Assembly (NCBI RefSeq): GCF_007004735.1 | Contig: NZ_SSNL01000003.1 | Coordinates: forward strand, 620,001 to 684,000 | From: Salinigranum halophilum | Lineage (GTDB): Archaea; Halobacteriota; Halobacteria; Halobacteriales; Haloferacaceae | Length of the DNA stretch: 64,000 nt | Direction of reading: 5' to 3' | Shown: positions 1 to 64,000 of the stretch, in pieces | How positions within the stretch are numbered: position 1 is the first letter of the stretch | Layout: each line of letters opens with the position of its first letter | Notes under the pieces: model-generated | Database searches by the model: none | Seen by the model: the letters and a program-made list of their open reading frames with translations, nothing else | Told to the model about the DNA's origin: nothing | Position numbers and translations under genes: made by a program

Positions 1-203
1 ACGACACGGCTGTCGCTGTTGTGAGCCGTCTCTGGGCAGGTGTGGCTGTCAGTCGGCACTCGCGACATCGCACGGCGTCGTGCCGAACACCCGCGGGCAC
101 CGTGCGGCGGTCGTCAGGTCACACGCCGCGATGGCCGCGTGCTCGTACGTGAACGTTCGGTCGGGTCGGCTCGTCCGTCCCCGACCGCGACCACGATGAA
201 CTG

Positions 204-211
204 AATTTAAG
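204..211 (+). promoter_or_regulatory. TATA-like element for the DUF1611 gene
   Basis: The AATTTAAG tract lies 24-31 bases before the ATG at 235, which is the spacing expected for a leaderless haloarchaeal transcript. It supports the chosen start. Bases 1-203 upstream show no convincing gene. Confidence 0.55.
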
Positions 212-234
212 AACAGCCTCCTCGTGGGGCCGAT

Positions 235-1296
235 ATGAACGCCAGACCCACCCGAGTCGCGGTCCTCGCGCACGACCTCTTTCCGCATCGTGCGAAGACG
301 GCGACCGGCGTCATCCGTTACGCCGACTACGACGTCGCCGCCGTCGTCGACCGCGCCAACCCCGGCAGCCGAGCCAGTGACCACCTCTCGCTCGCTGCCG
401 ACCGCGACGCGCCCGTCGTCGAGTCGATGGAGGCGGCGCTCGCCGTGGACGAGGAGATCGACGCGCTCGTCATCGGTATCGCTCCCATCGGCGGCGGCTT
501 CGACGAGTCCTGGCGGCCGGACGTCGAACACGCCCTCGAACAGGGAGTCGACGTTATCGCCGGCCTCCACTACTTCCTCGCCGAGGACGACGCGTTCGCG
601 ACACTGGCCGACGAACACGGCGCGACCATCTACGACGTCCGCAAGCCACACCCCGACCTCACCGTCGCGGAGGGGCGGGCGGACGAGGTCGACGCCGACG
701 TCGTCCTCACGGTCGGGACGGACTGCTCTGTCGGCAAGATGACCGTCTCGCTCGAACTCACCCGCGCGGCACAGGAACGCGGTGTCGACGCCGCGTTCAT
801 CCCGACGGGACAGACCGGCATCATGATCGCCGGGTGGGGTAACCCCATCGACCGGGTCGTGAGCGACTTCACCGCGGGTGCCGTCGAGGAGATGATTCTC
901 GAGAAGGGCGACGAGCACGACGTGCTGTTCGTCGAGGGGCAGGGGAGCATCGTCCACCCCGCCTACTCCGCCGTCACCTGCGGTATCCTCCACGGGTCGA
1001 TGCCCGACGCGATGGTGCTGTGTCACGTCGCTGGCCGCGACGCCATCCACGGCTACGAGGACACTGCGATTCCCGACCCGGAGACCTACGTCGACCTCTA
1101 CGAGGACCTCGCCGCGCCCGTCCACCGCGGCGAGGTCGTCGCCGGCGCGGTCAACACCGCCTCGCTCGACTCGGACGAGGAGGCCCGCGCGGCACTCGAG
1201 GCGTTCGGGTCGAGCATCGACGGCCCCGCCACGGACCCCATCCGCTTCGACGCGGACGAGGTGCTCGATGCCGTTCTGGGTGACGACGAACCATGA
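235..1296 (+). CDS. DUF1611 family protein, DgcN-like P-loop protein
   Basis: This 353-residue protein belongs to the DUF1611 family. It has an N-terminal Rossmann-like domain and a C-terminal P-loop domain with the motif GTDCSVGKMT around residues 161-170. The ATG at 235 follows a TATA-like tract at leaderless distance. Its stop overlaps the start of the next gene by four bases (ATGA), so the two genes are almost certainly translated together. DUF1611 proteins paired with an enolase-superfamily epimerase have been linked to D-glutamate use in marine bacteria, where DgcN acetylates and DgcA racemises the N-acetyl amino acid. Applying that role here is inference from family and neighbour. The P-loop could serve nucleotide or acyl-CoA binding. 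Confidence 0.9.
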   Translation: MNARPTRVAVLAHDLFPHRAKTATGVIRYADYDVAAVVDRANPGSRASDHLSLAADRDAPVVESMEAALAVDEEIDALVIGIAPIGGGFDESWRPDVEHALEQGVDVIAGLHYFLAEDDAFATLADEHGATIYDVRKPHPDLTVAEGRADEVDADVVLTVGTDCSVGKMTVSLELTRAAQERGVDAAFIPTGQTGIMIAGWGNPIDRVVSDFTAGAVEEMILEKGDEHDVLFVEGQGSIVHPAYSAVTCGILHGSMPDAMVLCHVAGRDAIHGYEDTAIPDPETYVDLYEDLAAPVHRGEVVAGAVNTASLDSDEEARAALEAFGSSIDGPATDPIRFDADEVLDAVLGDDEP

Positions 1297-2327
1297 TCTC
1301 GGGCGAGTTCGAGCGGGTCTCGCTCCCGCTCGCGGACGCCTTCACCATCTCCCGAGGGACACAGGAGGAAGCCGAAAACGTCGTCGTCCGCCTCACCGAC
1401 GAGGGCGGGATGACGGGTCACGGCGCGGCCGCGCCCTCCCCACACTACGGCGAGACCGTCGAGACCGTCGAGGCCGTCCTCCCGGCGCTCCTCGAGGAGG
1501 TCGAATCCGTCGGCGACCCACACGCCATCGCGCGCATCGAGCGCCGAATAGAAGCGCGGGTCCGGAAGAACCCGGCCGCCCGCGCGGCCGTCTCCATCGC
1601 CCTGCACGACCTCGCGGCGAAGCGACTCGGGGTGCCGCTCTACCGGCTGTGGGGCCTCGACGCCGACGAGTGTCCGCCCACGTCGTTCACTATCGGGCTC
1701 GATTCCACGGAGCGAGTGCGCGAGAAGACCGAAGCGGCCGTCGAGGCGGGCTATCCGGTCTTGAAGCTCAAACTCGGGACGGACCGGGACGAAGAGTTGC
1801 TCGACGCCGTCCGCGAGGCCGCCCCCGACGCGACGCTCCGCGTCGACGCCAACGAGGCGTGGACGCCCCGCGAGGCGGTCGAGAAGTCCCACCTCCTCGC
1901 CGACCACGACGTCGAGTTCGTCGAACAGCCGGTCCCCGCAGAACACCCCGACGGACTCCGGTACGTCTACGAGCGCTCGCAGGTGCCGGTCGCCGTCGAC
2001 GAGTCGGTCGAAACACTCGCCGACGTCCCGCAGGTCGCAGACTCCTGTGACATCGTGAACCTGAAGCTGATGAAGTGCGGCGGGCTCGTCGAGGCCCGAC
2101 GGATGATACACGCGGCGCGCGCCCACGGCCTGGAAGTGATGCTCGGCTGTATGGTCGAGACGAACGCCGCCATCGCCGCGGCCTGCCATCTCGCGCCGCT
2201 GCTCGACTACGCCGACCTCGACGGGGCGCTCCTGCTCGACGAGGACGTCTACGACGGCCTCGACCTCTCCGACGGCGAGATTCGGCTCCCCGACGACCGG
2301 AGCGGGACGGGTGCGAGCCCCATCTGA
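1293..2327 (+). CDS. Enolase-superfamily dipeptide epimerase / N-acylamino acid racemase (DgcA-like)
   Basis: This 344-residue protein shows the muconate-lactonising-enzyme/epimerase layout. A capping domain covers about residues 1-120, followed by a barrel. The barrel carries the KLK acid/base pair near 158-160, metal ligands in VDANEAW (about 184-190), VEQPVP (about 210) and AVDES (about 235), and the opposing lysine in NLKLMKCGG (about 260). This fits L-Ala-D/L-Glu epimerases and the related N-acetylglutamate racemases. Four-base overlap with the DUF1611 gene argues for a shared pathway in acidic amino acid stereochemistry. The substrate cannot be fixed from sequence alone, and muropeptide recycling is unlikely in an archaeon without peptidoglycan. 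Confidence 0.9.
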   Translation: MISGEFERVSLPLADAFTISRGTQEEAENVVVRLTDEGGMTGHGAAAPSPHYGETVETVEAVLPALLEEVESVGDPHAIARIERRIEARVRKNPAARAAVSIALHDLAAKRLGVPLYRLWGLDADECPPTSFTIGLDSTERVREKTEAAVEAGYPVLKLKLGTDRDEELLDAVREAAPDATLRVDANEAWTPREAVEKSHLLADHDVEFVEQPVPAEHPDGLRYVYERSQVPVAVDESVETLADVPQVADSCDIVNLKLMKCGGLVEARRMIHAARAHGLEVMLGCMVETNAAIAAACHLAPLLDYADLDGALLLDEDVYDGLDLSDGEIRLPDDRSGTGASPI

Positions 2328-2342
2328 GACCCGGCCGACACC

Positions 2343-3386
2343 TCACTCCCAGTCGATGGACTCGTCGCGGTCGGTCGGTCGGAGGATGAACGGGCCGATG
2401 GAGAGGGTCCGCTTCGCCACCGTCGCGATGCGGAGCACGTACGAGAAAAGCAGCATGAACGGGACGAGCGAGACGGCGGCGGCGGCGACGACGACCCAGA
2501 CGAGGGCGTCGACACCGAGGAACGTTCCGGTGATCGTCTCGGGGTTGTCCAGATAGAGGACACCGCCGATGCTCACGACCAGCGCGGGCACCGCCGAGAG
2601 CAGGATGCCGCGCGAGAGGTTGACCAGTTCCCACTGGAAGTACAGCGTCTTGATGTGTTCGCGTGCGGGGCCGAAGAACCGGAGTGTCTCGACGAGCGCG
2701 TCGAGCGCGTCGAGTGCCTCCTCGGACAGCGCCGTCTCGTACTCACCGCTGATTCGCTGTGCTTCGTATATCTTCCACGAGTAGTTGAAGTTCAGCGCCG
2801 CGCTCAACACGTCGAAGGTGCCGAACTGTTCGCCCTCGAGCGCCTCGGTCACCTCGTCGGCGTTCTCCGCGAGGCTGGTGGCGTACGCCGAGACGCGCTC
2901 GCAGGCGTCGGCGTCGTCACAGTCGTCCACGAGGTCGTCGAGGCGGCGCGCCCGGGTGCCGATTCCGTCGACGAGCGACCGGAGGAACGCCGAGGGCTCC
3001 GGCGGACTCGCCGGGACGTCGAGGGCTGACGCCACGTCCCGACGGAACTGGACGGTCCCCTGCATCCGGTCGCGCTGGTCGCCGAGCGGGCCGAGTTCCT
3101 GTGAGAGCACGAGCTGGTTGAGCGAGACGACGAGCGTCACGCCCGTGATGAGCGCCGTCGTCAGCGCCTGGAACAGCGTCTCGATGGGGTCTTTGGCGTT
3201 GGCCGAGGCACGCAGCGGTGCGGGGTCGACTGCGCCGAGCACGACGAGTGCGGCTGCGACCAACAACAGGGGGATGCCGGCGACGAGACGCCGGTCTGCA
3301 CCGAGAAGCAGCCAGAGCTTCACGCGGTTCCCGCCGGCTCGTTCCCGGAGGGTGTCACTCGGCGCGTCGTCGCTCTTGGCGGGCAT
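2343..3386 (-). CDS. Four-helix haloarchaeal membrane protein of unknown function
   Basis: This 347-residue protein has two hydrophobic segments near residues 35-55 and 75-95. A soluble, acidic helical region of about 150 residues follows, and then two more membrane segments near 255-275 and 285-315. The central part contains a cysteine pair (DDCDDADAC) and many aromatic residues just before the third helix. I do not recognise a named family or catalytic motif. It converges on the epimerase operon, with only 15 bases between stops, and is transcribed separately from the oxidoreductase upstream. It is a clear coding frame with haloarchaeal codon use. Confidence 0.85.
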   Translation of the reverse strand: MPAKSDDAPSDTLRERAGGNRVKLWLLLGADRRLVAGIPLLLVAAALVVLGAVDPAPLRASANAKDPIETLFQALTTALITGVTLVVSLNQLVLSQELGPLGDQRDRMQGTVQFRRDVASALDVPASPPEPSAFLRSLVDGIGTRARRLDDLVDDCDDADACERVSAYATSLAENADEVTEALEGEQFGTFDVLSAALNFNYSWKIYEAQRISGEYETALSEEALDALDALVETLRFFGPAREHIKTLYFQWELVNLSRGILLSAVPALVVSIGGVLYLDNPETITGTFLGVDALVWVVVAAAAVSLVPFMLLFSYVLRIATVAKRTLSIGPFILRPTDRDESIDWE

Positions 3387-3425
3387 GCGGACCGATTATG
3401 TGGGGCGTGTGAAAGCTTCGGTGGT

Positions 3426-4457
3426 TCACGTCCTGTGGTTACGCCCACTCGATTCGGGGGACAGCACCCGCATCGTCGTCTCGATGTCGTCCGCGGTCGC
3501 GCCACGCGGGAACGCGATGGCCACCTCGTCGAGGCCGTCGACGGCCCGGAACCTCGCCAGTGCCGCCTGCGCGTCGTCGGGTGTCCCCGATACGGCGAGG
3601 TCGTCGACGAACGTCTCGACCACGTCGCGCGCCGCGTCGCGGTCGCCGTCCTGCCACGCCGCGTGTGCGCTCGCGGCCGGGTAGCCCTGACGTTCGAGTG
3701 CGTCCCGGTAGAACGTGCCCATCCCGCCGACGTAGAACGCGACGTGGGTGGTGACGAGACGCCGGGCGTGTTCTGCTCGCTCGCTCACCGCACAGGGGAG
3801 GACGAGCGTCGTGTGCACGTCGTCGACCGCCCGCCCGCCGAGCGACGCGCCCCGCTCGAGGTCGGCGAACCGACTGCGGAGTCCGTCGGGTGAACACATG
3901 ATCGCGTGCCAGCCGTCGGCGAACCGCCCCGCGAGTTCGACCGCCTTCGGGCCCATCCCACCCACGTCGACCGGCGGCGGCGTCTCTGGCGGGTCACACC
4001 GGAGCCGAAACCCGTCGAGTTCGAAACAGTCGCCGTCGTAGCTCACCCGCTCGCCCGAGAGGACCTGCCGAACGATGTCGACGTACTCGCGGGTCCGGCG
4101 CAGGGGCCGTTCGAAGTCGACGCCGTGCCACTGTTCGACGACCGCCGGACCGCTCGGCCCGAGGCCGACGCGGAACCGCCCGCCAGCGGCCTCCTGAAGG
4201 GTGGCCGCAGTCTGTCCGACGAGCGCCGGCGACCGCGAGTAGACGGTGAACAGGCTGGACCCGAGCCCGATACGCTCTGTTCGCTCGGCCAGTACGGCGA
4301 GTGTCGTCACCGCGTCTCGCCCCCACGTCTCGGGGAGCCAGACGCGTCCGTAGCCGAGTCGTTCCGCACGAACCCCCAGGTCGACGAGTCTGTCGAGCGA
4401 CGACTGTGCGGCGACCGGGAGGTGGACCGCGAGGGACGCCGCCGTCTCGCGCTTCAT
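3426..4457 (-). CDS. LLM-class F420/flavin-dependent oxidoreductase
   Basis: This 343-residue protein is of the luciferase-like monooxygenase fold, in the group that includes F420-dependent methylenetetrahydromethanopterin reductase (Mer) and F420-dependent dehydrogenases. Seen in the sequence are LAERTERIGLGSSLFTVYSR, the VGLGPSGP loop, and the GGMGPKAVELAGRFADGW segment typical of coenzyme-binding barrels. The start at 4457 overlaps the stop of the glutamate-cysteine ligase by four bases, so they are co-transcribed. A true Mer role is possible but not shown, because haloarchaea carry many LLM paralogues. A longer frame running upstream to 5036 is an out-of-frame shadow of the ligase gene. 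Confidence 0.88.
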   Translation of the reverse strand: MKRETAASLAVHLPVAAQSSLDRLVDLGVRAERLGYGRVWLPETWGRDAVTTLAVLAERTERIGLGSSLFTVYSRSPALVGQTAATLQEAAGGRFRVGLGPSGPAVVEQWHGVDFERPLRRTREYVDIVRQVLSGERVSYDGDCFELDGFRLRCDPPETPPPVDVGGMGPKAVELAGRFADGWHAIMCSPDGLRSRFADLERGASLGGRAVDDVHTTLVLPCAVSERAEHARRLVTTHVAFYVGGMGTFYRDALERQGYPAASAHAAWQDGDRDAARDVVETFVDDLAVSGTPDDAQAALARFRAVDGLDEVAIAFPRGATADDIETTMRVLSPESSGRNHRT

Positions 4458-6100
4458 CGCTCGGACTCGCCCACCGCACCGGTGTCGGGCCACGGCCACT
4501 CGACGACCGGAGCGCCGCCCGCGTGGTCGTAGTACTCCCGCTGCATCCCGACGATGGCGTCGGGCAGTGAGTCGCCGTCCGCGATGCGGGCGCGGACGGC
4601 GGCTTTCTTCCACCGGCTCGGCGTCCGTCCCGTCTCGTACCGTCGTTCGACCGGCCGGAGGAACTCGTCGGCCGTCGCCCGGTCGAACCCCGCGTCGGCG
4701 AGCCCGCGACGGGCGTACTCGAACACCTCGTCGTAGACGTGCTCCCGCTCGTCGGTCCGCTCGCCCGCGGCGTCGACCCACGCGAGGTCGGCGCTCAGCC
4801 CCGCGTCGACTGCGCGGTAGAACGTCTCCTCCGCGTCGGTCCACGGGAGCGCCGGCAGCGGGTGTTCGCCCGTGACGAGTCCGCGGAGCAAGCCGACGAC
4901 GAGCGCGTCCAGCGCCATCGTCTCGTCGACCGTCGGCTGCGTCGGGAGCGGGCGGTACTCGAGGCGGACGGAGGCCCGGAGGTCGTCGCCGTCGGCACCC
5001 TTCGGAATCTCCCCCCCGAGGACTGCACGCACCCACCGCCAGTACGTCCCCCGTTTGTGCGTCAGCTCCGGGAACGGGTCGGGGTACTCCTCCGCGGGGT
5101 CCGGCTCGGAGAGGAACGGCGCGTACGTCTCGTCGGCGACCAGTCGCGTGACCACCTCCTCGAGGGTCTCGAGGTCTGGCGGGACCCTGACCTTGCCGGC
5201 CCCGGGCGGTGCTGCGGCGTTCATCGAGCCCTCGAACACCGCCACCCGCAGTTCGTGCGGCGTCTCGTCGACGATTCGGGTCGCGGCGTCACCGTCGACC
5301 GACTCGTACAGGTCCGCGGGGAGGAACGGGGAGTTGGTCGCCAGCGCGAGGACGGGACCCAGCGTACGGATGGCGACGTTGAAGTAGGTCGGAAAGTCCT
5401 CGCCCGAGGGGACCTGGAGGTGCGGCTGCATCGACGTCGCGAGCGACTCCACCAGGATGGAGGGGAAGTCGTGTTCGACGCCGGGGACCGAGAGGGTCAC
5501 CGCGCCCCCCGCCCGCCGGATAGTCTCGTTGTCCAGCGCGTGGTAACGGGCGTCGGTCCGCATGTTCCGCGCGACACGGACCCCGTCGGTCTCTTCGACG
5601 CGCCCGAGGTACGCCGCGCTCCCTCCCGTGGGTGGAACGGTCCACATCGCGTCGAGGACGAGTTCGCAGTCGTGCGCCGCGAGGCTGTCGCGGGTCCGCT
5701 CGTACCGTTCTTCGAGCGCCGCGCGCTGGTGCCGGAGTCCCGCCGCGGTGAAGCGGTCGGGCTCCGTGTGGAGTTCGACGTTGTGGACGCCGAGTTCCTT
5801 TCCGCACTCGCTCTCTTCGAACACCTGCTCGGGGACGGTCGTCGGCCGCCCCTCGCTGTCGACGGCGTACGCCTCGAGTTCGATGCCGACGGCGTACCCG
5901 CCGGTGTCGAGGCGGCCCTCCCGACAGTGACGCGCGAGCCGGAGTGCCTGCTCGGCCACTCGTCTGTCGAACTCGACCCGCGTCTCGGCGTCGAGCGACC
6001 GGACGATGGTGTCGACGAGTCCCGTCTCCGACGTCGTCTCCGCGGTCTCACGCTGTCCGCGCGGTCCTGCTCCGTCTCGCCCGGCGGCGTCTCCTGTCAT
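4454..6100 (-). CDS. gshA: Glutamate-cysteine ligase family (GCS2) protein
   Basis: This 548-residue protein is of the GCS2 carboxylate-amine ligase family. The family signature region lies near residues 70-130: YAVGIELEAYAVD, then HNVELHTEPDRF. Other recognisable blocks are MWTVPPTGG and FEGSMNAAAPPGAGKVRVP. In haloarchaea gamma-glutamylcysteine is the main low-molecular-weight thiol, and this family makes it from glutamate and cysteine with ATP. At 548 residues it is longer than bacterial YbdK-type proteins, with an extended C-terminal helical region after residue 400. It sits 9 bases downstream of pspA and overlaps the LLM oxidoreductase, giving a stress-themed operon. A paralogue with another amino acid substrate remains possible. 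Confidence 0.87.
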   Translation of the reverse strand: MTGDAAGRDGAGPRGQRETAETTSETGLVDTIVRSLDAETRVEFDRRVAEQALRLARHCREGRLDTGGYAVGIELEAYAVDSEGRPTTVPEQVFEESECGKELGVHNVELHTEPDRFTAAGLRHQRAALEERYERTRDSLAAHDCELVLDAMWTVPPTGGSAAYLGRVEETDGVRVARNMRTDARYHALDNETIRRAGGAVTLSVPGVEHDFPSILVESLATSMQPHLQVPSGEDFPTYFNVAIRTLGPVLALATNSPFLPADLYESVDGDAATRIVDETPHELRVAVFEGSMNAAAPPGAGKVRVPPDLETLEEVVTRLVADETYAPFLSEPDPAEEYPDPFPELTHKRGTYWRWVRAVLGGEIPKGADGDDLRASVRLEYRPLPTQPTVDETMALDALVVGLLRGLVTGEHPLPALPWTDAEETFYRAVDAGLSADLAWVDAAGERTDEREHVYDEVFEYARRGLADAGFDRATADEFLRPVERRYETGRTPSRWKKAAVRARIADGDSLPDAIVGMQREYYDHAGGAPVVEWPWPDTGAVGESER

Positions 6101-6109
6101 CGCCTCGGC

Positions 6110-6937
6110 TCAGTTGTCTTCCTCGTTCTTCAGTTCCTCCAGCTCCGCCTCGACGGCCGGGTCGTCGGTCTCGACGTCGGCCTCGGCGTCGGCTTCGCTC
6201 TCTCCTTCGGGTTCGGCCTCGACGTCGGCCTCGGCGGTGGACTTCCCGAGTTCCGCCTTCAGCGTCTCCAGTTCGGTGTCGACCTCGCTGGAGGCGCGAC
6301 CGGCTTCGAGTTCGCGGTCGATGGAGTCCTTGTCCGAGAGCGCGCTGTCGAACGCGCCGGTGTCCTCGAGTTCGTCCATCGCCGCCGCGCGTGCTTCCAT
6401 CTCGTCCGTCCGCTCCTCCGCGCGTTCGATGGCCCGCGAGACGTCTTCCATCTCGTCGCCCGCACCGGTCATCGCCTCGGACACTCGCGACGAGGCCTCG
6501 GCGGCCTCGTAGCGGGCCTTCATCGTCTCCTTCTTCGTGCGGAACTCCTCGATGCGCGACTGGAGTTTGTCCTTCTTCTCGACGAGGTCGTCCTGTGTCC
6601 CCTGCAGATCGGCGATCTGCGTCTCCAGCTGCTCGATCTGCTCCATCTTCGACTGCTTCTTCTCCAGCGCCTGCCGCGCGAGGTCTTCTCTGTCCTGGCG
6701 CACGGCCTCGCGTGCCTGCTCGTTGTGCTTCTCGACGTTCTCCTCCAGCCGGCGCTTCTGTATCTCCAGTCGTTTCTTCTGTGTCGTCAGGTCCGCGATT
6801 CCCTGTTTGACCTGCTGGAGTTCGTCTCGCATCTTCTCGTAGGAGTAGTCCAGCGTCTCGGAGGGGTCTTCGGCCCGGTTGAGGACGGCGTTGAGCTTCG
6901 ACCGGATGACGTACGACGCGCGTGAGAGGATTCCCAT
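6110..6937 (-). CDS. pspA: PspA/IM30 (Vipp1) family membrane-stress protein
   Basis: This 275-residue ESCRT-III-like protein starts with the classic amphipathic helix (MGILSRASYVIRSKLNAVLNR). The AEDPSETLDYSYEKM block and a long coiled coil to about residue 190 follow. The last 50 residues are a very acidic Glu/Asp/Ala tail, which is an adaptation to high salt. PspA proteins coat damaged membranes and keep ion gradients. The start is supported by a TATA-like GGTTTTAA 26-31 bases upstream. A perfect GGGTACCC palindrome lies between that element and the start codon, so direct repression at the transcription start is plausible. It heads an apparent operon with gshA and the LLM gene. Confidence 0.95.
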   Translation of the reverse strand: MGILSRASYVIRSKLNAVLNRAEDPSETLDYSYEKMRDELQQVKQGIADLTTQKKRLEIQKRRLEENVEKHNEQAREAVRQDREDLARQALEKKQSKMEQIEQLETQIADLQGTQDDLVEKKDKLQSRIEEFRTKKETMKARYEAAEASSRVSEAMTGAGDEMEDVSRAIERAEERTDEMEARAAAMDELEDTGAFDSALSDKDSIDRELEAGRASSEVDTELETLKAELGKSTAEADVEAEPEGESEADAEADVETDDPAVEAELEELKNEEDN

Positions 6938-6949
6938 ATGCCCTCTGTT

Positions 6950-6968
6950 GGGTACCCCTGGGTTAAAA
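6950..6968 (-). promoter_or_regulatory. pspA promoter with GGGTACCC palindrome
   Basis: On the minus strand a TATA-like TTTTAA (6963-6968) precedes the pspA ATG by 26-31 bases. Between them lies the perfect 8-base palindrome GGGTACCC (6950-6957), overlapping the expected transcription start. That position suits a repressor site. The protein that would bind is unknown. Confidence 0.5.
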
Positions 6969-7060
6969 CCTCACGCGGCCAATACGACGGGGCCGCCCCG
7001 TCGGTCTCCGCGCTTCCCGCTCGTCGGAGCGGCTTTCACGCCCCCGCTCGTTCGACCCGC

Positions 7061-7657
7061 ATGGAGGTCCTCGTGCACGGTGGGAGGGACGTGCGTGCGA
7101 CGCTCGACGGCGACGTGGGCGACGCCTGCGTCGTCGCCTGCCCACCCCACCCCCAGCACCGCGGTTCGCGAAGCGACGAGCGGCTCCGAGCCGTCTCCCG
7201 CGCCCTCGTCGACGCCGGCGTCGACTGTCTCCGCATCGACTACGGCCCGTGGGCCGAGGGCGTCGGCGAGGTCACCGACGCCATCAACGCCGTCTCTCAC
7301 GCCCACGACGAACTGGGCTACGGTCGCGTGGGCCTGTTCGGATACAGCTTCGGTGGAGCCGTCTCACTGCTCGCGGCCACCGAGTGCGCGGCCGACGTGC
7401 GGGCGGTGAGCGTCGTCGCGCCCGCGGACCGCCTCTCCTCGGAACTGGACGCCGTCGCCGCCGTGAAGACGCTCTCGATTCCGCTGCAGGTCGTCGCCGG
7501 GCGTCGCGACACGACCGTCGAGTGGGAGCGGGTGGCCGCGGCCGCTCGCGAACAGGGTGGTGACGTGGTCGAACTCCCGGCCGACCACTTCTTCGTCGGG
7601 CAGGCGGGCACAGTCGCCGACCGGGTCGGGCCGTTTCTGGTGGACGCACTCGGCTGA
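7061..7657 (+). CDS. Dienelactone hydrolase-like alpha/beta hydrolase
   Basis: This 198-residue protein has the short alpha/beta hydrolase layout found in archaeal CocE/BAAT-type small hydrolases. CPPHPQHRGSRSDERL contains the oxyanion region, DYGPWAEG follows, and GYSFGGAVS carries the nucleophilic serine. A conserved GRRDTTVEW aspartate loop and PADHFF catalytic histidine come near the C-terminus. The ATG at 7061 gives the normal N-terminus, while the frame extends upstream to 6938 with no family match. It diverges from pspA. The substrate is unknown. A T5 tract directly follows the stop and probably serves as both end signal and promoter of the next gene. Confidence 0.88.
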   Translation: MEVLVHGGRDVRATLDGDVGDACVVACPPHPQHRGSRSDERLRAVSRALVDAGVDCLRIDYGPWAEGVGEVTDAINAVSHAHDELGYGRVGLFGYSFGGAVSLLAATECAADVRAVSVVAPADRLSSELDAVAAVKTLSIPLQVVAGRRDTTVEWERVAAAAREQGGDVVELPADHFFVGQAGTVADRVGPFLVDALG

Positions 7658-7667
7658 CTTTTTGTCC
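7658..7667 (+). promoter_or_regulatory. T-rich tract: end signal and TATA-like element
   Basis: CTTTTTGTCC begins right after the hydrolase stop. It sits 22-31 bases before the GTG at 7689, so it can end the upstream transcript and start a leaderless one. It decides the start of the downstream gene. Confidence 0.45.
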
Positions 7668-7688
7668 CGCTCGTCCGTAGCCCACGGT

Positions 7689-8201
7689 GTGCCCCCCGCT
7701 CACGACACCACCCCCCGGTACGAGACGACCATCCCGCTCGTCTCCCGCGGCCTCACGCTCTTTCTCGTCGTCACCTCCCTGCCGGTGCTCGGACTCATCG
7801 CGTTTCTCACCGCCACCGAGAACGACCCGTGGTGGGTCGTCGCGCTCGCGGCGCTCCTCCTCTTCGGCCCGCTGTTCGTCGTGGGACAGCTCCGACTCCA
7901 CGTCGAACTGTTCGAAAACGAGCTTCGCTACCGGGTCCGACCCTGGCACCGCCGCGACCGGGTGCTCGCGGTCGACGACGTCGCGAGGGTCGAGCGGCTG
8001 TTCCAGCGGCCTCGGTCGAAGGTCACGCTCCGCCGCGTCAACCTCGGCCGCGACTGGATCGACTGGAACGGCGACGAGGTGCGATACGTGCTCTCGGGCG
8101 ACTCGGGGCTCAGACTCGAACGGGACGGGGACCGTGACCTCGTGTTCTGGTTCGAAGCGGCGGACGAACTGGCCCGGGCCTTGGAAGACGCGCGGGACTG
8201 A
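7689..8201 (+). CDS. Two-helix membrane protein with PH-like cytoplasmic domain
   Basis: The protein has 170 residues from the GTG at 7689. Two hydrophobic segments (residues about 20-40 and 48-68) are followed by a beta-rich domain of about 100 residues. This domain has the look of bacterial PH (YdbS/DUF304-like) domains, with alternating hydrophobics in LFENELRYRVRPWHRRDRVL and LGRDWIDWNGDEVRYVL. No enzyme motif is present. The start is supported by a T-tract at leaderless distance, and the frame upstream of it overlaps the hydrolase and reads as noise. It converges on the transcription factor S gene with only three bases between stops. The PH-like assignment rests on pattern only. Confidence 0.8.
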   Translation: MPPAHDTTPRYETTIPLVSRGLTLFLVVTSLPVLGLIAFLTATENDPWWVVALAALLLFGPLFVVGQLRLHVELFENELRYRVRPWHRRDRVLAVDDVARVERLFQRPRSKVTLRRVNLGRDWIDWNGDEVRYVLSGDSGLRLERDGDRDLVFWFEAADELARALEDARD

Positions 8202-8204
8202 CGA

Positions 8205-8534
8205 TCAGTTGTACTCGCGCCAGCGGTACCCGCACTCCTTGCACTTGAAGAAGCGCGTCGGCGGTTCGTCCGCCGCGCCGGTCTGCTTGATGGTGTACCA
8301 CGCCGCGCCGTGGCCGCAGTCGTCACAGGTGACGTCCTTCGCGGTGGGTTTCCCCTCGAAGTTCGCCTCCTCGCTCGTCTCGATGACCTCCGAATCGCTC
8401 TGTGCCTCGGTCGAGGTGTACTGGGCGGCGAGGTCGTCGTCCTGCTCCGACGTCCCGCCGCAGTCGTCGTCGGTACAGACCATCTCGCCGCCTTGTGAGA
8501 CCATCATCGAACCGCAGTCGTCGCAGAACTGCAT
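8205..8534 (-). CDS. tfs: Transcription factor S (TFS), RNA polymerase cleavage factor
   Basis: This 109-residue archaeal TFIIS/RPB12-like factor has an N-terminal zinc ribbon CDDCGS...CTDDDCGG and a C-terminal zinc ribbon CDDCGHGAAWYTIKQTGAADEP...CKECGYRWREY. The ADEP hairpin supplies the two acidic residues inserted into the polymerase active site to stimulate cleavage of backtracked RNA, so the factor looks active. The start at MQFCDDCG is chosen because the frame extension to 8558 adds only nonconserved residues. An acidic linker of about 40 residues joins the ribbons. It sits downstream of two other cysteine-containing genes in the same direction. Confidence 0.93.
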   Translation of the reverse strand: MQFCDDCGSMMVSQGGEMVCTDDDCGGTSEQDDDLAAQYTSTEAQSDSEVIETSEEANFEGKPTAKDVTCDDCGHGAAWYTIKQTGAADEPPTRFFKCKECGYRWREYN

Positions 8535-8559
8535 ACCCGCCGTACCGGCAGGAGACACA

Positions 8560-9150
8560 TCAGTCGCTCGGAGTCTCTCCGGTCAGGTCGCGCTCGCTGG
8601 TGCCCTCGCGGGGCACCGCCGTCCCGTCGGTGTCGACGATGCCCTCGACGACGGGACAGTTGCGGACGCGGAACTGCTCCCTGTCGACGACTTCGACGAC
8701 CGCCGCGCCGTCGTACGAACAGGCCACCGCCGGCGGGGCGCTGAAGAAGTGACACGACTCGCAGTAGTCGCCCTTCGGGACGATGTGGTCGTCACCGACC
8801 GTCGATTCGACGGCCTCCGTCGGGTCGATGTCGGCACCGAGCGCGTCCGCCCGTTCGTCGTCCCCCTCGTCCGTCAGCACCGACTCCCAGACCGCGTCGG
8901 TGTCGACGTCGGCGACGTCCATCTCCTCGAACAGTTCGTCGCCCTCGGCACTCGCCGCGCGCTCGTCGTCGGCACCGCCGAGACCGCCACGTTCGGCCTC
9001 GACCTCGTCCGTCACGTCTCCCGGGTCGTCCCCGTCGCCCTCGTCGCCCTCGTCGGCCGAGCCGTCCCGCCGGCGTCGCGCGTCGCGTCGCTCGCGGACG
9101 CGCCTCGCGAGGTCGCCGAGCGGTTCGTCGGGGTCGCCCTCCTCAGACAT
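8560..9150 (-). CDS. Acidic haloarchaeal protein with four-cysteine C-terminal module
   Basis: This 196-residue protein has an Arg-rich helix near residues 10-30 and a long Asp/Glu-rich, probably disordered middle. A compact C-terminal module contains YCESCHFF, VACSYDG and VRNCPVV. The four cysteines in CxxC-x-C-x-C spacing suggest a structural metal site or a small iron-sulfur site. The module resembles conserved haloarchaeal proteins of unknown function. Its start overlaps the 3' end of the upstream coiled-coil gene by eight bases, and it lies 25 bases upstream of the TFS start, so the three genes look like one operon. Function is unknown. Confidence 0.82.
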   Translation of the reverse strand: MSEEGDPDEPLGDLARRVRERRDARRRRDGSADEGDEGDGDDPGDVTDEVEAERGGLGGADDERAASAEGDELFEEMDVADVDTDAVWESVLTDEGDDERADALGADIDPTEAVESTVGDDHIVPKGDYCESCHFFSAPPAVACSYDGAAVVEVVDREQFRVRNCPVVEGIVDTDGTAVPREGTSERDLTGETPSD

Positions 9151-10054
9151 TCTTCGACTCTCCCAGGAGCTCCGTCGCCGCGTCCGCCGGCCTGCTCGCG
9201 TCCCGTCCGTCGCCGGCGTCGTGCTGGCCGTTGTGGGCCCGCTCGTCCGGGTCGTCCGGGTCGTCACCCGCCAGCAACGCCGGGGGGCGGCCGGTCACGA
9301 GCGTCCCGGAGCCGAACAGCCGACCGGCGGACTCGACGCCGACGAACCCGGTCTCACAGTGTGGACACGCCGGTTCGGTGAGCAGGGCGATGGCCACGGA
9401 GCCACCGCACGCCTCGCACTTCGCCTTCGTCGTCCCCTGTCGGTTCGCCGCCGCCTTGAGGTCGGCTGCGGCGTCCAGCCGGGTGACCTGCTGCTCGACC
9501 TGCGCGGTCCGACGACGCAGCGACACGACGACCTGTGCGAGTCGCGTGAGCTTCCCGTCGAGGTCGTCCGCCTCGTCGGTGAGGTGCGATAGGATCTCCT
9601 CGTAGTTCTCGAACCCGCGGTCGACTCGCGTCTCGACGTCGTCGAGGCGTGTGTGAACCGCCTCGTGGTCGTGGTCGGCCGGTGCCTTCGCGTCCGCCTC
9701 GCGTTTGACCTGGATGACGCGTTCGCGAACGTCGGTTATCTTCTCTTCGAGGTCGTCTTCGACGGCCTCGACGCGACTCTCGAGGTCGTCGCGCGGTTCG
9801 CCGAGGGCGTCCTCGACGCCCCCGAGTCGGCCCTCGAGGTCGGCCAGCCGGTCGGCGAGTCGGTCCAGTTCCGATTCGATATCGTCGACCGGCGGCATCT
9901 CGTCGCCCGCTCCCGTCGCGTGCTCCTCGACGAGGCGGTACAGCGCCACCGCCCGAGACAGGACGTCAGCGGGGTCCTCGTCCGACGCGGCGACCTGCTC
10001 GTCCACCCACCGTTGTAGCTCGGCGGGTAGCGTCTCCTCCGATTCTCCGGCCAT
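9143..10054 (-). CDS. Coiled-coil protein with zinc-ribbon near the C-terminus
   Basis: This 303-residue protein opens with a short domain (residues about 1-45, ELQRWVDEQVA...SRAVALYRLVEE) that looks like a ribbon-helix-helix-style segment. A long coiled coil runs from about 55 to 210. A CEACGG...CPHCETG zinc ribbon lies near 215-245, and the tail is acidic and Asp-rich. The build suggests a dimeric scaffold or DNA/RNA-associated protein. It is the first gene of a run that includes the four-cysteine protein (eight-base overlap) and TFS, hinting at a link to transcription or chromatin. I do not recognise a named family. Confidence 0.85.
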   Translation of the reverse strand: MAGESEETLPAELQRWVDEQVAASDEDPADVLSRAVALYRLVEEHATGAGDEMPPVDDIESELDRLADRLADLEGRLGGVEDALGEPRDDLESRVEAVEDDLEEKITDVRERVIQVKREADAKAPADHDHEAVHTRLDDVETRVDRGFENYEEILSHLTDEADDLDGKLTRLAQVVVSLRRRTAQVEQQVTRLDAAADLKAAANRQGTTKAKCEACGGSVAIALLTEPACPHCETGFVGVESAGRLFGSGTLVTGRPPALLAGDDPDDPDERAHNGQHDAGDGRDASRPADAATELLGESKNV

Positions 10055-10099
10055 CTCGCTTGTGGGTTTCCGTCACCCCTCTTAAGCGTTGGCCGCCGA

Positions 10100-10936
10100 T
10101 TATCGAATCTTACGAACGTCGCTGATGTCGAACCCGCCGTCGTGAATCTCGGTCTCGAACTGGACGATGTTCTCGTCTTCGAGTTGCGAGAGGACGCCGC
10201 GGAACTCCTGGACGACCATCGTCCGCGCGCGTTTCGAGCCGCCGGCCTCCCACTCGAAGAGGAACGTCCCGCTCGTCGCGTCCTTCAACAGGCCGAGTTC
10301 GGCGTCGTCGAGCGTCTCGCGGTTCACCAGCAGGAGGATGAGCCCACCCCACCGGTGGGAGGCCTTGTTCAGTCCCTTCACGAGGAGCGCGATTTCGTTC
10401 CACGACAACTGGTCCGCCTCGGCTGCGACCAGGTCTGTGACCGAATCGACGACGACGAGGTTGCCCGCGGCGTGGTCGGAGAGGTAGGTCCCGAACGCCT
10501 CGAGGACGTCGTCGTGTTTCCCGCCCGCTCCGAGGTCACGGAGCGCGCTCGCCTCGCCGAGATACCACTCGCGGGGGACGGGGCTCGGATGGAAGTACTC
10601 CCGGGAGAAGTCGGCGAACTCGATGTGCTCCGTGGCGCGTTCGACCAGTTCGTCGTCCATCGTGAAGTTCATCTGCCGCGTGAGGTACGCCTCGTCGGTG
10701 GTGAACGAGACGTAGTGTACCTCCGGGGGAGTCGCTGCCGTCTCTTTCAGGGAGCCGTAGTGAAGTTCGAAGAGGTCATCGTCGACCCCGGCGATGGCGT
10801 TGATGATCGTGCTGGTGTAGAGGAACTCTCGCCCCCCGGCACCCGACTCGCTCGCGAGGAGCACCACCGACCCCGAGGGGGCCCCGCCGCCGATGAGCGA
10901 GTCGAGCCGAGAGACGCCGAACGGGACGCTGTCCAT
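10100..10936 (-). CDS. RecA-superfamily KaiC-like (HTR-like) protein with degenerate Walker A
   Basis: This 278-residue protein has the KaiC/RadA fold. It has the entry motif FGVSRLDSLIGGGAPSGSVV, a hydrophobic strand with Walker B (NLVVVDSVTDLV) and downstream strands with LLVNRE. The P-loop reads ESGAGGREF, so the Lys-Thr pair of GKT/S is replaced by Arg-Glu. That should cripple ATP hydrolysis, and the protein may only bind nucleotide or partners. The start at MDSVPFG is the family start. Haloarchaea hold several such HTR-like proteins, often near signalling genes. Here it stands alone between the coiled-coil operon and the beta-RFAP synthase homologue. Confidence 0.88.
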   Translation of the reverse strand: MDSVPFGVSRLDSLIGGGAPSGSVVLLASESGAGGREFLYTSTIINAIAGVDDDLFELHYGSLKETAATPPEVHYVSFTTDEAYLTRQMNFTMDDELVERATEHIEFADFSREYFHPSPVPREWYLGEASALRDLGAGGKHDDVLEAFGTYLSDHAAGNLVVVDSVTDLVAAEADQLSWNEIALLVKGLNKASHRWGGLILLLVNRETLDDAELGLLKDATSGTFLFEWEAGGSKRARTMVVQEFRGVLSQLEDENIVQFETEIHDGGFDISDVRKIR

Positions 10937-10982
10937 ACGCCCCGTGTGACCCGCGAGTACAAGAGCGTGTACCCGCCGAGAA

Positions 10983-11966
10983 TCACTCGTGATTCTCGAG
11001 GGACTCGACCACGGCACCCCGGTTCCGTCCCCGAACCACTCGGACCCGTCCGTCCACGCCCGCCGCGTCGAGGGCTCGTTCCCCCGCCTCGTGTGCCCGC
11101 TCGGCGTTCGCCTCGTCCGTGACGCCGTACACCGCCGGCCCCCACGAGGACTGCCCGGCACCGAACACGCTCGCCGTCTCCGAGAGCGTCGCGACCAACT
11201 GTCCGACCGGCGGCCGATACGTCCCGCCCTGTTCGTCGGCGTACCACGCGCCGTTCAGCCGCCCCACCTCCTCGACGGCCGACCCGAAGTGTTCCGCGTT
11301 CCCCGTCGCGACCGCGGGGAGCACCTGTCGGGTCAGGACGCCGGCGATGCGGTTCGACAGCGTCGGGTCGGCCCGCTCGACGACGGCGCGCATGCTCGCG
11401 TCCTCGGCCTCGCCGCTCCGCCCCGAATCCAGGTCGGGGAAGACGAGCAGGAATCGCCAGTGGTCGGGGAGCGAGTGCGCCGCCGCCACCGGCGGGACCG
11501 TCCAGTCGCCGTCGGCCGGGCGCGCGGTCGTGAACCGCGCCGTCGGGTGCCCCGCGTCGACGACGAACCCACCCCGCTCGAACGTCGCCACCCCGACACC
11601 CGAGCGTCCCCCACGACCCAGTTCCGGCGCGAACCGCCTGACTGACGGCTCGACGCCGTGTGCTCGCGCGACAGCCGAGAGCGTCGAGAGCGCCAGTTGC
11701 GTGCCGCTCCCGATGCCGATGTGTCGGGGGAGACGACGGTCGACGCGCACGCGAGCCCCGGGAACGTCGAGCAACGAGACCGCTCGCCGGGCGTACTCGT
11801 GTGCGTCGGGGTCGTCGCAGTCGACGCCCTCGGCGGGAGCGGCCGACACCACCGTTCGTGGCTCACTGAGCGCCACCCCGAGCCCGCCGTAGAGTCGCTC
11901 GTGCGACAGGCTCAGGTTGGTGAAACCGAAGTGGAGTCGGCCGCCGGTCGAGACCCGCACGTCCAT
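10983..11966 (-). CDS. Beta-ribofuranosylaminobenzene 5'-phosphate synthase family (GHMP fold)
   Basis: This 327-residue GHMP-superfamily protein is of the beta-RFAP synthase (MptG) type. It has the RLHFGFTNLS opening, the glycine-rich IGIGSGTQLALSTLSA loop near residues 85-100, and GRGGRSGVGVATFERGGFVVDAGH. MptG condenses 4-hydroxybenzoate or p-aminobenzoate with PRPP in the first committed step toward the methanopterin side chain. Its presence with a partial mch gene at the window end suggests an H4MPT-like C1 carrier in this organism. An alternative small-molecule kinase role cannot be excluded because the superfamily is broad. It stands 46 bases upstream of the KaiC-like gene on the same strand. 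Confidence 0.88.
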   Translation of the reverse strand: MDVRVSTGGRLHFGFTNLSLSHERLYGGLGVALSEPRTVVSAAPAEGVDCDDPDAHEYARRAVSLLDVPGARVRVDRRLPRHIGIGSGTQLALSTLSAVARAHGVEPSVRRFAPELGRGGRSGVGVATFERGGFVVDAGHPTARFTTARPADGDWTVPPVAAAHSLPDHWRFLLVFPDLDSGRSGEAEDASMRAVVERADPTLSNRIAGVLTRQVLPAVATGNAEHFGSAVEEVGRLNGAWYADEQGGTYRPPVGQLVATLSETASVFGAGQSSWGPAVYGVTDEANAERAHEAGERALDAAGVDGRVRVVRGRNRGAVVESLENHE

Positions 11967-12014
11967 ACCCCCACTTCGACGGACGGCGTAAGTCCGTTCG
12001 GGTTTCGTCTCTCG

Positions 12015-12344
12015 CTAGCCGCTCCCCGGGAGCGGACAGAGACTCGCGGTGAACACGACCACGTCGTCGCCGTCGTTGCGCGCGCCGTGTGAGACGCCGC
12101 GCTCGTGGAGGACGACGCCCGGTGCCGACACGCGCTCTTCGTCGTCGCCCTGGATGACCGTCACCTCCCCCTTCAGGACGTGAAACACGTTCGTGCTGTC
12201 GCCGTGTTCGTGTGGCTCCAGCGTCGCGTCGGGCCCCAGCGCGAACGCCTTCACGAGCACGTCGTCGGTCACCACGAGCTCTGCGGTCTGGACCTCGCCC
12301 GCCTCGGGCGAGAGGTCGTCGAGGTCGAGTCTGTTGAGTGTCAC
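12015..12344 (-). CDS. Small single-domain cupin
   Basis: This 109-residue cupin starts at a GTG at 12344. The first cupin motif is PHEHGDSTNVFHVLKGEV, with metal-ligand histidines and a glutamine/asparagine in place of the usual glutamate. The second is HERGVSHGARNDGD. Small archaeal cupins of this shape are metal-binding proteins of unknown substrate. The start is supported by an A6 tract (TTTTTT on the coding strand) at 12368-12373, 24-29 bases upstream. A longer frame to 12428 adds Arg-rich noise. Confidence 0.82.
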   Translation of the reverse strand: MTLNRLDLDDLSPEAGEVQTAELVVTDDVLVKAFALGPDATLEPHEHGDSTNVFHVLKGEVTVIQGDDEERVSAPGVVLHERGVSHGARNDGDDVVVFTASLCPLPGSG

Positions 12345-12585
12345 GACTCTCCTCAGGTCGTTCGTGGAAAAAAGCGTGCGGGTCCCACCGACTCGACGCT
12401 CGAACCGGCCCGTTCGCCGTCCGTCCACGGTCGGACACGATCCGTGGTGCGCCCGAGTGGTCTCCTCTCCTCCCCTCTCCCCCCGAGTGGACGCGCCACT
12501 CCGGCGGTCCGCACAGCGAACGGGTGACCGGGAGGGCCGAGTCGGTTGCGTGGGAACCCCTGTCGTCGTTCCGGGTCGCGTCGCG
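12345..12585. other. Intergenic region with cupin promoter
   Basis: About 240 bases separate the cupin start from the stop of the secreted protein. Apart from the A6/T6 promoter tract at 12368-12373 and a pyrimidine-rich run near 12460-12486, I see no gene or RNA here. Confidence 0.4.
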
Positions 12586-13125
12586 TCAGGCGGGGGTGGT
12601 CGTCACCGCACTCACACCGGCCGCGACACTCGCGTTCGCCCGTGTGTCGCTGTCGCTGTCGGTGTCGCCGTCGGCCGAGGCGTCTGAGCCGCCAAGAACC
12701 CCCGAGAGCGCCTCACCGAGGCTCCCGTCCAGCTCGCCCGACAGGAACGAGCCGACGGTGTCGTGCACCTCGCTCACGCGGTCGGGCACCGGCGCGGGGA
12801 GACGCTCCGGCGGTCCACGCTCTCCCCGTGTGTCGGCCGCCGGCGCGGTCGAGTCACCCACCGCGGTGGCGTTCTCGGACCGCTTCTCCTCGGTGCTCTG
12901 CGCTCCCGTCTCGTCGCGGGCCGACGCACCGTCTTCGGCTGCGACGTCGGCCCGTGCGTCGACACTCGCGTTCGCCGCCGTCGAGTCGTCGTCGGCCTCG
13001 GCGTCGGCGTTCGCGGATGCCTCGCCTGCGTGGCTCACGGACGGGCCGGTCGGTGTCGCGGCGGCCGCTCCCGTCGTGACGAGGACCGCGGCCAGCGCGA
13101 CTGCAACGAATCGGTTCGCGTTCAT
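12586..13125 (-). CDS. Secreted acidic low-complexity protein
   Basis: This 179-residue protein has a clear Sec-type signal peptide (NANRFVAVALAAVLVTTGAAAA, residues 2-23). The rest is rich in Ala, Asp, Glu, Ser and Thr, with little predicted fold except a short amphipathic stretch near residues 105-150 (PAPVPDRVSEVHDTVGSF then LGEALSGVLGG). It ends in a Thr-rich tail. The start at MNANRF is chosen because it places the signal peptide first. Upstream lies an unusually structured promoter region with inverted repeats and 10-base-phased TTAA elements. No family is recognised. It could be a surface or matrix-associated protein. Confidence 0.78.
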   Translation of the reverse strand: MNANRFVAVALAAVLVTTGAAAATPTGPSVSHAGEASANADAEADDDSTAANASVDARADVAAEDGASARDETGAQSTEEKRSENATAVGDSTAPAADTRGERGPPERLPAPVPDRVSEVHDTVGSFLSGELDGSLGEALSGVLGGSDASADGDTDSDSDTRANASVAAGVSAVTTTPA

Positions 13126-13148
13126 TGCACCCGACGCTGGTGGCCGGA

Positions 13149-13232
13149 CGGGTTTCAACCCGGGCGACGAGAAGCCCGGATTCAGGCGTTCTTGCCGCCG
13201 TTTAAGCCGAGTTAACCCCGATTAATCCGGGC
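13149..13232 (-). promoter_or_regulatory. Structured upstream region: inverted repeats and phased TTAA triplet
   Basis: Reading away from the secreted-protein start there is first the inverted repeat CGGGTT-TC-AACCCG (13149-13162) at TATA distance. Next come CCGGGC (13160-13165) and GCCCGG (13174-13179). TTAA then occurs at 13202, 13212 and 13222, exactly ten bases apart. GCCCGGATT (13174-13182) is also the inverse of AATCCGGGC (13224-13232). The positions suggest a regulated promoter. Confidence 0.5.
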
Positions 13233-13315
13233 AAACGGTCGTGGCTGCGCCTCGCGACGTGTTCGCGAGGCAGTCGGTGGGGGTGACCGACGCGCCCGCG
13301 CGCCGGTCGACGCGG

Positions 13316-13765
13316 CTAGTCGGCGTGGCGGACGATGTGGATGTCGTACGCCGCGTCCTCCGAGAGTGGGTTCCCGACGCTCGAGAGGGGGCTCGCCACC
13401 CGACCGGCGTTCTCGCTGCCGACGAAGAGTATCTCGACGTCCTCCTCGTGGGCGACCTGGCGGATCTTCCGGACGACGTCGAGCGTCGTCGTCGCCACGG
13501 GGTCGTCCTCGCCGTCGAGTGGTTCGTGACGGAACCGCGCGTTCGGGGCGATCTCGTGGGCCTTCGTCTCGAGTCGGGCGGCGATGGCCTCGATGTCCGA
13601 CGGCGTCTGCTCCGTGAGCCAGCCGCGCTCGGCCGCGTAGTCGGTACTGTCGGGGATGACCGTCAGCGCGACGACCTCGGTGTCCATGAACGCCGCGAAC
13701 TCGCTCGCGCGCTTCAGTGCCGCACGCGAGAGCGGTGAGTCGTCGAACGGAACGAGAAGTGTCAT
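13316..13765 (-). CDS. Universal stress protein UspA family
   Basis: This 149-residue single Usp domain begins with LLVPFDDSPLSRAALKRA and ends with the strand IHIVRHAD. The usual ATP-binding G-x2-G-x9-G-S/T motif is only loosely matched (VGSENAGRVASPLSSVG), so nucleotide binding is uncertain. The conserved first Asp of the fold is present. It stands alone, upstream of the secreted-protein promoter region and downstream of the small Rossmann protein of the guaAb operon. General stress function is inferred from the family. Confidence 0.9.
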   Translation of the reverse strand: MTLLVPFDDSPLSRAALKRASEFAAFMDTEVVALTVIPDSTDYAAERGWLTEQTPSDIEAIAARLETKAHEIAPNARFRHEPLDGEDDPVATTTLDVVRKIRQVAHEEDVEILFVGSENAGRVASPLSSVGNPLSEDAAYDIHIVRHAD

Positions 13766-13823
13766 CGGTCAGTGTTCGCGAGGCACGTCAAGAAACTATC
13801 CGGTGGCCGCGAACCCTGCCGGC

Positions 13824-14153
13824 TTACTCGCCGACTAGCTCTTCGGCGACGAGTGCCGGGCTGAACAGCGCGGGGTCGAGCGCCAGGTCGGCCTGCGCGC
13901 GGGCGAACTCCGGGAGCGAGTCGGTGGCGTACGTCACCACGCGCACGTCGGCGTTCGTGTCCTTCGCGACCGAGATGGCCGTCGCGTCGTCCATATCCGT
14001 GAGGAGGAACACGTCGGCCGTCTCGATTCCCGCCGCCGCGAGCGACTTCCGGGTGGCGATGCCGTCGACCCGCCGCACGTCGGCCCCGGCGTCGTCGAGC
14101 GCCGCAGCCACGTCACCGTCGTCCGCGCCCGCGAGGACTACGCGCAGGCTCAT
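13824..14153 (-). CDS. Small Rossmann-fold protein of the pyrG-guaAb operon (TrkA-N-like)
   Basis: This 109-residue protein begins [23 protein letters not shown]. It continues through [20 protein letters not shown] and [20 protein letters not shown], the strand-helix pattern of a TrkA-N/RCK half domain. A degenerate Gly motif (AGADDGD) replaces GxGxxG. Related haloarchaeal proteins are sometimes labelled CTP synthetase, but it contains no CTP synthase domain, and the label probably reflects its neighbours. Its ATG overlaps the guaAb stop by four bases. Tight coupling to GTP and CTP synthesis suggests a regulatory or nucleotide-sensing role; this is inference. Confidence 0.85.
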
Positions 14154-15067
14154 TCGTACTCGATGGTCGCGGGCGGTTTGTGCGTGACGTCGTAGACGAC
14201 GCGGGCGACGTTGGGGAGCGTTCCGGTAATCCGCGACTGGATGCGCTGGAGCGTCTCCCACGGGAGGTCCTGTGCCCGCGCGGTCATCCCGTCGCGTGAC
14301 TCGACCGAGCGCACGGAGACGACCCAGCCGTGGACGCGGTTGTCACCCTTCACGCCCGTGGCCTTGCCGATGACGGCCGCGAACGCCTGCCACGGCTCGT
14401 GGGCTTCGACCTCCTCCTCGACGATGTGACACGACTCGCGGGCCACCTCGAGTTTCTCCGCCGTGATTTCGCCGATGACCCGGACGGCGAGTCCCGGGCC
14501 GGGGAACGGCATCCGCTCGGAGATGATCTCCTCCAGGCCGAGGTCGCGGGCCACGTCGCGCACCTCGTCCTTGTAGAGGTCGCGAACGGGTTCGACGATG
14601 CCCTCGAAGTCTACCACTTCAGGGAGGCCGCCGACGTTGTGGTGGGACTTGATGTTCCCCTCCGACTCGATGCGGTCGGGGTAGATGGTCCCCTGGACGA
14701 GGTAGTCGGCGTCGCTCTCTCTCGCCATCGTCTCGAACTCGCGGATGAACTGCTCGCCGATGACGTGGCGCTTCTCCTCGGGGTCAGTGACGCCCGAGAG
14801 CGCGTCGAGGAACCGCTCCTGTGCCTCGACGATTTCGAGCGATTCCATGAACGAGAACGTCTCTCGAATCTGGTCGGTTTCGCCCTTCCGCATCAGGCCG
14901 GTGTCGACGTACACGGGCGTGAGGTCGTCGCCGAGCGCCTCGTACGCCAACGTCGCGGCGACGGAGGAGTCGACCCCGCCCGAGAGGGCGATGATGGCGT
15001 GACCGTCGCCCACTGCCGCTTCGATCTCGGCGACCGCCTCCTCGATGAACGACTCGGTGTCGACCAT
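14150..15067 (-). CDS. guaAb: GMP synthase (glutamine-hydrolysing) subunit B
   Basis: This 305-residue ATP-pyrophosphatase subunit of the split archaeal GMP synthase carries the PP-loop [11 protein letters not shown] near residues 28-38. The dimerisation domain follows, with [16 protein letters not shown] and the C-terminal [25 protein letters not shown]. It uses ammonia made by the separate glutamine amidotransferase subunit A, which is not in this window, to convert XMP to GMP. It overlaps pyrG upstream and the small Rossmann gene downstream, each by four bases, so the three are one translationally coupled unit that makes CTP and GMP. Confidence 0.97.
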
Positions 15068-16725
15068 CAGGCGGTCACCTCCTCGCTCGCTGCGGTCTCG
15101 TCGCGTTCCCCGATGACCGCGTCGAGGAAGCCGACGAACGCCGGCGACGCCCTGTCGGGGCGCGACCGGAACTCGGGGTGGAACTGCGTCCCGAAAAAGA
15201 ACGGGTGGTCGTCGCGTTCGAGAATCTCCATACGGGGACCAGCCGTCCCCGAGAACACGAGTCCTTCGGATTCCAGTCGCTCGATGTAGGCGGGGTTGAC
15301 CTCGTACCGATGTCGGTGCCGCTCGACGCAGGCGTCGCCGTACAGCCGCTGTGCGAGCGTCTCCGGCTTGATCTCTGTCTCGTGTGCGCCGAGGCGCATC
15401 GTCCCGCCCATGTCGTCGAGTTCCTTCTGCTCGGGGAGGATGTCGATGACGGGATGGGGCGTGTCGGGGTCGAGTTCGGCCGAGTTCGCACCCTCGAGTC
15501 CGAGGACGTTCCGCGCGTGTTCGACGACGGCCATCTGGAAGCCAAGACAGAGACCGAGGAAGGGGACGTCGTGCTCGCGGGCGTGACGGACCGCCTCGAC
15601 CTTCCCTTCGGTCCCGCGGACGCCGAAGCCGCCGGGGACGACGACGCCGTCCGCGGCTTCGAGCCGCTTGCGGTGGCTGTCGCGCATCTTCTCGGCGTCG
15701 ACCCAGCTGACGTCCACCTCGACGCCGAGTTCGATTCCGGCGTGCTTCAGCGACTCGTGGATGCTCATGTACGCGTCCTCGAGCCCGTACTTCCCGACGA
15801 GCGCGACCGAGATGGGCTCGGCCTCGTCGCGGTTCCGCGTCACGAGTTCGCGCCAGCGGTTGTCGCGCTCGGCGTGCGGGAGCGCCTCCTCGGCGAGCGC
15901 CAGTCGCTCCATCACGTACTCGTCGAGCCCCTCGTCTTCGACCATCAGCGGGACGTGGTAGATGTCGTCGACGTCGGGGTTCGAGAACACCGCCTCGTTC
16001 GGGATGTCACAGAACAGGGCGATCTTCTCTTTCGTCTCGGCGTCGAGGCGCTGTTCGTTCCGACCGATGATGACGTCCGGGTGCAGACCGATCGAGCGGA
16101 GTTCCTTCACCGAGTGCTGGGTGGGTTTGGTCTTCTGCTCGCCGTTCTTCGAGTCCGGGACGAGCGTCACGTGCATGAACAGCAGGTCCTCGTCGTCCTC
16201 CTCGCTGGCGAACTGCCGGAGCGCCTCGAGGAAGGGCATCCCCTCGATGTCGCCGACGGTGCCGCCGACCTCGACGATGCAGACGTCCGCGCCCTCGGCA
16301 GCCTCGCGGATGCGTCGCTTGATGTCGTCGGTGATGTGAGGGATGATCTGGACCGTCTTCCCGAGGTAGTCACCGGCGCGTTCGCGCTCGATGACGTGTT
16401 TGTACACCTTGCCGGTGGTGACGTTGTGGTCCGAGGTCATGTCCACGCCCAGGAAGCGCTCGTAGTTCCCCAGGTCGAGGTCGACCTCGCCGCCGTCTTT
16501 TAACACGTACACCTCCCCGTGCTCGTAGGGGTTCATCGTCCCCGCGTCGACGTTGAGGTACGGGTCGATCTTCACAGCGGTGACGTCGAAACCGGCGTTG
16601 GCGAGCAGTCTGCCCGTACTCGCGGCGGTTATCCCCTTTCCAAGTCCGGACATTACACCTCCCGTGACGAAAACGAACTTCCGACCCAGTGTGGGGTCGT
16701 ACCCTGTTTCGGGTTCCTTCGGCAT
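15067..16725 (-). CDS. pyrG: CTP synthase
   Basis: This 552-residue CTP synthase aminates UTP with glutamine. The synthetase domain (about 1-280) starts [20 protein letters not shown], with the P-loop inside. The class I glutamine amidotransferase domain has GLCLGFQ, with the nucleophilic cysteine, and the His-Glu of GTQFHPEF. I chose the ATG at 16725, which gives the family N-terminus; an ATG nine bases further upstream is also possible. The ATTTTCAAG tract at 16748-16754 (minus strand) is 23-29 bases upstream. The frame extends far past the start to 17778 but reads as noise opposite the PHP gene. Confidence 0.97.
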
Positions 16726-16747
16726 ACCGACCATCCGCAACGACTCT

Positions 16748-16796
16748 TGAAAATCGTTTCGGGAGCGAACCACGGGTGTCACCGGCTCACGAGCCG
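16748..16796 (-). promoter_or_regulatory. pyrG promoter and CGGCTC-AC-GAGCCG inverted repeat
   Basis: A TATA-like tract lies at 16748-16754 on the minus strand. The inverted repeat CGGCTC-AC-GAGCCG (16783-16796) sits about 60-70 bases upstream of the pyrG start in the divergent pyrG/PHP intergenic space. It could be an operator for either gene. Confidence 0.4.
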
Positions 16797-16893
16797 CATT
16801 ATCGGCTACACTGACACGACACGCTGGACGAACGGTCAGTTCTCCGGCCCCGATTCGACAGCTTCTCCCGCCCGCCGCGAGTAGTCTCAGAGC

Positions 16894-17667
16894 GTGCCCA
16901 TCGCCGACTACCACGTCCACTCGAACTACTCCGACGGCCGGTTCCTCTGGTCGATGGTCTCGGCCGCCGCCGACGCCGGGTTCGACGCCGTCGGCTTCGC
17001 CGACCACTGCACGGTCTCCGGCCGTGAGGAGATGCAACGCACCCGCGCGCGGATGGGGTTCAACCTCGACCACACCTACGAACGCCGGCGCGAGGCCATC
17101 GACTCCTTCGGCGGACGCTTCGACATCGCGGTCTACGACGCGGTCGAGATGGACTACGACCCACGCGACGAGGCCGACATCGCGGCCTTCCTCGACCGCG
17201 CGGGCTTCGACTACGCCGTCGGGAGCGTCCACTACCTCGACGGCGTCAACGTCCACTTCGAGGGCCACTTCGCCCCGAAGTCCGAGGCCGAGCGCCGGGA
17301 CCTCGCCACGCGCTACGTCGACAAGCTCGTCGCGCTCGTCGAGTCGGAGCTGTTCGACATCGCCGCCCACCCCGACCTGCTCGAACGCAATCCGGCCTTC
17401 CGGGGACTGCTCGACCACGACGATTACGCCCGCATCGCGACAGCCTTCGGTGACTCGTCCACGGTCCCCGAGATAAACGCCGGGCGCGTCCTCGACGACT
17501 ACGGCGCGTTCCACCCCACCCACGAGTTCCTCGAAGTCCTCCTCGACCACGGCGTCGACCTGACGCTCGGGACCGACTCGCACGCGCCCGAAGAGCTGGA
17601 ACCGCGGGCGCGGGAACTGACGCGGGTCGCCGAGGAGTACGGCATCGACCCCGTTCGCGTGGTCTAG
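16894..17667 (+). CDS. PHP-domain metal-dependent phosphoesterase
   Basis: This 257-residue PHP-superfamily protein starts at the GTG at 16894. Metal ligands are visible in [33 protein letters not shown], and the late [10 protein letters not shown], giving the trinuclear site. The overall shape is like histidinol-phosphate phosphatase (HisK type) or other small phosphate-ester hydrolases. It is divergent from pyrG, and no histidine biosynthesis gene is nearby, so the substrate stays open. The aldo/keto reductase starts 77 bases downstream on the same strand. Confidence 0.92.
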
Positions 17668-17743
17668 CGGTCGGCCCCTCTGTCGGTCCCCCACCGACCG
17701 CGAACCACAGCTTTCACCCCCCTGTCCCGCCCACCTGTCGACG

Positions 17744-18565
17744 ATGACGCTCGAACTCCCCGACATCGGCCTCGGCACGTACCGGATGACTGACCGCGAC
17801 GAGTGCGTCCGTGCCGTCGAGACAGCCCTCGACGCCGGCTACCGCCACGTCGACACCGCCCAGATGTACGACAACGAGTCGTTCGTCGGCGAGGGGCTGG
17901 CGAACGCCTTCGACGCGGGAGGCAGCCGCGACGACGTCGTCGTCGCCACGAAGCTCGACACCGACAACACCGGCTACGACGACGCCGTCTCGACCGCCCG
18001 CGAGAGCCGAGAACGGCTCGGTCTCGACGTGGTCGATCTGCTCTACGTCCACTGGCCGCTGGAGGCGTACGACTCAGACGAGACCCTCCCCGCCCTCGAC
18101 GACCTCGTCGACGACGGGGTAGTGAGAGAGATCGGCCTGTCGAACTTCCTTCCGTCCCAACTGGACGCGGCCATCGACCGTCTCGACCACGACCTGTTCG
18201 CCCATCAGGTCGAGATGCATCCACTCCTCCAGCAGCGCGAACTCCACGAACTGGCGAAAGAACACGACCACTACCTCGTCGCGTACTGTCCCATCGCCCG
18301 CAATCAGGTCGCCGACGTCGACGTGTTGCAGGAGGTCGCCGACGCCCACGACGCCACCCCCGCGCAGGTCTCGCTGGCGTGGCTCGCGTCGAAGGAGAAC
18401 GTCGTCCCCATCCCGAAGGCGTCCTCGCCCGACCACATCCGGGAGAACATCGCGGCGATGGACCTCGAACTCGCCCCGGCGGAGGTCGAACGCATCGACG
18501 CGCTCGACGGCGAGGTGGAAGAACGGATCGTCGACTTCCCGTCGGCACCGTGGAACCAGGCGTAA
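17744..18565 (+). CDS. Aldo/keto reductase
   Basis: This 273-residue aldo/keto reductase has [14 protein letters not shown] near residues 27-40, with the catalytic Asp and Tyr. The catalytic Lys is in VVATKLD, the His in YVHWP, and the NADPH-binding tail in [15 protein letters not shown]. This is the full length of the AKR5-like prokaryotic enzymes that reduce small carbonyls such as 2,5-diketogluconate or methylglyoxal. The exact substrate cannot be told. It converges on the EamA transporter with one base between the stops. Confidence 0.95.
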
Positions 18566-18566
18566 C

Positions 18567-19475
18567 TCAGACCCAATCCCACGCCGCCCGGAGGTCCCGG
18601 CGGAGCGCCTCGTGTTCGAGGAGCGCGAACCCACAGAGCACGACGAGGAATCCGAGGGCGGTCGTCGCGGCGATGGACTCGCCGAGCACCACCGCGCCGG
18701 AGACGGCGGCGACGATGGGGACCACGTAAGCGACGAGGTTCGCCCGGACCGGGCCGGCCTCGCGGATGAGCGCGAAGTACGCCGGAAACGCGAGGCCCGT
18801 CGAGACGGTCCCGAGCCAGACGACGGCAGCGACGGCCTCCGGCGTCCAGGCCACCCCGAGCGGTTCGCCCAGGAGGTGACTCAGCGCGTGCGAACAGAGC
18901 GCGCCGACGACCATCGCCCACGCGGTCAGCGCGAACGACGACATGCTCGGCCGAACGCGCCTGAGGAGGACGCTCCCGAAAGCGACCGAGAGCGCGGCGA
19001 CGACCACGAGCGCCTCGCCGAGTCCAGAGCCCTGGAGGAACTCCGGCGAGGGTCGAACGACGACGACCAACCCGGCGAAGCCGAGGACGAGACCGACGAC
19101 CCCGAGCGGCGAGAGTCGGTCGCGGAGCACGACGACGGCGAACGGGGCCGTCGCCAGCGGGACGATGCCGTAGACGACCGCGGCCGCGGCGCTCGTCGTG
19201 AACTGCTGGCCGATGAAGAGCAACGCCCCGTTGAGCGTGACGAGGAACACTCCGGCGATGCCCACCCCGAGCAGGTCGCGGCGGGTCCGCGGGAGCGCTC
19301 CCACGACGCCTCGACGCCGGACGAGGAGCGCGAGGAGGAGTCCCGCACCGAGGTCGAAGCGGAGGGCGGCGAACAGGACGGGCGGGATGGTCGCCACACC
19401 CGCCTTGATGCCGACGAACGCCGTCCCGAACGCCAGCGCAGCGACGACGAACAACAGCGCGGTGCGGCGGGTCAT
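18567..19475 (-). CDS. EamA/DMT-family transporter, ten helices
   Basis: This 302-residue protein has ten hydrophobic segments in two homologous EamA halves, starting MTRRTALLFVVAALAFGTAFVGIKAG. The second half holds the WLGTVSTGLAFPAYFALIREAG repeat typical of the drug/metabolite superfamily. It probably exports amino acids or metabolites, but the substrate is unknown. The start at 19475 is at the first membrane helix; the frame extending to 19667 adds residues unlike the family. Its 5' region shares the intergenic space with the palindromic promoter of the small zinc-ribbon gene. Confidence 0.92.
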   Translation of the reverse strand: MTRRTALLFVVAALAFGTAFVGIKAGVATIPPVLFAALRFDLGAGLLLALLVRRRGVVGALPRTRRDLLGVGIAGVFLVTLNGALLFIGQQFTTSAAAAVVYGIVPLATAPFAVVVLRDRLSPLGVVGLVLGFAGLVVVVRPSPEFLQGSGLGEALVVVAALSVAFGSVLLRRVRPSMSSFALTAWAMVVGALCSHALSHLLGEPLGVAWTPEAVAAVVWLGTVSTGLAFPAYFALIREAGPVRANLVAYVVPIVAAVSGAVVLGESIAATTALGFLVVLCGFALLEHEALRRDLRAAWDWV

Positions 19476-19668
19476 CTCTGCTGTGTCGCCCCTCACTCCG
19501 TCTCCGGTTAGCCCTGACGCTTCGAAGATGCAACCCTCGATTCCCTGGGCGGAACACGCGGTCGAACGCGCGCCGAACCCGTATCGGCTTCGGGATAGTT
19601 TCTCGACGCTCTGTGTAAGTATTACGTGTTTACCCCGGCGATAAAGACTGTCTGAGTGAACAATCAAA

Positions 19669-19689
19669 AATTATATGCGTAATATAATT
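19669..19689 (+). promoter_or_regulatory. AT-rich 8+5+8 inverted repeat in the zinc-ribbon gene promoter
   Basis: AATTATAT-GCGTA-ATATAATT is a perfect inverted repeat that ends 13 bases before the ATG at 19703. It overlaps the TATA-like element, so a bound dimeric repressor would block transcription. The surrounding 19650-19702 is strikingly AT-rich for this genome. Confidence 0.6.
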
Positions 19690-19702
19690 CAATATCGTAC
19701 AT

Positions 19703-19870
19703 ATGGGGACTGCCATGGTGGCCTGCCCGTACTGCGGGCAAGGGATCGAGGCACCGACGACAGACACCGGGCGCATTGGTGGGGTGCGCCGGCGGCTGAA
19801 ACAGGAGTATCGGCTCGCCCGGCACACCTGTCCGGAGTGCGGGCACGACTACGACATCCACAACCGCTGA
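19703..19870 (+). CDS. 55-residue zinc-ribbon protein
   Basis: This short reading frame runs from ATG at 19703 to TGA at 19870. It encodes two CPxCG-type knuckles, ACPYCGQ near residue 8 and TCPECGHDY near residue 44. A basic stretch GGVRRRLKQEYRLARH lies between them, giving a complete four-cysteine zinc ribbon. Small zinc-finger proteins of this build are a recognised group in haloarchaea and often act in regulation. Its start sits at leaderless distance from an AT-rich promoter, and a GGGCGCG...CGCGCCC hairpin follows the stop. Basic charge is unusual against the acidic proteome and suggests nucleic acid binding. Confidence 0.75.
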   Translation: MGTAMVACPYCGQGIEAPTTDTGRIGGVRRRLKQEYRLARHTCPECGHDYDIHNR

Positions 19871-19874
19871 CGAC

Positions 19875-19898
19875 GGGCGCGGCCGGTCGTTCGCGCCC
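19875..19898 (+). terminator. Hairpin after the zinc-ribbon gene
   Basis: GGGCGCG (19875-19881) and CGCGCCC (19892-19898) form a 7-base stem directly after the stop at 19870. No T-tract follows, so it may stabilise the message end instead of terminating. The rest of 19899-20064 shows no gene. Confidence 0.4.
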
Positions 19899-20064
19899 GG
19901 AACTGTTCTTCACTGGCGCTCTCGCCGAACCGTGTCTGCCCGGTGGTCTAGTGCTCAGCCCGTGGCTCGGCGGCCCACCGCCGTCGGTGCCGTGAGCGTT
20001 CACGTTCCGAGAGCCTCGCCGTCCGGGTGAGAACGCCGCCACCGGTCGTCTCTGTCTGGTGCGG

Positions 20065-22755
20065 TCAGCCCGTGTTCTTCATCCCGGCCGCGATGCCTTT
20101 CACCGTGAGGCGGAGGGTCTGTTCCTCCTCGGGGGTGCGGTGGGTCTGTGCCAGGAGGTACGTCTGGAGCAGGTTCAGCGGGTCGACGTAGGGGTTGCGG
20201 CGGGTGAGGCTCTCGTCGAGCCACTCGCGCTGTAAGAGTGAGTCACGGCCGCAGATGGCGAGTGCGTGGTCGACCGCGCGCTCGTACTCGTCGGAGAGTC
20301 GGGGGAAGAACGTCTCGCGGAGCTCGGCGTCGGCGAGGTCGGCGTACTCGGCAGCGATTTCGAAGTCGGTCCGGGCGAGCGAGAGAGTGGCGCGGTCGAG
20401 CGTCGTTCTGAAGAACGGCCACTCGTCGTACATCTCCTGTAGGGTCTCGACGCTCCCCTCTTCGAGGAACGCGTCGATGCCCGACGCCAGGGCGTACCAG
20501 CCGGGGAGGATACAGCGCGACTGGGTCCACGAGAACACCCACGGGATGGCGCGGAGGTCCTCGACGGTGCGTTCACCCGACCGCGACGCAGGGCGGGAGC
20601 CGAGGTTGAGGTCCTCGATGACCGCGATGGGCGTGGCCTGTCCGAAGTACGAGACGAACCCGTCGGATTCGAGGAGGTCGCGGTACTCCGCGCGTGCGGC
20701 GGTCGCCATCGTGTCCATCGCGTCGGTCCACTCCTCGGGGACCTGTTCTTCGGGTTCGCGGATGGCGTTGCGGCGCGCGCGCACCTGCGCGTTGAGCATC
20801 TGTTCGAGGTTTCGCTCGGCGATGCGCGGGTTCGCGTACTTCTCGGCGATGGCCTCGCCCTGCTCGGTGAACTTGATCTGGCCGGTGACCGTCTCGTTCG
20901 GCAGCGCGAGCATCGCGCGGTTCATCGGGCCGCCACCGCGAGAGATGGAACCACCGCGGCCGTGGAACAGCCGCATCGTCACGCCGAAGTCGTCGGTGAT
21001 GTTGGCGAGACGGCGCTGGTTCTTGTAGAGGTCCCAGTTCGCGGCGAGGAAGCCGTTCTCCTTGTTCGAGTCGGAGTAGCCCAGCATGATCTCCTGGACG
21101 TCGTTCCGTGCCGACAGGGCCCGCTCGTAGGCCTCGTTCTCGAACAGCGTGCCCATGATGCGACGGGCACCGTTGAGCGCGCTCTCGGTCTCGAGCAGGG
21201 GCACGATGTCGAGCCCGCAGTGGTCCGGGAGCGAGACGACACCCGCTTGGTCGGCGAGGAACAGCACCTCGAGGACGTGCGAGGGCTCTTCGGTCATCGA
21301 GATGCAGTAGGTGTCGATGGCGCCGACGCCGTACTCGCGCTGCCAGTCGCCGAGCTTCTTGAAGCGGCGCAGGACGCGCTCGGCCGTGTCTGACACGTCG
21401 CCCGGTTCGTCGAGGTCGACGAGGTGTTCCTCCTGGAGGACGGCCTCGGTCAGGACGTCGACTCGCTCGTCTTCGTCCATCGCGTCGTAGTCGATGCCGA
21501 CCTGGTCGAGCGCCTCGCTCACGGCCTCGGTGTGGTTCTCCTGGTGGTCGCGGAGGTCCAGGCTCGCGAGCGTGAAACCGAAGGTGTCGACCTGTCGGCG
21601 GAGCGGTTCGACGTAGGTCGCGGCGACCTGTTCGGCCCCGGTCGAACAGAGGCTCTCGTGGATGACGTCGAGGTCGGCGAGCAGTTCGGCGGGGTCGGTG
21701 TAGCCGTCCGGGCGGACGTCGGAGATGCGCCGCAGCCGCTCGCGCATCAGCTTCAGCTTCTGTCGGTAGGGCTCGCTCGGGTAGCGCGCTTCGACCTCCT
21801 CGCCGACGACGGGGAGTCGCTCCCGGTCGGCCTCGATGGAGTCGAGCAGCGCGTCACCGACGTCGACCCGCCGGGCGTCCTGGCTCAGGATGCCGGACAG
21901 TCGCTTCAGCGCGTCGAGGTACTTCCCGATGACGACGTCGCGCTGGCGTTCGAGCGTGTCCGTCGTCACCTCGGGCGTGACGAAGGGGTTGCCGTCGCGG
22001 TCCGAGCCGGCCCACGACCGGAACTCGAACAGCTTCGGCACGTCCACGTCGGGGTACTCCTCGTGGACGACGTCCTCGAACTCCTGGTACACCTCGCCGA
22101 CGACGTCGAAGAGGATGTTCTCGAGATACCACTGGACGTTCCGTGCCTCGTCTTGTGGCTCCGGCCGACGGTCGCGGACCTGTGAGGTCTGCCAGAGGCT
22201 CGTCACCTCGGCGTCGACCTCCTTCCAGCACTGTTCGGCCTCCTTGTCGGTCATGCGGCGCTCGTCGAGGACTTCGAGGTCCCGCGCGATGGACCGCAGT
22301 TTCGCTTTCACCGTCTTCCGGCGCGCCTCCGTCGGGTGGGCGGTGAACGTCGGTTCGATGAGCACGTCGTCGAGGACACCCTGGACCGTCTCGGTGTCGG
22401 CGTCGGCCGCCGAGAGCGCCTCGACGGTCTCTTCGAGGCCGTCTTCGAGCGTGCGCGCCTGCGACGCCTCCCGGTTCGCCCGCACCCGTTCGCGCTCTTC
22501 GGCGAGGTTGATCAACTCGAAGTAGGTGGTGAACGCCCGTGCGACGACGCTCGCCCCGTCGGGGTCGAGTCGGTCGATGACGTCACGGAGCGACTGGCGC
22601 GAGTCGGCCTCCCCCGCGCGGTACGCGATGGCGGACGTCCGGAGGTCCTCGACCGTCTCGAACGCCGCGGTCGACGACTGGTCTTCGAGGACGTCGCCCA
22701 GGAGCGCGCCAAGCTCCCGTACGTCCTGCCTGACGTCTCTGGTGTGTAGGTCCAT
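20065..22755 (-). CDS. ppc: Phosphoenolpyruvate carboxylase
   Basis: This 896-residue bacterial/plant-type PEP carboxylase makes oxaloacetate from PEP and bicarbonate to refill the citric acid cycle. Catalytic blocks are all present: EPTFTAHPTEARRKT with the active histidine, SDRDGNPFVTPEV, LGYSDSNKENGF, FHGRGGSISRGGGP and a C-terminal KNTG in place of the usual QNTG. The start MDLHTRDVRQDVREL at 22755 is the family start. It is supported by the GTAAAACC tract at 22781-22788 (TATA on the minus strand). An 8+1+8 palindrome covers the start codon, pointing to transcriptional control at the start site. Confidence 0.97.
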   Translation of the reverse strand: MDLHTRDVRQDVRELGALLGDVLEDQSSTAAFETVEDLRTSAIAYRAGEADSRQSLRDVIDRLDPDGASVVARAFTTYFELINLAEERERVRANREASQARTLEDGLEETVEALSAADADTETVQGVLDDVLIEPTFTAHPTEARRKTVKAKLRSIARDLEVLDERRMTDKEAEQCWKEVDAEVTSLWQTSQVRDRRPEPQDEARNVQWYLENILFDVVGEVYQEFEDVVHEEYPDVDVPKLFEFRSWAGSDRDGNPFVTPEVTTDTLERQRDVVIGKYLDALKRLSGILSQDARRVDVGDALLDSIEADRERLPVVGEEVEARYPSEPYRQKLKLMRERLRRISDVRPDGYTDPAELLADLDVIHESLCSTGAEQVAATYVEPLRRQVDTFGFTLASLDLRDHQENHTEAVSEALDQVGIDYDAMDEDERVDVLTEAVLQEEHLVDLDEPGDVSDTAERVLRRFKKLGDWQREYGVGAIDTYCISMTEEPSHVLEVLFLADQAGVVSLPDHCGLDIVPLLETESALNGARRIMGTLFENEAYERALSARNDVQEIMLGYSDSNKENGFLAANWDLYKNQRRLANITDDFGVTMRLFHGRGGSISRGGGPMNRAMLALPNETVTGQIKFTEQGEAIAEKYANPRIAERNLEQMLNAQVRARRNAIREPEEQVPEEWTDAMDTMATAARAEYRDLLESDGFVSYFGQATPIAVIEDLNLGSRPASRSGERTVEDLRAIPWVFSWTQSRCILPGWYALASGIDAFLEEGSVETLQEMYDEWPFFRTTLDRATLSLARTDFEIAAEYADLADAELRETFFPRLSDEYERAVDHALAICGRDSLLQREWLDESLTRRNPYVDPLNLLQTYLLAQTHRTPEEEQTLRLTVKGIAAGMKNTG

Positions 22756-22769
22756 ACCAGCCTGGTATG
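22753..22769 (-). promoter_or_regulatory. Palindrome CATACCAG-C-CTGGTATG over the ppc start
   Basis: This perfect 8+1+8 inverted repeat includes the ppc ATG and lies just downstream of the TATA-like element at 22781-22788 (minus strand). A protein bound here would cover the expected transcription start of a leaderless message. Confidence 0.6.
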
Positions 22770-22868
22770 TGGTCCCCAGTGTAAAACCCACGAGTTTCGG
22801 TCGGAAAATTGCCTCGTTTATGAGTAACTTCCTACAGAGCCCTCAATAGCGCTCACGAGCCGATGCTG

Positions 22869-22957
22869 CCGGGTCGGCCGGTGGTTCGGCCGGCGCGAAC
22901 CTGGCCCGGGTCGGCCGGGAGGACGGTGTCGCCGTCACCGGGGACTCGCCCCCGGTG
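22869..22957. repeat. GC-rich direct and inverted repeats between ppc and the Rieske gene
   Basis: The 13-base CCGGGTCGGCCGG occurs at 22869-22881 and 22906-22918, with a variant GGTTCGGCCGG between them (22883-22893). GGTTCG/CGAACC (22883-22901) and CACCGGGG/CCCCGGTG (22936-22957) can each form hairpins. The intergenic region holds no tRNA-like fold and no gene. Confidence 0.5.
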
Positions 22958-22980
22958 AGCGGTCGCACACTTCGTCACCC

Positions 22981-22986
22981 TTTTTA
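22981..22986 (+). promoter_or_regulatory. TATA-like TTTTTA of the Rieske gene
   Basis: TTTTTA lies 23-28 bases before the ATG at 23009. This supports a leaderless start and excludes the longer in-frame start at 22955. Confidence 0.5.
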
Positions 22987-23008
22987 CCGGCGGCACCAAC
23001 GATTCCAC

Positions 23009-23857
23009 ATGAGCGATAGCGACGACAAGTACCCCACAGAGTCCGGCCGTCGCCGGTTCGTGAAAGGCGTTGTCGGTGGCGCGGCGCTCGCCGGCGTCGG
23101 TGCCGCTGGCTCGGCGGCAGTCAACTCCGCGACCACCTCCCCCGGTGCGGGTGGCGGTCCAACGGAGGCGTACGCCATCGAGAACACGGCCGGTCCCGCC
23201 CCGCGTGGGATGCCGCTCATCCCCGTCGAGATCGACTCCGAGGGTTACCTCAAGGGTGTCTGGCCCGACGTGTCGACGGAGATGCAGGGCGGTATCGAGA
23301 TCGAGGTCGCCGAGACCGAGGACTTCCGCGGGAGCGGCGTCACCTACTCCTCCGAGTGGTTCCAGTACTGCGGCGTCCAGTCGTACCCACAGCTCGCGCC
23401 CTCGTACGACGGTGACAACTTCTTCCGCGCGGACTCGGGCGCCTACTCGTGGCAACAGGAGGTCTACAGCGCCGGCGACAGGCTCCACGTCGACGACTTC
23501 TCCGACTACCAGGAGTGGGGGAACGGCATCGGCACCGCCGGCATCGGCAAGCCCGCCACCGGCACGTGGCGCTCGCAGGACTCCGAGGACAGCATGCCGA
23601 TTCAGGTCATCAAGAGCGACGTCGTCGAACAGCGGGCTCCGGAGGTAGGCGGCTTCTTCGAGGCTGCGACCCAGGACGGCTTCGTCGCCTGGCTCAACAA
23701 GTGTACGCACTTCTGCTGCGTGCCGGGCTGGAAACAGTCGGCCGACGCCGCGAAGTTCGGCGACGCCGACGGGGTCTACTGCCAGTGCCACCAGTCGCTC
23801 TACGACCCGTTCTCCGTCGTTCAGACGCTGTTCACGGCGCTGCCCCGTCCCGACTGA
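23009..23857 (+). CDS. Rieske iron-sulfur protein, Tat-exported
   Basis: This 282-residue Rieske protein of the haloarchaeal cytochrome bc-type complex has an N-terminal Tat motif (SGRRRFVKG) followed by one hydrophobic helix that also anchors it. The 2Fe-2S box is complete: C232-T-H234-F-C-C237 and C258-Q-C260-H261. That supplies two Cys and two His ligands plus the structural disulfide pair. It ends with the family tail SLYDPFSVVQTLFTALPRPD. No cytochrome b, halocyanin or other complex III gene follows. The next gene is SAMP-like on the opposite strand, so this is an orphan or a paralogue. Electron transfer at the outer face of the membrane is inferred. Confidence 0.95.
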   Translation: MSDSDDKYPTESGRRRFVKGVVGGAALAGVGAAGSAAVNSATTSPGAGGGPTEAYAIENTAGPAPRGMPLIPVEIDSEGYLKGVWPDVSTEMQGGIEIEVAETEDFRGSGVTYSSEWFQYCGVQSYPQLAPSYDGDNFFRADSGAYSWQQEVYSAGDRLHVDDFSDYQEWGNGIGTAGIGKPATGTWRSQDSEDSMPIQVIKSDVVEQRAPEVGGFFEAATQDGFVAWLNKCTHFCCVPGWKQSADAAKFGDADGVYCQCHQSLYDPFSVVQTLFTALPRPD

Positions 23858-23895
23858 GCCGAGTTCGTCTCTTCTGTCGCCCCCGCTCAGACCGC

Positions 23896-24186
23896 TCAGA
23901 CACCTCCGCCGCTCACCGGCGGGAACAGCGCCAGTTCGTCCCGCGCGCTCACCGTGGATTCGAGCCCCTCGCCGCTCGTCTCGACGTTCTCTCCGTTCCG
24001 CAGGACGTTCACGTGGTCGTAGACCGTCCCGTCCTCGTCGAACACGCGGCCTTCGAGCCCCGGATTCCCCGCGACGAGCGCGGCGAGCGCGTCTCCGACG
24101 GTGGCGTCCTCGTCGACGTCGACGGTCACGTGACCGCCACCGGCGTACTCTTTCAGGTCGGCGAACAGCTTCCACTCGAGTTCCAT
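23896..24186 (-). CDS. SAMP1/MoaD-like ubiquitin-fold protein with an extra C-terminal residue
   Basis: This 96-residue beta-grasp protein is close to haloarchaeal SAMP1. It has MELEWKLFADLKEYAGG, DATVGDALAALVAGNPGLEGRVF and YDHVNVLRNGENV, and ends ELALFPPVSGGGV. SAMP1 and MoaD normally end exactly in Gly-Gly, which is adenylated by the E1-like UbaA for protein conjugation or sulfur transfer to molybdopterin. Here a valine follows three glycines, so the tail would need trimming before activation. It lies downstream of a membrane-protein gene on the same strand and converges on the Rieske gene. Confidence 0.93.
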   Translation of the reverse strand: MELEWKLFADLKEYAGGGHVTVDVDEDATVGDALAALVAGNPGLEGRVFDEDGTVYDHVNVLRNGENVETSGEGLESTVSARDELALFPPVSGGGV

Positions 24187-24244
24187 ACTCCTCTCTCGGA
24201 TGTCGGGCGCAAAAGAGCGTTGCGCCCCTCGCGGCTGGAGCGAC

Positions 24245-24925
24245 TCACCGACGCACCGCGCCGAGCACCCGCCACGGCCGGAGGTCGACGACCGAGACGA
24301 ACACGAGGAGGGCGAACGCGGCCGGTGCCGTTCGGAACCGGGGGTTCCCCGAGAGCGGGCCCCCCACGACGAACGCGAGGCTCAGTGCGGCGAGGGCGTA
24401 GCCGACACGCCCGACGGTCGCCCGCGGGGTCTCGGGTGTGAGCCAGGGGACGAGCGCGACCCCGCCACCGACGAGGAGCAGGCCGACGGCGACGGCGACC
24501 CCGAGCGACCCCGCGAAGAGGCCGACGCCGCCACCGCCGAAGACGGCGACGCCGAGGACGTGGTTGAGGAGCACTCCGCGCCGGAAGACGGACCAGTACC
24601 CCCCGGCGAACGAGAGGCGGTCGCTCGTGATGGCCGGCCACGAGCGCCCCGTCGAGAGATGGCCCTGACGGAAGGCACCGACGACGAGCGGCGTCGACAC
24701 GACGAGTACCAGCGCCAGCGGCTTGACGACGGTACCAGACTGCGGCGACCGGAACACCAGCCACAGCACCGGTGCCGAGAGCAAGAACACCTGTGCGAGG
24801 CCCTGGTAGCCGCTGACCCAGAGCCAGCGACCGACGGCCTCGGTGAGCGAGTCGGTCGCCGCCGTCGACTCGGCGGCGAGACGCTGGTCGTCGTTCGTCT
24901 GGAGCCAGTCTGACCGCGGGGACAT
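24245..24925 (-). CDS. Polytopic membrane protein of unknown function
   Basis: This 226-residue protein has about six hydrophobic segments after an acidic N-terminal region of 30 residues. A small loop in the middle (RQGHLSTGRSWPAITSDRLSF) is rich in polar residues. Glycine-rich helices (FGGGGVGLFAGSLG) and a short basic C-terminus follow. No transport or enzyme motif is recognised. It sits 58 bases upstream of the SAMP1-like gene in the same direction, so they may share a transcript. Confidence 0.82.
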   Translation of the reverse strand: MSPRSDWLQTNDDQRLAAESTAATDSLTEAVGRWLWVSGYQGLAQVFLLSAPVLWLVFRSPQSGTVVKPLALVLVVSTPLVVGAFRQGHLSTGRSWPAITSDRLSFAGGYWSVFRRGVLLNHVLGVAVFGGGGVGLFAGSLGVAVAVGLLLVGGGVALVPWLTPETPRATVGRVGYALAALSLAFVVGGPLSGNPRFRTAPAAFALLVFVSVVDLRPWRVLGAVRR

Positions 24926-25039
24926 CGTCCGTGCGTACGGACAGACCCCTGTAAAGCGTTTTTCAGGGTTCGCTTGCAGAAATTTCGTTCTCCTCGTTCG
25001 ACTCGGCCGCCGCGGTGGGGTCGACGCGACGTGCGGTGG

Positions 25040-26329
25040 TCAGTCCGCCGTGGGCTCCGTCCGCTCCGCCGTCGGGGGAACCTCGACGACGACGCTGGCT
25101 CGCGTCTCGAGTCGCCGCAGGACGTCGGGCCGAGCGACCACGTAGAGGGTGTCCCCGGCCTCGACGGTGCGTGCGCGCGGGGGAATCGCCTCGACGGTGC
25201 CCGTCGCGGGGCGCACGGCGGCGACCGTCACGTCGAGCGACCCCAGCGTCTCGCCGACGACGGCCGACGACTCGGGGACGGTGACCGTCGCCATCGTCTC
25301 GTCCGCCGCCCGGAGCAGGGAGGCGAACTCCCTGTCGGCGCGGGGTTCGGCCGGGAGCGAGACGAGACGGTAGGTCGTCGCCGTGTCGACCTGTTCCGCG
25401 TCGTCGGCGTCGGCGGCCACGGTGACGATGTCACCGCTCACGGCCCGCAACTCGGCGGTGAAGAGCCGTTCGGGCGGCCTGTGGACCTCGCGGTTCCCCG
25501 TCGTCTCGCCGTCCGTTCCACCGCCCGCGTCGACAGCGTCCGGTTCGTGCTCGACGCGTGCGGCTCGCCACACCTGGACCAGGTCCCCCGGACTCGCGGC
25601 GTTCGCCGGGTCCGCCCGCATGGAGACGGCGACGGTCCCGTGCCCGAGTGTCGGACCGAGACCCGCGGCACGACTCCCCACTGCGAGGAACTCCACCACG
25701 CCGCTGTCGGTGAGTTCGACGTCGACGTAGCCGACGCGGTAATCGTCTTTCAGTCGGGTCACCAGCCGGTCGCGGAGCTCCTCGACCGTGAGCCGGTTCG
25801 GGAACAGCAGGGACTTCCCGCCCATCTCCGCTTTCAGCTCCGCCGAGACGGGGTCGTAGCTCTCCATGTCCTCGATGTCGTCGGCCTCGGGGAGCGTCAC
25901 GGCGGTGACGCGCCCGACGGTGCGGACGATTCGCGAGACCTCCGCGTCGAGTTGCTTCACGCCCGCGACGGCGAAGACGTCCGTCGCCAGGCGGTCACCC
26001 ACCCGCCGCCCGACGGGCGCGGCGACCCCCGCCAGCCCGATGGCGACGACGTTGAACACGACCGCGTCGAGTTCGAAGATGCCCGCGGACGTGCCGCCGA
26101 CGAGTTGACTGAACAGCCCGACGGTGTTGAGATACAGCGCCACGACGGAGAGACCGAGCACCGTCGAGACGCCGATGGGCACCACCTCGCGGGTGTACCA
26201 CCGGAAGACGAGCGCCGCGACTCCCGACACCACGCCCGACGCGACGACGAACGCCACGAGTCGGCTCACGTCCTCGACGAGACTCGGGTCGTCGAGCGCC
26301 ACGCTCTGTAAGGCGACGAGGGCGCTCAC
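25040..26329 (-). CDS. Membrane protein with TrkA-C (RCK_C) domains, second of a pair
   Basis: This 429-residue protein has three N-terminal membrane segments within residues 1-105, a soluble PhoU-like or RCK-linker region, and two TrkA-C-like beta modules near 230-330 and 345-415. The last of these contains VVGETLGSLDVTVAAVRPATG and DTLYVVARPDVLRRLE, the usual RCK_C pattern. RCK_C domains often bind ligands such as c-di-AMP. It overlaps the upstream paralogue by four bases (ATGA) and forms an operon with it. It is divergent, via that partner, from a potassium channel gene. It lacks a channel filter, so sensing or transport regulation is more likely than ion conduction. Confidence 0.88.
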   Translation of the reverse strand: MSALVALQSVALDDPSLVEDVSRLVAFVVASGVVSGVAALVFRWYTREVVPIGVSTVLGLSVVALYLNTVGLFSQLVGGTSAGIFELDAVVFNVVAIGLAGVAAPVGRRVGDRLATDVFAVAGVKQLDAEVSRIVRTVGRVTAVTLPEADDIEDMESYDPVSAELKAEMGGKSLLFPNRLTVEELRDRLVTRLKDDYRVGYVDVELTDSGVVEFLAVGSRAAGLGPTLGHGTVAVSMRADPANAASPGDLVQVWRAARVEHEPDAVDAGGGTDGETTGNREVHRPPERLFTAELRAVSGDIVTVAADADDAEQVDTATTYRLVSLPAEPRADREFASLLRAADETMATVTVPESSAVVGETLGSLDVTVAAVRPATGTVEAIPPRARTVEAGDTLYVVARPDVLRRLETRASVVVEVPPTAERTEPTAD

Positions 26330-27540
26330 GCGGCGACCTCCACGAAACTGGAGAGCGCGTCGGGCCGTCCGACGGCGAAGAGTTCGTCACCCGCCGCGAT
26401 GGCCTGTGACCCCCGCGGGGTTATCCGCCACGTCCCCTCGTGACGGACGGCCAAGATTACCACGCGGTAGCTGTCGCGGACACTCACCTCGCCGAGGGTG
26501 ACCCCGTCGAGGACGCCGTCGTCGCGAACCGTGAGCTTCCGGAACCGGTATCCGCCGCGACGGAGCAGCGTGACGAGTTCGAGTTCCCGCCGGATACCCC
26601 GGGAGCGAACGACCAGGCGGTCGGCCGCGGCCGTCTCCAAGAGCGCCGTCGCGTCCGACCGGCTGACGGCGAGCGTGACGCGGCCCTCACCGCCCGTCAC
26701 CGTCGGGGAAACGGGCGGTGTCGGCGCCGCCGTGTCGGTGCCGCCGTCCGTCGCCACCGACTCCTTCTTCTCTCCCTTCGGGTTCGTCTTCGCGCTGAGG
26801 ACGGTGCCCGCGACCGTCCGGTCGCCGGTGGTCACCTCGACCTCGTCGCCGGCCGCCAGCCCGGTCGGTAGCAGGGCGGTCACCGACACCGCCCGTTTCC
26901 CCGACGGGATGCGTTTCGACAGGGCACCGACGGGCGGCGCGGCGCTCACCGTCGCCCGCGCGTTCTCGTCGAGGCGGACCGCCACGTCGGCGAGGTCGAA
27001 CTCGGAGCGGAGGCGGTCGGCGAAGCGCGTCTCGAGTTCGACGAGGGGGACGTCGGCGGGGAACGTCCACTCGCCCTCGCGGATGCTCCTCCGGAGGTCC
27101 GCCGACAGGGCGGGATACCCTTCCATGTCACCGACCTCCCCGGAGACGGTGACGCGGACCTCGCCGCGGCCGCCGACGAGTTCGATGACGTCCGTGTTGA
27201 GCGTTCGCTCCGTGAGCTTTCGGAGGTTCAGCCGCTTCGGGACCGACGCGCCGAGTCTGTCACCCTGGCTGTGGGCGTACAGCGACAGCATCAGGACGAC
27301 GAGGATGGCGACGATGAACCGCTCGCCGGAGCCGATGATGGTCGGGTCGTTCAGCGCCATCAACCCGCCGTTCGCGCCCGCGATGGCGAGCGAGAGGACG
27401 ACCACACCCAGCCCGGGTATCGTCACGTTCGTGACGTACTTGAAGACGAAGCCGAGTACCCCCGACACCAGTGCCGGGATGATGCCCGTGAGGAGACCGA
27501 GGTAGAGTCCGAAGAGGAACTCGACTGGAAGCGAAGCCAT
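26326..27540 (-). CDS. Membrane protein with TrkA-C (RCK_C) domains, first of a pair
   Basis: This 404-residue protein is homologous in layout to the next gene, with three membrane segments within residues 5-85 and two TrkA-C-type domains. The last domain reads LGEVSVRDSYRVVILAVRHEGTW and AGDELFAVGRPDAL. The start MASLPVEF at 27540 removes four nonconserved residues. The pair look like an ancient tandem duplication with considerable divergence. With the divergent RCK channel about 145 bases away, the block is a candidate potassium-homeostasis unit in an organism that keeps molar internal K+. Confidence 0.88.
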   Translation of the reverse strand: MASLPVEFLFGLYLGLLTGIIPALVSGVLGFVFKYVTNVTIPGLGVVVLSLAIAGANGGLMALNDPTIIGSGERFIVAILVVLMLSLYAHSQGDRLGASVPKRLNLRKLTERTLNTDVIELVGGRGEVRVTVSGEVGDMEGYPALSADLRRSIREGEWTFPADVPLVELETRFADRLRSEFDLADVAVRLDENARATVSAAPPVGALSKRIPSGKRAVSVTALLPTGLAAGDEVEVTTGDRTVAGTVLSAKTNPKGEKKESVATDGGTDTAAPTPPVSPTVTGGEGRVTLAVSRSDATALLETAAADRLVVRSRGIRRELELVTLLRRGGYRFRKLTVRDDGVLDGVTLGEVSVRDSYRVVILAVRHEGTWRITPRGSQAIAAGDELFAVGRPDALSSFVEVAA

Positions 27541-27655
27541 AGTCGCGCACACTCGTCTCGTCGGTATACAAGTTGCGCCCGCGGTTCGCCGTACTGCACG
27601 GCTGTTCTCCCCCGTGCTGTCGTGCCGGCGGGCCTGCGGCGTCCGTGACCGAGCC

Positions 27656-27663
27656 GTTTATTA
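27656..27663 (+). promoter_or_regulatory. TATA-like GTTTATTA of the potassium channel gene
   Basis: GTTTATTA lies 24-31 bases before the ATG at 27687, consistent with leaderless transcription. It excludes the longer upstream frame. Confidence 0.55.
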
Positions 27664-27686
27664 CCGACACTCTACCCACGAGGGGT

Positions 27687-28913
27687 ATGGTCAGTCGCGA
27701 CTGGATCGGGGGGCGCGCGTCGGTGGTGTTGACCTTCGCCGTCGCCATCGCGTCCGTCATCACCGGCATCGCCAACATCGGTGCCCCGCCCCGTCCCATC
27801 GGTCCGGTCGCGGCGCTCGTCCCCGCGTTCGTCCCGGTCATCGCCGGCTTCACGGGCGCGCTCACGGGATTTCTGCTCCTCGCGGCCGCGTTCGGTCTCC
27901 GGCGGGGACTTCGAGCGGCCTGGTACGTGACGATGGTGCTGTTTCCCGTCACGGCGCTACAGGGCGCGCTGCAGTCGAACGAGCGCGCCGTCCCGCTCGT
28001 CGCGCTGTCCGCCGTCGCCTTCCTCGTCCTCGGCCTCAACCGCAAGCGATTCCACCGTGACCTCGACTTTTCCACGACGGAACTCGCCGCGCTCGCCGCC
28101 ATCATCGGCGCGCAGACGTACGGCACCGTCGGTGCCTACGCGCTCCGCGAGCAGTTCAACGGGCTCGACACCCTCGTCGACGCCTTCTACTTCGCCCTGG
28201 TCACCGGCAGCACCGTCGGCTACGGCGACATCACCCCCTCGACCCCCATCGCACGGCTGTTCGGGATGTCCGTCCTGCTGGTGACGGTCTCCTCGTTCGC
28301 GGTGGCACTCGGTGTCCTCCTCACGCCCGCAATCGAAGCACGCCTCTCGAAGGCACTCGGACGCATGACCGAAACACAACTCGACCTCCTCGAAAACCAC
28401 GTCCTCGTGCTCGGCTACGGGGACCTGACGGAACCGATTCTCGAAGAACTCGCGACGAAAGCGCGCTACGTCGTCGTCACCGACAACGCCGACCAGGCGC
28501 GACTCCTCTCGGACCGCGGCATCGACGTCTTCACCGCGGACCCCTCCGACGCGGACTCGCTCGAGCGCGCGCGCGTCGGCACCGCCCGCGCCGTCGTCGT
28601 CGCCACCAGCAACGACGCCGAGGACGCCCTCGCCATCCTCACCGCGCGACAGTTGAATCCGAACGTCAGAATCGTCGCGGCGGCCTCCAATCGGGAGAAC
28701 GTCGACAAGCTGAAACGCGCCGGCGCGGACACCGTCATCAGCCCGACCACGCTGGGCGGGCACCTGATGGCCGAGTCGGCGCTCGGCGGCGACTCGGAGA
28801 AGGTCGAACAGCAGGTGATGGAAGAGGAGCCGTCGAAGGACGAACCCGTCGACGAGGACGAGCGTGGCGACGGAGAGCACGGTGACAGCGGGACCGAACG
28901 GGAGAACCGCTGA
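27687..28913 (+). CDS. Potassium channel with RCK (TrkA-N) domain
   Basis: This 408-residue protein has several N-terminal membrane segments (about four before the pore) and a pore helix with the selectivity filter TVGYGD at residues 176-181. A last transmembrane helix and a TrkA-N domain follow. The TrkA-N domain begins HVLVLGYGDLTEPILEEL (a GxGxxG variant) and contains VVVATSNDAEDALAILTARQLNP. The C-terminal 40 residues are a charged Glu/Asp tail. The fold is MthK-like, with conductance gated through the RCK ring. A TATA-like element supports the ATG at 27687. It is divergent from the TrkA-C membrane protein pair. Confidence 0.94.
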   Translation: MVSRDWIGGRASVVLTFAVAIASVITGIANIGAPPRPIGPVAALVPAFVPVIAGFTGALTGFLLLAAAFGLRRGLRAAWYVTMVLFPVTALQGALQSNERAVPLVALSAVAFLVLGLNRKRFHRDLDFSTTELAALAAIIGAQTYGTVGAYALREQFNGLDTLVDAFYFALVTGSTVGYGDITPSTPIARLFGMSVLLVTVSSFAVALGVLLTPAIEARLSKALGRMTETQLDLLENHVLVLGYGDLTEPILEELATKARYVVVTDNADQARLLSDRGIDVFTADPSDADSLERARVGTARAVVVATSNDAEDALAILTARQLNPNVRIVAAASNRENVDKLKRAGADTVISPTTLGGHLMAESALGGDSEKVEQQVMEEEPSKDEPVDEDERGDGEHGDSGTERENR

Positions 28914-29015
28914 CCATCGTCGGCCGCGTCCGAGTCGCCTGTCGCGTCCCGGACAGTGAGGCTGCGCGGCGGACGCTGTCCGGCCCCTCGACGCTCCGAC
29001 GCGCGTTGTGGTTGG

Positions 29016-30788
29016 TCAGTCGTCGAGGGAGTCGACGCCGTGAAACTCGAATCTGGCACCGCCGTCTCGACCGTCGACGACCGCCACCTCCCAGCCGTGG
29101 GCCTCGGCGATTCGCTTGACGATTGCGAGCCCGAACCCTGTCCCCCCGGCCGCCGAGGTGTACCCCGGCTCGAACACCGCGTCACGTATGACCGCGGGGA
29201 TGCCCGGCCCGTCGTCTTCGACGTAGATGCTGTCGTCGTCCCCGCGTCCGACACGCACGGTGACGGTGTCGCCGGCGTGTTCGACGGCGTTGCGGAACAG
29301 GTTCTCGAAGACGTGTCGCAGGCGGTCCTGGTCGCCCCGAATCGTGAACTCGTCTTCGATCTCCAGCGACGCTTCGGCCGTCTCCACTCCCCCCCAGCAC
29401 TGACCGACCAGGTCGACGACCTCGATTTCGCAGGAGTCGCTCACCGACTTCCCCTGGCGAGCGAGCGTCAGGGTGTCCGCGACGATCGCCGCCATCCGGT
29501 CGAGCGACTCGGCGAGTGGGTCGAGGTGGCCGTGGTAGTCGTCGTCACACAGCTCTAGAAGCAGCGCAGTCCGCCCCTGTGCGACGTTGAGGGGGTTCCG
29601 CAGGTCGTGAGAGATGACGCTCGCGAACTCGTCGAGGCGGTCGTTCTTCCGACGAAGCTCCCGTTCTCGCTCCACGCGCTCCGTGATGTCCCGCGCGATT
29701 CCCACGATTCGGGTCACCTCGTCGTCGATGATGACGGGCGCGAGTTTCGTCTGCCAGACGCGCTGGCCCTCCGGCAGCGTGAGCGTTTCCTCGTAGGTTA
29801 TCGCGTCACGAGCGTCGACGCAACGCTGGTAGTTCGCCACGACCTCCCCGCCGAGTTCCTCCCCGAGCACCTCCCGAGGCGTCTTTCCCTGCACGTCCGC
29901 CGTCGAGAGTCCGGTCGACGCCTCGTGAGCGGGATTCAGCCGCTCGTACCGGAACACGGCTGCCGTGTCTGTGGTCTCGACGTCGACGAGGAAGACGGCG
30001 TCCTCCGCGTTGTCGAACACCGCTTCGTACTCCTCGGAGAGCTTCTGTAGCTCTCTTTCGCGGCGCTTGCGAGCGGTGATGTCGCGGCTGATGCCCATCA
30101 CGCCGACGACGTCGCCGTGCGCGTCGTGGTAGGGGTACTTGTCGTCGAGGAAGGTGTGGCGGCGGCCGTCGATGTACCGGACCGCCTCGCGCGAGTCGGC
30201 CTCGTCGCGAGCGACGATTCGCTCGTCCACCTCGCTGATCTCGGCCACGCTTTCCGGGTCGAACAGTTCCGTGTCGCACGTGCCGACGGCGTCTTCGGGA
30301 GTGAGGGCGAACAGGTCCGCGGCGGCCTCGTTCATGAGCCGATACCGTCCCTCCGTGTCCTTGATGTAGATCGGGGTGACGGTGTTCTCGACGAGAGCCG
30401 TGAGCTGCCGATTGGTCTCCGCGAGGTCGCGCTCGAGACGTTTCTGCTCGGTCACGTCGGCGAAGTAGACCGTGAGACCGCCCTCGTCTGGATACACGCG
30501 GACGTCGAACCAGCGGTCAAGCTCCGCGTTGTAGCGCTCGAACGACTGCTGTTCTTGGGTCGCCATCGCGCTCTCGAGTTTCGTTTCGGCGACCGTCCCA
30601 GTGGTTCCGGGGAACGCCTCCCAGACGGTCCGGCCGAGTAAGTCGTCGGCGGGGCGGTCGAGGATGCGCTCGGCCTGGGGGTTCACGTAGGTGTAGCGGA
30701 ACCCCGTATCGAGCGAGACGATGCCGTCGGTGACACGCCGTAGTGCGTCACTCCGTCGGAGACGGCGGTCCGATGCACCCTCAGTCAT
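29016..30788 (-). CDS. Sensor histidine kinase with three PAS domains
   Basis: This 590-residue soluble kinase has three PAS modules (about residues 10-125, 130-250, 255-380). A HisKA domain with the phospho-acceptor in VISHDLRNPLN follows, then an HATPase_c domain with HVFENLFRNAVEHAG, YVEDDGPGIP and GTGFGLAIVKRIAEAHG. No membrane segment or input domain outside PAS is seen, so cues such as redox, oxygen or light through a bound cofactor are likely. No response regulator is adjacent, making it an orphan kinase. It converges on the potassium channel gene. Confidence 0.95.
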   Translation of the reverse strand: MTEGASDRRLRRSDALRRVTDGIVSLDTGFRYTYVNPQAERILDRPADDLLGRTVWEAFPGTTGTVAETKLESAMATQEQQSFERYNAELDRWFDVRVYPDEGGLTVYFADVTEQKRLERDLAETNRQLTALVENTVTPIYIKDTEGRYRLMNEAAADLFALTPEDAVGTCDTELFDPESVAEISEVDERIVARDEADSREAVRYIDGRRHTFLDDKYPYHDAHGDVVGVMGISRDITARKRRERELQKLSEEYEAVFDNAEDAVFLVDVETTDTAAVFRYERLNPAHEASTGLSTADVQGKTPREVLGEELGGEVVANYQRCVDARDAITYEETLTLPEGQRVWQTKLAPVIIDDEVTRIVGIARDITERVERERELRRKNDRLDEFASVISHDLRNPLNVAQGRTALLLELCDDDYHGHLDPLAESLDRMAAIVADTLTLARQGKSVSDSCEIEVVDLVGQCWGGVETAEASLEIEDEFTIRGDQDRLRHVFENLFRNAVEHAGDTVTVRVGRGDDDSIYVEDDGPGIPAVIRDAVFEPGYTSAAGGTGFGLAIVKRIAEAHGWEVAVVDGRDGGARFEFHGVDSLDD

Positions 30789-30902
30789 ACTCGTGTTTGG
30801 GTGGCTCGGGTGAAAACGGTTCTCTCAGCCCGTTGAACGGTACGCCGTGGTCGCGCTGTCACATCGCTCGGCCCGCGAGTCGGCTCGACCGCGCCGCTCG
30901 GC

Positions 30903-32273
30903 TCAGGGGTTACCGCGGTCGACGACGGCCACGTCCGTCTCGATTTCGGTGATACGCTCGAACGTCGGCGGTGACACGAACCGCGAGGCGGCGGACCGGT
31001 CGCCGCTCGACCCGATGACGACGAGGTCGTACGTCTCCGCGTTCGCGTCGAGATACGACGTCACGTCCGACCGGGCGACGCGCGTCTCGACCGGCCGGTC
31101 GACCGTCTCGACTAAGTTCGCGAGCCGCGTCTCAGCCGGCCGTCGCTCCACCTCGGTCCCGATACAGGTGCAGACGCTCAGCGTCCCCCCGTCGCCGACG
31201 AGTCGCTCGGCGAAGTCGATCATCGCGTGCGCGGAGTCGCCCGGGCGGGCGACCATCACCAGCACCCGTTCCCACGCGCTGTCGCGCGAGACCGGGCGGA
31301 ACGCGACGGCGTCGTAGGGGCCGCCGAAGACGCCGCGAACGTACTCGGTGAGCGCGCCGTCGTCGGCCTCGTACGGCGTCACGACGAGGTCACACCCGGT
31401 GTCTCGGACGGCGCTGAGTGTCGCGGTGGTGTCGTCGCCCTCCCCGACGACCACCTCGCAGGTGAGACCCGACGCCTGCAGGTCGGCGGCGACCCGTTCG
31501 AGCCGAGTCGTCACGGCCCCCGCATCCTCGTCCGAGCCGTCGACGAGGCCGAAGAGAACGACCTTCCCGGCTTCGTGGGCGGCAGCGAGTCGCGAGGCGA
31601 ACAGGGCCGTCCGCTCTGCGGCCCACTCCGGTCCGCGCATCGGGACGAGGACCCGGTCGGCCGCCGAGACCGTGCTGTAGAGGTAGCGGGCGCGCTTCTC
31701 GTAGAACTGCTCGCGCCAGACGTAGAACACCGCGGCGACGAGCGTGCCGAAGACGGCGACGCTCAGCACGTACGACTGCGGCGTCGCCCGGTCGGTCACG
31801 AGGACGAGAAGCGCCGTCGAGAACGCCGCCGGCTCCTCCACCTTGAGGGCCCACGTCGCCCCGCCGGTGAGGAGAATCGAGAGCGCGGCCGCCGCCGGTA
31901 ACACCCCGAACGTCCCCGTCGGCGGCCCGTAGACGAGCTGTGAGAGTTCGAGCGCACCCCAGCCCGCGAGCGCCCCGACGGTGAGGCCGACGACGAACTT
32001 CACCGGCGAAGCGTACCGGCCCTCTGGGTCGGCGAAGAGCGTGTACGTCCCCGACGCCAACGGGGGGAAGAGCAGGAACGAGAGCTCGATGAGGGCGTTC
32101 GAGATGATCGTCACGCCACCAATCAGGAGTGGGACGAAAAGCAGGATCGAGAGGTGGATGAGGTTGCTCGTGTTCTCGATCCAGCGACGGAACTCGGTGA
32201 GTTCGCGGCGTTCGATTCGGCGGAGCCGCCGCCAGACGCCGACGACGCGGGCGAGGAACCTCTCGCGGTCCAC
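30903..32273 (-). CDS. HPP membrane protein fused to two UspA domains
   Basis: This 456-residue fusion has an N-terminal HPP-family membrane domain with about five helices (residues 30-190). It includes NALIELSFLLFPPLASGTYTLF and FADPEGRYASPVKFVVGLTVG. Two Usp-like domains follow (about 205-325 and 330-452), and the second ends DLVVIGSSGDRSAASR...TDVAVVDRGNP. HPP proteins have been tied to nitrite or small-anion transport in other groups. The Usp parts could gate or sense nucleotide. It lies 12 bases upstream of the nucleoside phosphorylase gene on the same strand, so they may be co-transcribed. Confidence 0.9.
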   Translation of the reverse strand: MDRERFLARVVGVWRRLRRIERRELTEFRRWIENTSNLIHLSILLFVPLLIGGVTIISNALIELSFLLFPPLASGTYTLFADPEGRYASPVKFVVGLTVGALAGWGALELSQLVYGPPTGTFGVLPAAAALSILLTGGATWALKVEEPAAFSTALLVLVTDRATPQSYVLSVAVFGTLVAAVFYVWREQFYEKRARYLYSTVSAADRVLVPMRGPEWAAERTALFASRLAAAHEAGKVVLFGLVDGSDEDAGAVTTRLERVAADLQASGLTCEVVVGEGDDTTATLSAVRDTGCDLVVTPYEADDGALTEYVRGVFGGPYDAVAFRPVSRDSAWERVLVMVARPGDSAHAMIDFAERLVGDGGTLSVCTCIGTEVERRPAETRLANLVETVDRPVETRVARSDVTSYLDANAETYDLVVIGSSGDRSAASRFVSPPTFERITEIETDVAVVDRGNP

Positions 32274-32285
32274 GGCCGTGGCCCC

Positions 32286-33011
32286 TTACAGCTCGGTGAC
32301 GGCGTCGAGGGTGAGCGCGATGGCCCGCTCGACGTTGTTCTTCGCCTTCTCGGGCAACTCCTCGTCGGAGTCGGCGCCCTTCTGGGTCCCCTCGACGAGG
32401 TTGCCGTCGACGGTGCAGATGGCACCGGCGCGGAGCCCTTTCCGTCGCGCCAGGGTGAAGACGGTCGCGGCCTCCATCTCGACGCTCAGGATGCCCGCCG
32501 CCTCCCACTCTCGGACGTACTCGTCGGTCTCGGCGTAGTACGCGTCGTCGGAGGCGATGGGCCCCACGTGGACGTCCTCGTCGTTCGCCTCGGCGCTGTC
32601 GACCAGCGCCCGAAGCACTGCGAAGTCGGGAACCGCGGGGAACTCCACCGGCTCGTACCGCTTCGAGGTCCCCTCGTTCTTCGCCGCCCCGGACGCGACG
32701 ATCATGTCTCCGATCTCGATGTCTCGCTGGAGCGCTCCGGTCGTCCCGACACGGACGAACGTCTCGACGCCCACGCGTGAGAGTTCCTCCACCGCGATGG
32801 CCGCGGAGGGACAGCCGATACCCGTCGAGCAGATGGTCAGGTCGCGACCCTCGTAGCTGGCGTTGACGACGGTGTACTCACGGTTGCTCGACACGTGTTC
32901 GACGTCGTCGCAGTGGCCCGCGATGCGTTCGACGCGCCCGGGGTCGCCCGGCACGAGCGCGAGGTCCGCGACGTCACCCTCCTCGACGAGGAGGTGCGGT
33001 TGTTTACCCAT
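32286..33011 (-). CDS. udp: Nucleoside phosphorylase (uridine phosphorylase type)
   Basis: This 241-residue enzyme of the PNP/UDP phosphorylase family has the opening VPGDPGRVERIAGHCDDVE for phosphate binding. It also has CSTGIGCPSAAIAVEELSRVG and SVEMEAATVFTLARRKGL, with the Glu that contacts ribose. It splits a nucleoside with phosphate to the free base and ribose-1-phosphate. The start MGKQPHLLVEEGD at 33011 is the family start. The gene upstream on the same strand is a PfkB kinase, which could take up the ribose-1-phosphate. The base preference (uridine or purines) is not certain. Confidence 0.95.
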   Translation of the reverse strand: MGKQPHLLVEEGDVADLALVPGDPGRVERIAGHCDDVEHVSSNREYTVVNASYEGRDLTICSTGIGCPSAAIAVEELSRVGVETFVRVGTTGALQRDIEIGDMIVASGAAKNEGTSKRYEPVEFPAVPDFAVLRALVDSAEANDEDVHVGPIASDDAYYAETDEYVREWEAAGILSVEMEAATVFTLARRKGLRAGAICTVDGNLVEGTQKGADSDEELPEKAKNNVERAIALTLDAVTEL

Positions 33012-33066
33012 ACCCGGCGTCGCGTTGGAGACGGTAAAAAACGCGCGGGTGCGACGCGGACGGGCG

Positions 33067-33972
33067 CTACTGTCCCCGTCGCACGCGCATCGACGCCACC
33101 GCGTCCCACGAGAGCGTCGCGCGGGCACCGCGTGTCTCGGCGGCGAGCGCCCCGCAGGCGTTGGCGACGGCGAGCGCGTCGTCGGCGTCGGTCCCGTCGA
33201 GGGTCGCGGCGAGGTAGCCGGCGGCGAACGCGTCGCCCGCGCCCGTCGTGTCGACCGCGTCGACGTCGAACCCCGCGTGCGTGTACCGTTCGCCGCCGGT
33301 GCGGACCTCGGCCCCGTCCGGGCCGTGCTTGACGACCACTGCCCGGCCATCGCGGACGGCCAGTCGGCCCTCGGCGGTCGGGTCCGTCTCCCCGTCGGCG
33401 AGTGCGACCGCCGCCTCCCGGTCGTTGAGAAAGAGCACGTCGACCAGGTCGAGGACCGCGTCGAAGTCGCGGGCACCGACGAGGCGGCCGGGGTCGACGC
33501 TCACCGTCAGGCCGAGGTCGCGGGCGAGCGTGGCGAGGCGGCGGGCCGTCTCCGGCGACTGCCCCGTGAGGTGGAGGTGGTCCGCGCCGTCGATGCTCTC
33601 GACGGAGAGCGCGTCGGTGTCGAACGCCTCGTTCGCGCCCTCGCACCCGAACACCATCACCTCGCCCGCGTCGTCGACGGCGATGTACTTCACCGCCGTC
33701 GGACGGTCCGAGACGACCTGCACGCCGGTCGTGTCCACGCCGGCAGCGGCGAGTTCGTGCCGCGCCTCCGTGCCGTACGAGTCACCGCCGACGCTTCCCA
33801 GGAGGGCGGCGTCGAGGCGAAGGCCGACCAGGCCGCAGGCGACGTTGGCGGCGCTCCCGCCGCCGGCCGCGCGCACCTCGCGGACCTGCGCCTCGCCGTC
33901 GGGGGCGGGCAGGTCGTCGACGTGCATCGTCACGTCCCAGTTGACGTGGCCGGCACAGATGACGCGCGGCAT
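33067..33972 (-). CDS. PfkB-family carbohydrate kinase, candidate ribose-1-phosphate kinase
   Basis: This 301-residue ribokinase-fold kinase has the N-terminal GHVNWDVTMHVDDLPAPDGE, the AAGGGSAANVACGLVGL substrate motif, and the C-terminal DTTGAGDAFAAGYLAA. The last contains the anion hole and catalytic aspartate. In haloarchaea PfkB kinases serve ketohexoses, ketodeoxygluconate, and ribose-1-phosphate in the pentose bisphosphate route of nucleoside breakdown. Proximity to a nucleoside phosphorylase and to deoC favours the last role, but the substrate is inferred from context alone. The start at 33972 excludes an Arg-rich extension. Confidence 0.92.
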   Translation of the reverse strand: MPRVICAGHVNWDVTMHVDDLPAPDGEAQVREVRAAGGGSAANVACGLVGLRLDAALLGSVGGDSYGTEARHELAAAGVDTTGVQVVSDRPTAVKYIAVDDAGEVMVFGCEGANEAFDTDALSVESIDGADHLHLTGQSPETARRLATLARDLGLTVSVDPGRLVGARDFDAVLDLVDVLFLNDREAAVALADGETDPTAEGRLAVRDGRAVVVKHGPDGAEVRTGGERYTHAGFDVDAVDTTGAGDAFAAGYLAATLDGTDADDALAVANACGALAAETRGARATLSWDAVASMRVRRGQ

Positions 33973-34087
33973 CGTTGTACCTCTCGTACCCGTCACTGCC
34001 CGCGGTGAAAACTCCTGTGTCGGGTCGGCGACGCTCGGCCGACCTCGATAGTCGGCTCGAACACCCCGCCACGCGACCGCGCACCGC

Positions 34088-34909
34088 TCACGCGATGGCG
34101 AACAGGAGCAGGTTGTGTGCGCCCGGCCCCAGCCCCACGGCCGCGACGAACCCCAGCAACGCCGCTCCCTCTCGGGGCTCTTCTTGCATGAGGTCCGCGA
34201 AGAGGACGACGACGCCACTCACGAGCACGAGCTTCACGAGGACGAACAGCCAGCCGCTGCCGATGACCCCCGCGGTGGGGAGGTCCGCCGCGAACTCGAT
34301 GATGTACCGCGAGAGCGGCGTGCGCTCGCCGAAGCCGAGGATGTCGACGCCGACGGCCGTCGAGACGGCGTCGACGGCGTGGCTCACGAGCGCGACGACG
34401 CCGACCCAGCCGGTGTGGTCGACGCGCGGGACGGCCCGAGAGAGCAGCACCCACGCGACCGCCCCGACAGCGAGGCTCGCGAGGAGTGCGACGCCGGACC
34501 AAAAGGGTGCGAAGGTCCCACGGGAGAGGCCGACCGCGATGCCCGACCCGTACGTCGGCACGAACGCGGTGACACCCGACATGGCGAGGACGCGCGGCAC
34601 GTTCTGGACGGTCGCATCGGCGACGAGCCACACCCCGCCCGCGAGGACGGCCATCGTCGCGTAGACGGCCGGCGTGCCGCCGAGCGGGCGGACGAGCGAC
34701 GGGAGCGCATCGACGACGTACAGCGCGTGGACGCCCGACCCGGCGAGGATCCACGGGACGAGCGCGACGACGTGCCGCTGGTCGACCGCGAGGTCGCGAC
34801 GGGTCACGCCGACGGCGACGACGCCGATGCCGACCGCGAGCGCGAGCAGATACGGCAGCGGCGGGAGGGCGAACCCCTCCGGGAGGAACTGCAGGAGCGT
34901 CATCGTCAT
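34088..34909 (-). CDS. DUF63 family membrane protein
   Basis: This 273-residue protein has about eight membrane segments and matches the archaeal DUF63 family. It has the conserved loop RHVVALVPWILAGSGVHALYVVDAL, VSHAVDAVSTAVGVDI with a His-Asp pair in a helix, and GLGPGAHN near the C-terminus. DUF63 has no assigned function. The genes on both sides concern nucleoside and deoxyribose use, so a transport role is possible but untested. Its promoter (GGTTTACTC on the minus strand at 34931-34939) is divergent from that of deoC. Confidence 0.9.
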   Translation of the reverse strand: MTMTLLQFLPEGFALPPLPYLLALAVGIGVVAVGVTRRDLAVDQRHVVALVPWILAGSGVHALYVVDALPSLVRPLGGTPAVYATMAVLAGGVWLVADATVQNVPRVLAMSGVTAFVPTYGSGIAVGLSRGTFAPFWSGVALLASLAVGAVAWVLLSRAVPRVDHTGWVGVVALVSHAVDAVSTAVGVDILGFGERTPLSRYIIEFAADLPTAGVIGSGWLFVLVKLVLVSGVVVLFADLMQEEPREGAALLGFVAAVGLGPGAHNLLLFAIA

Positions 34910-34930
34910 GCAGGTTCGACTGTGACCTCG

Positions 34931-34977
34931 GAGTAAACCACTTACGCTCTTCCCGCTCGGACCCCGGCGTTTTTATG
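34931..34977. promoter_or_regulatory. Divergent DUF63/deoC promoter region
   Basis: GAGTAAACC (34931-34939) gives a minus-strand TATA 22-30 bases from the DUF63 start. TTTTTATG (34970-34977) gives a plus-strand TATA 23-30 bases from the deoC start. The two promoters are only about 30 bases apart, so shared control is likely. Confidence 0.5.
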
Positions 34978-34999
34978 AGCGGTTCGCCTCTCTCGGGCT

Positions 35000-35641
35000 A
35001 TGAACCGGAGCCAGTTCGCCGCCCGCATCGACCACACGGTCCTCGGCCCCGAGACCCGACCGTCGGACGTCGAGCGTGTCGTCGACGAGGCCGAGGCGCA
35101 CGGCATGAACGCCTGCATCCCGCCGTGTTACGTCGCGGCCGCCCGCGAGCAGGCCCCCGACCTGACCATCGCCACCGTCGTGGGGTTCCCCCACGGCCAG
35201 CACGCCACCATCGCCAAGCGCGAGGAGGCCGCGACGGCCTGGCGCGACGGTGCGGACGAACTCGACGTCGTCATCAACGTCGGTCGCCTCCACGCCGACG
35301 AGGACGGCGAGGTCCGCGACGAACTCGCCGAGATCGTCGCCGCCGTCCCCATCCCGGTGAAGGTCATCATCGAGACGGCGCTCCTGAGTCGAGAGGAGAA
35401 ACACCGTGCCTGCAAACTCGCCCGCGACGCCGACGCCGCGTTTGTCAAGACCTCCACGGGCTTTGCCGACGGCGGTGCCACGGTCGAGGACGTCGAACTC
35501 ATGGCGGAGTACCTTCCCGTCAAGGCCAGCGGCGGGGTCGGCAGCTACGAGGAGGCGATGGCGATGTTCGACGCCGGCGCGGAGCGCATCGGTGCCTCGT
35601 CGGGCGTGGCTCTCGTCGAGGGGTTCCCGGCGGACGAGTAG
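35000..35641 (+). CDS. deoC: Deoxyribose-phosphate aldolase
   Basis: This 213-residue class I aldolase splits 2-deoxyribose-5-phosphate to acetaldehyde and glyceraldehyde-3-phosphate. Visible active-site segments are [32 protein letters not shown] with the Asp, and [20 protein letters not shown], which carries the Schiff-base lysine. Full family length. It lies divergent from DUF63 and near the nucleoside phosphorylase and PfkB genes, completing the deoxynucleoside branch of salvage. Leaderless promoter upstream. Confidence 0.97.
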
Positions 35642-35678
35642 CCCGACCCCCCGACCCCCGACTCACTCCGACTCCGAC

Positions 35679-36875
35679 TCAGGCTCCGTCGAGCACCAGC
35701 ACTGCCGTCGTCTGGTTCCCCTCCTCTGCTCCGATACGCGCAGTGACGTACACGCGCCCGTCGGCGACGCTCATCGGTCCCGCGTAGCCGCCGGTTGGGT
35801 GCGAGAAGCGGAGCGTCTCCTGGCGGATGGCCCCGTTCGAGAACCCCCCGTCCGGCTTCAGCGCGTACAGCCGCTTCCCTGTCGTGAAGACGGTGTCGCC
35901 GGCGACGACGGGCGTGTGGTCGCCCGTCGTGCCGACGTCGAACGCCCACTGTTTCGCTCCGGAATCGGCGTCGAGCGCGTGGAGCTTCCGGCCGCCGTCG
36001 GCGTACACCGTCCCGTCGGCGACGGCGATGCCACCCTTTGCGAACCCGCCGATTTCGGTGGACCACGCGAGGTTCGCCCGTGTCGTGTCGACGGCGTGGA
36101 CGAAGCCGTCGAACGTGCCGACGAACACCTGTCGTCCCGCGAGCGTCGGCGGGGTCTGACACTTCGCGGGGAGGTCGACCCGCCAGTAGCCGTCGCCGTA
36201 CTCGTCGAACGCGTACAGTTCGCCACCCTCGGTGACGGCGTAGACGACGCCGCGACGGTACGCCAGGGTCTCGCGGACCTGTCCGAACAGGTCGTGCGTC
36301 CACGCGACCTCCCCGGTTGCGGTGTCGAGACCACTCACGTGTCCCTCGCCGCCGACGAACAGCGTCTCGCCGTCGTGGCCGAGCGTCGGCGTTACGTACG
36401 AACCGACGTCCACCTCGGCCGTCCACCGCTTCTCACCCGTCTCGGCGTCGACGGCGTGGACGCGCTGGTGGCCGTTCGCGAGGTAGACAGTCCCGTTTCT
36501 CACTGTCGGCGCGGCCCAGAAGTTCCCCTGCTTCTCCTCGGGCGCGACGGACCACCGGTCGTCACCACTCTCGACGTCGATTGCCCGGAGCGTGTCGGCA
36601 ATGTGGTACAGGGTTCCGTCCACGACGACCGGTTGTGACGCGTTGAGTCCGCTCTCGAACCGGGCCACCTCCGTGACGTCGCGAATCGACGGGGCGTCGG
36701 GCACGTAGTTCGTGTTCGCCTGGTCGTGGCCGGCGGTCGGCCAGTCGGTCTGGTCGCCGGCGGCGTCGGCGGCCGCGTCGTGTCCGCCGTCGGAGCCGAG
36801 ACAGCCTGTGAGGGAACCCAGACCGCAAGCACTGCAGGCGGCGAGGAACCGCCGTCTCGTCTGCGTGGAGGGCAT
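35679..36875 (-). CDS. PQQ-type beta-propeller lipoprotein, Tat-exported
   Basis: This 398-residue protein starts with a twin-arginine signal (QTRRRFLAACSACGLG) ending in the lipobox LTGC, so it is an exported, lipid-anchored protein. The mature part is a chain of PQQ-like beta-propeller blades with repeated units such as VYLANGHQRVHAVDAETGEKRW and LFVGGEGHVSGLDTATGEVAW, seven or eight in all. Catalytic Ca/PQQ residues of dehydrogenases are not evident, so it is more likely an assembly scaffold or binding protein. No neighbour is linked to it, since it converges on deoC with 37 bases between the stops. Confidence 0.93.
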   Translation of the reverse strand: MPSTQTRRRFLAACSACGLGSLTGCLGSDGGHDAAADAAGDQTDWPTAGHDQANTNYVPDAPSIRDVTEVARFESGLNASQPVVVDGTLYHIADTLRAIDVESGDDRWSVAPEEKQGNFWAAPTVRNGTVYLANGHQRVHAVDAETGEKRWTAEVDVGSYVTPTLGHDGETLFVGGEGHVSGLDTATGEVAWTHDLFGQVRETLAYRRGVVYAVTEGGELYAFDEYGDGYWRVDLPAKCQTPPTLAGRQVFVGTFDGFVHAVDTTRANLAWSTEIGGFAKGGIAVADGTVYADGGRKLHALDADSGAKQWAFDVGTTGDHTPVVAGDTVFTTGKRLYALKPDGGFSNGAIRQETLRFSHPTGGYAGPMSVADGRVYVTARIGAEEGNQTTAVLVLDGA

Positions 36876-37136
36876 CGGTTCCGACTGTCTCTTCGACCGA
36901 CAAGTGTCTTCTCCTCACGGGCTCCCGTCCCCGCGGTTCATATACGATGGCGTGGCCACACCCGCTGTGACCTGACGTCGACCGCGACGTGGTTCGGAGC
37001 GCCGCTGCGCTCACCTGTTGCCAGCACCCCGCGTCGCGCCCCCGCTGTCTGCTGGCCGTTCGCCCCCCTCACGCTTCCGTCGAGAGTCGATACCGTCGTG
37101 CTTTTGACCGCCCACCGGTAAGCGAGGACGAAGCGA
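36876..37136. other. Intergenic region before the methylthiotransferase gene
   Basis: About 260 bases between divergent genes. Apart from a TTTTGA tract at 37102-37107, 30 bases before the next ATG, I see no promoter pair, RNA gene or conserved small frame. Confidence 0.4.
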
Positions 37137-38387
37137 ATGGCTCGGTATCACATCGAGACGTACGGCTGTACGTCCAATCGCGGAGAGAGCCGACAGATCG
37201 AGTCGGCACTCCGCGACGCGGGACACTACCGCGTCAATGGGCCGGAAGAAGCCGACGTCGCCATCATGAACACCTGCACCGTGGTGGAGAAGACGGAACG
37301 GAACATGCTCCGCCGGGCCAAAGAACTCGAAACCGAGACGGCGGACCTCATCGTCACCGGCTGTATGGCGCTCGCACAGGGCGATATCTTCCGCGAGGAG
37401 GACGTCGACGCCCAGATCCTCCACTGGGACGAGGTCCCCTCCGCCGTCACGAACGGCGAGTGTCCCACGCCCGGACCGGGCGTCGAACCCGTGCTGGACG
37501 GCGTCGTCGGCATCCTCCCCATCGCTCGCGGCTGTATGAGCGACTGCTCGTACTGTATCACGAAGCACGCCACCGGCAAAATCGACTCTCCCTCCATCGA
37601 AGAGAACGTCGAGAAGGCCCGCGCCCTCGTCCACGCCGGTGCCAAGGAGATTCGAATCACCGGTCAGGACACCGGCGTCTACGGGTGGGACCAGGGAGAA
37701 CGAACGCTCCACGAACTCCTCGACCGGGTCTGCGACATCGACGGCGACTTCCGCGTCCGGGTCGGGATGGCCAACCCGAAAGGCGTCCACGGCATCCGCG
37801 AGGAACTGGCAACGGTGTTCGCCGAGAACGAGAAGCTCTACAACTTCCTCCACGCTCCCGTCCAGTCCGGCTCCAACGACGTCCTCGGCCACATGCGCCG
37901 CCAACACCAGGTGTCGGAGTACGTCGAGGTGGTCGAGACGTTCGACGCCCACCTGGACTACTGGACGCTCTCGACGGACTTCATCGTCGGCTATCCCACA
38001 GAAGACGACGCCGACCACCAGCAGTCGATGGCGCTCCTCCGCGAGACCCGCCCCGAGAAGATCAACGTCACGCGCTTCTCGAAGCGCCCCGGCACTGACG
38101 CGGCGAAGCTGAAGGGCCTCGGCGGCACGGTCAAGAAGGAGCGCTCGAAGGAGATGTCCGAGCTGAAGATGGACGTCGTCGGCGAGGCCTACGAGGCGAT
38201 GGTGGGCACGACTCACGAGGTGCTCGTCGTCGAGCAGGGCACGGGTGACTCGGTGAAGTGCCGCGACGAGGCCTACCGGCAGGTCATCGTCCAGAACGCC
38301 TCCGAGTACGGGTTGGAACCTGGCGACTTCTGTACGGTCGAGGTCACGGGTCACCAGACGGTGTACGCGTTCGCGAAGCCGGTCTGA
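37137..38387 (+). CDS. tRNA t6A37 methylthiotransferase (radical SAM, e-MtaB type)
   Basis: This 416-residue radical SAM enzyme adds methylthio to N6-threonylcarbamoyladenosine at tRNA position 37. The N-terminal cluster cysteines are in YGCTSN, NTCTV and TGCMA. The radical SAM motif GCMSDCSYC (CxxxCxxC) follows near residue 135, then the TRAM domain at the C-terminus (residues about 355-416). Length and the TGQDTGVYGWD segment match the archaeal/eukaryotic CDKAL1 branch. It is followed 69 bases later by signal peptidase I on the same strand, with no clear functional link. Confidence 0.95.
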   Translation: MARYHIETYGCTSNRGESRQIESALRDAGHYRVNGPEEADVAIMNTCTVVEKTERNMLRRAKELETETADLIVTGCMALAQGDIFREEDVDAQILHWDEVPSAVTNGECPTPGPGVEPVLDGVVGILPIARGCMSDCSYCITKHATGKIDSPSIEENVEKARALVHAGAKEIRITGQDTGVYGWDQGERTLHELLDRVCDIDGDFRVRVGMANPKGVHGIREELATVFAENEKLYNFLHAPVQSGSNDVLGHMRRQHQVSEYVEVVETFDAHLDYWTLSTDFIVGYPTEDDADHQQSMALLRETRPEKINVTRFSKRPGTDAAKLKGLGGTVKKERSKEMSELKMDVVGEAYEAMVGTTHEVLVVEQGTGDSVKCRDEAYRQVIVQNASEYGLEPGDFCTVEVTGHQTVYAFAKPV

Positions 38388-38456
38388 GCCACGCTCCCTC
38401 GTCGAGGCCGGTGGTGCCACCGATGGACTCTTTGGTTTCACCGCCGGTCTCTCGCT

Positions 38457-39035
38457 GTGGCCGCTTCGAACGACTGTTCCGACTGGCTCGCCACCGTCGC
38501 CCCTGCGTTCACCGTCCTAGTCGTCTTCGGCCTCGTGGTCGCGGTCTCCGGCGTCTGGCCTCCGTTCGTCGCCGTCGAGAGCGGGAGCATGGAGCCGCAT
38601 CTCGAACGCGGTGACCTCGTGTACCTGACGGCGTCGGAGCGATACGCGCCCGAGTCAGCGACGGCGGCAGGCGTCGTCACTCGTGCTGCAGCCGTCGACT
38701 ACCATCGACTCGGCGGGCGTGGCGACGTCGTCGTCTTCGCTCCGCCCTCACGCGGCGGTTCGCCCGTCATCCACCGGGCACAGTTCCACGTCGAGCGCGG
38801 TGAGAACTGGTACGACGAGGCCGATGCCGACTTCCTCCCGGCGTCGGTCGACGGCTGTGACGAACTCGCGCACTGTCCCGCACCGCACGCGGGGTACGTC
38901 ACGAAGGGCGACGCGAACCCCTACTACGACCAGGCGGGCGAGCTCGCCCCGGTCCGCCCGTCGTGGCTCCGCGGGAAGGCGCAGACCGCGATTCCGTGGG
39001 TCGGACATCTCAGGCTGGCCCTCGCTGGCAGATGA
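38457..39035 (+). CDS. Signal peptidase I, archaeal Sec11 type
   Basis: This 192-residue protein starts from a GTG at 38457. One N-terminal transmembrane helix (residues 14-33) is followed by the catalytic serine in ESGSMEPHLERGD (Ser44). GDVVVFAP leads to the catalytic histidine in VIHRAQF, which replaces the bacterial lysine, and KGDANPYYDQ supplies the aspartate. This Ser-His-Asp set marks the archaeal/ER type that cleaves Sec signal peptides. A TTTGGTTT tract lies about 20-26 bases upstream. Haloarchaea often have two such enzymes. Confidence 0.93.
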   Translation: MAASNDCSDWLATVAPAFTVLVVFGLVVAVSGVWPPFVAVESGSMEPHLERGDLVYLTASERYAPESATAAGVVTRAAAVDYHRLGGRGDVVVFAPPSRGGSPVIHRAQFHVERGENWYDEADADFLPASVDGCDELAHCPAPHAGYVTKGDANPYYDQAGELAPVRPSWLRGKAQTAIPWVGHLRLALAGR

Positions 39036-39087
39036 GTTCACACGCCCGTAGCGCACGGCCGTAGACGGGCGAACGACGACGACGGCG

Positions 39088-40089
39088 TCACGGCCCGCTC
39101 GGGTCGGTGTCGTGGACGGCCGACGCCGAGGAGACTCCACGCTCCGACCCGGCTCCGGCTTCCGTCCCCTCGTCGTCCACCTCCCGGGAGAGGAGTTCCG
39201 TCGTCTCGTCCTCCTTCCACTCGCCCAGTTCCTTCGGGTCCACGTGGACGAAGACGTCGTCGACCTGCGGGAGCGACCGGATGGATTCGATGACTTCCGT
39301 CTCGATATCGTGCGCTTCGAGCAGCGTCATGTCACCTTCCACCTCGATGTGGAGGCTCACGTCGATCTCGGGGCCGACGTAGTGGGCGACCACGTCGTGT
39401 GCGCCCTTCACGTCCGGGTGTTCGAACGCCCGGCGGAGGATCTCGACCCGCAGCGACTCGGGCGGGGCGGCTCCGACGAGGTAGTTGACGTTGTCACGGA
39501 CGATCTCGTATCCCGTGTACAGGATACCGAGCGAGACGAGACCAGCAGCAGCCGGGTCGAGGATGGGTGCGCCCATCGACGCGCCGACGACACCGACGAA
39601 CGCCGCGCTCGCGGTGAGGATGTCGTTGCGGTTGTCGAGCGCCGTCGCCTCCAGTGCGGGCGAGTGATAGCGCTCGCCTACCCGGAGACAGTACCGGTAG
39701 AGGCCGAACTTCACCGCAGCGCTCGCCCCGAGGACGGCGAGGCCGAGCGGCCCGGCGGCTCCCCCGTAGTTCCCGGTGAGCACCGACGAGGTGGCCTGCC
39801 AGAGAACGGCGAACCCCGCAGCGAAGACGCCGAGAGCGATGACGAGCGAGACGAACGGCTCGATGCGTTCGTGCCCGTGCGGATGCTCGAAGTCCGGCGG
39901 CTGGGTCGTGAGGTACAGCCCCGCGAGGATGACGACGCTGTAGACGACGTCGGCGAGGCTGTTGACCGCCTCCGACCCGACCGCGAGGCTCCCCGTGAGG
40001 AACCAGACGCCACCCTTGGCGGCGACGAGCGCGACGTTCACCACCAGGATGACTGCACCGACCCGCCGTACCGCGTCAGACCGGTCCAT
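39088..40089 (-). CDS. Cation diffusion facilitator (CDF) metal transporter
   Basis: This 333-residue protein has six helices. The metal site is in SEAVNSLADVVYS (helix 2) and the matching site in DNRNDILTASAAF (helix 5). A His-rich loop HPHGHERIEPF lies between. A cytoplasmic ferredoxin-like domain at about residues 210-290 (VKGAHDVVAHYVGPEIDVSLHIEVE) gives the usual dimer contact. It exports Zn2+, Mn2+ or Fe2+ against protons; the metal is not fixed. The start MDRSDAVRR at 40089 is chosen over the long upstream frame that overlaps the HIT gene. Confidence 0.95.
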   Translation of the reverse strand: MDRSDAVRRVGAVILVVNVALVAAKGGVWFLTGSLAVGSEAVNSLADVVYSVVILAGLYLTTQPPDFEHPHGHERIEPFVSLVIALGVFAAGFAVLWQATSSVLTGNYGGAAGPLGLAVLGASAAVKFGLYRYCLRVGERYHSPALEATALDNRNDILTASAAFVGVVGASMGAPILDPAAAGLVSLGILYTGYEIVRDNVNYLVGAAPPESLRVEILRRAFEHPDVKGAHDVVAHYVGPEIDVSLHIEVEGDMTLLEAHDIETEVIESIRSLPQVDDVFVHVDPKELGEWKEDETTELLSREVDDEGTEAGAGSERGVSSASAVHDTDPSGP

Positions 40090-40145
40090 CGACCGTCGTT
40101 GGACCGAGAGGGACAAAGACGCTTCGCCCGACGCCGCGGCGTGAC

Positions 40146-40682
40146 TCAGTCGAAGTGGAGCCGAACCGCGCCGCTGTCGGCGACGGCCGCTCCCGGTTGT
40201 GCGCCGAACGCCTCGTGGACGCGCTCGTAGGTGTCGTCGATCGCCTCGACGATGACCGAGGTGTCCGAGACGACGGGCATGAAGTTCGTGTCGCCGTTCC
40301 ACCGCGGGACGACGTGGGTGTGGAGGTGGTCCTCGATGGAGCCGCCGGCCGGGCCACCGAGGTTCAACCCGGCGTTGAACGCGTCGGGACCCAGCGCCGC
40401 CTCCAGCGCGTCGAAGGTCCGGGCCTTCAGCCGGGCGTGGTCGAGGAGTTCCGCATCGGAGAGGTCGCCGTACGTCCCCGTGTGTCGGTACGGGATGACC
40501 ATCACGTGGCCCGGGTTGTACGGGTAGTTGTTGAGGAGCACGAACGCGCGGTCCGAACGGGCGACGACGTTCGTCTCGACGTCCGCCCCGCGCTCGGGGA
40601 GCGCACAGAACGGGCACTCGTCGCCCCCGTCGCTCTCGCGTTCGACCCACTCGATGCGCCACGGCGCGAAGATCTGGTCCAT
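40146..40682 (-). CDS. HIT-family nucleotide hydrolase/transferase
   Basis: This 178-residue HIT protein resembles diadenosine tetraphosphate hydrolases/phosphorylases. It has a two-cysteine N-terminal site (CPFCALPERG, with a partner metal site likely), the nucleotide-binding NPGHVMVIPYRHTG, and the HIT motif HLHTHVVPRW with the catalytic histidine. The IFAPWRIEWVE start is typical of the Ap4A_phos-like branch. It lies 57 bases upstream of the CDF gene on the same strand. Substrate unknown. Confidence 0.94.
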   Translation of the reverse strand: MDQIFAPWRIEWVERESDGGDECPFCALPERGADVETNVVARSDRAFVLLNNYPYNPGHVMVIPYRHTGTYGDLSDAELLDHARLKARTFDALEAALGPDAFNAGLNLGGPAGGSIEDHLHTHVVPRWNGDTNFMPVVSDTSVIVEAIDDTYERVHEAFGAQPGAAVADSGAVRLHFD

Positions 40683-40787
40683 ACGACCGGGAACGACGGC
40701 GGGCGCTTAGTCCTGTCCGTCCCCACGGTGGCCCCCCGTCCTCGGGCCGACCGCAGACCGGTATGATTCCTGGCGTGTGCAGGAAGT

Positions 40788-40795
40788 AAATTAAT
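40788..40795 (+). promoter_or_regulatory. TATA-like AAATTAAT before the small zinc protein gene
   Basis: AAATTAAT is 27-34 bases before the ATG at 40822, compatible with a short or absent leader. It favours 40822 over the internal ATG at 40852. Confidence 0.4.
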
Positions 40796-40821
40796 GAGAG
40801 ATGAATCCTTAGGTCCGGTCG

Positions 40822-41022
40822 ATGGCTACGCGACCATCAGACACAGACGGCATGACCGAACCCTGCGAGGAGTGTGGCCGTGAAACACTCCACCAGGTGC
40901 AGGTCGAGCTTCGAACGGAGAGTTCGAAGCCGGAGAACGCGGAGTACTCGCGCGAGCCATATCGCGTGTCCACCTGCTTCGAATGCGGTGTGACCTCCGC
41001 TCAGCGGATGAACGACGCCTAG
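40822..41022 (+). CDS. 66-residue zinc beta-ribbon protein
   Basis: This small protein has CEECGRETLHQV near residue 15 and CFECGVTSAQR near 53, the four-cysteine set of a zinc ribbon. A hydrophilic middle contains TESSKPENAEYSREPYR. This shape is widespread in haloarchaea as CPxCG-related small proteins and suggests binding to nucleic acid or to another protein. The first ATG at 40822 is used; MTEPCEECG at 40852 is the alternative. It converges on the methionine aminopeptidase gene. Confidence 0.85.
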   Translation: MATRPSDTDGMTEPCEECGRETLHQVQVELRTESSKPENAEYSREPYRVSTCFECGVTSAQRMNDA

Positions 41023-41082
41023 TTGGGGCAGGCGTTTCACCTTCTTTCGACGTACCGGTGCTCGCGACCGAGTAGCCGCGTC

Positions 41083-41973
41083 TCAGGCGGTCGTAATCTC
41101 ACAGCCGTCTTCGGTGACGATGACCGTGTGCTCCGCCTGGCTCACCATCCGACCCTCCTCTTCTTTCAGCACCGGGTAGCCGTGGAGGACGCCCTGTCTC
41201 GATAGCCGGGAGATGGCCATCTCAGCCCGGGGGGTGTCGACCCACCGTGCCGCGAAGGGCAGCGTCCGGTAGTGTTCGGTGACGTGTTCGAGCACCTCGC
41301 GGGCCTGGCGGTTGCGGACCGACCGCTCGCGTTCGAGGCTGTATATCTCCTCTTTCGACCCCTCGCCGACCTTTCCGCGCCCGTCGGTCGCGAACGGCTC
41401 GACGGCGACGACGTCACCGACTTCGAGTTCGACGCCGCGCTCGGTCCCCCGGTTGGGGATGTTGGGCCCGGTGTGGGCGTCGTACTGGGCGACGCCGTGG
41501 CCCGAGAGGTTGAGGACGGGTGTGAAGCCGTACCCGCGGATGACGTCCTCGATGGCCTGCCCCACGACGCCCGTCTCCACGCCCGGGCCGATCTCGTCGA
41601 GGGCGGCGTCGAGTGCCTGCTCTGCGGCCTCCGTCAACTGGTCCTCCCCCGCGAGGTCTACCGTGACGGCCGCGTCGGCGATGTAGCCGTCGACGTGCAC
41701 GCCGAGGTCGAGACAGACGAGGTCCTCGCCGAAGGTGGTCTCGTCGTCGCGGGCGGGCGTCGAGTGCGAGGCCTCCTCGTCGACCGAGATGTTCACCGGA
41801 AAGGCACAGCCGTCGGCGAGTTCGTCGATGCGAGACTCGGCGTGTTCGGCTACTTCGAGATGGGTCACCCCGGGTTCGACCAGTTCGCGTGTCTCGTCCA
41901 TCACCGTCTTCAACACCTGGCCTGCCTCGCGGTACTTCTCGACCGTGTCGTCGTCGAGGGGTCCGATGCTCAT
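41083..41973 (-). CDS. map: Methionine aminopeptidase, type II
   Basis: This 296-residue enzyme removes the initiator methionine from nascent proteins. The dimetal site is seen in CLDLGVHVDGYIADAAV (two Asp), GHGVAQYDAH (His), VEPFATDG (Glu) and AEHTVIVTEDG (Glu). The insertion of about 60 residues between the later ligands marks type II. The start MSIGPLDDDTVEKYR at 41973 is the family start, and the longer frame reads Arg-rich. It is divergent from the metallophosphatase gene. Confidence 0.96.
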   Translation of the reverse strand: MSIGPLDDDTVEKYREAGQVLKTVMDETRELVEPGVTHLEVAEHAESRIDELADGCAFPVNISVDEEASHSTPARDDETTFGEDLVCLDLGVHVDGYIADAAVTVDLAGEDQLTEAAEQALDAALDEIGPGVETGVVGQAIEDVIRGYGFTPVLNLSGHGVAQYDAHTGPNIPNRGTERGVELEVGDVVAVEPFATDGRGKVGEGSKEEIYSLERERSVRNRQAREVLEHVTEHYRTLPFAARWVDTPRAEMAISRLSRQGVLHGYPVLKEEEGRMVSQAEHTVIVTEDGCEITTA

Positions 41974-42152
41974 AGCCTCCGCTTTGAGAGAGGAGCGGAA
42001 AGAGGTTGCGGGCCACCCGGCGCGACGACCGAGCGTCGCAGCCCGAACGCTCACCCTTTCGCGCGACTCCTCGGTCAGCCGTGCGACGGTCACGGTCGCC
42101 CGCCTCGGATGCGTCCCGACTCGAGACCACGTGAGGCGTCACCGTGGCATCG

Positions 42153-42165
42153 TTTATCTATATAG
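42153..42165 (+). promoter_or_regulatory. Promoter with overlapping palindromes before the metallophosphatase gene
   Basis: TTTATCTATATAG contains a TATA element. The 8-base palindrome CTATATAG (42158-42165) overlaps AGTTAACT (42164-42171). The element is 21-33 bases before ATG 42186 and 57-69 bases before ATG 42222, so a leaderless start at 42186 fits as well. Confidence 0.55.
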
Positions 42166-42221
42166 TTAACTTAGCAATCCTTTAGATGCGTTCGGCCCAG
42201 GCATCTACAAGACATCTACTT

Positions 42222-42917
42222 ATGACCGTCCCCGTGTTCAACCATAGCGTCGAGGCCCAGCACACTCGAATCGACGCGGACGAGTGGGATGACGTCTACG
42301 TCGTCGGCGACGTCCACGGCTGTCTCCGCGAACTCCGGACGCTCGTCGACCGCATCGGTCCGTCGGACCGGGACCTGTTCGTGTTCGTCGGCGACCTCGT
42401 CCGGAAGGGCCCCGACAGCAAGGGTGTCGTCGACTTCGTTCGCGAGCACGACAACATGGTCACCATCCGCGGCAACAACGAGGAGAAGCTCCTCCGGGGG
42501 ACGAAAGAACTGCCCGAACTCACCCACGACGACCTCGCGTGGATCCGCTCGCTCCCCGTCGCCATCTCCTTCGAGGACGCCCTCGTCGTCCACGGCGGCG
42601 TCGACCCGCGCAAGCCGCTGGACGACCACGACGTCGACGAACTCCTGGAGATGCGGTCGCTGTCGAGCGGCTACGAGCGGCCCTTCTGGTGGGAGACACA
42701 CGACGGTCCACAGACGGTGTTCTTCGGCCACACCCCCCTCTCGGCTCCCGTCGTCCGCGAGCACGCCGTCGGGCTCGACACGGGCTGTGTCTACGGCGGG
42801 TCACTGACGGCGTACAGCTGGTACGACGAGGAGGTCCTCGAACTGGGGACCGACCGGACGGTCGAACACCGGCCCGCGTCGAAGTTCGTCGCCCCCCAGC
42901 TGCAGGCCTCCCCGTGA
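42222..42917 (+). CDS. PPP-type metallophosphatase
   Basis: This 231-residue calcineurin-like phosphoesterase has the metal motifs VVGDVHGCL, FVGDLVRKGPDS, IRGNNEEKL, VVHGGVDPRKP and FFGHTPLSAPV, a full PPP/ApaH-like set. Such proteins dephosphorylate proteins or diadenosine nucleotides. I use ATG 42222 because the family N-terminus starts near it. An in-frame ATG at 42186 adds 12 residues and fits the promoter better. It is followed 32 bases later by polyphosphate kinase on the same strand, suggesting a joint transcript and a possible link to phosphate or stress signalling. Confidence 0.93.
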   Translation: MTVPVFNHSVEAQHTRIDADEWDDVYVVGDVHGCLRELRTLVDRIGPSDRDLFVFVGDLVRKGPDSKGVVDFVREHDNMVTIRGNNEEKLLRGTKELPELTHDDLAWIRSLPVAISFEDALVVHGGVDPRKPLDDHDVDELLEMRSLSSGYERPFWWETHDGPQTVFFGHTPLSAPVVREHAVGLDTGCVYGGSLTAYSWYDEEVLELGTDRTVEHRPASKFVAPQLQASP

Positions 42918-42949
42918 ACTCAAGACGTCCGGCGGCGTAATGACCGACG

Positions 42950-45229
42950 ATGTCACAGGAAGAGGTGTCCGACGACCCCACGACGTCGGACGACGGCGAC
43001 GTCGGCACGGGCACCGACACCGACACCGGGACCGGCACGGCGGTCGACACCCACGTCGCAGTTGACCTCGACGACCCGGGCGCGGTCGACCTCGACGACC
43101 CGTCGCTGTATCTCAACCGCGAACTCTCCGAACTCGCCTTCCAGCGCCGCGTCCTCCACGAGGCGCTCGACGAGCGGAACCCCCTCGTAGAGCGCGCGAA
43201 GTTCCTCGCCATCGTCACGCGCAACATGGACGAGTTCTTCATGAAACGGGTCGGCGGCCTGAAACAGCAGATGGACGCCGGCGTCACGGAGCTGACGCCG
43301 GACGGCCGAACCCCCGACGAACAGTGGGACGCCATCCTCGAGGCGTCGCGCGCGCTCTTCTCGCGGCAGGCCGACTGCTACGCCGACGTCAGGGCGGCGC
43401 TCGCCGCCGAGGGCGTCCGCATCGTCGACTGGGACGACCTCTCGGCGGGGGAACAAGCCGACCTCGCGGACTACTTCGAGCAGTCGGTCCTCCCCACGCT
43501 CACGCCCTTGACCTTCGACCCCGCCCACCCGTTCCCGTTCATCTCGAACCTCTCGTTGTCGCTGGCGGTGCTCACGAGCGACGGCTCGGACGTGAAGTTC
43601 TCGCGGGTGAAGATTCCCCGGAACCGTCCCCGACTCGTCCCCCTCGGGGACGACGCTCGGTACGTCCGGCTCGAACACGTCATTGAGGCGAACCTCGACC
43701 GGCTCTTCCCCAACGTGGAGGTCGTCGACACCTCGCTGTTCCGGGTGACGCGCAACGCCGAGGTGCGACGGAACGAGGAGGTCGCCGAGGGGCTAATAGA
43801 CATGATCGAGGACGTCCTCCGTCAGCGGCGGTTCGCGACGGTGGTCCGGCTGGAGGTCTCCGCCGACACCCCCGACCGGGTGCGTGACCTCCTCGTCGAA
43901 CAGCTCGGCGTCTCCGAGCGCGAGGTGTTCACGCTCGACGGCCTCCTCGACTACACCGCCCTCTTCTCGCTCGCCGACCTCGGACGCTCCGAGTTGACGC
44001 TCGAACCGTGGTCGCCACAGGTCCACCCGCGCTTCGCCGGCGTCGACCCCGAGGACCCCGACGAACTGTTCGCCGAGATACGCGAGAAGGACGTCCTCGT
44101 CCATCACCCGTACCACTCCTTCTCGACGACGGTCCAGTCGTTCCTCGACGCTGCCGCCTCGGACCCCGACGTCCTCGCCATCAAGGCGGCCATCTACCGC
44201 ACCGCGTCGGACTCGAAGGTCATCGAGAGCCTCATCGAGGCGGCGAAGAACGGCAAGCAGGTGGCGGTGATGGTCGAACTCAAAGCGCGGTTCGACGAGG
44301 AGAACAACCTCCGGTGGGTCAAACGACTCGAAGAGGAGGGTATCCACGTCGCCTACGGCACCATCGGGCTGAAGACGCACTCGAAGACGGCGCTCGTCGT
44401 GCGCGAGGAAGACGACGGCGTCCAGTTGTACTCGCACGTCGCCACCGGCAACTACCACTCCGAGACGGCCAAGACCTACACCGATCTGGGCCTGCTCACG
44501 ACGGACCGCGACATCGGCCAGGACCTGGTGAAGCTGTTCAACTTCTTCACCGGCCACTCGCTGCACGAGTCGTACCGCAAACTGCTCGTCGCGCCCGAGA
44601 ACATGCGTCGGGAGTTCACCCGACTCGTCCGCCGCGAGGCCGACCACGCCCGCCAGGGGAAAGAGGCGAAGGTCGTCGTGAAGATGAACTCGCTGGAGGA
44701 CCCCGAGATGGTCGAAGAACTCTACCGTGCGTCGATGGCCGGCGTCGACATCGACCTCGTCGTCCGCGGTATCTGTCGGCTCCGCCCCGGCCTCGCGGGC
44801 GTGAGCGAGACGATCGACGTCTCCTCCATCGTGGGTCGGTTCCTCGAACACTCGCGGGTCTTCTACTTCGCGAACGACGGCGACCCCGAGTACTACATCG
44901 GCTCGGCGGACTGGATGACGCGCAACCTCGACCGGCGTGTCGAGGCTGTCACCCCCGTCGAGGACCCCGACCTCCGCGAGGAACTGCAGTTCGTCCTCGA
45001 CGCGGCCCGCGAGGACAACCGCAAGCGGTGGGCCATGGCCGCCGACGGGAGCTACGAACAGGTCCGCCCGGCCGAGGGAGAGCCGGTTCGCAGCAGCCAC
45101 CAGCGGCTGATGGAGCGCGCCCGGGCGGCGGTCCCCGACGAACATCCCACGTCCGTCATCCAGGCACACGGGGGCGCGAAACGCGAGTCCAGCGTCGACT
45201 TCACGGACGTGTTCACCGACGACAGTTGA
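42950..45229 (+). CDS. ppk1: Polyphosphate kinase 1
   Basis: This 759-residue enzyme reversibly makes polyphosphate from ATP. After an Asp/Gly/Thr-rich N-terminal extension of about 45 residues come YLNRELSELAFQRRVLHEAL, TRNMDEFFMKRVGG, VLVHHPYHSFSTTVQSFLD, and the phosphorylated histidine segment LKTHSKTALVVREE. YSHVATGNYHSETAKTYTD and the second histidine region FLEHSRVFYFANDG follow. Archaeal PPK1 is scattered, so its presence is of note. It follows the metallophosphatase gene in the same direction and converges on nuoCD. Confidence 0.97.
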   Translation: MSQEEVSDDPTTSDDGDVGTGTDTDTGTGTAVDTHVAVDLDDPGAVDLDDPSLYLNRELSELAFQRRVLHEALDERNPLVERAKFLAIVTRNMDEFFMKRVGGLKQQMDAGVTELTPDGRTPDEQWDAILEASRALFSRQADCYADVRAALAAEGVRIVDWDDLSAGEQADLADYFEQSVLPTLTPLTFDPAHPFPFISNLSLSLAVLTSDGSDVKFSRVKIPRNRPRLVPLGDDARYVRLEHVIEANLDRLFPNVEVVDTSLFRVTRNAEVRRNEEVAEGLIDMIEDVLRQRRFATVVRLEVSADTPDRVRDLLVEQLGVSEREVFTLDGLLDYTALFSLADLGRSELTLEPWSPQVHPRFAGVDPEDPDELFAEIREKDVLVHHPYHSFSTTVQSFLDAAASDPDVLAIKAAIYRTASDSKVIESLIEAAKNGKQVAVMVELKARFDEENNLRWVKRLEEEGIHVAYGTIGLKTHSKTALVVREEDDGVQLYSHVATGNYHSETAKTYTDLGLLTTDRDIGQDLVKLFNFFTGHSLHESYRKLLVAPENMRREFTRLVRREADHARQGKEAKVVVKMNSLEDPEMVEELYRASMAGVDIDLVVRGICRLRPGLAGVSETIDVSSIVGRFLEHSRVFYFANDGDPEYYIGSADWMTRNLDRRVEAVTPVEDPDLREELQFVLDAAREDNRKRWAMAADGSYEQVRPAEGEPVRSSHQRLMERARAAVPDEHPTSVIQAHGGAKRESSVDFTDVFTDDS

Positions 45230-45248
45230 GTCGACGCGCGTCGAACCG

Positions 45249-46919
45249 TCAGCGGTCGACTTCGCCCATAATCGTATCCAGACTCCCCAGCGACGCGATC
45301 ATATCCGCCACGTACTCACCCTCCGCCATCTCGGGCAGTGCCTGCAGGTTCGAGAAGGAGGGACCGCGAATCTTGAACCGCGCCGGCGTGTCCGTCCCGT
45401 CGGCGCGCAGGTAGATGCCGAGTTCGCCCTTCGCCCCCTCGACCGCCCGGTAGAGTTCCGTGTCGTCGTCCGGGCGGATGGTCCGGGGCACGTTCGCCTG
45501 AATCTCCCGTTCGGACTCGGGCCAGTCCTCGAGCAGGTCGACGCACTGTTCGATGATCTTCGCCGACTCCTCTATCTCGCGCAGACGGACCAGCAGGCGC
45601 GAGAAGTTGTCGCAGCCGTCCTCGGTGACGACGTCCCAGTCGAGGTCGGCGTAGTAGCCGTAGGGGTCGTCCCGACGGAGGTCGTAGTCGATGCCCGACC
45701 CGCGGGCGACCGGCCCGGTCGCGCCGTAGGACTTGGCGACCTTCGGCGGCAAGACCCCGGTGTCGAGCGTCCGTAGCTGCATGAGTTCGTTCGCCGTCAG
45801 CAGGTCGTGGTACTCCGAGAGTGCCGTGGCGAGGTGGTCTGTGAGGTCCCGAACCTCCTCGAAGAAGTCCTCGCGGGGCTCGGGGAGGTCCCAGACCACT
45901 CCCCCTAACCGGAAGTAGTTGAACATCAGCCGTTGACCAGTGAGGTCCTCGAGGACGCTCTGGACCTTCTCGCGGTCGCGAATCGCGTACATGAACGTCG
46001 CCGTGAACTCGCCGACGATGTCCAGCGCGTAGGTCCCGACCGCGAGGAGATGCGAGAGGACCCGGGAGAGTTCGGCGCTCATCGTCCGGACGACCTGCGC
46101 GTAGTCGGGCACCTCGATGTCGGCCATGTCTTCGGCCACTCGCGCGTACGCCCACTCGTTCAGGAGGCCGGCCCCGCTCCAGTCCCAGCGGTCGGGGTAC
46201 GGCATGATCTGATAGCGGTAGGTCCCCTGCTGGCACAGTTGCTCCTCACAGCGGTGGATGTAGCCGAGGTCGGGTTCGAGGTCGACCACCTGCTCGCCAC
46301 TGAGCGTCGCCTCGACGTGGAGGACGCCGTGGGTCGCCGGGTGGTGGGGACCGACGTTGATGAGCATCGTCTCGCCGTCGTCCGCCTCCGCGTCGGCCTC
46401 GATGGGGTTGCGGTTCTCGGTGTAGGGGACGATCTGCGGACGATTTTGGTCGTAGTCGAGGCCGAGGGGGTGACCCTGCCACGTCTCGGGGAGGAGGATG
46501 CGTCGGAGGTCGGGGTGACCCTCGTACTCGATACCGACCAGGTCGTACGCTTCGCGCTCGTGCCAGTCGGCGGTCCGGAACACCGGTTCGGCCGTCTGGC
46601 TCTTGGGGGCGTCCTTGGCGGTGGGGACGACGACGCTCGCCTCCCGCGTGCGGTCGTCGTAGGAGGTGAGGTGGTAGATGGACTCGTAGCGGTCCTCGTA
46701 CTCCTGTGCGGTGACACACGAGAGGTGGTCGAAGCCGGCCTCCTGCTTGAGCGTCGAGAGGACGTCCTGGACGGCGTCGGGGCGAATCTCGAAGCCGGGC
46801 GCGTTCAGGTGGTCGTCGCGCCTGATGACGTGGTCGTCGACGAGCGACGCAGCGTCATCGAGCGGGGTCGAGTCGGCTGTTCGGCGGTCGAGGGACGAGG
46901 AGGTGGATGCGTGCGACAT
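45249..46919 (-). CDS. nuoCD: NuoCD, fused complex I subunits C and D
   Basis: This 556-residue fusion has an N-terminal NuoC part (about residues 35-165) with [32 protein letters not shown]. The NuoD part starts with [15 protein letters not shown] and contains [48 protein letters not shown] and the end [16 protein letters not shown]. It is part of the quinone-reducing peripheral arm. In haloarchaea nuoCD normally lies in an A-B-CD-H-I-J-K-L-M-N cluster, but here no other subunit flanks it. The regulator upstream is divergent and ppk1 converges. The acidic N-terminal extension of 35 residues is unusual. Confidence 0.96.
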
Positions 46920-46997
46920 GGTCGGGGAAACGCCGTCGAGGGCGTCTCCCCGTTCGCCCGTCTCGAGCGTGGGCGTTCTGCCACACGCGTGAGGTCA

Positions 46998-47005
46998 TTT
47001 ATATA
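46998..47005 (+). promoter_or_regulatory. TATA-like TTTATATA of the Bat-type regulator
   Basis: TTTATATA lies 23-30 bases before the ATG at 47028. It fixes this start and excludes the long upstream frame that overlaps nuoCD on the other strand. Confidence 0.65.
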
Positions 47006-47027
47006 CTCTCCGCCGCACCTCGGGAGC

Positions 47028-47693
47028 ATGAAGACGCTCCGGCTTCGCCTCGAACTCGACGAGGCGACGATCCATCCGATGCACGCCTTCGTCTGCCGGC
47101 GTGAGGAGTTCTCCCGGAGTCGCTTGCTCCACTGGAACGTCGGGGGCGACGGGACGGTGTCGATGATCTTCCACGTCAACGGGACGGCCCCCGACGCGTA
47201 CGCCGCCGCGCTCGCCGAGGTCGAGTCGGTCGCGGCCCACCAGGTGGCCGTCCGAGGCGACGAGTCCTTCTACGTCTACGTCCGAGACGACCTGCGAGAC
47301 GCCGACCAGCGGCTCCTGGGAACGTACCGCGGCGACAGTCTGGTGATCGTTCCGCCCGTGACGTACCGCGCCGACCGCTCGATGCTGTTCACGCTCGTCG
47401 GAACGGCCGAGGCGGTCCAGGCGGCCGTCTCGGAGACACCGGACGACGTCGCGGTCGACGTCCTCTCGGTTCGCCCGTACGACGCCGGCGCGGTCGACTC
47501 GCTCCTTCGGCTCACGGACCGACAGCGTGCGGCCGTCCGCGTCGCAGTAGACGTCGGCTACTACGGGGCGCGACGAGCGGGCTCTGTCGCGGCCGTCGCC
47601 GAGGAGCTCGGCTGTTCGACGGCGACGGCGGCAGAACACCTCCGGAAGGCGGAGGCCGAAATCATGTCGCGGGTCGTCGACCGGCGGCTGTGA
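47028..47693 (+). CDS. HTH-10 (Bat-type) transcription regulator
   Basis: This 221-residue protein is of the haloarchaeal bacterio-opsin activator family. It has an N-terminal sensing part of about 150 residues starting MKTLRLRLELDEATIHPMHAF. A C-terminal HTH_10 domain (about 163-219) contains LTDRQRAAVRVAVDVGYY and the recognition helix ELGCSTATAAEHLRKAEAE. Its promoter is a clean leaderless TATA. It is divergent from the orphan nuoCD gene, sharing only about 108 bases, so control of nuoCD is plausible. The ligand and targets are unknown. Confidence 0.94.
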   Translation: MKTLRLRLELDEATIHPMHAFVCRREEFSRSRLLHWNVGGDGTVSMIFHVNGTAPDAYAAALAEVESVAAHQVAVRGDESFYVYVRDDLRDADQRLLGTYRGDSLVIVPPVTYRADRSMLFTLVGTAEAVQAAVSETPDDVAVDVLSVRPYDAGAVDSLLRLTDRQRAAVRVAVDVGYYGARRAGSVAAVAEELGCSTATAAEHLRKAEAEIMSRVVDRRL

Positions 47694-47714
47694 GGCGGGC
47701 CAGCGTGACGGGAG

Positions 47715-48623
47715 TCACCGCCGGGCGACAGCGGTCTGCATCGCCTCGCTGTTGTAGGCGCTCCCGACGCCGTCAGCCGAGAGCACGATGAGCCCCGCCG
47801 TCGACTCGGTCTCCGCCGCGAACCGTTCGAGTGCCGCCTCGGCGGCCGCCTGTGGGTCTTCCCCGGCTTCCAGACCGTCGACCGCTCGCCGCGCCAGCGT
47901 CGCGCGGGTGATGTCCTCGCCCGCCCCCGTCGCCGAAGCGCCGCCGGCGGGCGTGCAGTAGAAGCCGGACCCGGCCTGTGGGACGTCGCCGACGCGCCCG
48001 GCGAGCGCGAACCACCGGCCGCCCGTGGAGGTCGCCGCCGCGAACCGGTCGCCGTCGCCCGCGACGGCCCCGACAGTGTCGTGGTCCGTTCCCCTGGTTC
48101 CGTCGCCGTCGCCGTCTCCGACGGTGGGGTCTGCCCCGCCCGTGTCGTCGCCGAAGTGGTCGCGGACCCACGCGACCTGTGCGCTCGGCTCAGACGGGGG
48201 GTCAGCGGCCGCGAACCGCTCGCGGGTCGCCGCCGTGAAGAGGTCGACGTCGGTCTCGACGCCGACGTGCTCGGCGAACGCCACCCCGCCGTCGCCAGCG
48301 AGCAGGACGTGCGGTGTCTCCTCGCAGACGGCACGGGCGACCGTGACGGGATGTTCGACACCGGTGAGCGAGGCGACGGCACCGACCGCTCGCGTCGAGG
48401 TCATCACGCCGGCGTCGACGCGTACCGTGCCGTCGGCCTGGACGGCGCCTCCGCGGCCGGCGTTGAACCGCTCGTCGTGTTCGAGCACTCGAACCGCGGA
48501 TTCGACCGCGGCCAGCGGTGTCGACGTCGCGGCCCCGGCAGCGGCTGCGTCGTCGAGGACGCCCTGTCTCGCCGTCGGCGCGGCCGGCGCGCTGCCAGCC
48601 CCGCCGTGAACGATGACGTGCAT
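47715..48623 (-). CDS. Isoaspartyl peptidase / L-asparaginase (Ntn-hydrolase)
   Basis: This 302-residue plant-type asparaginase has the opening HVIVHGGAGS and the FNAGRGGAVQADGTVRVDAGVM substrate motif. The autocleavage site is HDTVGAVA, where Thr becomes the N-terminal nucleophile. An acidic Asp/Gly insert precedes it. STGGRWFALAGRVGDVPQAGSGFYC and GAGEDITRATLARRAVD complete the active site. It breaks isoaspartyl dipeptides from protein damage and may hydrolyse asparagine. It stands alone, converging on the Bat-type regulator. Confidence 0.94.
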   Translation of the reverse strand: MHVIVHGGAGSAPAAPTARQGVLDDAAAAGAATSTPLAAVESAVRVLEHDERFNAGRGGAVQADGTVRVDAGVMTSTRAVGAVASLTGVEHPVTVARAVCEETPHVLLAGDGGVAFAEHVGVETDVDLFTAATRERFAAADPPSEPSAQVAWVRDHFGDDTGGADPTVGDGDGDGTRGTDHDTVGAVAGDGDRFAAATSTGGRWFALAGRVGDVPQAGSGFYCTPAGGASATGAGEDITRATLARRAVDGLEAGEDPQAAAEAALERFAAETESTAGLIVLSADGVGSAYNSEAMQTAVARR

Positions 48624-48734
48624 GCGCCGGTGCTCTCGCGGCGACGACTAAACACTGGCTCTCGCTGGCCACGGACGGCCGCACCGACCGTCCTGGTCGC
48701 TCGGTGTCAGCTCCCGGACGGAGAACGGCAGGCA

Positions 48735-48740
48735 TTTTAG
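48735..48740 (+). promoter_or_regulatory. TATA-like TTTTAG of icd
   Basis: TTTTAG lies 27-32 bases before the ATG at 48767, matching a leaderless start. The frame upstream begins with TTG at 48761, a less likely start. Confidence 0.45.
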
Positions 48741-48766
48741 TGAGCTACGGAAATCCGTGATTGTTC

Positions 48767-50029
48767 ATGAGCTACGACAAGGTCGAGGTCCCCGAAGACG
48801 GCGAGGCCATCACGCTCGCCGACGAGGAGACCGGAGAACTCGACGTACCGGACAACCCCATCATCCCGATCATCCACGGCGACGGCATCGGGACGGACGT
48901 CGGGCCGGCGGCCCAGCAGGTGCTCGACGCCGCCGCCGAGGCGACGGGCCGTTCCATCGCGTGGATGCGCCTGTACGCCGGTGCCTCCGCCCGCGAGAAG
49001 TACGACGAGAACCTCCCCGAGGACACGGTCACGGCCATCCGCGAGCACCGCGTCGCCATCAAGGGGCCGCTCACGACGCCGGTCGGTGCCGGCTTCCGCT
49101 CGCTGAACGTCGCGCTCCGACAGAAGCTCGACCTCTACGCCAACGTTCGCCCCACCTACCACCTCGACGGCGTCCCCTCGCCCGTGAAGAACCCCGGCCA
49201 GATGGACATGGTCACCTTCCGTGAGAACACGGAGGACGTCTACGCCGGCATCGAGTGGGAGGCCGAGACCGACGAAGTCGAGCAGGTCCGCGAGTTCGTC
49301 GAAGACGAGATGGGCTTCGATTCGACCATCCACGACGGCCCGGTCGGCATCGGTATCAAGCCCATCTCCGAGTTCGGTTCGAAGCGCCTCATCCGCGAGG
49401 CCATCGACTACGCACTCGAGAACGACCGCGACTCCGTCACCCTCGTCCACAAGGGGAACATCATGAAGTTCACCGAGGGCGCGTTCCGCGACTGGGGCTA
49501 CGAGGTCGCAGAAGAGGAGTACGGCGACCACGTCATCACCGAGGACCAGCTGTGGGAGGAGTACGACGGCGAGGCCCCCGAGGACACGCTCGTCGTCAAC
49601 GACCGCATCGCGGACAACATGCTCCAGCAGCTGCTGACCCGGACGGGTGACTACGAGGTCATCGCCACGATGAACCTCAACGGCGACTACATGTCCGACG
49701 CCGCCGGCGCGCAGATCGGCGGTCTCGGCATCGCCCCCGGTGGCAACTTCGGCGAGGGCCTCTGTCTCGCCGAGCCGGTCCACGGCTCCGCCCCCAAGTA
49801 CGCGGGCGAGGACAAGGTCAACCCGACGGCGATGATTCTCTCGGGCCGCATCATGCTCGAGTACATGGGCTGGAAGGACGCCGCGGAACTCGTCAAGGAC
49901 GCCGTCGAGCAGACTATCTCCGCCGGCACCGTCACCTACGACCTCCACCGCCAGATCGAAGGCGGCACCAAGGTCGCCACCAGCGAGTTCGCCGACGCCG
50001 TCTGCGAGAAGATTCACGAACTCGCGTAA
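48767..50029 (+). CDS. icd: Isocitrate dehydrogenase (NADP+)
   Basis: This 420-residue dimeric isocitrate dehydrogenase oxidatively decarboxylates isocitrate to 2-oxoglutarate in the citric acid cycle. It has IIPIIHGDGIGTDVGPA, the FRENTEDVYAGIEW isocitrate region with the Ser/Asn-type phospho loop, HKGNIMKFTEGAFRDWGYE, DNMLQQL and EPVHGSAPKYAGEDKVNPTA. The NADP-specific pocket fits ICD. ATG 48767 gives MSYDKVEVPEDGE. It stands alone. Confidence 0.97.
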   Translation: MSYDKVEVPEDGEAITLADEETGELDVPDNPIIPIIHGDGIGTDVGPAAQQVLDAAAEATGRSIAWMRLYAGASAREKYDENLPEDTVTAIREHRVAIKGPLTTPVGAGFRSLNVALRQKLDLYANVRPTYHLDGVPSPVKNPGQMDMVTFRENTEDVYAGIEWEAETDEVEQVREFVEDEMGFDSTIHDGPVGIGIKPISEFGSKRLIREAIDYALENDRDSVTLVHKGNIMKFTEGAFRDWGYEVAEEEYGDHVITEDQLWEEYDGEAPEDTLVVNDRIADNMLQQLLTRTGDYEVIATMNLNGDYMSDAAGAQIGGLGIAPGGNFGEGLCLAEPVHGSAPKYAGEDKVNPTAMILSGRIMLEYMGWKDAAELVKDAVEQTISAGTVTYDLHRQIEGGTKVATSEFADAVCEKIHELA

Positions 50030-50220
50030 GCGATTCGTGAGCCTGCCCGGCGTAGCCTGACATCGTCGAAGAACTCGCGTACGCACCCCGGCCGACCACA
50101 CTCGGTTCTTTATGCCGCGCCGCGCTCGGACAGCGACGCCGCCGGCGTGCGTTCGCGTCCACCCGGTGGTCGGCGTGGGCGGGCGAACCGGTGACGCCTG
50201 GCCGGGCCGCGGCCGCGACG

Positions 50221-50225
50221 TTTTA
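50221..50225 (+). promoter_or_regulatory. TATA-like TTTTA before the nucleotidyltransferase gene
   Basis: TTTTA is 26-30 bases before the GTG at 50251. This supports that start over the GTG at 50191, which would place the promoter inside the gene. Confidence 0.45.
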
Positions 50226-50250
50226 CCGACGCGACACGCTACTGGACGGT

Positions 50251-50964
50251 GTGTACGGCGTCGTCCCCGCGGCCGGCGAAGGCACCCGCCTGCGCCCGCG
50301 CACAGCCTCGAAACCGAAGGGCCTCGTCGAGGTGGCCGGCCGGCCACTCTTGACGCACTGCTTCGAGACGCTTCGCGCGCTCGGCGTCGAGCGCCTCGTC
50401 GTCGTCGTGGGCTACCGGGGGGACGACATCGTCGCCCACTACGGTGACCGCTTCGCGGACGTCCCGCTCACCTACGTCCGCCAGGACGAACGGACGGGGC
50501 TCGCAGACGCGCTCCGCACGGTCGAACCCCACGTCGACGGTGACTTCGTGTCGATGAACGGTGACAACGTCTGCCGGGCGAACCTCGCGGCCGTCGTCGA
50601 CAGACATCGGGACTGCCGTGCGGACGCGACCCTGCTCGTCGACCGGGTGTCACGGGAGGCCGCCGCGAACACGGGCGTCCTCGCGTTCGACGACGCCGGG
50701 CGGGTGACCGGCCTCGTCGAGAAGCCCGCGGAGCCGCCGTCGACGACGGTTCCCCGGGGCTTCTTCGCCTTCTCACCGCGGGTCTTCGAGGCGTGCCGCG
50801 CCATCGACCCCGCCCCGACCGGGGAGTACGAACTCACAGCCGCGGTCGACTGGCTCGTCTCCCGGGGTGGTCGCGTCGAAACCGTCCCCCTCGACGGGTG
50901 GTGCGTCAACGTGAACACCGAGGCCGACAGGCGGCGCGCGGCGGCCCTGCTTCGAGACGGGTGA
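50251..50964 (+). CDS. Nucleotidyltransferase (glucose-1-phosphate thymidylyltransferase type)
   Basis: The protein has 237 residues from GTG 50251. It is a GT-A-like nucleotidyltransferase with VVPAAGEGTRLRPRTASKPKGLVEVAGRPLL at the N-terminus, MNGDNVCRANL as the metal-aspartate motif, and a conserved LVEKPAEPP loop. It transfers a nucleotide to a sugar-1-phosphate for surface polysaccharide or glycan precursors. No sugar-modifying partners are adjacent. The frame extends upstream to 50191, adding MTPGRAAAATFYRR, which does not fit the family. The substrate is not determined. Confidence 0.9.
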   Translation: MYGVVPAAGEGTRLRPRTASKPKGLVEVAGRPLLTHCFETLRALGVERLVVVVGYRGDDIVAHYGDRFADVPLTYVRQDERTGLADALRTVEPHVDGDFVSMNGDNVCRANLAAVVDRHRDCRADATLLVDRVSREAAANTGVLAFDDAGRVTGLVEKPAEPPSTTVPRGFFAFSPRVFEACRAIDPAPTGEYELTAAVDWLVSRGGRVETVPLDGWCVNVNTEADRRRAAALLRDG

Positions 50965-50989
50965 GACGCGCCCGTCCGACGCGGCCCGC

Positions 50990-51409
50990 TCAGGGCTCCA
51001 GCACTTCGACGAGGTTCCCCTCCGGGTCGCGGAGGAAGCAGATCTTCGTGCCGCTGGCCGTCCGCTGGGGCGGGCTCTGCGTCTCGACGTGGTCGGGGAG
51101 CGACTCGTAGAACGCGTCGAGGTCTGCCGTCGAGAGCCCGACGTGGACCGCGCCGGGCTGGTTCACGACCTGCTCGTCGCAGTTGTCCCCTTCGGGGTCG
51201 TACGAGACCAGTTCGATTCGAGCGCCGCCGGCGTCGAGGTGTGCGAACTCGGCGCTCGCCCCGTCGACGCCGACACCCGTCGCGAACGCCTCGCCGTCGA
51301 CTGAAAAGCGCGCGAGCACGTCGAGGCCGAGGACCTCCCGGTAGAAGTCGACGACGCGGTCGAGGTTCGCGACGGTGACGCCGACGTGGTGGGCAGTGAG
51401 TTCCGGCAT
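50990..51409 (-). CDS. VOC (glyoxalase/bleomycin-resistance fold) protein
   Basis: This 139-residue single-chain VOC protein has HHVGVTVANLDRVVDFYREVLG with the first His ligand. VHVGLSTADLDAFYESL follows in the second half, and FLRDPEGNLVEVLEP at the end carries the Glu. Methylmalonyl-CoA epimerase and lactoylglutathione lyase relatives share this pattern, but the substrate is not clear. The start MPELTAHH at 51409 excludes an upstream extension to 51481. It converges on the nucleotidyltransferase gene. Confidence 0.92.
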   Translation of the reverse strand: MPELTAHHVGVTVANLDRVVDFYREVLGLDVLARFSVDGEAFATGVGVDGASAEFAHLDAGGARIELVSYDPEGDNCDEQVVNQPGAVHVGLSTADLDAFYESLPDHVETQSPPQRTASGTKICFLRDPEGNLVEVLEP

Positions 51410-51506
51410 GGTTGATGCCCGGTGGGTCGCCGGATACCGGTTTCGGTCCGGACCCCGAAACCCCGCCGGGTTCGGCATCACGTACGTTTTTGGTCGATAG
51501 GGTCAG

Positions 51507-52418
51507 ATGTCGGGTATGCAAGACGACCGCGCAGCGGGGGTGCTGGTCGGCCTCGCCTGTGGCGACGCGCTCGGCCGACCGGTCGAGTTCGAGACGCCCG
51601 CCCGCATCCTCGCCCAGTACGGCGAGGTGACGGAGATGCTCGGAGACGGGACGTGGAGCAAGCCCGCGGGGACGGTCACCGACGACACGGCCATGGCGCT
51701 GTGTCTCGCACGGAGCCTCGTGGACCGGGGAGAGTTCGACCCGGCTGACGTCGCCGCCCGCTTCGTCGCGTGGTACGATTCGGGGCCGTTCGACGTCGGG
51801 AACATGACGGCCAACGCGCTCTCGCGGATTCGGGACGGCGAGTCGTGGGACGTCGCCGGCCGGCACGTGTGGGAGCAGTCGCCGGAGGGCTCGAACGCGG
51901 GCAACGGGAGCGTGATGCGGGCAGCGCCGCTCGCCGTCGCCTTCGCGACCGACGAGGGGCGGCTGGTCGACGCGAGCGAGGCGAGTTCGCGGATCACCCA
52001 CGCGGACCCGCGCTGTACCGCGGGTTGTGCCGTGTTGAACCTCACCGTCGCCGGACTCTGCCGCGACGGTGCCGACCCGCTGGCTACTGCGCTCGACCGG
52101 GTGTCTCTCCCGCCCGCGCTCGACGAGGCGCTTCGCCCGGTCGTCGCCGGCACCCTCGACCCCGACACCCTCTGCTCGACGGGCTACGTCGTCGACACGC
52201 TCCAGACCGCGCTCTGGCACGGACTCCACGCCGAGTCGCCCGAGGCGGCCCTCGTCGACGTGGTCAACATGGGCGGTGACGCTGACACGGTCGGGGCGGT
52301 CACCGGAGCCCTCGTCGGCGCGCGGTTCGGCGCGGACGCGCTCCCCGCGCGGTGGCTGGACGAACTCGACGAGTGTGCGGAACTCCGTTCGCTCGCGACC
52401 CGCCTCGGCGCGCTCTGA
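51507..52418 (+). CDS. ADP-ribosylglycohydrolase (DraG/ARH family)
   Basis: This 303-residue DraG-like protein has the dimetal motifs GLACGDALGRPVEF, TDDTAMALCLA, GSNAGNGSVMRAAPLAV and NMGGDADTVGAVTGALVGA. It removes ADP-ribose from proteins or from ADP-ribosylated small molecules. ATG 51507 or 51516 may start translation; I keep the longer. No ADP-ribosyltransferase is in the window. It converges on the membrane-protein pair. Confidence 0.93.
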   Translation: MSGMQDDRAAGVLVGLACGDALGRPVEFETPARILAQYGEVTEMLGDGTWSKPAGTVTDDTAMALCLARSLVDRGEFDPADVAARFVAWYDSGPFDVGNMTANALSRIRDGESWDVAGRHVWEQSPEGSNAGNGSVMRAAPLAVAFATDEGRLVDASEASSRITHADPRCTAGCAVLNLTVAGLCRDGADPLATALDRVSLPPALDEALRPVVAGTLDPDTLCSTGYVVDTLQTALWHGLHAESPEAALVDVVNMGGDADTVGAVTGALVGARFGADALPARWLDELDECAELRSLATRLGAL

Positions 52419-52431
52419 CCCGGGCGTCGAG

Positions 52432-52914
52432 TCAGAGCCGCTGGGGGCCATCCGGGTAGCCCCACACCCGGCTCCGGACCCAGAGGAAGAGCGAGAAGAC
52501 GACGGCACCGGCGGTGTCGGCGACGAGGTCGACGCCGGTGTCTTCGAGATAGAACGCGCGGCTCCAGTTGACCCAGAAGTCGGTGAACAGTCTCTCGTAG
52601 ACCTCGAACCACGTCCCGATGGCGAGCACCAGCAGGGGTAAGACGACGAAGACGGCGAACGCGCCGCGGGCGAGTTGTGGGCGGTAGACGTAGAGGACGG
52701 CCGCCACGCCCAGCCCCGAGAGGGCGTGGACCATCACGTCCCACCACCAGATCTTCGAGTAGAGGAACAGTCCCATGCTGGCGAAGTGTAGACCGGTGAC
52801 GCCGACGCCGAACCCCCCGACCGCGTACACGTCTTTGGGGCGAAGCGCTCGGCGTCGACTGAACGCCTCGACCCAGCGTGTCGAGCGGGCGAGCGCGTCG
52901 GAGCGCGGAAGCAT
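52432..52914 (-). CDS. Membrane protein with acidic helix-bundle motifs, paralogue A
   Basis: This 160-residue protein has about four membrane segments. Its core motifs are WWWDVMVHALSGLGVAAVLY, GTWFEVYERLFTDFWVNW and AFYLEDTGVDLVADTAGA. The charged membrane residues (D, H, E, E, D, D) recall VanZ- or DUF2238/YjdF-like membrane proteins and might bind metal or phosphate. The start MLPRSDAL at 52914 is chosen. The next gene upstream (52983-53426) is a clear homologue in the same direction, 68 bases away. Function unknown. Confidence 0.87.
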   Translation of the reverse strand: MLPRSDALARSTRWVEAFSRRRALRPKDVYAVGGFGVGVTGLHFASMGLFLYSKIWWWDVMVHALSGLGVAAVLYVYRPQLARGAFAVFVVLPLLVLAIGTWFEVYERLFTDFWVNWSRAFYLEDTGVDLVADTAGAVVFSLFLWVRSRVWGYPDGPQRL

Positions 52915-52982
52915 ACCTCCCCCTCGGAGAGGCGACAAAAAAGCGTTTGCCCCCGGTTATCACGACTGGCGACGACGGCCCG

Positions 52983-53426
52983 TCACGACCGCCGGACGCG
53001 GCTGTACAGCCTGAGGACGACACCGAAGGTGACCGCCCCGAGCGTGTCGACGACGAGGTCGACGGCGGTGTCTTCGAGGTAGAAGGCGTTGGACCAGCCG
53101 TACCAGAAGTCCTTGAACACCCGCTCGTACACCTCGAACCACGTCCCGATACAGAGGACACAGACCGGGAGGACGACGAAGAGGCCGACCCGCGAGCGGA
53201 ACCCCTCGGTCCAGGCGAGATACAGCAGGGCGGCGACGCCGAAGCCCGACGTGAAGTGGGTGAGGAGGTCCCACCACCACAGTTCGGTGTAGATGCCGTA
53301 CGCGAGACCCGCGAAGTGGAGGGCACTGACGCCGACACCCCAGGCGAGCGCCGCCGCCCACGCCCCCCGGCGGTGGCGACGGTAGCGGACGTCTATGTCG
53401 CTGACTCGGGTGTCCGTCAGCGACAT
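52983..53426 (-). CDS. Membrane protein with acidic helix-bundle motifs, paralogue B
   Basis: This 147-residue protein shares the full pattern with its neighbour: WWWDLLTHFTSGFGVAALLY, GTWFEVYERVFKDFWYGW and AFYLEDTAVDLVVDTLGA. The conserved WWWD, His, FEVYER, LEDT-VDLV-DT-GA residues line up without gaps, so the two arose by tandem duplication. The N-terminal 20 residues differ. The start MSLTDTRVSD at 53426 is chosen over an Arg-rich extension. Role unknown, presumably the same or a related substrate, possibly as a heterodimer. Confidence 0.88.
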   Translation of the reverse strand: MSLTDTRVSDIDVRYRRHRRGAWAAALAWGVGVSALHFAGLAYGIYTELWWWDLLTHFTSGFGVAALLYLAWTEGFRSRVGLFVVLPVCVLCIGTWFEVYERVFKDFWYGWSNAFYLEDTAVDLVVDTLGAVTFGVVLRLYSRVRRS

Positions 53427-53598
53427 CGCTCCCCCTCCACACGAGCGAACCGCGGTCGTCGACGCCGACGCTGGCGGCGCTGTCGCCGCGCCGTCTCGCG
53501 AATGGAGGGGCTCGCCGCGCCGACCCACGCCGGACGTCTGCGCATACTCCTCTCTCGTTCACCCGGACGTAAATACGTGTCCGGCGGTCCACAGCGGC

Positions 53599-53943
53599 CT
53601 AGTCTTCGCCGTCCCAGTCGGGGTTCACTCTGGGCGGTGCGAAGATATCCACGCCCTCCACCGTCGTGTCACCACGGTTCTCCACTGCGTGTGGCTCCCC
53701 GCCCGGAATCGCGTAGGAGTCGCCGGCCGAGACGGTGAGTTCCTCGCCGTCGACGAGGAAGGTGAGCGTTCCGGCCGTGAGGTAGCCGGTCTGTTCGTGC
53801 GGGTGGCTGTGCTCGGGGACCGTCGCGCCGGCCTCGATGCGGAAGTGCTGGACGCTCATCTCCGTCCCGGCGGCGAGCTGTGCGAGGTGGACACCGTCGA
53901 CGGCCTCGGTGGCCTCGACGGCGGACAGTGGAACGCGCTCCAT
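53599..53943 (-). CDS. Cupin domain protein
   Basis: This 114-residue single cupin starts at MERVPLSAVEATE. Motif 1 is VPEHSHPHEQTGYLTAGTLTFLVDGEE, with three histidines and a glutamine/glutamate-type site. Motif 2 is IPGGEPHAVENRGD. It is similar in layout to small metal-binding oxygenase-like or sensor cupins. It is divergent from the zinc-ribbon HTH gene, with 52 bases between starts. Substrate unknown. Confidence 0.92.
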   Translation of the reverse strand: MERVPLSAVEATEAVDGVHLAQLAAGTEMSVQHFRIEAGATVPEHSHPHEQTGYLTAGTLTFLVDGEELTVSAGDSYAIPGGEPHAVENRGDTTVEGVDIFAPPRVNPDWDGED

Positions 53944-53995
53944 GGCAGTCCCGCGACGGCGAGCGATATAAGGGTGGGGGCCGCAGAGTGAGGGT

Positions 53996-54514
53996 ATGTA
54001 CGCGGTCGTCGGCTGTACCGACTGTGCGGCGCTGTGGCTGGTCTCCGACCCCGAGTCGTCGAAGACGGCGCGGTGTCCTCGCTGTGGCCGCCGCCACCAG
54101 ACCCGAACGTTGCGACGCTTCTTCGAGTCCGACGACCGGGACGCCGCCCGACAGGCGCGAGCGGCGTTGCTCGCGAAGAAACAGGGCGCATCGGAGGCGT
54201 TCTCGAGCCTCGACTCCGTCGCGCAGATGGAGGCACAGACGGACGAACCCGTCGTCGACGACCGGGAGTATCTGGAGCGGTCGGGGCTCGACGCCGACGA
54301 GGTGGCGGCCGCGGGAACGGAGACGCAGCAGTCGCGCACCCGTGACCAGGTGGTCCGCGACGCCATCCGCGAGGGCGACCGCCCGGACGAAGACCGAGTC
54401 GTCGCCTACGCGGTCGACAACGGCGTGCCCGCGGAGGCCGCCCGCGACCTCCTGGAGAAGCTCACGCGCCGCGGCGAGGTCTCGGAGAGCCGCGGTCGCT
54501 ACCGACTGCTCTGA
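53996..54514 (+). CDS. DUF5817-like zinc-ribbon and winged-helix protein
   Basis: This 172-residue haloarchaeal protein has an N-terminal zinc ribbon CTDCAALWL...CPRCGRRH (residues about 7-31). An RHQTRTLRRF basic segment, a helix-rich middle (DRDAARQARAALLAKKQGASEA) and a C-terminal HTH-like domain follow, the last with VVAYAVDNGVPAEAARDLLEKLTRRGEV. The layout suggests RNA or DNA binding, and the family has no assigned role. It is divergent from the cupin gene. The small membrane protein gene converges on it. Confidence 0.88.
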   Translation: MYAVVGCTDCAALWLVSDPESSKTARCPRCGRRHQTRTLRRFFESDDRDAARQARAALLAKKQGASEAFSSLDSVAQMEAQTDEPVVDDREYLERSGLDADEVAAAGTETQQSRTRDQVVRDAIREGDRPDEDRVVAYAVDNGVPAEAARDLLEKLTRRGEVSESRGRYRLL

Positions 54515-54531
54515 CTCCGTCTTTCGACGGC

Positions 54532-54687
54532 TCAGACGACTCCCAGCAACCGAAGCGCCGTCAGGGCCGAGACGAGGACGCCCAGGGCGAGTTTCGCGAG
54601 TCGGAGTGTCAGGACCGCTCTTCGATAGTCGTCACGCCCGTCGGTGGCGTCGCTCGCGCGGGTCGGGTCTGTCGTATCTGTGCGCAT
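54532..54687 (-). CDS. 51-residue single-pass membrane protein
   Basis: This short frame runs from ATG 54687 to 54532. It encodes an acidic and polar N-terminus (MRTDTTDPTRASDATDGRDD) and one hydrophobic helix near the C-terminus (LAKLALGVLVSALTALRLLGVV). It lies 130 bases downstream of HMG-CoA reductase on the same strand and just past a GTGRRA repeat. I know no family. Small membrane proteins of this kind are common but hard to verify by sequence. The longer frame to 55071 overlaps HMGR and reads as a shadow. Confidence 0.5.
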   Translation of the reverse strand: MRTDTTDPTRASDATDGRDDYRRAVLTLRLAKLALGVLVSALTALRLLGVV

Positions 54688-54769
54688 GGTGGACGCGCCC
54701 GCCGGTGCTCGCCGACGGGCGCGTGACGACCATCGAGCGCGAGGTGAAAAAGCGCGAGCCAGCCGCGTG

Positions 54770-54799
54770 GTGGAAGTGGAAGTGAAAGTGGGAGTGAAC
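54770..54799. repeat. Five tandem GTGRRA-type hexamers between HMGR and the small membrane protein
   Basis: GTGGAA, GTGGAA, GTGAAA, GTGGGA and GTGAAC run end to end at 54770-54799. On the HMGR coding strand this is a pyrimidine-rich tract beyond the stop at 54818, resembling archaeal termination zones in position. Confidence 0.55.
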
Positions 54800-54817
54800 C
54801 TGAAACGGTCTCGGCGG

Positions 54818-56065
54818 CTACCGGCCGAGGGACTCGTGCGCCGACGAGAGGTGTCTCGACGCCAGCGCCGACAGCAAGGAGAGTTCGCCCGCGAGCGCAC
54901 CGACCGCGATGCACTCGGCGAGCGCGTCGGCGTTCGCTCCCGGCGGGTCGCCGCCGCCGCGGACCCCAAGCACGTCGAGGCCCTCCGCCTGCGTCGGGAG
55001 CTTCGTCCCGCCGCCGACGGTGCCGACCTCGAGTGAGGCGAGTGAGACCGACGCGTAGAGTCCCTCCTCACGGACCTCGGCCGTGGTGATGGCGTTCGCG
55101 CCTTCGACGACCTGCGCCGCGTCCTGTCCCGTCGCGAGGAACATCGCGGCGACCACGTTGGCGACGTGGGCGTTGAAGCCGAACGACCCGGCCTTCGCGC
55201 TGCCGACGAGGTTCTTCCGGGTGTTGATCTCCGCGACCGCTTCGGGCGTGGTGTGCAGGCGCGCTTCGACGACGTCGCGCGGGATGAGTACGTCCGCGGT
55301 GACGCTTCGGCCCCGCCCCTCGACGGCGTTGATTGCGGCGGGCTTCTTGTCCGTGCAGAGGTTCCCCGACAGGGCCACGAGCGAGGCCGGCGTCTCCCGT
55401 TCGACCACCTCGCACGCCGCCTGTGTGGCGATGGTCGCCATGTTCATTCCCATCGCGTCCTTCGTGTCGTATCTGAACCGCAAGAAGACGTTGTCGCCGA
55501 CGACGTACGGCTTCACCGCGTCTAGCTCCCCGTGGCTCGTGGTCTCCTCGGCGGCCTCTTTCAGTTTCGACCCGTTGTCGCGGACCCACGACGCGAGCGC
55601 CTCACCCTCGACGACCGACTCGACGCGGAAGACGGGCGCGCGGGTCATCCCCGTCGCGGTCACGCGGGCAGTGGCCCCCCCGGCGCGGTCGATAACGGAA
55701 CAGCCGCGGTTGACGGAGGCGAGCAGTGCACCCTCGGTCGTGGCCATCGGGAGGTAATACTCGCCGGCGGCGGCGCCGCCGTCGACGGAGACGGGGCCGA
55801 CGACGCCGGCGGGAATCTGAACCGTGCCCGTCATGTTCTCGATGTTCGCGTCGGCGTCGGCCGCGTCGAACGAGTAGGCACCGACGTGGTCGAGCGACGC
55901 GCCCGACTGCTCCTCGACGAGGAGTCGCCGGACGCTCGTCGCGGTGTCGGCGTCGGTGTGCTCCTCGAGCGCGTGAAAACGGATGTCGCCCGCGCGGACG
56001 CGTTCGGCGAGCGCTTCAGCCTCTGCCTCCGCCTCCCCCTTCGTGTCCGTGTTCGAGTCGGTCAT
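54818..56065 (-). CDS. hmgA: 3-hydroxy-3-methylglutaryl-CoA reductase
   Basis: This 415-residue class I HMG-CoA reductase makes mevalonate for archaeal isoprenoid lipids, quinones and carotenoids. It is the target of mevinolin in haloarchaea. Catalytic residues are visible: Glu in TTEGALLASVNRG, Lys in CTDKKPAAINAVEGRG, Asp in KDAMGMNMA, and His in SAHESLGR near the C-terminus. It also has AKAGSFGFNAHVAN and TVGGGTKLPTQAEGL. The start MTDSNTDTKGE at 56065 gives an acidic leader of about 20 residues. It stands alone except for a possible small membrane protein downstream. Confidence 0.97.
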   Translation of the reverse strand: MTDSNTDTKGEAEAEAEALAERVRAGDIRFHALEEHTDADTATSVRRLLVEEQSGASLDHVGAYSFDAADADANIENMTGTVQIPAGVVGPVSVDGGAAAGEYYLPMATTEGALLASVNRGCSVIDRAGGATARVTATGMTRAPVFRVESVVEGEALASWVRDNGSKLKEAAEETTSHGELDAVKPYVVGDNVFLRFRYDTKDAMGMNMATIATQAACEVVERETPASLVALSGNLCTDKKPAAINAVEGRGRSVTADVLIPRDVVEARLHTTPEAVAEINTRKNLVGSAKAGSFGFNAHVANVVAAMFLATGQDAAQVVEGANAITTAEVREEGLYASVSLASLEVGTVGGGTKLPTQAEGLDVLGVRGGGDPPGANADALAECIAVGALAGELSLLSALASRHLSSAHESLGR

Positions 56066-56174
56066 ACGCCCACGTCTCCCTCGCGGGGCTAACGCTTGTC
56101 GGTCCACTCTCGACGCCGTCTCCTCGTTTCCCGACTCCCGAACGTTCTTGCCCCTCCATCACACCTGAGGGTGT

Positions 56175-57737
56175 ATGACCGCGGCCGCCGACCTCATCCT
56201 CACCGACGCGGAGGTACACACCCTCTCCGACCCCGACGAGACGTACGAGGCCCTCGCCGTCCGCGACGGTCGAATCGTCCGCCTCACGAACGCCTACGAC
56301 GTCGACTTCCTCGCCGGTACCGACACCCGCGTCGTCAGCCTCGACGGCCGAGTGGTCCTCCCGGGCTTCGTCGACGCCCACACGCACCTCCCGATGGTCG
56401 GACGACGGCTCGTCCACGCCGACCTCTCCGTCGACGCTCGAGACGACGCGCTCGACCGCCTCCGCGAACGCGCGGTCGCGGTTGCCGTGAGAGATGACGG
56501 CCGGGACGAGGCGGCGCGGGGACGCGAGTGGGTCCAGGGCTTCGGCTACGACGAGTCACGCTGGGACGACGACGGCTATCTCACCCGGGCGGAACTCGAC
56601 GCGGTGTCCGACTCCCTCCCAGTCGTCGCCTTCCGCGAGGATATGCACGTCGCCTCCGTCAACTCGGCCGCACTCGACCGGCTCGGTCTCGCCGCCGGCG
56701 ACCACGGGGGTGACGTACAGGGCGACGACGAGGCGACCGGCGTCCTCGTCGAGTCGGCGGTCGACGACGTCTGGGACGCCGTCGCCCCCTCCCGCGCGGA
56801 GACGCGCGACCTCCTGGCGGCCGCACAGCGCCACGCCAACGAGCGCGGCGTCACCGGTGTCCACGACATGGTTCGGAACTCTCACGCCCCCGAGGTGTAC
56901 CGCGACCTCGAAGCCGCGGACGAACTCTCACTCCGCGTTCGACTCAACTACTGGTCGGACCACCTCGACTGCCTGACCGACGTCGGCCTCCGGACGAACC
57001 ACGGGGCGGGGCTCGTCACGGTCGGTGCCATCAAGACCTACACCGACGGGAGCTTCGGCGGCCGGACGGCGAAGCTGTCCGAACCCTACGCAGACGCCGA
57101 CACGACCGGGCAGTGGGTCGTCCCGCCCGAGGAACTCCACGACCTCGTCCGTCGGGCCGACGCCGCGGGCTTTCAGCTGACGGCGCACGCGATCGGCGAC
57201 GAGGCGGTCGACGCCGTCCTGGACGCGTTCGAGGCCGTCGACGGCGACGGACAGCGACACCGCATCGAACACGCGGAACTCACCGACGACGAGGCGATCG
57301 AGCGGATGCGAGCGGCCGGCGTCGTCGCCTCGGTCCAGCCCAACTTCCTGAAGTGGGCCGACGAGGGCGGACTGTACGAGCGACGACTCGGCGACCGACG
57401 AACCGAGACGAACCGCTACCGCGCGATGGTCGACGCCGGCGTCCCGCTCGCGTTCGGGAGCGACTGTATGCCGCTCGACCCGCTGTTGGGCGTCGACCAC
57501 GCCGTCACCGCCCCTGCCGCGGAACAGCGCCTCACGGTCACCGAGGCGCTCCGGGCGTACACCGTCGGCGGCGCGTACGCGGGCTTCGACGAGGACCGAC
57601 TCGGGACGCTCGCGCTCGGCACTCGGGCGGACCTGGTCGTCCTCGACGAGTCACCGTGGGATGCGGGACGCATCCGCGACATCGACCCCGTGTTGACCGT
57701 CGTGGACGGGCGGGTGGTGTACGACGCACTGGCGTGA
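56175..57737 (+). CDS. YtcJ-like amidohydrolase
   Basis: This 520-residue amidohydrolase-3 (YtcJ) protein has metal ligands in GFVDAHTHLPMV, and then GFGYDESRWDDDGY. A conserved lysine or glutamate bridge lies near GAIKTYTDGSFGGRTA. Later ligands are AHAIGDEAVD and HRIEHAELTDDE, and the family ending is VPLAFGSDCMPLDPLLG. Members hydrolyse N-acyl or formamide-type bonds. The substrate is not known. The next gene, pyrF, starts 70 bases downstream on the same strand. Confidence 0.93.
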   Translation: MTAAADLILTDAEVHTLSDPDETYEALAVRDGRIVRLTNAYDVDFLAGTDTRVVSLDGRVVLPGFVDAHTHLPMVGRRLVHADLSVDARDDALDRLRERAVAVAVRDDGRDEAARGREWVQGFGYDESRWDDDGYLTRAELDAVSDSLPVVAFREDMHVASVNSAALDRLGLAAGDHGGDVQGDDEATGVLVESAVDDVWDAVAPSRAETRDLLAAAQRHANERGVTGVHDMVRNSHAPEVYRDLEAADELSLRVRLNYWSDHLDCLTDVGLRTNHGAGLVTVGAIKTYTDGSFGGRTAKLSEPYADADTTGQWVVPPEELHDLVRRADAAGFQLTAHAIGDEAVDAVLDAFEAVDGDGQRHRIEHAELTDDEAIERMRAAGVVASVQPNFLKWADEGGLYERRLGDRRTETNRYRAMVDAGVPLAFGSDCMPLDPLLGVDHAVTAPAAEQRLTVTEALRAYTVGGAYAGFDEDRLGTLALGTRADLVVLDESPWDAGRIRDIDPVLTVVDGRVVYDALA

Positions 57738-57807
57738 CGGCCCAACAGTCACGGCACACACGGCCGAACCCGAACCCTCTTTGAGTCCCCGGGGAGGATA
57801 CGCGGCA

Positions 57808-58611
57808 ATGACCGAGCGCTTCTTCGACCGCCTCCGCGACCGTATCACCCGCGTCGACAGCGTCGTCTCCGTCGGACTCGACCCCGACCCCGCGCGTCTC
57901 CCCGACCACCTCCACGAGTACGACCTGCCGCGGTGGGCGTTCAACCGCCGCATCATCGACGAGACGCACGAACACGCCGCCTGCTACAAGCCGAACGTCG
58001 CCTTCTACGAGGACGGCGACGGGTGGCGCGCGCTCCGTGAGACCATCGCGTACGCCCACGGAAAGGACGTCCCCGTCCTCCTCGATGCGAAGCGAGCCGA
58101 CATCGGCAACACCTCCCGACAGTATGCGAAACTCCTCGAGTACGCCGACGCGATTACGCTCAACCCCTACCTCGGACGGGACTCGCTGGAGCCGTTTCTC
58201 TCCCGAGCAGACAAGGGCGTGTTCGTCCTCTGTCGCACCTCCAACCCCGGCGGGAGCGACCTGCAGGACCTCGAACTCGCCTCGGGTGACCGGGTGTACG
58301 AGCGGGTCGCCGCGCTCGCAGAGCTGTGGAACGGGAACGAAAACGTCGGCCTCGTCGTCGGGGCCACCACGCCCGAGGAACTCGAGTCGGTCCGCGAACA
58401 GGTGCCCGACCTTCCGTTCTTGGTTCCTGGCGTGGGTGCACAGGGTGGCGACGCCGAGGCCGCGGTCACCCACGGCCTCGCCGACGGGGTCGGCCTCGTC
58501 AACTCCTCTCGCGGCATCATCTTCGCCGGCGAAGACCAGGGGGAGGCGTTCGCCAAGGTGGCCGGCGACGCGGCGAAGCGACTCAAGAAGCGGCTCAATC
58601 AGTACCGCTGA
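57808..58611 (+). CDS. pyrF: Orotidine 5'-phosphate decarboxylase
   Basis: This 267-residue enzyme converts OMP to UMP, the last step of pyrimidine synthesis. The Lys-Asp-Lys-Asp charge network is in LLDAKRADIGNT, and YKPNVAFYE and LNPYLGRDSLEP follow. FLVPGVGAQGGDAE and LVNSSRGIIFA form the phosphate cap. Length and motifs match the longer PyrF group 2 found in haloarchaea. ATG 57808 is used; the frame also opens at TTG 57781. Confidence 0.97.
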   Translation: MTERFFDRLRDRITRVDSVVSVGLDPDPARLPDHLHEYDLPRWAFNRRIIDETHEHAACYKPNVAFYEDGDGWRALRETIAYAHGKDVPVLLDAKRADIGNTSRQYAKLLEYADAITLNPYLGRDSLEPFLSRADKGVFVLCRTSNPGGSDLQDLELASGDRVYERVAALAELWNGNENVGLVVGATTPEELESVREQVPDLPFLVPGVGAQGGDAEAAVTHGLADGVGLVNSSRGIIFAGEDQGEAFAKVAGDAAKRLKKRLNQYR

Positions 58612-58635
58612 GCGCCGCTCGCCCCGTGTCCGCGC

Positions 58636-58743
58636 TCAGTCGACGAGTCCGACGGCGTGGACGTGGGCTCTGAGGGCGCGCTTCGTCTCGAACTCCTTCC
58701 CACAGACCTCACACCGGTACGAGTCGCTGTCGTCGCCGTACAT
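58636..58743 (-). CDS. 35-residue C2H2-type zinc-finger protein
   Basis: This tiny frame runs from ATG 58743 to TGA at 58636. It encodes SYRCEVCGKEFETKRALRAH followed by VHAVGLVD. The CxxC...H...H pattern with F and L at the hydrophobic positions is that of a single C2H2 finger. The second His follows after only one residue (HVH) instead of three to five. It is followed downstream by pyrF in a convergent arrangement. Single-finger proteins of this length occur in haloarchaea and may bind nucleic acid, but the role is unknown. Confidence 0.65.
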   Translation of the reverse strand: MYGDDSDSYRCEVCGKEFETKRALRAHVHAVGLVD

Positions 58744-58921
58744 ACTCTCGTGTCAATCGACGGCACATCGACATGAGCGTTCCGCCCGGTGGTCGACGCC
58801 ACACACAGCCGTCGTCGTCACTGGGAGTCTGCCCGGCATCGGTGTCGGCGGACGCACGCCACCCTCGTCGTGGCGTCGCCGGGTGCGAGACGCTTACAAT
58901 CCCGCGCGCCCAAGCGGGGGT

Positions 58922-59422
58922 GTGGACCGAGACCGACTCGTCTTGGGGCTCGCGGCCGTCTTCGCCGGCCTGACCGTCCTCCTAGTGGTGCTCTCGTTCA
59001 CCCAGCAGCTGTTCTTGCTCGTCCTCGCCGTCCCGTTCGCCGCGACGACCTACTTCATGTGGTATCAGGCGAGCGGCCGACTGCAAGAGCGGACGCGGAC
59101 CCGGCGCGTTCGGGCCGGCAGTCGATTCCGCGGCCCACAGGGTGGCCAGGCCGGGCCCACCGGGCCCGGCGGGTTCGGTGCCGGTGCCCAGCGCCAGGGA
59201 CAGAGCCAGTCCCGATTCGGCGGCCAACAGGCGTCCTCGGGGCCCTCACAGCGCGAGGCGTACCGGACGCTCGGACTGGACCCCGGTGCCGACGAGGCGG
59301 CCGTTCGGAGCGCGTACCGTGAACGCGTCAAGGAGGTCCATCCGGACCGCCCGTCGGGCGACGAGGACGAGTTCAAACGCGTCAACCGGGCGTACGAGCG
59401 ACTGACCGAGGAGCCGACGTGA
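58922..59422 (+). CDS. Membrane-anchored J-domain protein
   Basis: This 166-residue protein from GTG 58922 has two adjacent hydrophobic segments in residues 5-48, forming a hairpin membrane anchor. A Gly/Gln-rich linker (about 60-110) and a C-terminal J-domain follow: REAYRTLGLDPGADEAAVRSAYRERVKEVHPDRPSGDEDEFKRVNRAYERL, with the HPD tripeptide intact. It should recruit a DnaK-type chaperone to the membrane. It lacks the Zn and substrate-binding parts of DnaJ. It precedes the GTPBP1-like gene by about 108 bases. Confidence 0.9.
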   Translation: MDRDRLVLGLAAVFAGLTVLLVVLSFTQQLFLLVLAVPFAATTYFMWYQASGRLQERTRTRRVRAGSRFRGPQGGQAGPTGPGGFGAGAQRQGQSQSRFGGQQASSGPSQREAYRTLGLDPGADEAAVRSAYRERVKEVHPDRPSGDEDEFKRVNRAYERLTEEPT

Positions 59423-59530
59423 CCGCTCGGCTCGGCCGACTCGCTTCCGGCCCCCGTTCACGAGCGCTCCTGTGACACGAGGACTCGTACCACGGAAAGT
59501 CTTAACGTGGGTGGTTTCCTACGCGCGGAC

Positions 59531-61129
59531 ATGAGCGCTGACCGGGCCGTTCTCGACGAGGCCCTCGAGCGCGGAGAGGAAGAGGGCGGCTACATCGAGT
59601 TCAAAGAACGGCTGTCCCGCAGCGTCCATCTCTCGGAGGGGCGGATGGAGAGCCTCGCAGCACAGTTGCGCCACCGCGTCCTCTCGGGCGACGGCACGGC
59701 GACCTACGTCATCGGTGTCACCGACGACGGTGGCATCGCCGGTATCTCCCGGGAGGAGTTCTCGGAGTCGATGGACGTCCTCTCGCTCCTGGCGGAGGAG
59801 GCGGGCGCCCACATCCACGACGTCGAGACGTGGGGTGTCGGCGACGACGGCCTCGTCGGCGTCGCGACCCTCCACGAGGGAGCGATGCTCGACGGCGACG
59901 ACGACCACATCGTCGTCGGCACGGCCGGTCACGTCGACCACGGCAAATCGACCCTCGTCGGTTCGCTCGTGACCGGCCGGTCGGACGACGGCGAGGGCGC
60001 GACTCGTTCGTTCCTCGACGTCCAACCCCACGAGGTCGAACGCGGGCTCTCCGCCGACCTCTCGTACGGCGTCTACGGCTTCGACTCGGACGGGCCGGTG
60101 CATATGGAAAACCCACACCGGAAGGCCGACCGCGCGCGAATCGTTCAGGAGGCGGACCGCCTCGTCTCGTTCGTCGACACGGTCGGCCACGAGCCGTGGC
60201 TCCGAACGACGATCCGTGGACTCGTGGGCCAGCGACTCGACTACGGCCTCATCGTCGTCGCCGCGGACGACGGGCCGACCCGGACGACGCGTGAACACCT
60301 CGGTATCCTGCTCGCGATGGAGCTCCCCACGATCGTCGCGCTCACCAAGGTCGACGTGGTCTCCGACGAGCGCGTCAGCGAGGTCGAACGGGAGGTCGAA
60401 CGGCTCCTTCGCGACGTCGGGAAGACGCCGCTCAGAATCGAACGCCACGGGGTCGAGACGGCCGCTGAGGAGATCGGCGACGCCGTCGTCCCCATCCTCA
60501 GGACCAGCGCCGTGACGAAACAGGGGATCGACGAACTCGACTATCTGTTCGAGTTCCTGCCGAAGACGACCCGTGAGGACGGCGACTTCCGGATGTACAT
60601 CGACCGCTCGTACTCCGTCACGGGCGTCGGGGCCGTCGCCTCCGGGACGGTGAACGCCGGGACTGTCGAGGCCGGTGACGAACTCCTCGTCGGCCCGATG
60701 GCCGACGGTGCCTTCCGGGAGGTCGAAGTCCGCTCCATCGAGATGCACTACCACCGTGTCGACCGCGCGAAGGCCGGCCGTATCGTCGGCATCGCGCTCA
60801 AGGGTGTCCGCGAGGCCGACCTCGAGCGCGGGATGGTCCTCCTCCCGGCCGACGCCGACCCCACGCCGGTCAAGCGGTTCGAGGCGGAGGTGATGGTGCT
60901 CAACCACCCGACCAGAATCGGCTCGGGCTACGAGCCGGTCATCCACCTCGAAACCATCAGCGAGGCGGCGGTGTTCCGGCCCGCGGGTGGGCAGTTGCTC
61001 CCCGGCGACAGCGGGACGACGGATATCGAATTCAAATTCCGCCCGTACCTGGTCGAGGAGGGTCAGCGCTTCGTCTTCCGCGAGGGACGGAGTAAGGGCG
61101 TCGGGACGGTTACGCAGGTCTACGACTGA
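59531..61129 (+). CDS. GTPBP1-like translational GTPase
   Basis: This 532-residue GTPase has an N-terminal domain (about 1-130) with GGYIEFKERLSRSVHLSEGR and VIGVTDDGGIAGISREEFSES. A GTP-binding domain follows with GTAGHVDHGKSTLVGSL (G1), DTVGHEPWLRT (G3) and TKVD (G4), and then two beta-barrel domains like EF-Tu. The family is shared with eukaryotic GTPBP1/2, which rescue or modulate translation and mRNA turnover. The start at ATG 59531 follows a TCTTAA tract. The next gene has markedly lower G+C. Confidence 0.92.
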   Translation: MSADRAVLDEALERGEEEGGYIEFKERLSRSVHLSEGRMESLAAQLRHRVLSGDGTATYVIGVTDDGGIAGISREEFSESMDVLSLLAEEAGAHIHDVETWGVGDDGLVGVATLHEGAMLDGDDDHIVVGTAGHVDHGKSTLVGSLVTGRSDDGEGATRSFLDVQPHEVERGLSADLSYGVYGFDSDGPVHMENPHRKADRARIVQEADRLVSFVDTVGHEPWLRTTIRGLVGQRLDYGLIVVAADDGPTRTTREHLGILLAMELPTIVALTKVDVVSDERVSEVEREVERLLRDVGKTPLRIERHGVETAAEEIGDAVVPILRTSAVTKQGIDELDYLFEFLPKTTREDGDFRMYIDRSYSVTGVGAVASGTVNAGTVEAGDELLVGPMADGAFREVEVRSIEMHYHRVDRAKAGRIVGIALKGVREADLERGMVLLPADADPTPVKRFEAEVMVLNHPTRIGSGYEPVIHLETISEAAVFRPAGGQLLPGDSGTTDIEFKFRPYLVEEGQRFVFREGRSKGVGTVTQVYD

Positions 61130-61145
61130 CTTGGTATAGCCGGGA

Positions 61146-61150
61146 TTTAC
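61146..61150 (+). promoter_or_regulatory. TATA-like TTTAC before the low-G+C membrane protein gene
   Basis: TTTAC in a local AT-rich context lies 27-31 bases before the ATG at 61177, consistent with a leaderless start. Confidence 0.35.
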
Positions 61151-61176
61151 TACTCGACGGCTATTCGTGCAGCGGG

Positions 61177-62283
61177 ATGACTGATTCCGATAACGAAGGG
61201 ATCAACTCCATGCGTAGCCGATTAGGATGGTACCTCGGCTGGCTCTTGGTGTTCGTTGGTGGGCTGCTTCTCGCGGCGACATCTCCGACGAAGACTGCGG
61301 TGTCAGAGCGGACACCACACTCAAATACAGCCGTAGAATCAGGCACCGATGCGGACGTCGAGGCGGAATCCGAAACGAGTGCACTACTCGGGGCGTTCTG
61401 GGGGACCAGCCTCTCCGGTGCACTTCTCTATTTAATCGTACTGACAGTTGCCATCTTGGTCGACCACCTGTTCGGTGTGTTGGACGGCCCGCTCCCCTTG
61501 GCCGGTATCCCCCTCTCCCAGCCACTCACTGGACTCCTCGTCCTGGTTAGCATTGCCTTCGTTTCCCTCTGTCTCTGGGTGGGACTCGTCTTCGCCCTCG
61601 TACAAGCCAAATTGGTTTTGCCTACGCACGCGGCTGACGGCCTCCCTGCCGCGCTGAAAGCCCACTTCCTTCTCGGACTTCCGGTGCTCGTCGGGCTCAT
61701 TTACGTGTTCATCATCTTCCTGCTGCTCCGGACAGGGTCAGTCTTGCCAGCAGTCGGTGGACTGTTCCTCTGCACGTTTGTGATTGCCTGCCTGTTGTAC
61801 GTCGGTGGAGGGGCTGTTTCGATTGATTCTGAAGAACGTGTCGGCATCGCGGTGGTGACCGGAATCGGGCTGCTTGTCGTGACTGTTCCTCTCGTGGCAC
61901 CCGGTGCGATCGCCGACGTCCTCAACACGGTATTCGGGCTGGAACTCCCGACGAAGTACGACCTGGCGACTAAAGCACAGTTGTTTGCTGCAACCGTCCC
62001 CGTGGCCGTTGGCAAGATGTTTGCGGCACTCGTCCACGCATCCTCGCTTGCGAGCCTCCAGCGGGGTGGACAACGAGTATTGGTGATGCTCTCGGAGCTC
62101 CTAGTGGGGGCCGTCGTCGCGGTGGTTGCCTTTCTGCTCGTCGTTCTGTTCGGCTCGCTGATTACTTCAGCTCCGCTCCCCTCTCGGATTTCGGTGGTCG
62201 CGTTCGCCCTCACGCTGTTTATCGGCTTCGTCGCCGACCTCTCACGGAACGGCCTTGTCAGCGTGACTACGGACGAGCTTTGA
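61177..62283 (+). CDS. Orphan polytopic membrane protein in a low-G+C segment
   Basis: This 368-residue protein has about eight hydrophobic segments starting at residue 14. A short acidic region near 55-75 (VESGTDADVEAESETSALLG) and Leu/Val/Ile-rich helices follow. It shows no motif I recognise. The base composition is clearly lower than its neighbours: two 60-base stretches I counted hold about 53 and 58 percent G+C, against 73 percent in a stretch of the gene before it. Codons such as TTG, TTT, GTA and ACT are frequent. This suggests a gene acquired from another lineage. The hydrophobic composition lowers G+C only partly. Confidence 0.82.
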   Translation: MTDSDNEGINSMRSRLGWYLGWLLVFVGGLLLAATSPTKTAVSERTPHSNTAVESGTDADVEAESETSALLGAFWGTSLSGALLYLIVLTVAILVDHLFGVLDGPLPLAGIPLSQPLTGLLVLVSIAFVSLCLWVGLVFALVQAKLVLPTHAADGLPAALKAHFLLGLPVLVGLIYVFIIFLLLRTGSVLPAVGGLFLCTFVIACLLYVGGGAVSIDSEERVGIAVVTGIGLLVVTVPLVAPGAIADVLNTVFGLELPTKYDLATKAQLFAATVPVAVGKMFAALVHASSLASLQRGGQRVLVMLSELLVGAVVAVVAFLLVVLFGSLITSAPLPSRISVVAFALTLFIGFVADLSRNGLVSVTTDEL

Positions 62284-62323
62284 AGATCACCTCAAGACGG
62301 GCGGGGTAGGACCCATCGTATCC

Positions 62324-62998
62324 TCACCATGATAGGTTTTGCAACGACCAGAGGGAATCGAGACGGTAGTGCGGCTTGATCGTCGCCTCCTCCTCGTACG
62401 CGGGAATCCAGACACTCCGGAGCCCCGCCGCGTGTGCGCCGGCCACGTCGGACGCGAGCGAGTTGCCGACGTGGACGGCCGTCTCGGCGTCCGAGTCGAG
62501 CGCCGACAGGGCCCGGCGGAACGGCTCGGCGGCCGGTTTCGGCTCGGTGTCGTGACCGGCGAAGACGACCGTCTCGAACGTCTCGTCCAACTCTGCGCTC
62601 GCGAGCTTCGGCCGCTGGACCGCCGGCATCCCGTTCGTCACGATTCCCAGTCGATACTCGCCGGCAAACGCGTCGAGTACCTCGCGCGCGCCCGGCAGGA
62701 GCCTGACGTCGCCGTGGTCGCGACGCGCGTTGAACGCCCGGGCGACGTCGCGGCCGAGCGTCGAGTCGTACCCGTTGTCGGCGGCGATGGCGGAGAAACA
62801 CGCCTCTCGAAGCCCCTCGATGGAGTCGGTCACCGGCAGGAACTCCTCGTAGCGCGAGAAGTACGCCTCGGCGGCGAAGAACGGGTCGACGCCGACGGCC
62901 GCGAACGCCTCGTCGAGCACCTCGGCCGTGCTCCTGTTGTAGGTCACCAGGGTGTCGTCGAGGTCGAACAGGACGGTGTCGACCGGGGGGTTCGTCAT
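62324..62998 (-). CDS. HAD-family phosphatase (YjjG-like)
   Basis: This 224-residue HAD hydrolase has VLFDLDDTLVTYN (nucleophile Asp), the VTNGM motif, EPKPAAEPF with the lysine, and VGNSLASDVAGAHAAGL with the metal-binding Asp. It hydrolyses a small phosphate monoester, possibly a nucleotide or sugar phosphate. The last residues (SLWSLQNLSW) are not like the family and come from the low-G+C segment, so the original C-terminus may have been changed by the adjacent insertion. The start MTNPPVDTVLFD at 62998 is the family start. Confidence 0.92.
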   Translation of the reverse strand: MTNPPVDTVLFDLDDTLVTYNRSTAEVLDEAFAAVGVDPFFAAEAYFSRYEEFLPVTDSIEGLREACFSAIAADNGYDSTLGRDVARAFNARRDHGDVRLLPGAREVLDAFAGEYRLGIVTNGMPAVQRPKLASAELDETFETVVFAGHDTEPKPAAEPFRRALSALDSDAETAVHVGNSLASDVAGAHAAGLRSVWIPAYEEEATIKPHYRLDSLWSLQNLSW

Positions 62999-63056
62999 CA
63001 GTGTGCCGTAGGGGCGGTTCGGAGAAAAGCCGTGTGCCCGGCGGGTGGGTGCGTGG

Positions 63057-63587
63057 TCAGCGCCCGCAATCTGCCCCGTCGCTCCCGACCGAGCGACCGG
63101 TCTCGTCGACGACGTACCCCTCCGCACGGCGCTCGGCGAGACCGAGCAGGACGAGCCAGTCGAGGATGAAGCCGACGCGTTCGCGCCACGTCTCGCGCCA
63201 CCCCGACGGGTCCTTGTGGTGTTCCCACACCGGAACGCGCGCCTCGAACCGCGCGAAGACGGCGTCGGCGTCTCGCGGCTCCGCGGTGAGGGCGTCGCGC
63301 ACTTCGCGCGCGCCGTACACGCGGTCGAGAAACGCGCTTCGGAGATGCGCCGGTGTCGGCTCCTGTGAGCGACGGACGAACCCCGTCTCGCGTTCCTCGG
63401 CGAGTTCCAGTGCGCGGAGGAACGTGAGCCACGTCCGCGCCACGTCCCGGCTCGGGAACTCGAGCCGTCGCATGAGCCGTGCACAGCAGTCGTCCTCGGT
63501 GCCCGGGACGAGCGGGACGGCACGCTGTGCCTCGGCGACCGCCTCGACGCGCTCGGGTGGCTCCGGAACGAGTTTGAACCGCGTCAT
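63057..63587 (-). CDS. Haloarchaeal protein of unknown function, next to mch
   Basis: This 176-residue soluble protein is rich in Arg, Glu and Trp, with hydrophobic helices such as RTWLTFLRALELAEE and ERVGFILDWLVLLGLAE. Blocks look helical throughout. No motif or family is recognised. It lies nine bases downstream of mch on the same strand, so it is probably co-transcribed and might relate to C1 metabolism or be a passenger. Confidence 0.75.
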   Translation of the reverse strand: MTRFKLVPEPPERVEAVAEAQRAVPLVPGTEDDCCARLMRRLEFPSRDVARTWLTFLRALELAEERETGFVRRSQEPTPAHLRSAFLDRVYGAREVRDALTAEPRDADAVFARFEARVPVWEHHKDPSGWRETWRERVGFILDWLVLLGLAERRAEGYVVDETGRSVGSDGADCGR

Positions 63588-63596
63588 CTCGACCCC

Positions 63597-64000
63597 CTAC
63601 GCGAACCCGAACGACTCCGCGAGCAACTCCTCGTCGGTCCCGCCCAGCACCCGCGTCGGGCCGTCGACGACGTCGACGGTGACCTGTGCGGGGGCGAACA
63701 CCGACCCGGGGACTTCGTAGAAATCCCAGTCGGCCTCCTCGAAGACCGTCTCGAACGGGGTGCCGTACTCCTCGGCGGCGGTCGAGGGGAGTTCGTCGAA
63801 GACGTCACTGTCCTCGCGGACCTGTATGTACACCTGCCCGCCGTACGCGAGCGCGTCGTTCGTCCGACCCATCGCGACGCCCTCGTCGTAGCTGACGGGC
63901 GCGACGGGTGCCGACCCCGAGACTGTGAGCACGTCCGTCGGGTCGTAGCCGAGTTCGAAGAGACGGAAGACGGCGAGTTCGGCTGCCCGTGCGGCCATCG
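63597..64000 (-). CDS. mch: Methenyltetrahydromethanopterin cyclohydrolase, C-terminal part
   Basis: The gene runs off the window end, so only about the last 134 residues are seen. They include LSVSGSAPVAPV-type and GRTNDALAYGGQVYIQV segments (here VSGSAPVAPVSYDEG and MGRTNDALAYGGQVYIQV), which are hallmarks of the Mch fold. The gene ends VLGGTDEELLAESFGFA, the Mch tail. Mch interconverts methenyl- and formyl-tetrahydromethanopterin. Some haloarchaea carry it although most C1 chemistry there is described with tetrahydrofolate. The first visible methionine is internal, so the true start is beyond base 64000. Confidence 0.88.
   Translation of the reverse strand, partial: MAARAAELAVFRLFELGYDPTDVLTVSGSAPVAPVSYDEGVAMGRTNDALAYGGQVYIQVREDSDVFDELPSTAAEEYGTPFETVFEEADWDFYEVPGSVFAPAQVTVDVVDGPTRVLGGTDEELLAESFGFA

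Follow-up and report, generated by a model that had tools for sequence, protein, structure and literature searches.

A short C-terminal tail beyond the di-glycine of a haloarchaeal SAMP1 and its probable removal by the desampylase JAMM1

In the MoaD/ubiquitin family, adenylation requires a free terminal glycine. This raises the question of how a SAMP1 protein could be activated when its reading frame continues past the Gly-Gly motif. We addressed this question for a gene of Salinigranum halophilum located in a stretch of 64,000 nucleotides of contig NZ_SSNL01000003.1 (hereafter, the window), taken from a genome of 4.2 Mb for which the nearest named relative found was Salinigranum salinum. The C-terminal end of the ORF reads ...DELALFPPVSGGGV and is followed by TGA, i.e. 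VSGG-GV-stop. The features concerned are the following.

23896 to 24186, minus strand: SAMP1 gene (MoaD/ThiS-like ubiquitin-like modifier), 96 amino acids including the tail, ATG start, TGA stop
23905 to 23916, minus strand: conserved C-terminal VSGG motif, residues 91-94, placed by alignment and by the end of the SAMP1 profile at residue 94
23899 to 23904, minus strand: two-residue tail Gly95-Val96 (GGT GTC), absent in genomes G165 and G166 of the same genus and RR in a third, G167
23896 to 23898, minus strand: SAMP1 stop codon TGA, read in the sequence

The ORF is a real gene and an orthologue of SAMP1. The NCBIfam SAMP1 equivalog NF041918 matched the protein with 122.3 bits (cut-off 60) over residues 4-94, corresponding to positions 2-91 of the 91 of the profile, which stops exactly at Gly94. 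The Pfam ThiS domain was found at 54 bits, and the nearest solved structures were those of Haloferax SAMP1, with PDB chains 4hro, 3po0 and 2l83 aligned over residues 3-94 (E ~1e-30). The window protein bears the VSGG motif of the family, in which V91 and S92 were invariant and G93 and G94 nearly invariant in the SAMP1 alignment. Because homology sets the functional di-glycine at residues 93-94, the tail comprises two residues, Gly-Val; a first-pass annotation, which described a SAMP1-like protein ending GGGV with one valine after Gly-Gly, was thus right about the extended end and wrong about a lone valine. A Gly-Gly at the very C-terminus is true of the characterised Haloferax SAMP1 and is not the state of this gene product, which would acquire it once the tail was trimmed. 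As the NCBIfam model does not demand a terminal GG and orthologues from 15 or more genera depart from it in the same way, the protein was kept as a SAMP1 orthologue, and its UbaA-dependent conjugation or sulfur transfer is predicted.

Orthology is also supported by gene order, counted over 80 named haloarchaeal SAMP1 loci, since two neighbours are shared across loci and the gene lies in the orthologous position.

25040 to 26329, minus strand: TrkA-C domain protein (Pfam TrkA_C), upstream conserved neighbour, with a homologue beside SAMP1 in 69 of the 80 loci
26326 to 27552, minus strand: second TrkA-C domain protein (Pfam TrkA_C), conserved neighbour, with a homologue in 67 of the 80 loci

Between SAMP1 and the TrkA-C genes lies a predicted hydrophobic ORF of 226 amino acids (24245-24925, minus strand) without Pfam match, a homologue of which adjoins SAMP1 only in the genus of the window. 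On the other side, the convergent neighbour (22955-23857, plus strand) has a Rieske-like CTH...CQCH motif recognised by eye and no Pfam match at 0.001.

Could the tail be an error, the true protein ending in GG? The closest relative, G166 (82 % identical), ends GGG GGC TGA GCG, and against it the window sequence, GGC GGA GGT GTC TGA GCG, looks like a six-base insertion ahead of a kept stop codon. The sequence TCTGAGCGG occurs twice in tandem at this stop codon (23883-23901, minus strand), a possible trace of slippage that altered the gene end. The bare end of G166 and this duplication would favour an assembly or sequencing error; nevertheless, when all single substitutions, insertions and deletions were tried in the last 60 bases of SAMP1, none yielded a bare PPVSGG end. 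A single-base error, also at 23899-23901, where the first-pass annotation had envisaged a sequencing error, is thereby ruled out, and since tails of similar size recur across many independent genomes, we regard a wider assembly error as highly improbable. An overlap with the next gene was also rejected as the cause of the tail, no overlapping gene following SAMP1 in the window.

The tail is not peculiar to the window protein. Within the genus, SAMP1 ends in GG in G165 and G166 and in GG-RR in S. salinum (G167), so the close relatives do not all end in GG, an outcome that would have spoken against the first-pass annotation. Within family f1, the exact GG-stop pattern was matched by SAMP1 in 79 of 170 genomes, and reading the ends of most of the others revealed some more bare ends and many short tails. 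Most Halorubrum species bear the tail [S/A/T/G][V/A]GR; genus g18 displays R, RA, RQ, MR, A, RVAE, RGATE and TDRAR; V and S occur in g13, ER in g3 and TRV in one g24 genome. Tails outside this family include AR, RR, GR, GRR, SRK, CRR and ARPDTDA. Altogether, the genera of the order with short tails number at least 15, bare GG being the majority state of haloarchaeal SAMP1. The first tail residue is mostly Ala, Ser or Gly, with Arg in 13 of the 58 distinct tails. Arg is the last residue in 40 of these 58, and in about half of the non-Halorubrum tails too. Two SAMP1 orthologues (L082 and L160) bear long tails past VSGG, of ~37 and ~47 residues, respectively. An apparent tail in G409 was dismissed, the pattern match there not being SAMP1.

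Distinct tails have a median of 4 amino acids, with 95 % of them not exceeding 8, whereas the computed loss of the stop codon of bare SAMP1 genes would add ~64 residues (median). Plain stop-codon loss with read-through is therefore ruled out, as the lengths do not fit, and the shortness of the tails suggests selection on their length.

To relate tails to the protease, we searched 392 genomes of the order with a profile built from ten JAMM1 proteins and determined the SAMP1 ends of these genomes by pattern and profile. Tails were present in 47 of the JAMM1-bearing genomes, against 186 with bare ends, while the genomes lacking JAMM1 gave 108 bare ends and no tail (Fisher 3.9e-9), these counts leaving out 45 JAMM1-bearing genomes with an unresolved SAMP1 end and 6 JAMM1-lacking genomes without detected SAMP1. 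Related genomes not being independent, each genus was also counted once per JAMM1 state, and tailed units then amounted to 15 of 61 with JAMM1 versus 0 of 30 without (p = 0.0019). One apparent exception, outside the 0/108 count, is G078, a genome 79 % complete with the tail RVAE and no JAMM1 found. The association holds at close range: in genus g24, one genome (G162) combines JAMM1 with the tail TRV, whereas G160, G161 and G159 (74 % complete) lack JAMM1 and end in a bare GG; in g68, G304 has both JAMM1 and a tail whereas G260 has neither. In G033, JAMM1 is internally deleted, the EVCGVL stretch with the catalytic Glu being gone, and SAMP1 ends in bare GG. Tails thus co-occur with the protease across genomes, as would be the case for JAMM-matured precursors. 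Because tails are seen only in genomes keeping JAMM1, this restriction suggests that JAMM1 trims them; co-occurrence is, however, no proof of cleavage.

The genome of the window encodes the candidate protease as a single copy.

G000:C3:451700-452098: JAMM1 desampylase gene (locus L121), single copy in the genome, NCBIfam desamp_Halo 185.5 bits (cut-off 130)

Its catalytic Glu27 and the residues H81-x-H83-x7-S91-xx-D94 are intact, HSHPQGPPRPSATD fitting HxHx7SxxD. The two partners of a JAMM-matured system are hence both encoded, i.e. a ubiquitin-like (Ubl) domain with Gly-Gly and extra residues, and a cognate JAMM protease with the catalytic Glu and the HxHx7SxxD motif. A second JAB-family protein, JAMM2 (L142), is also encoded, and trimming could be carried out by another protease such as this one instead of JAMM1.

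We consider it likely that the window SAMP1 is a short proprotein matured by JAMM1 before E1 activation, the cleavage, its site and its necessity all being deduced from sequence comparisons. Translation would yield a pro-SAMP1 with the two-residue C-terminal tail Gly-Val. As this tail would block the carboxylate of Gly94, adenylation by an E1-like enzyme of the UbaA type would be impossible until the JAMM1 metalloprotease of the same genome had cut right after Gly94. The E1-like enzyme would then adenylate the freed Gly94, leading to a thiocarboxylate or a conjugate, and the mature SAMP1, with its VSGG end, would fulfil its usual roles in lysine conjugation and in the MoaE-dependent synthesis of molybdopterin.

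Comparable maturation steps are known in other lineages. Eukaryotic ubiquitin and SUMO precursors likewise bear a tail after Gly-Gly that is removed before E1 activation, but there mainly by cysteine proteases. Another parallel is offered by the bacterial sulfur carriers QbsE (Cys-Phe tail) and HcyS (Ala tail), whose tails of one or two residues are removed by the JAMM proteases QbsD and HcyD, respectively, freeing Gly-Gly; unlike the window SAMP1, these carriers are encoded in biosynthetic operons together with their protease. Release of the C-terminus of ThiS/MoaD fusions by JAB cleavage was already predicted in 2006 (PMC1779556). In Caldiarchaeum subterraneum, CsJAMM (Csub_C0703) cleaves the SAMP precursors Csub_C0702 and Csub_C1603, which are extended SAMP/MoaD proteins like ours (PMC6043591), although this is a distant archaeal lineage, in which the jamm gene adjoins one samp gene by locus tags, the two being unlinked here. 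In the same organism the related enzyme CsRpn11 cuts the CsUb precursor precisely after Gly-Gly, small residues after the cut being tolerated or preferred and some bulky ones blocking it (PMC6043591), a selectivity to be set beside the first residues of the present tails, mostly Ala, Ser or Gly but also Arg; CsUb differs from the window SAMP1 in belonging to a true ubiquitin system with E2/E3 and in having a nine-residue tail. JAMM cleavage is thus published for Caldiarchaeum precursors, and we infer it for haloarchaeal SAMP1 tails.

Also close is the system of Haloferax volcanii, with an orthologous SAMP1 (3po0, 4hro, 2l83) of the same VSGG end and an orthologous JAMM1. HvJAMM1 cleaves a SAMP1-MoaE fusion exactly after the SAMP1 Gly, as determined by mass spectrometry, and does so in vivo as well; deletion of GG or VSGG abolishes cleavage, and DMSO respiration is sustained by the fusion only with jamm1 (PMC4443979). 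However, no maturation is required for the native Haloferax SAMP1, which stops at GG, and the fusion cut by HvJAMM1 was artificial. Trimming by a protease such as a JAMM-type desampylase, as proposed in the first-pass annotation, is well supported by this activity (PMC4443979), by the intact JAMM1 of the genome and by the confinement of tails to genomes with JAMM1, and should be read here as a prediction. JAMM-matured Ubl precursors are already known; in the open-licence literature, we found no paper on haloarchaeal SAMP1 tails or on their restriction to JAMM1-bearing genomes, neither of which seems to have been described there.

A different fate would be that the tailed SAMP1 is never matured, has lost its E1-dependent functions and plays another role, sulfur transfer being supplied by other SAMP/MoaD proteins. 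The need of adenylation for a free terminal Gly would fit such a fate, yet the SAMP1 body and VSGG are fully conserved and tails occur only alongside JAMM1. Furthermore, a search of the genome for PF02597 yielded just one more protein, the SAMP3-like L001, which is itself tailed (GG-CR), so that this search provides no bare-GG substitute for SAMP1. We hold this alternative to be unlikely.

The simplest competing account regards the tail as a neutral by-product without a role of its own, trimmed by JAMM1 or by non-specific carboxypeptidases, and persisting only since JAMM1, kept for desampylation, tolerates tails. This is compatible with maturation by JAMM1 and differs in denying the importance of that step. 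Tails vary widely within genera, that of the window having both bare and tailed ends, and most JAMM1-bearing genomes (186 of 233) have none, as would be expected of a by-product. In addition, the VGR-stop codons of Halorubrum tails overlap an inverted repeat, CGGCCGAT-AG-ATCGGTCG, then TTTCAAACG, and tail conservation in this genus may be partly due to this DNA/RNA-level element. On the other hand, non-specific carboxypeptidases would leave the absence of tails from all 108 JAMM1-lacking genomes unexplained, and the tails remain short, as if selected for length. We give the neutral account an even chance. The Halorubrum repeat and TTTCAAACG are conserved beyond the SAMP1 stop, perhaps as a 3' hairpin.

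Returning to maturation by JAMM1, a stronger form of it can be put forward only tentatively, our confidence falling somewhat short of even: in tailed haloarchaea JAMM1 would be required for any SAMP1 activity, so that one enzyme would both license and reverse sampylation, the tail would evolve freely while JAMM1 is kept, and loss of JAMM1 would need prior loss of the tail. If so, cells could keep inactive SAMP1 proprotein in a regulated pool, as is the case for eukaryotic Ubl precursors. A Ubl maturation step seems to have been gained and lost several times within one archaeal order. Whether the haloarchaeal desampylase serves recycling only or also maturation becomes simply testable, with natural short-tailed substrates at hand for studies of JAMM specificity, and mass-spectrometry searches for SAMPs must use the trimmed end.

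A further observation concerns SAMP3. The SAMP3-like protein L001 (G000:C2:252164-252460, minus strand) ends VAGG-CR; its TGA stop and the ATG start codon of the following gene are interleaved in ATGA, and its tail is due to this 4-base overlap. A similar overlap is seen in many Halorubrum SAMP3 genes, which end GG-A with GCATGA. The genomes of family f1 without intact JAMM1 (g8, g12, g14, G159-G161 and G033) are also without the SAMP3 VAGG motif, which is present in other members of the genus of G033; SAMP3 and JAMM1 seem to have been lost together.
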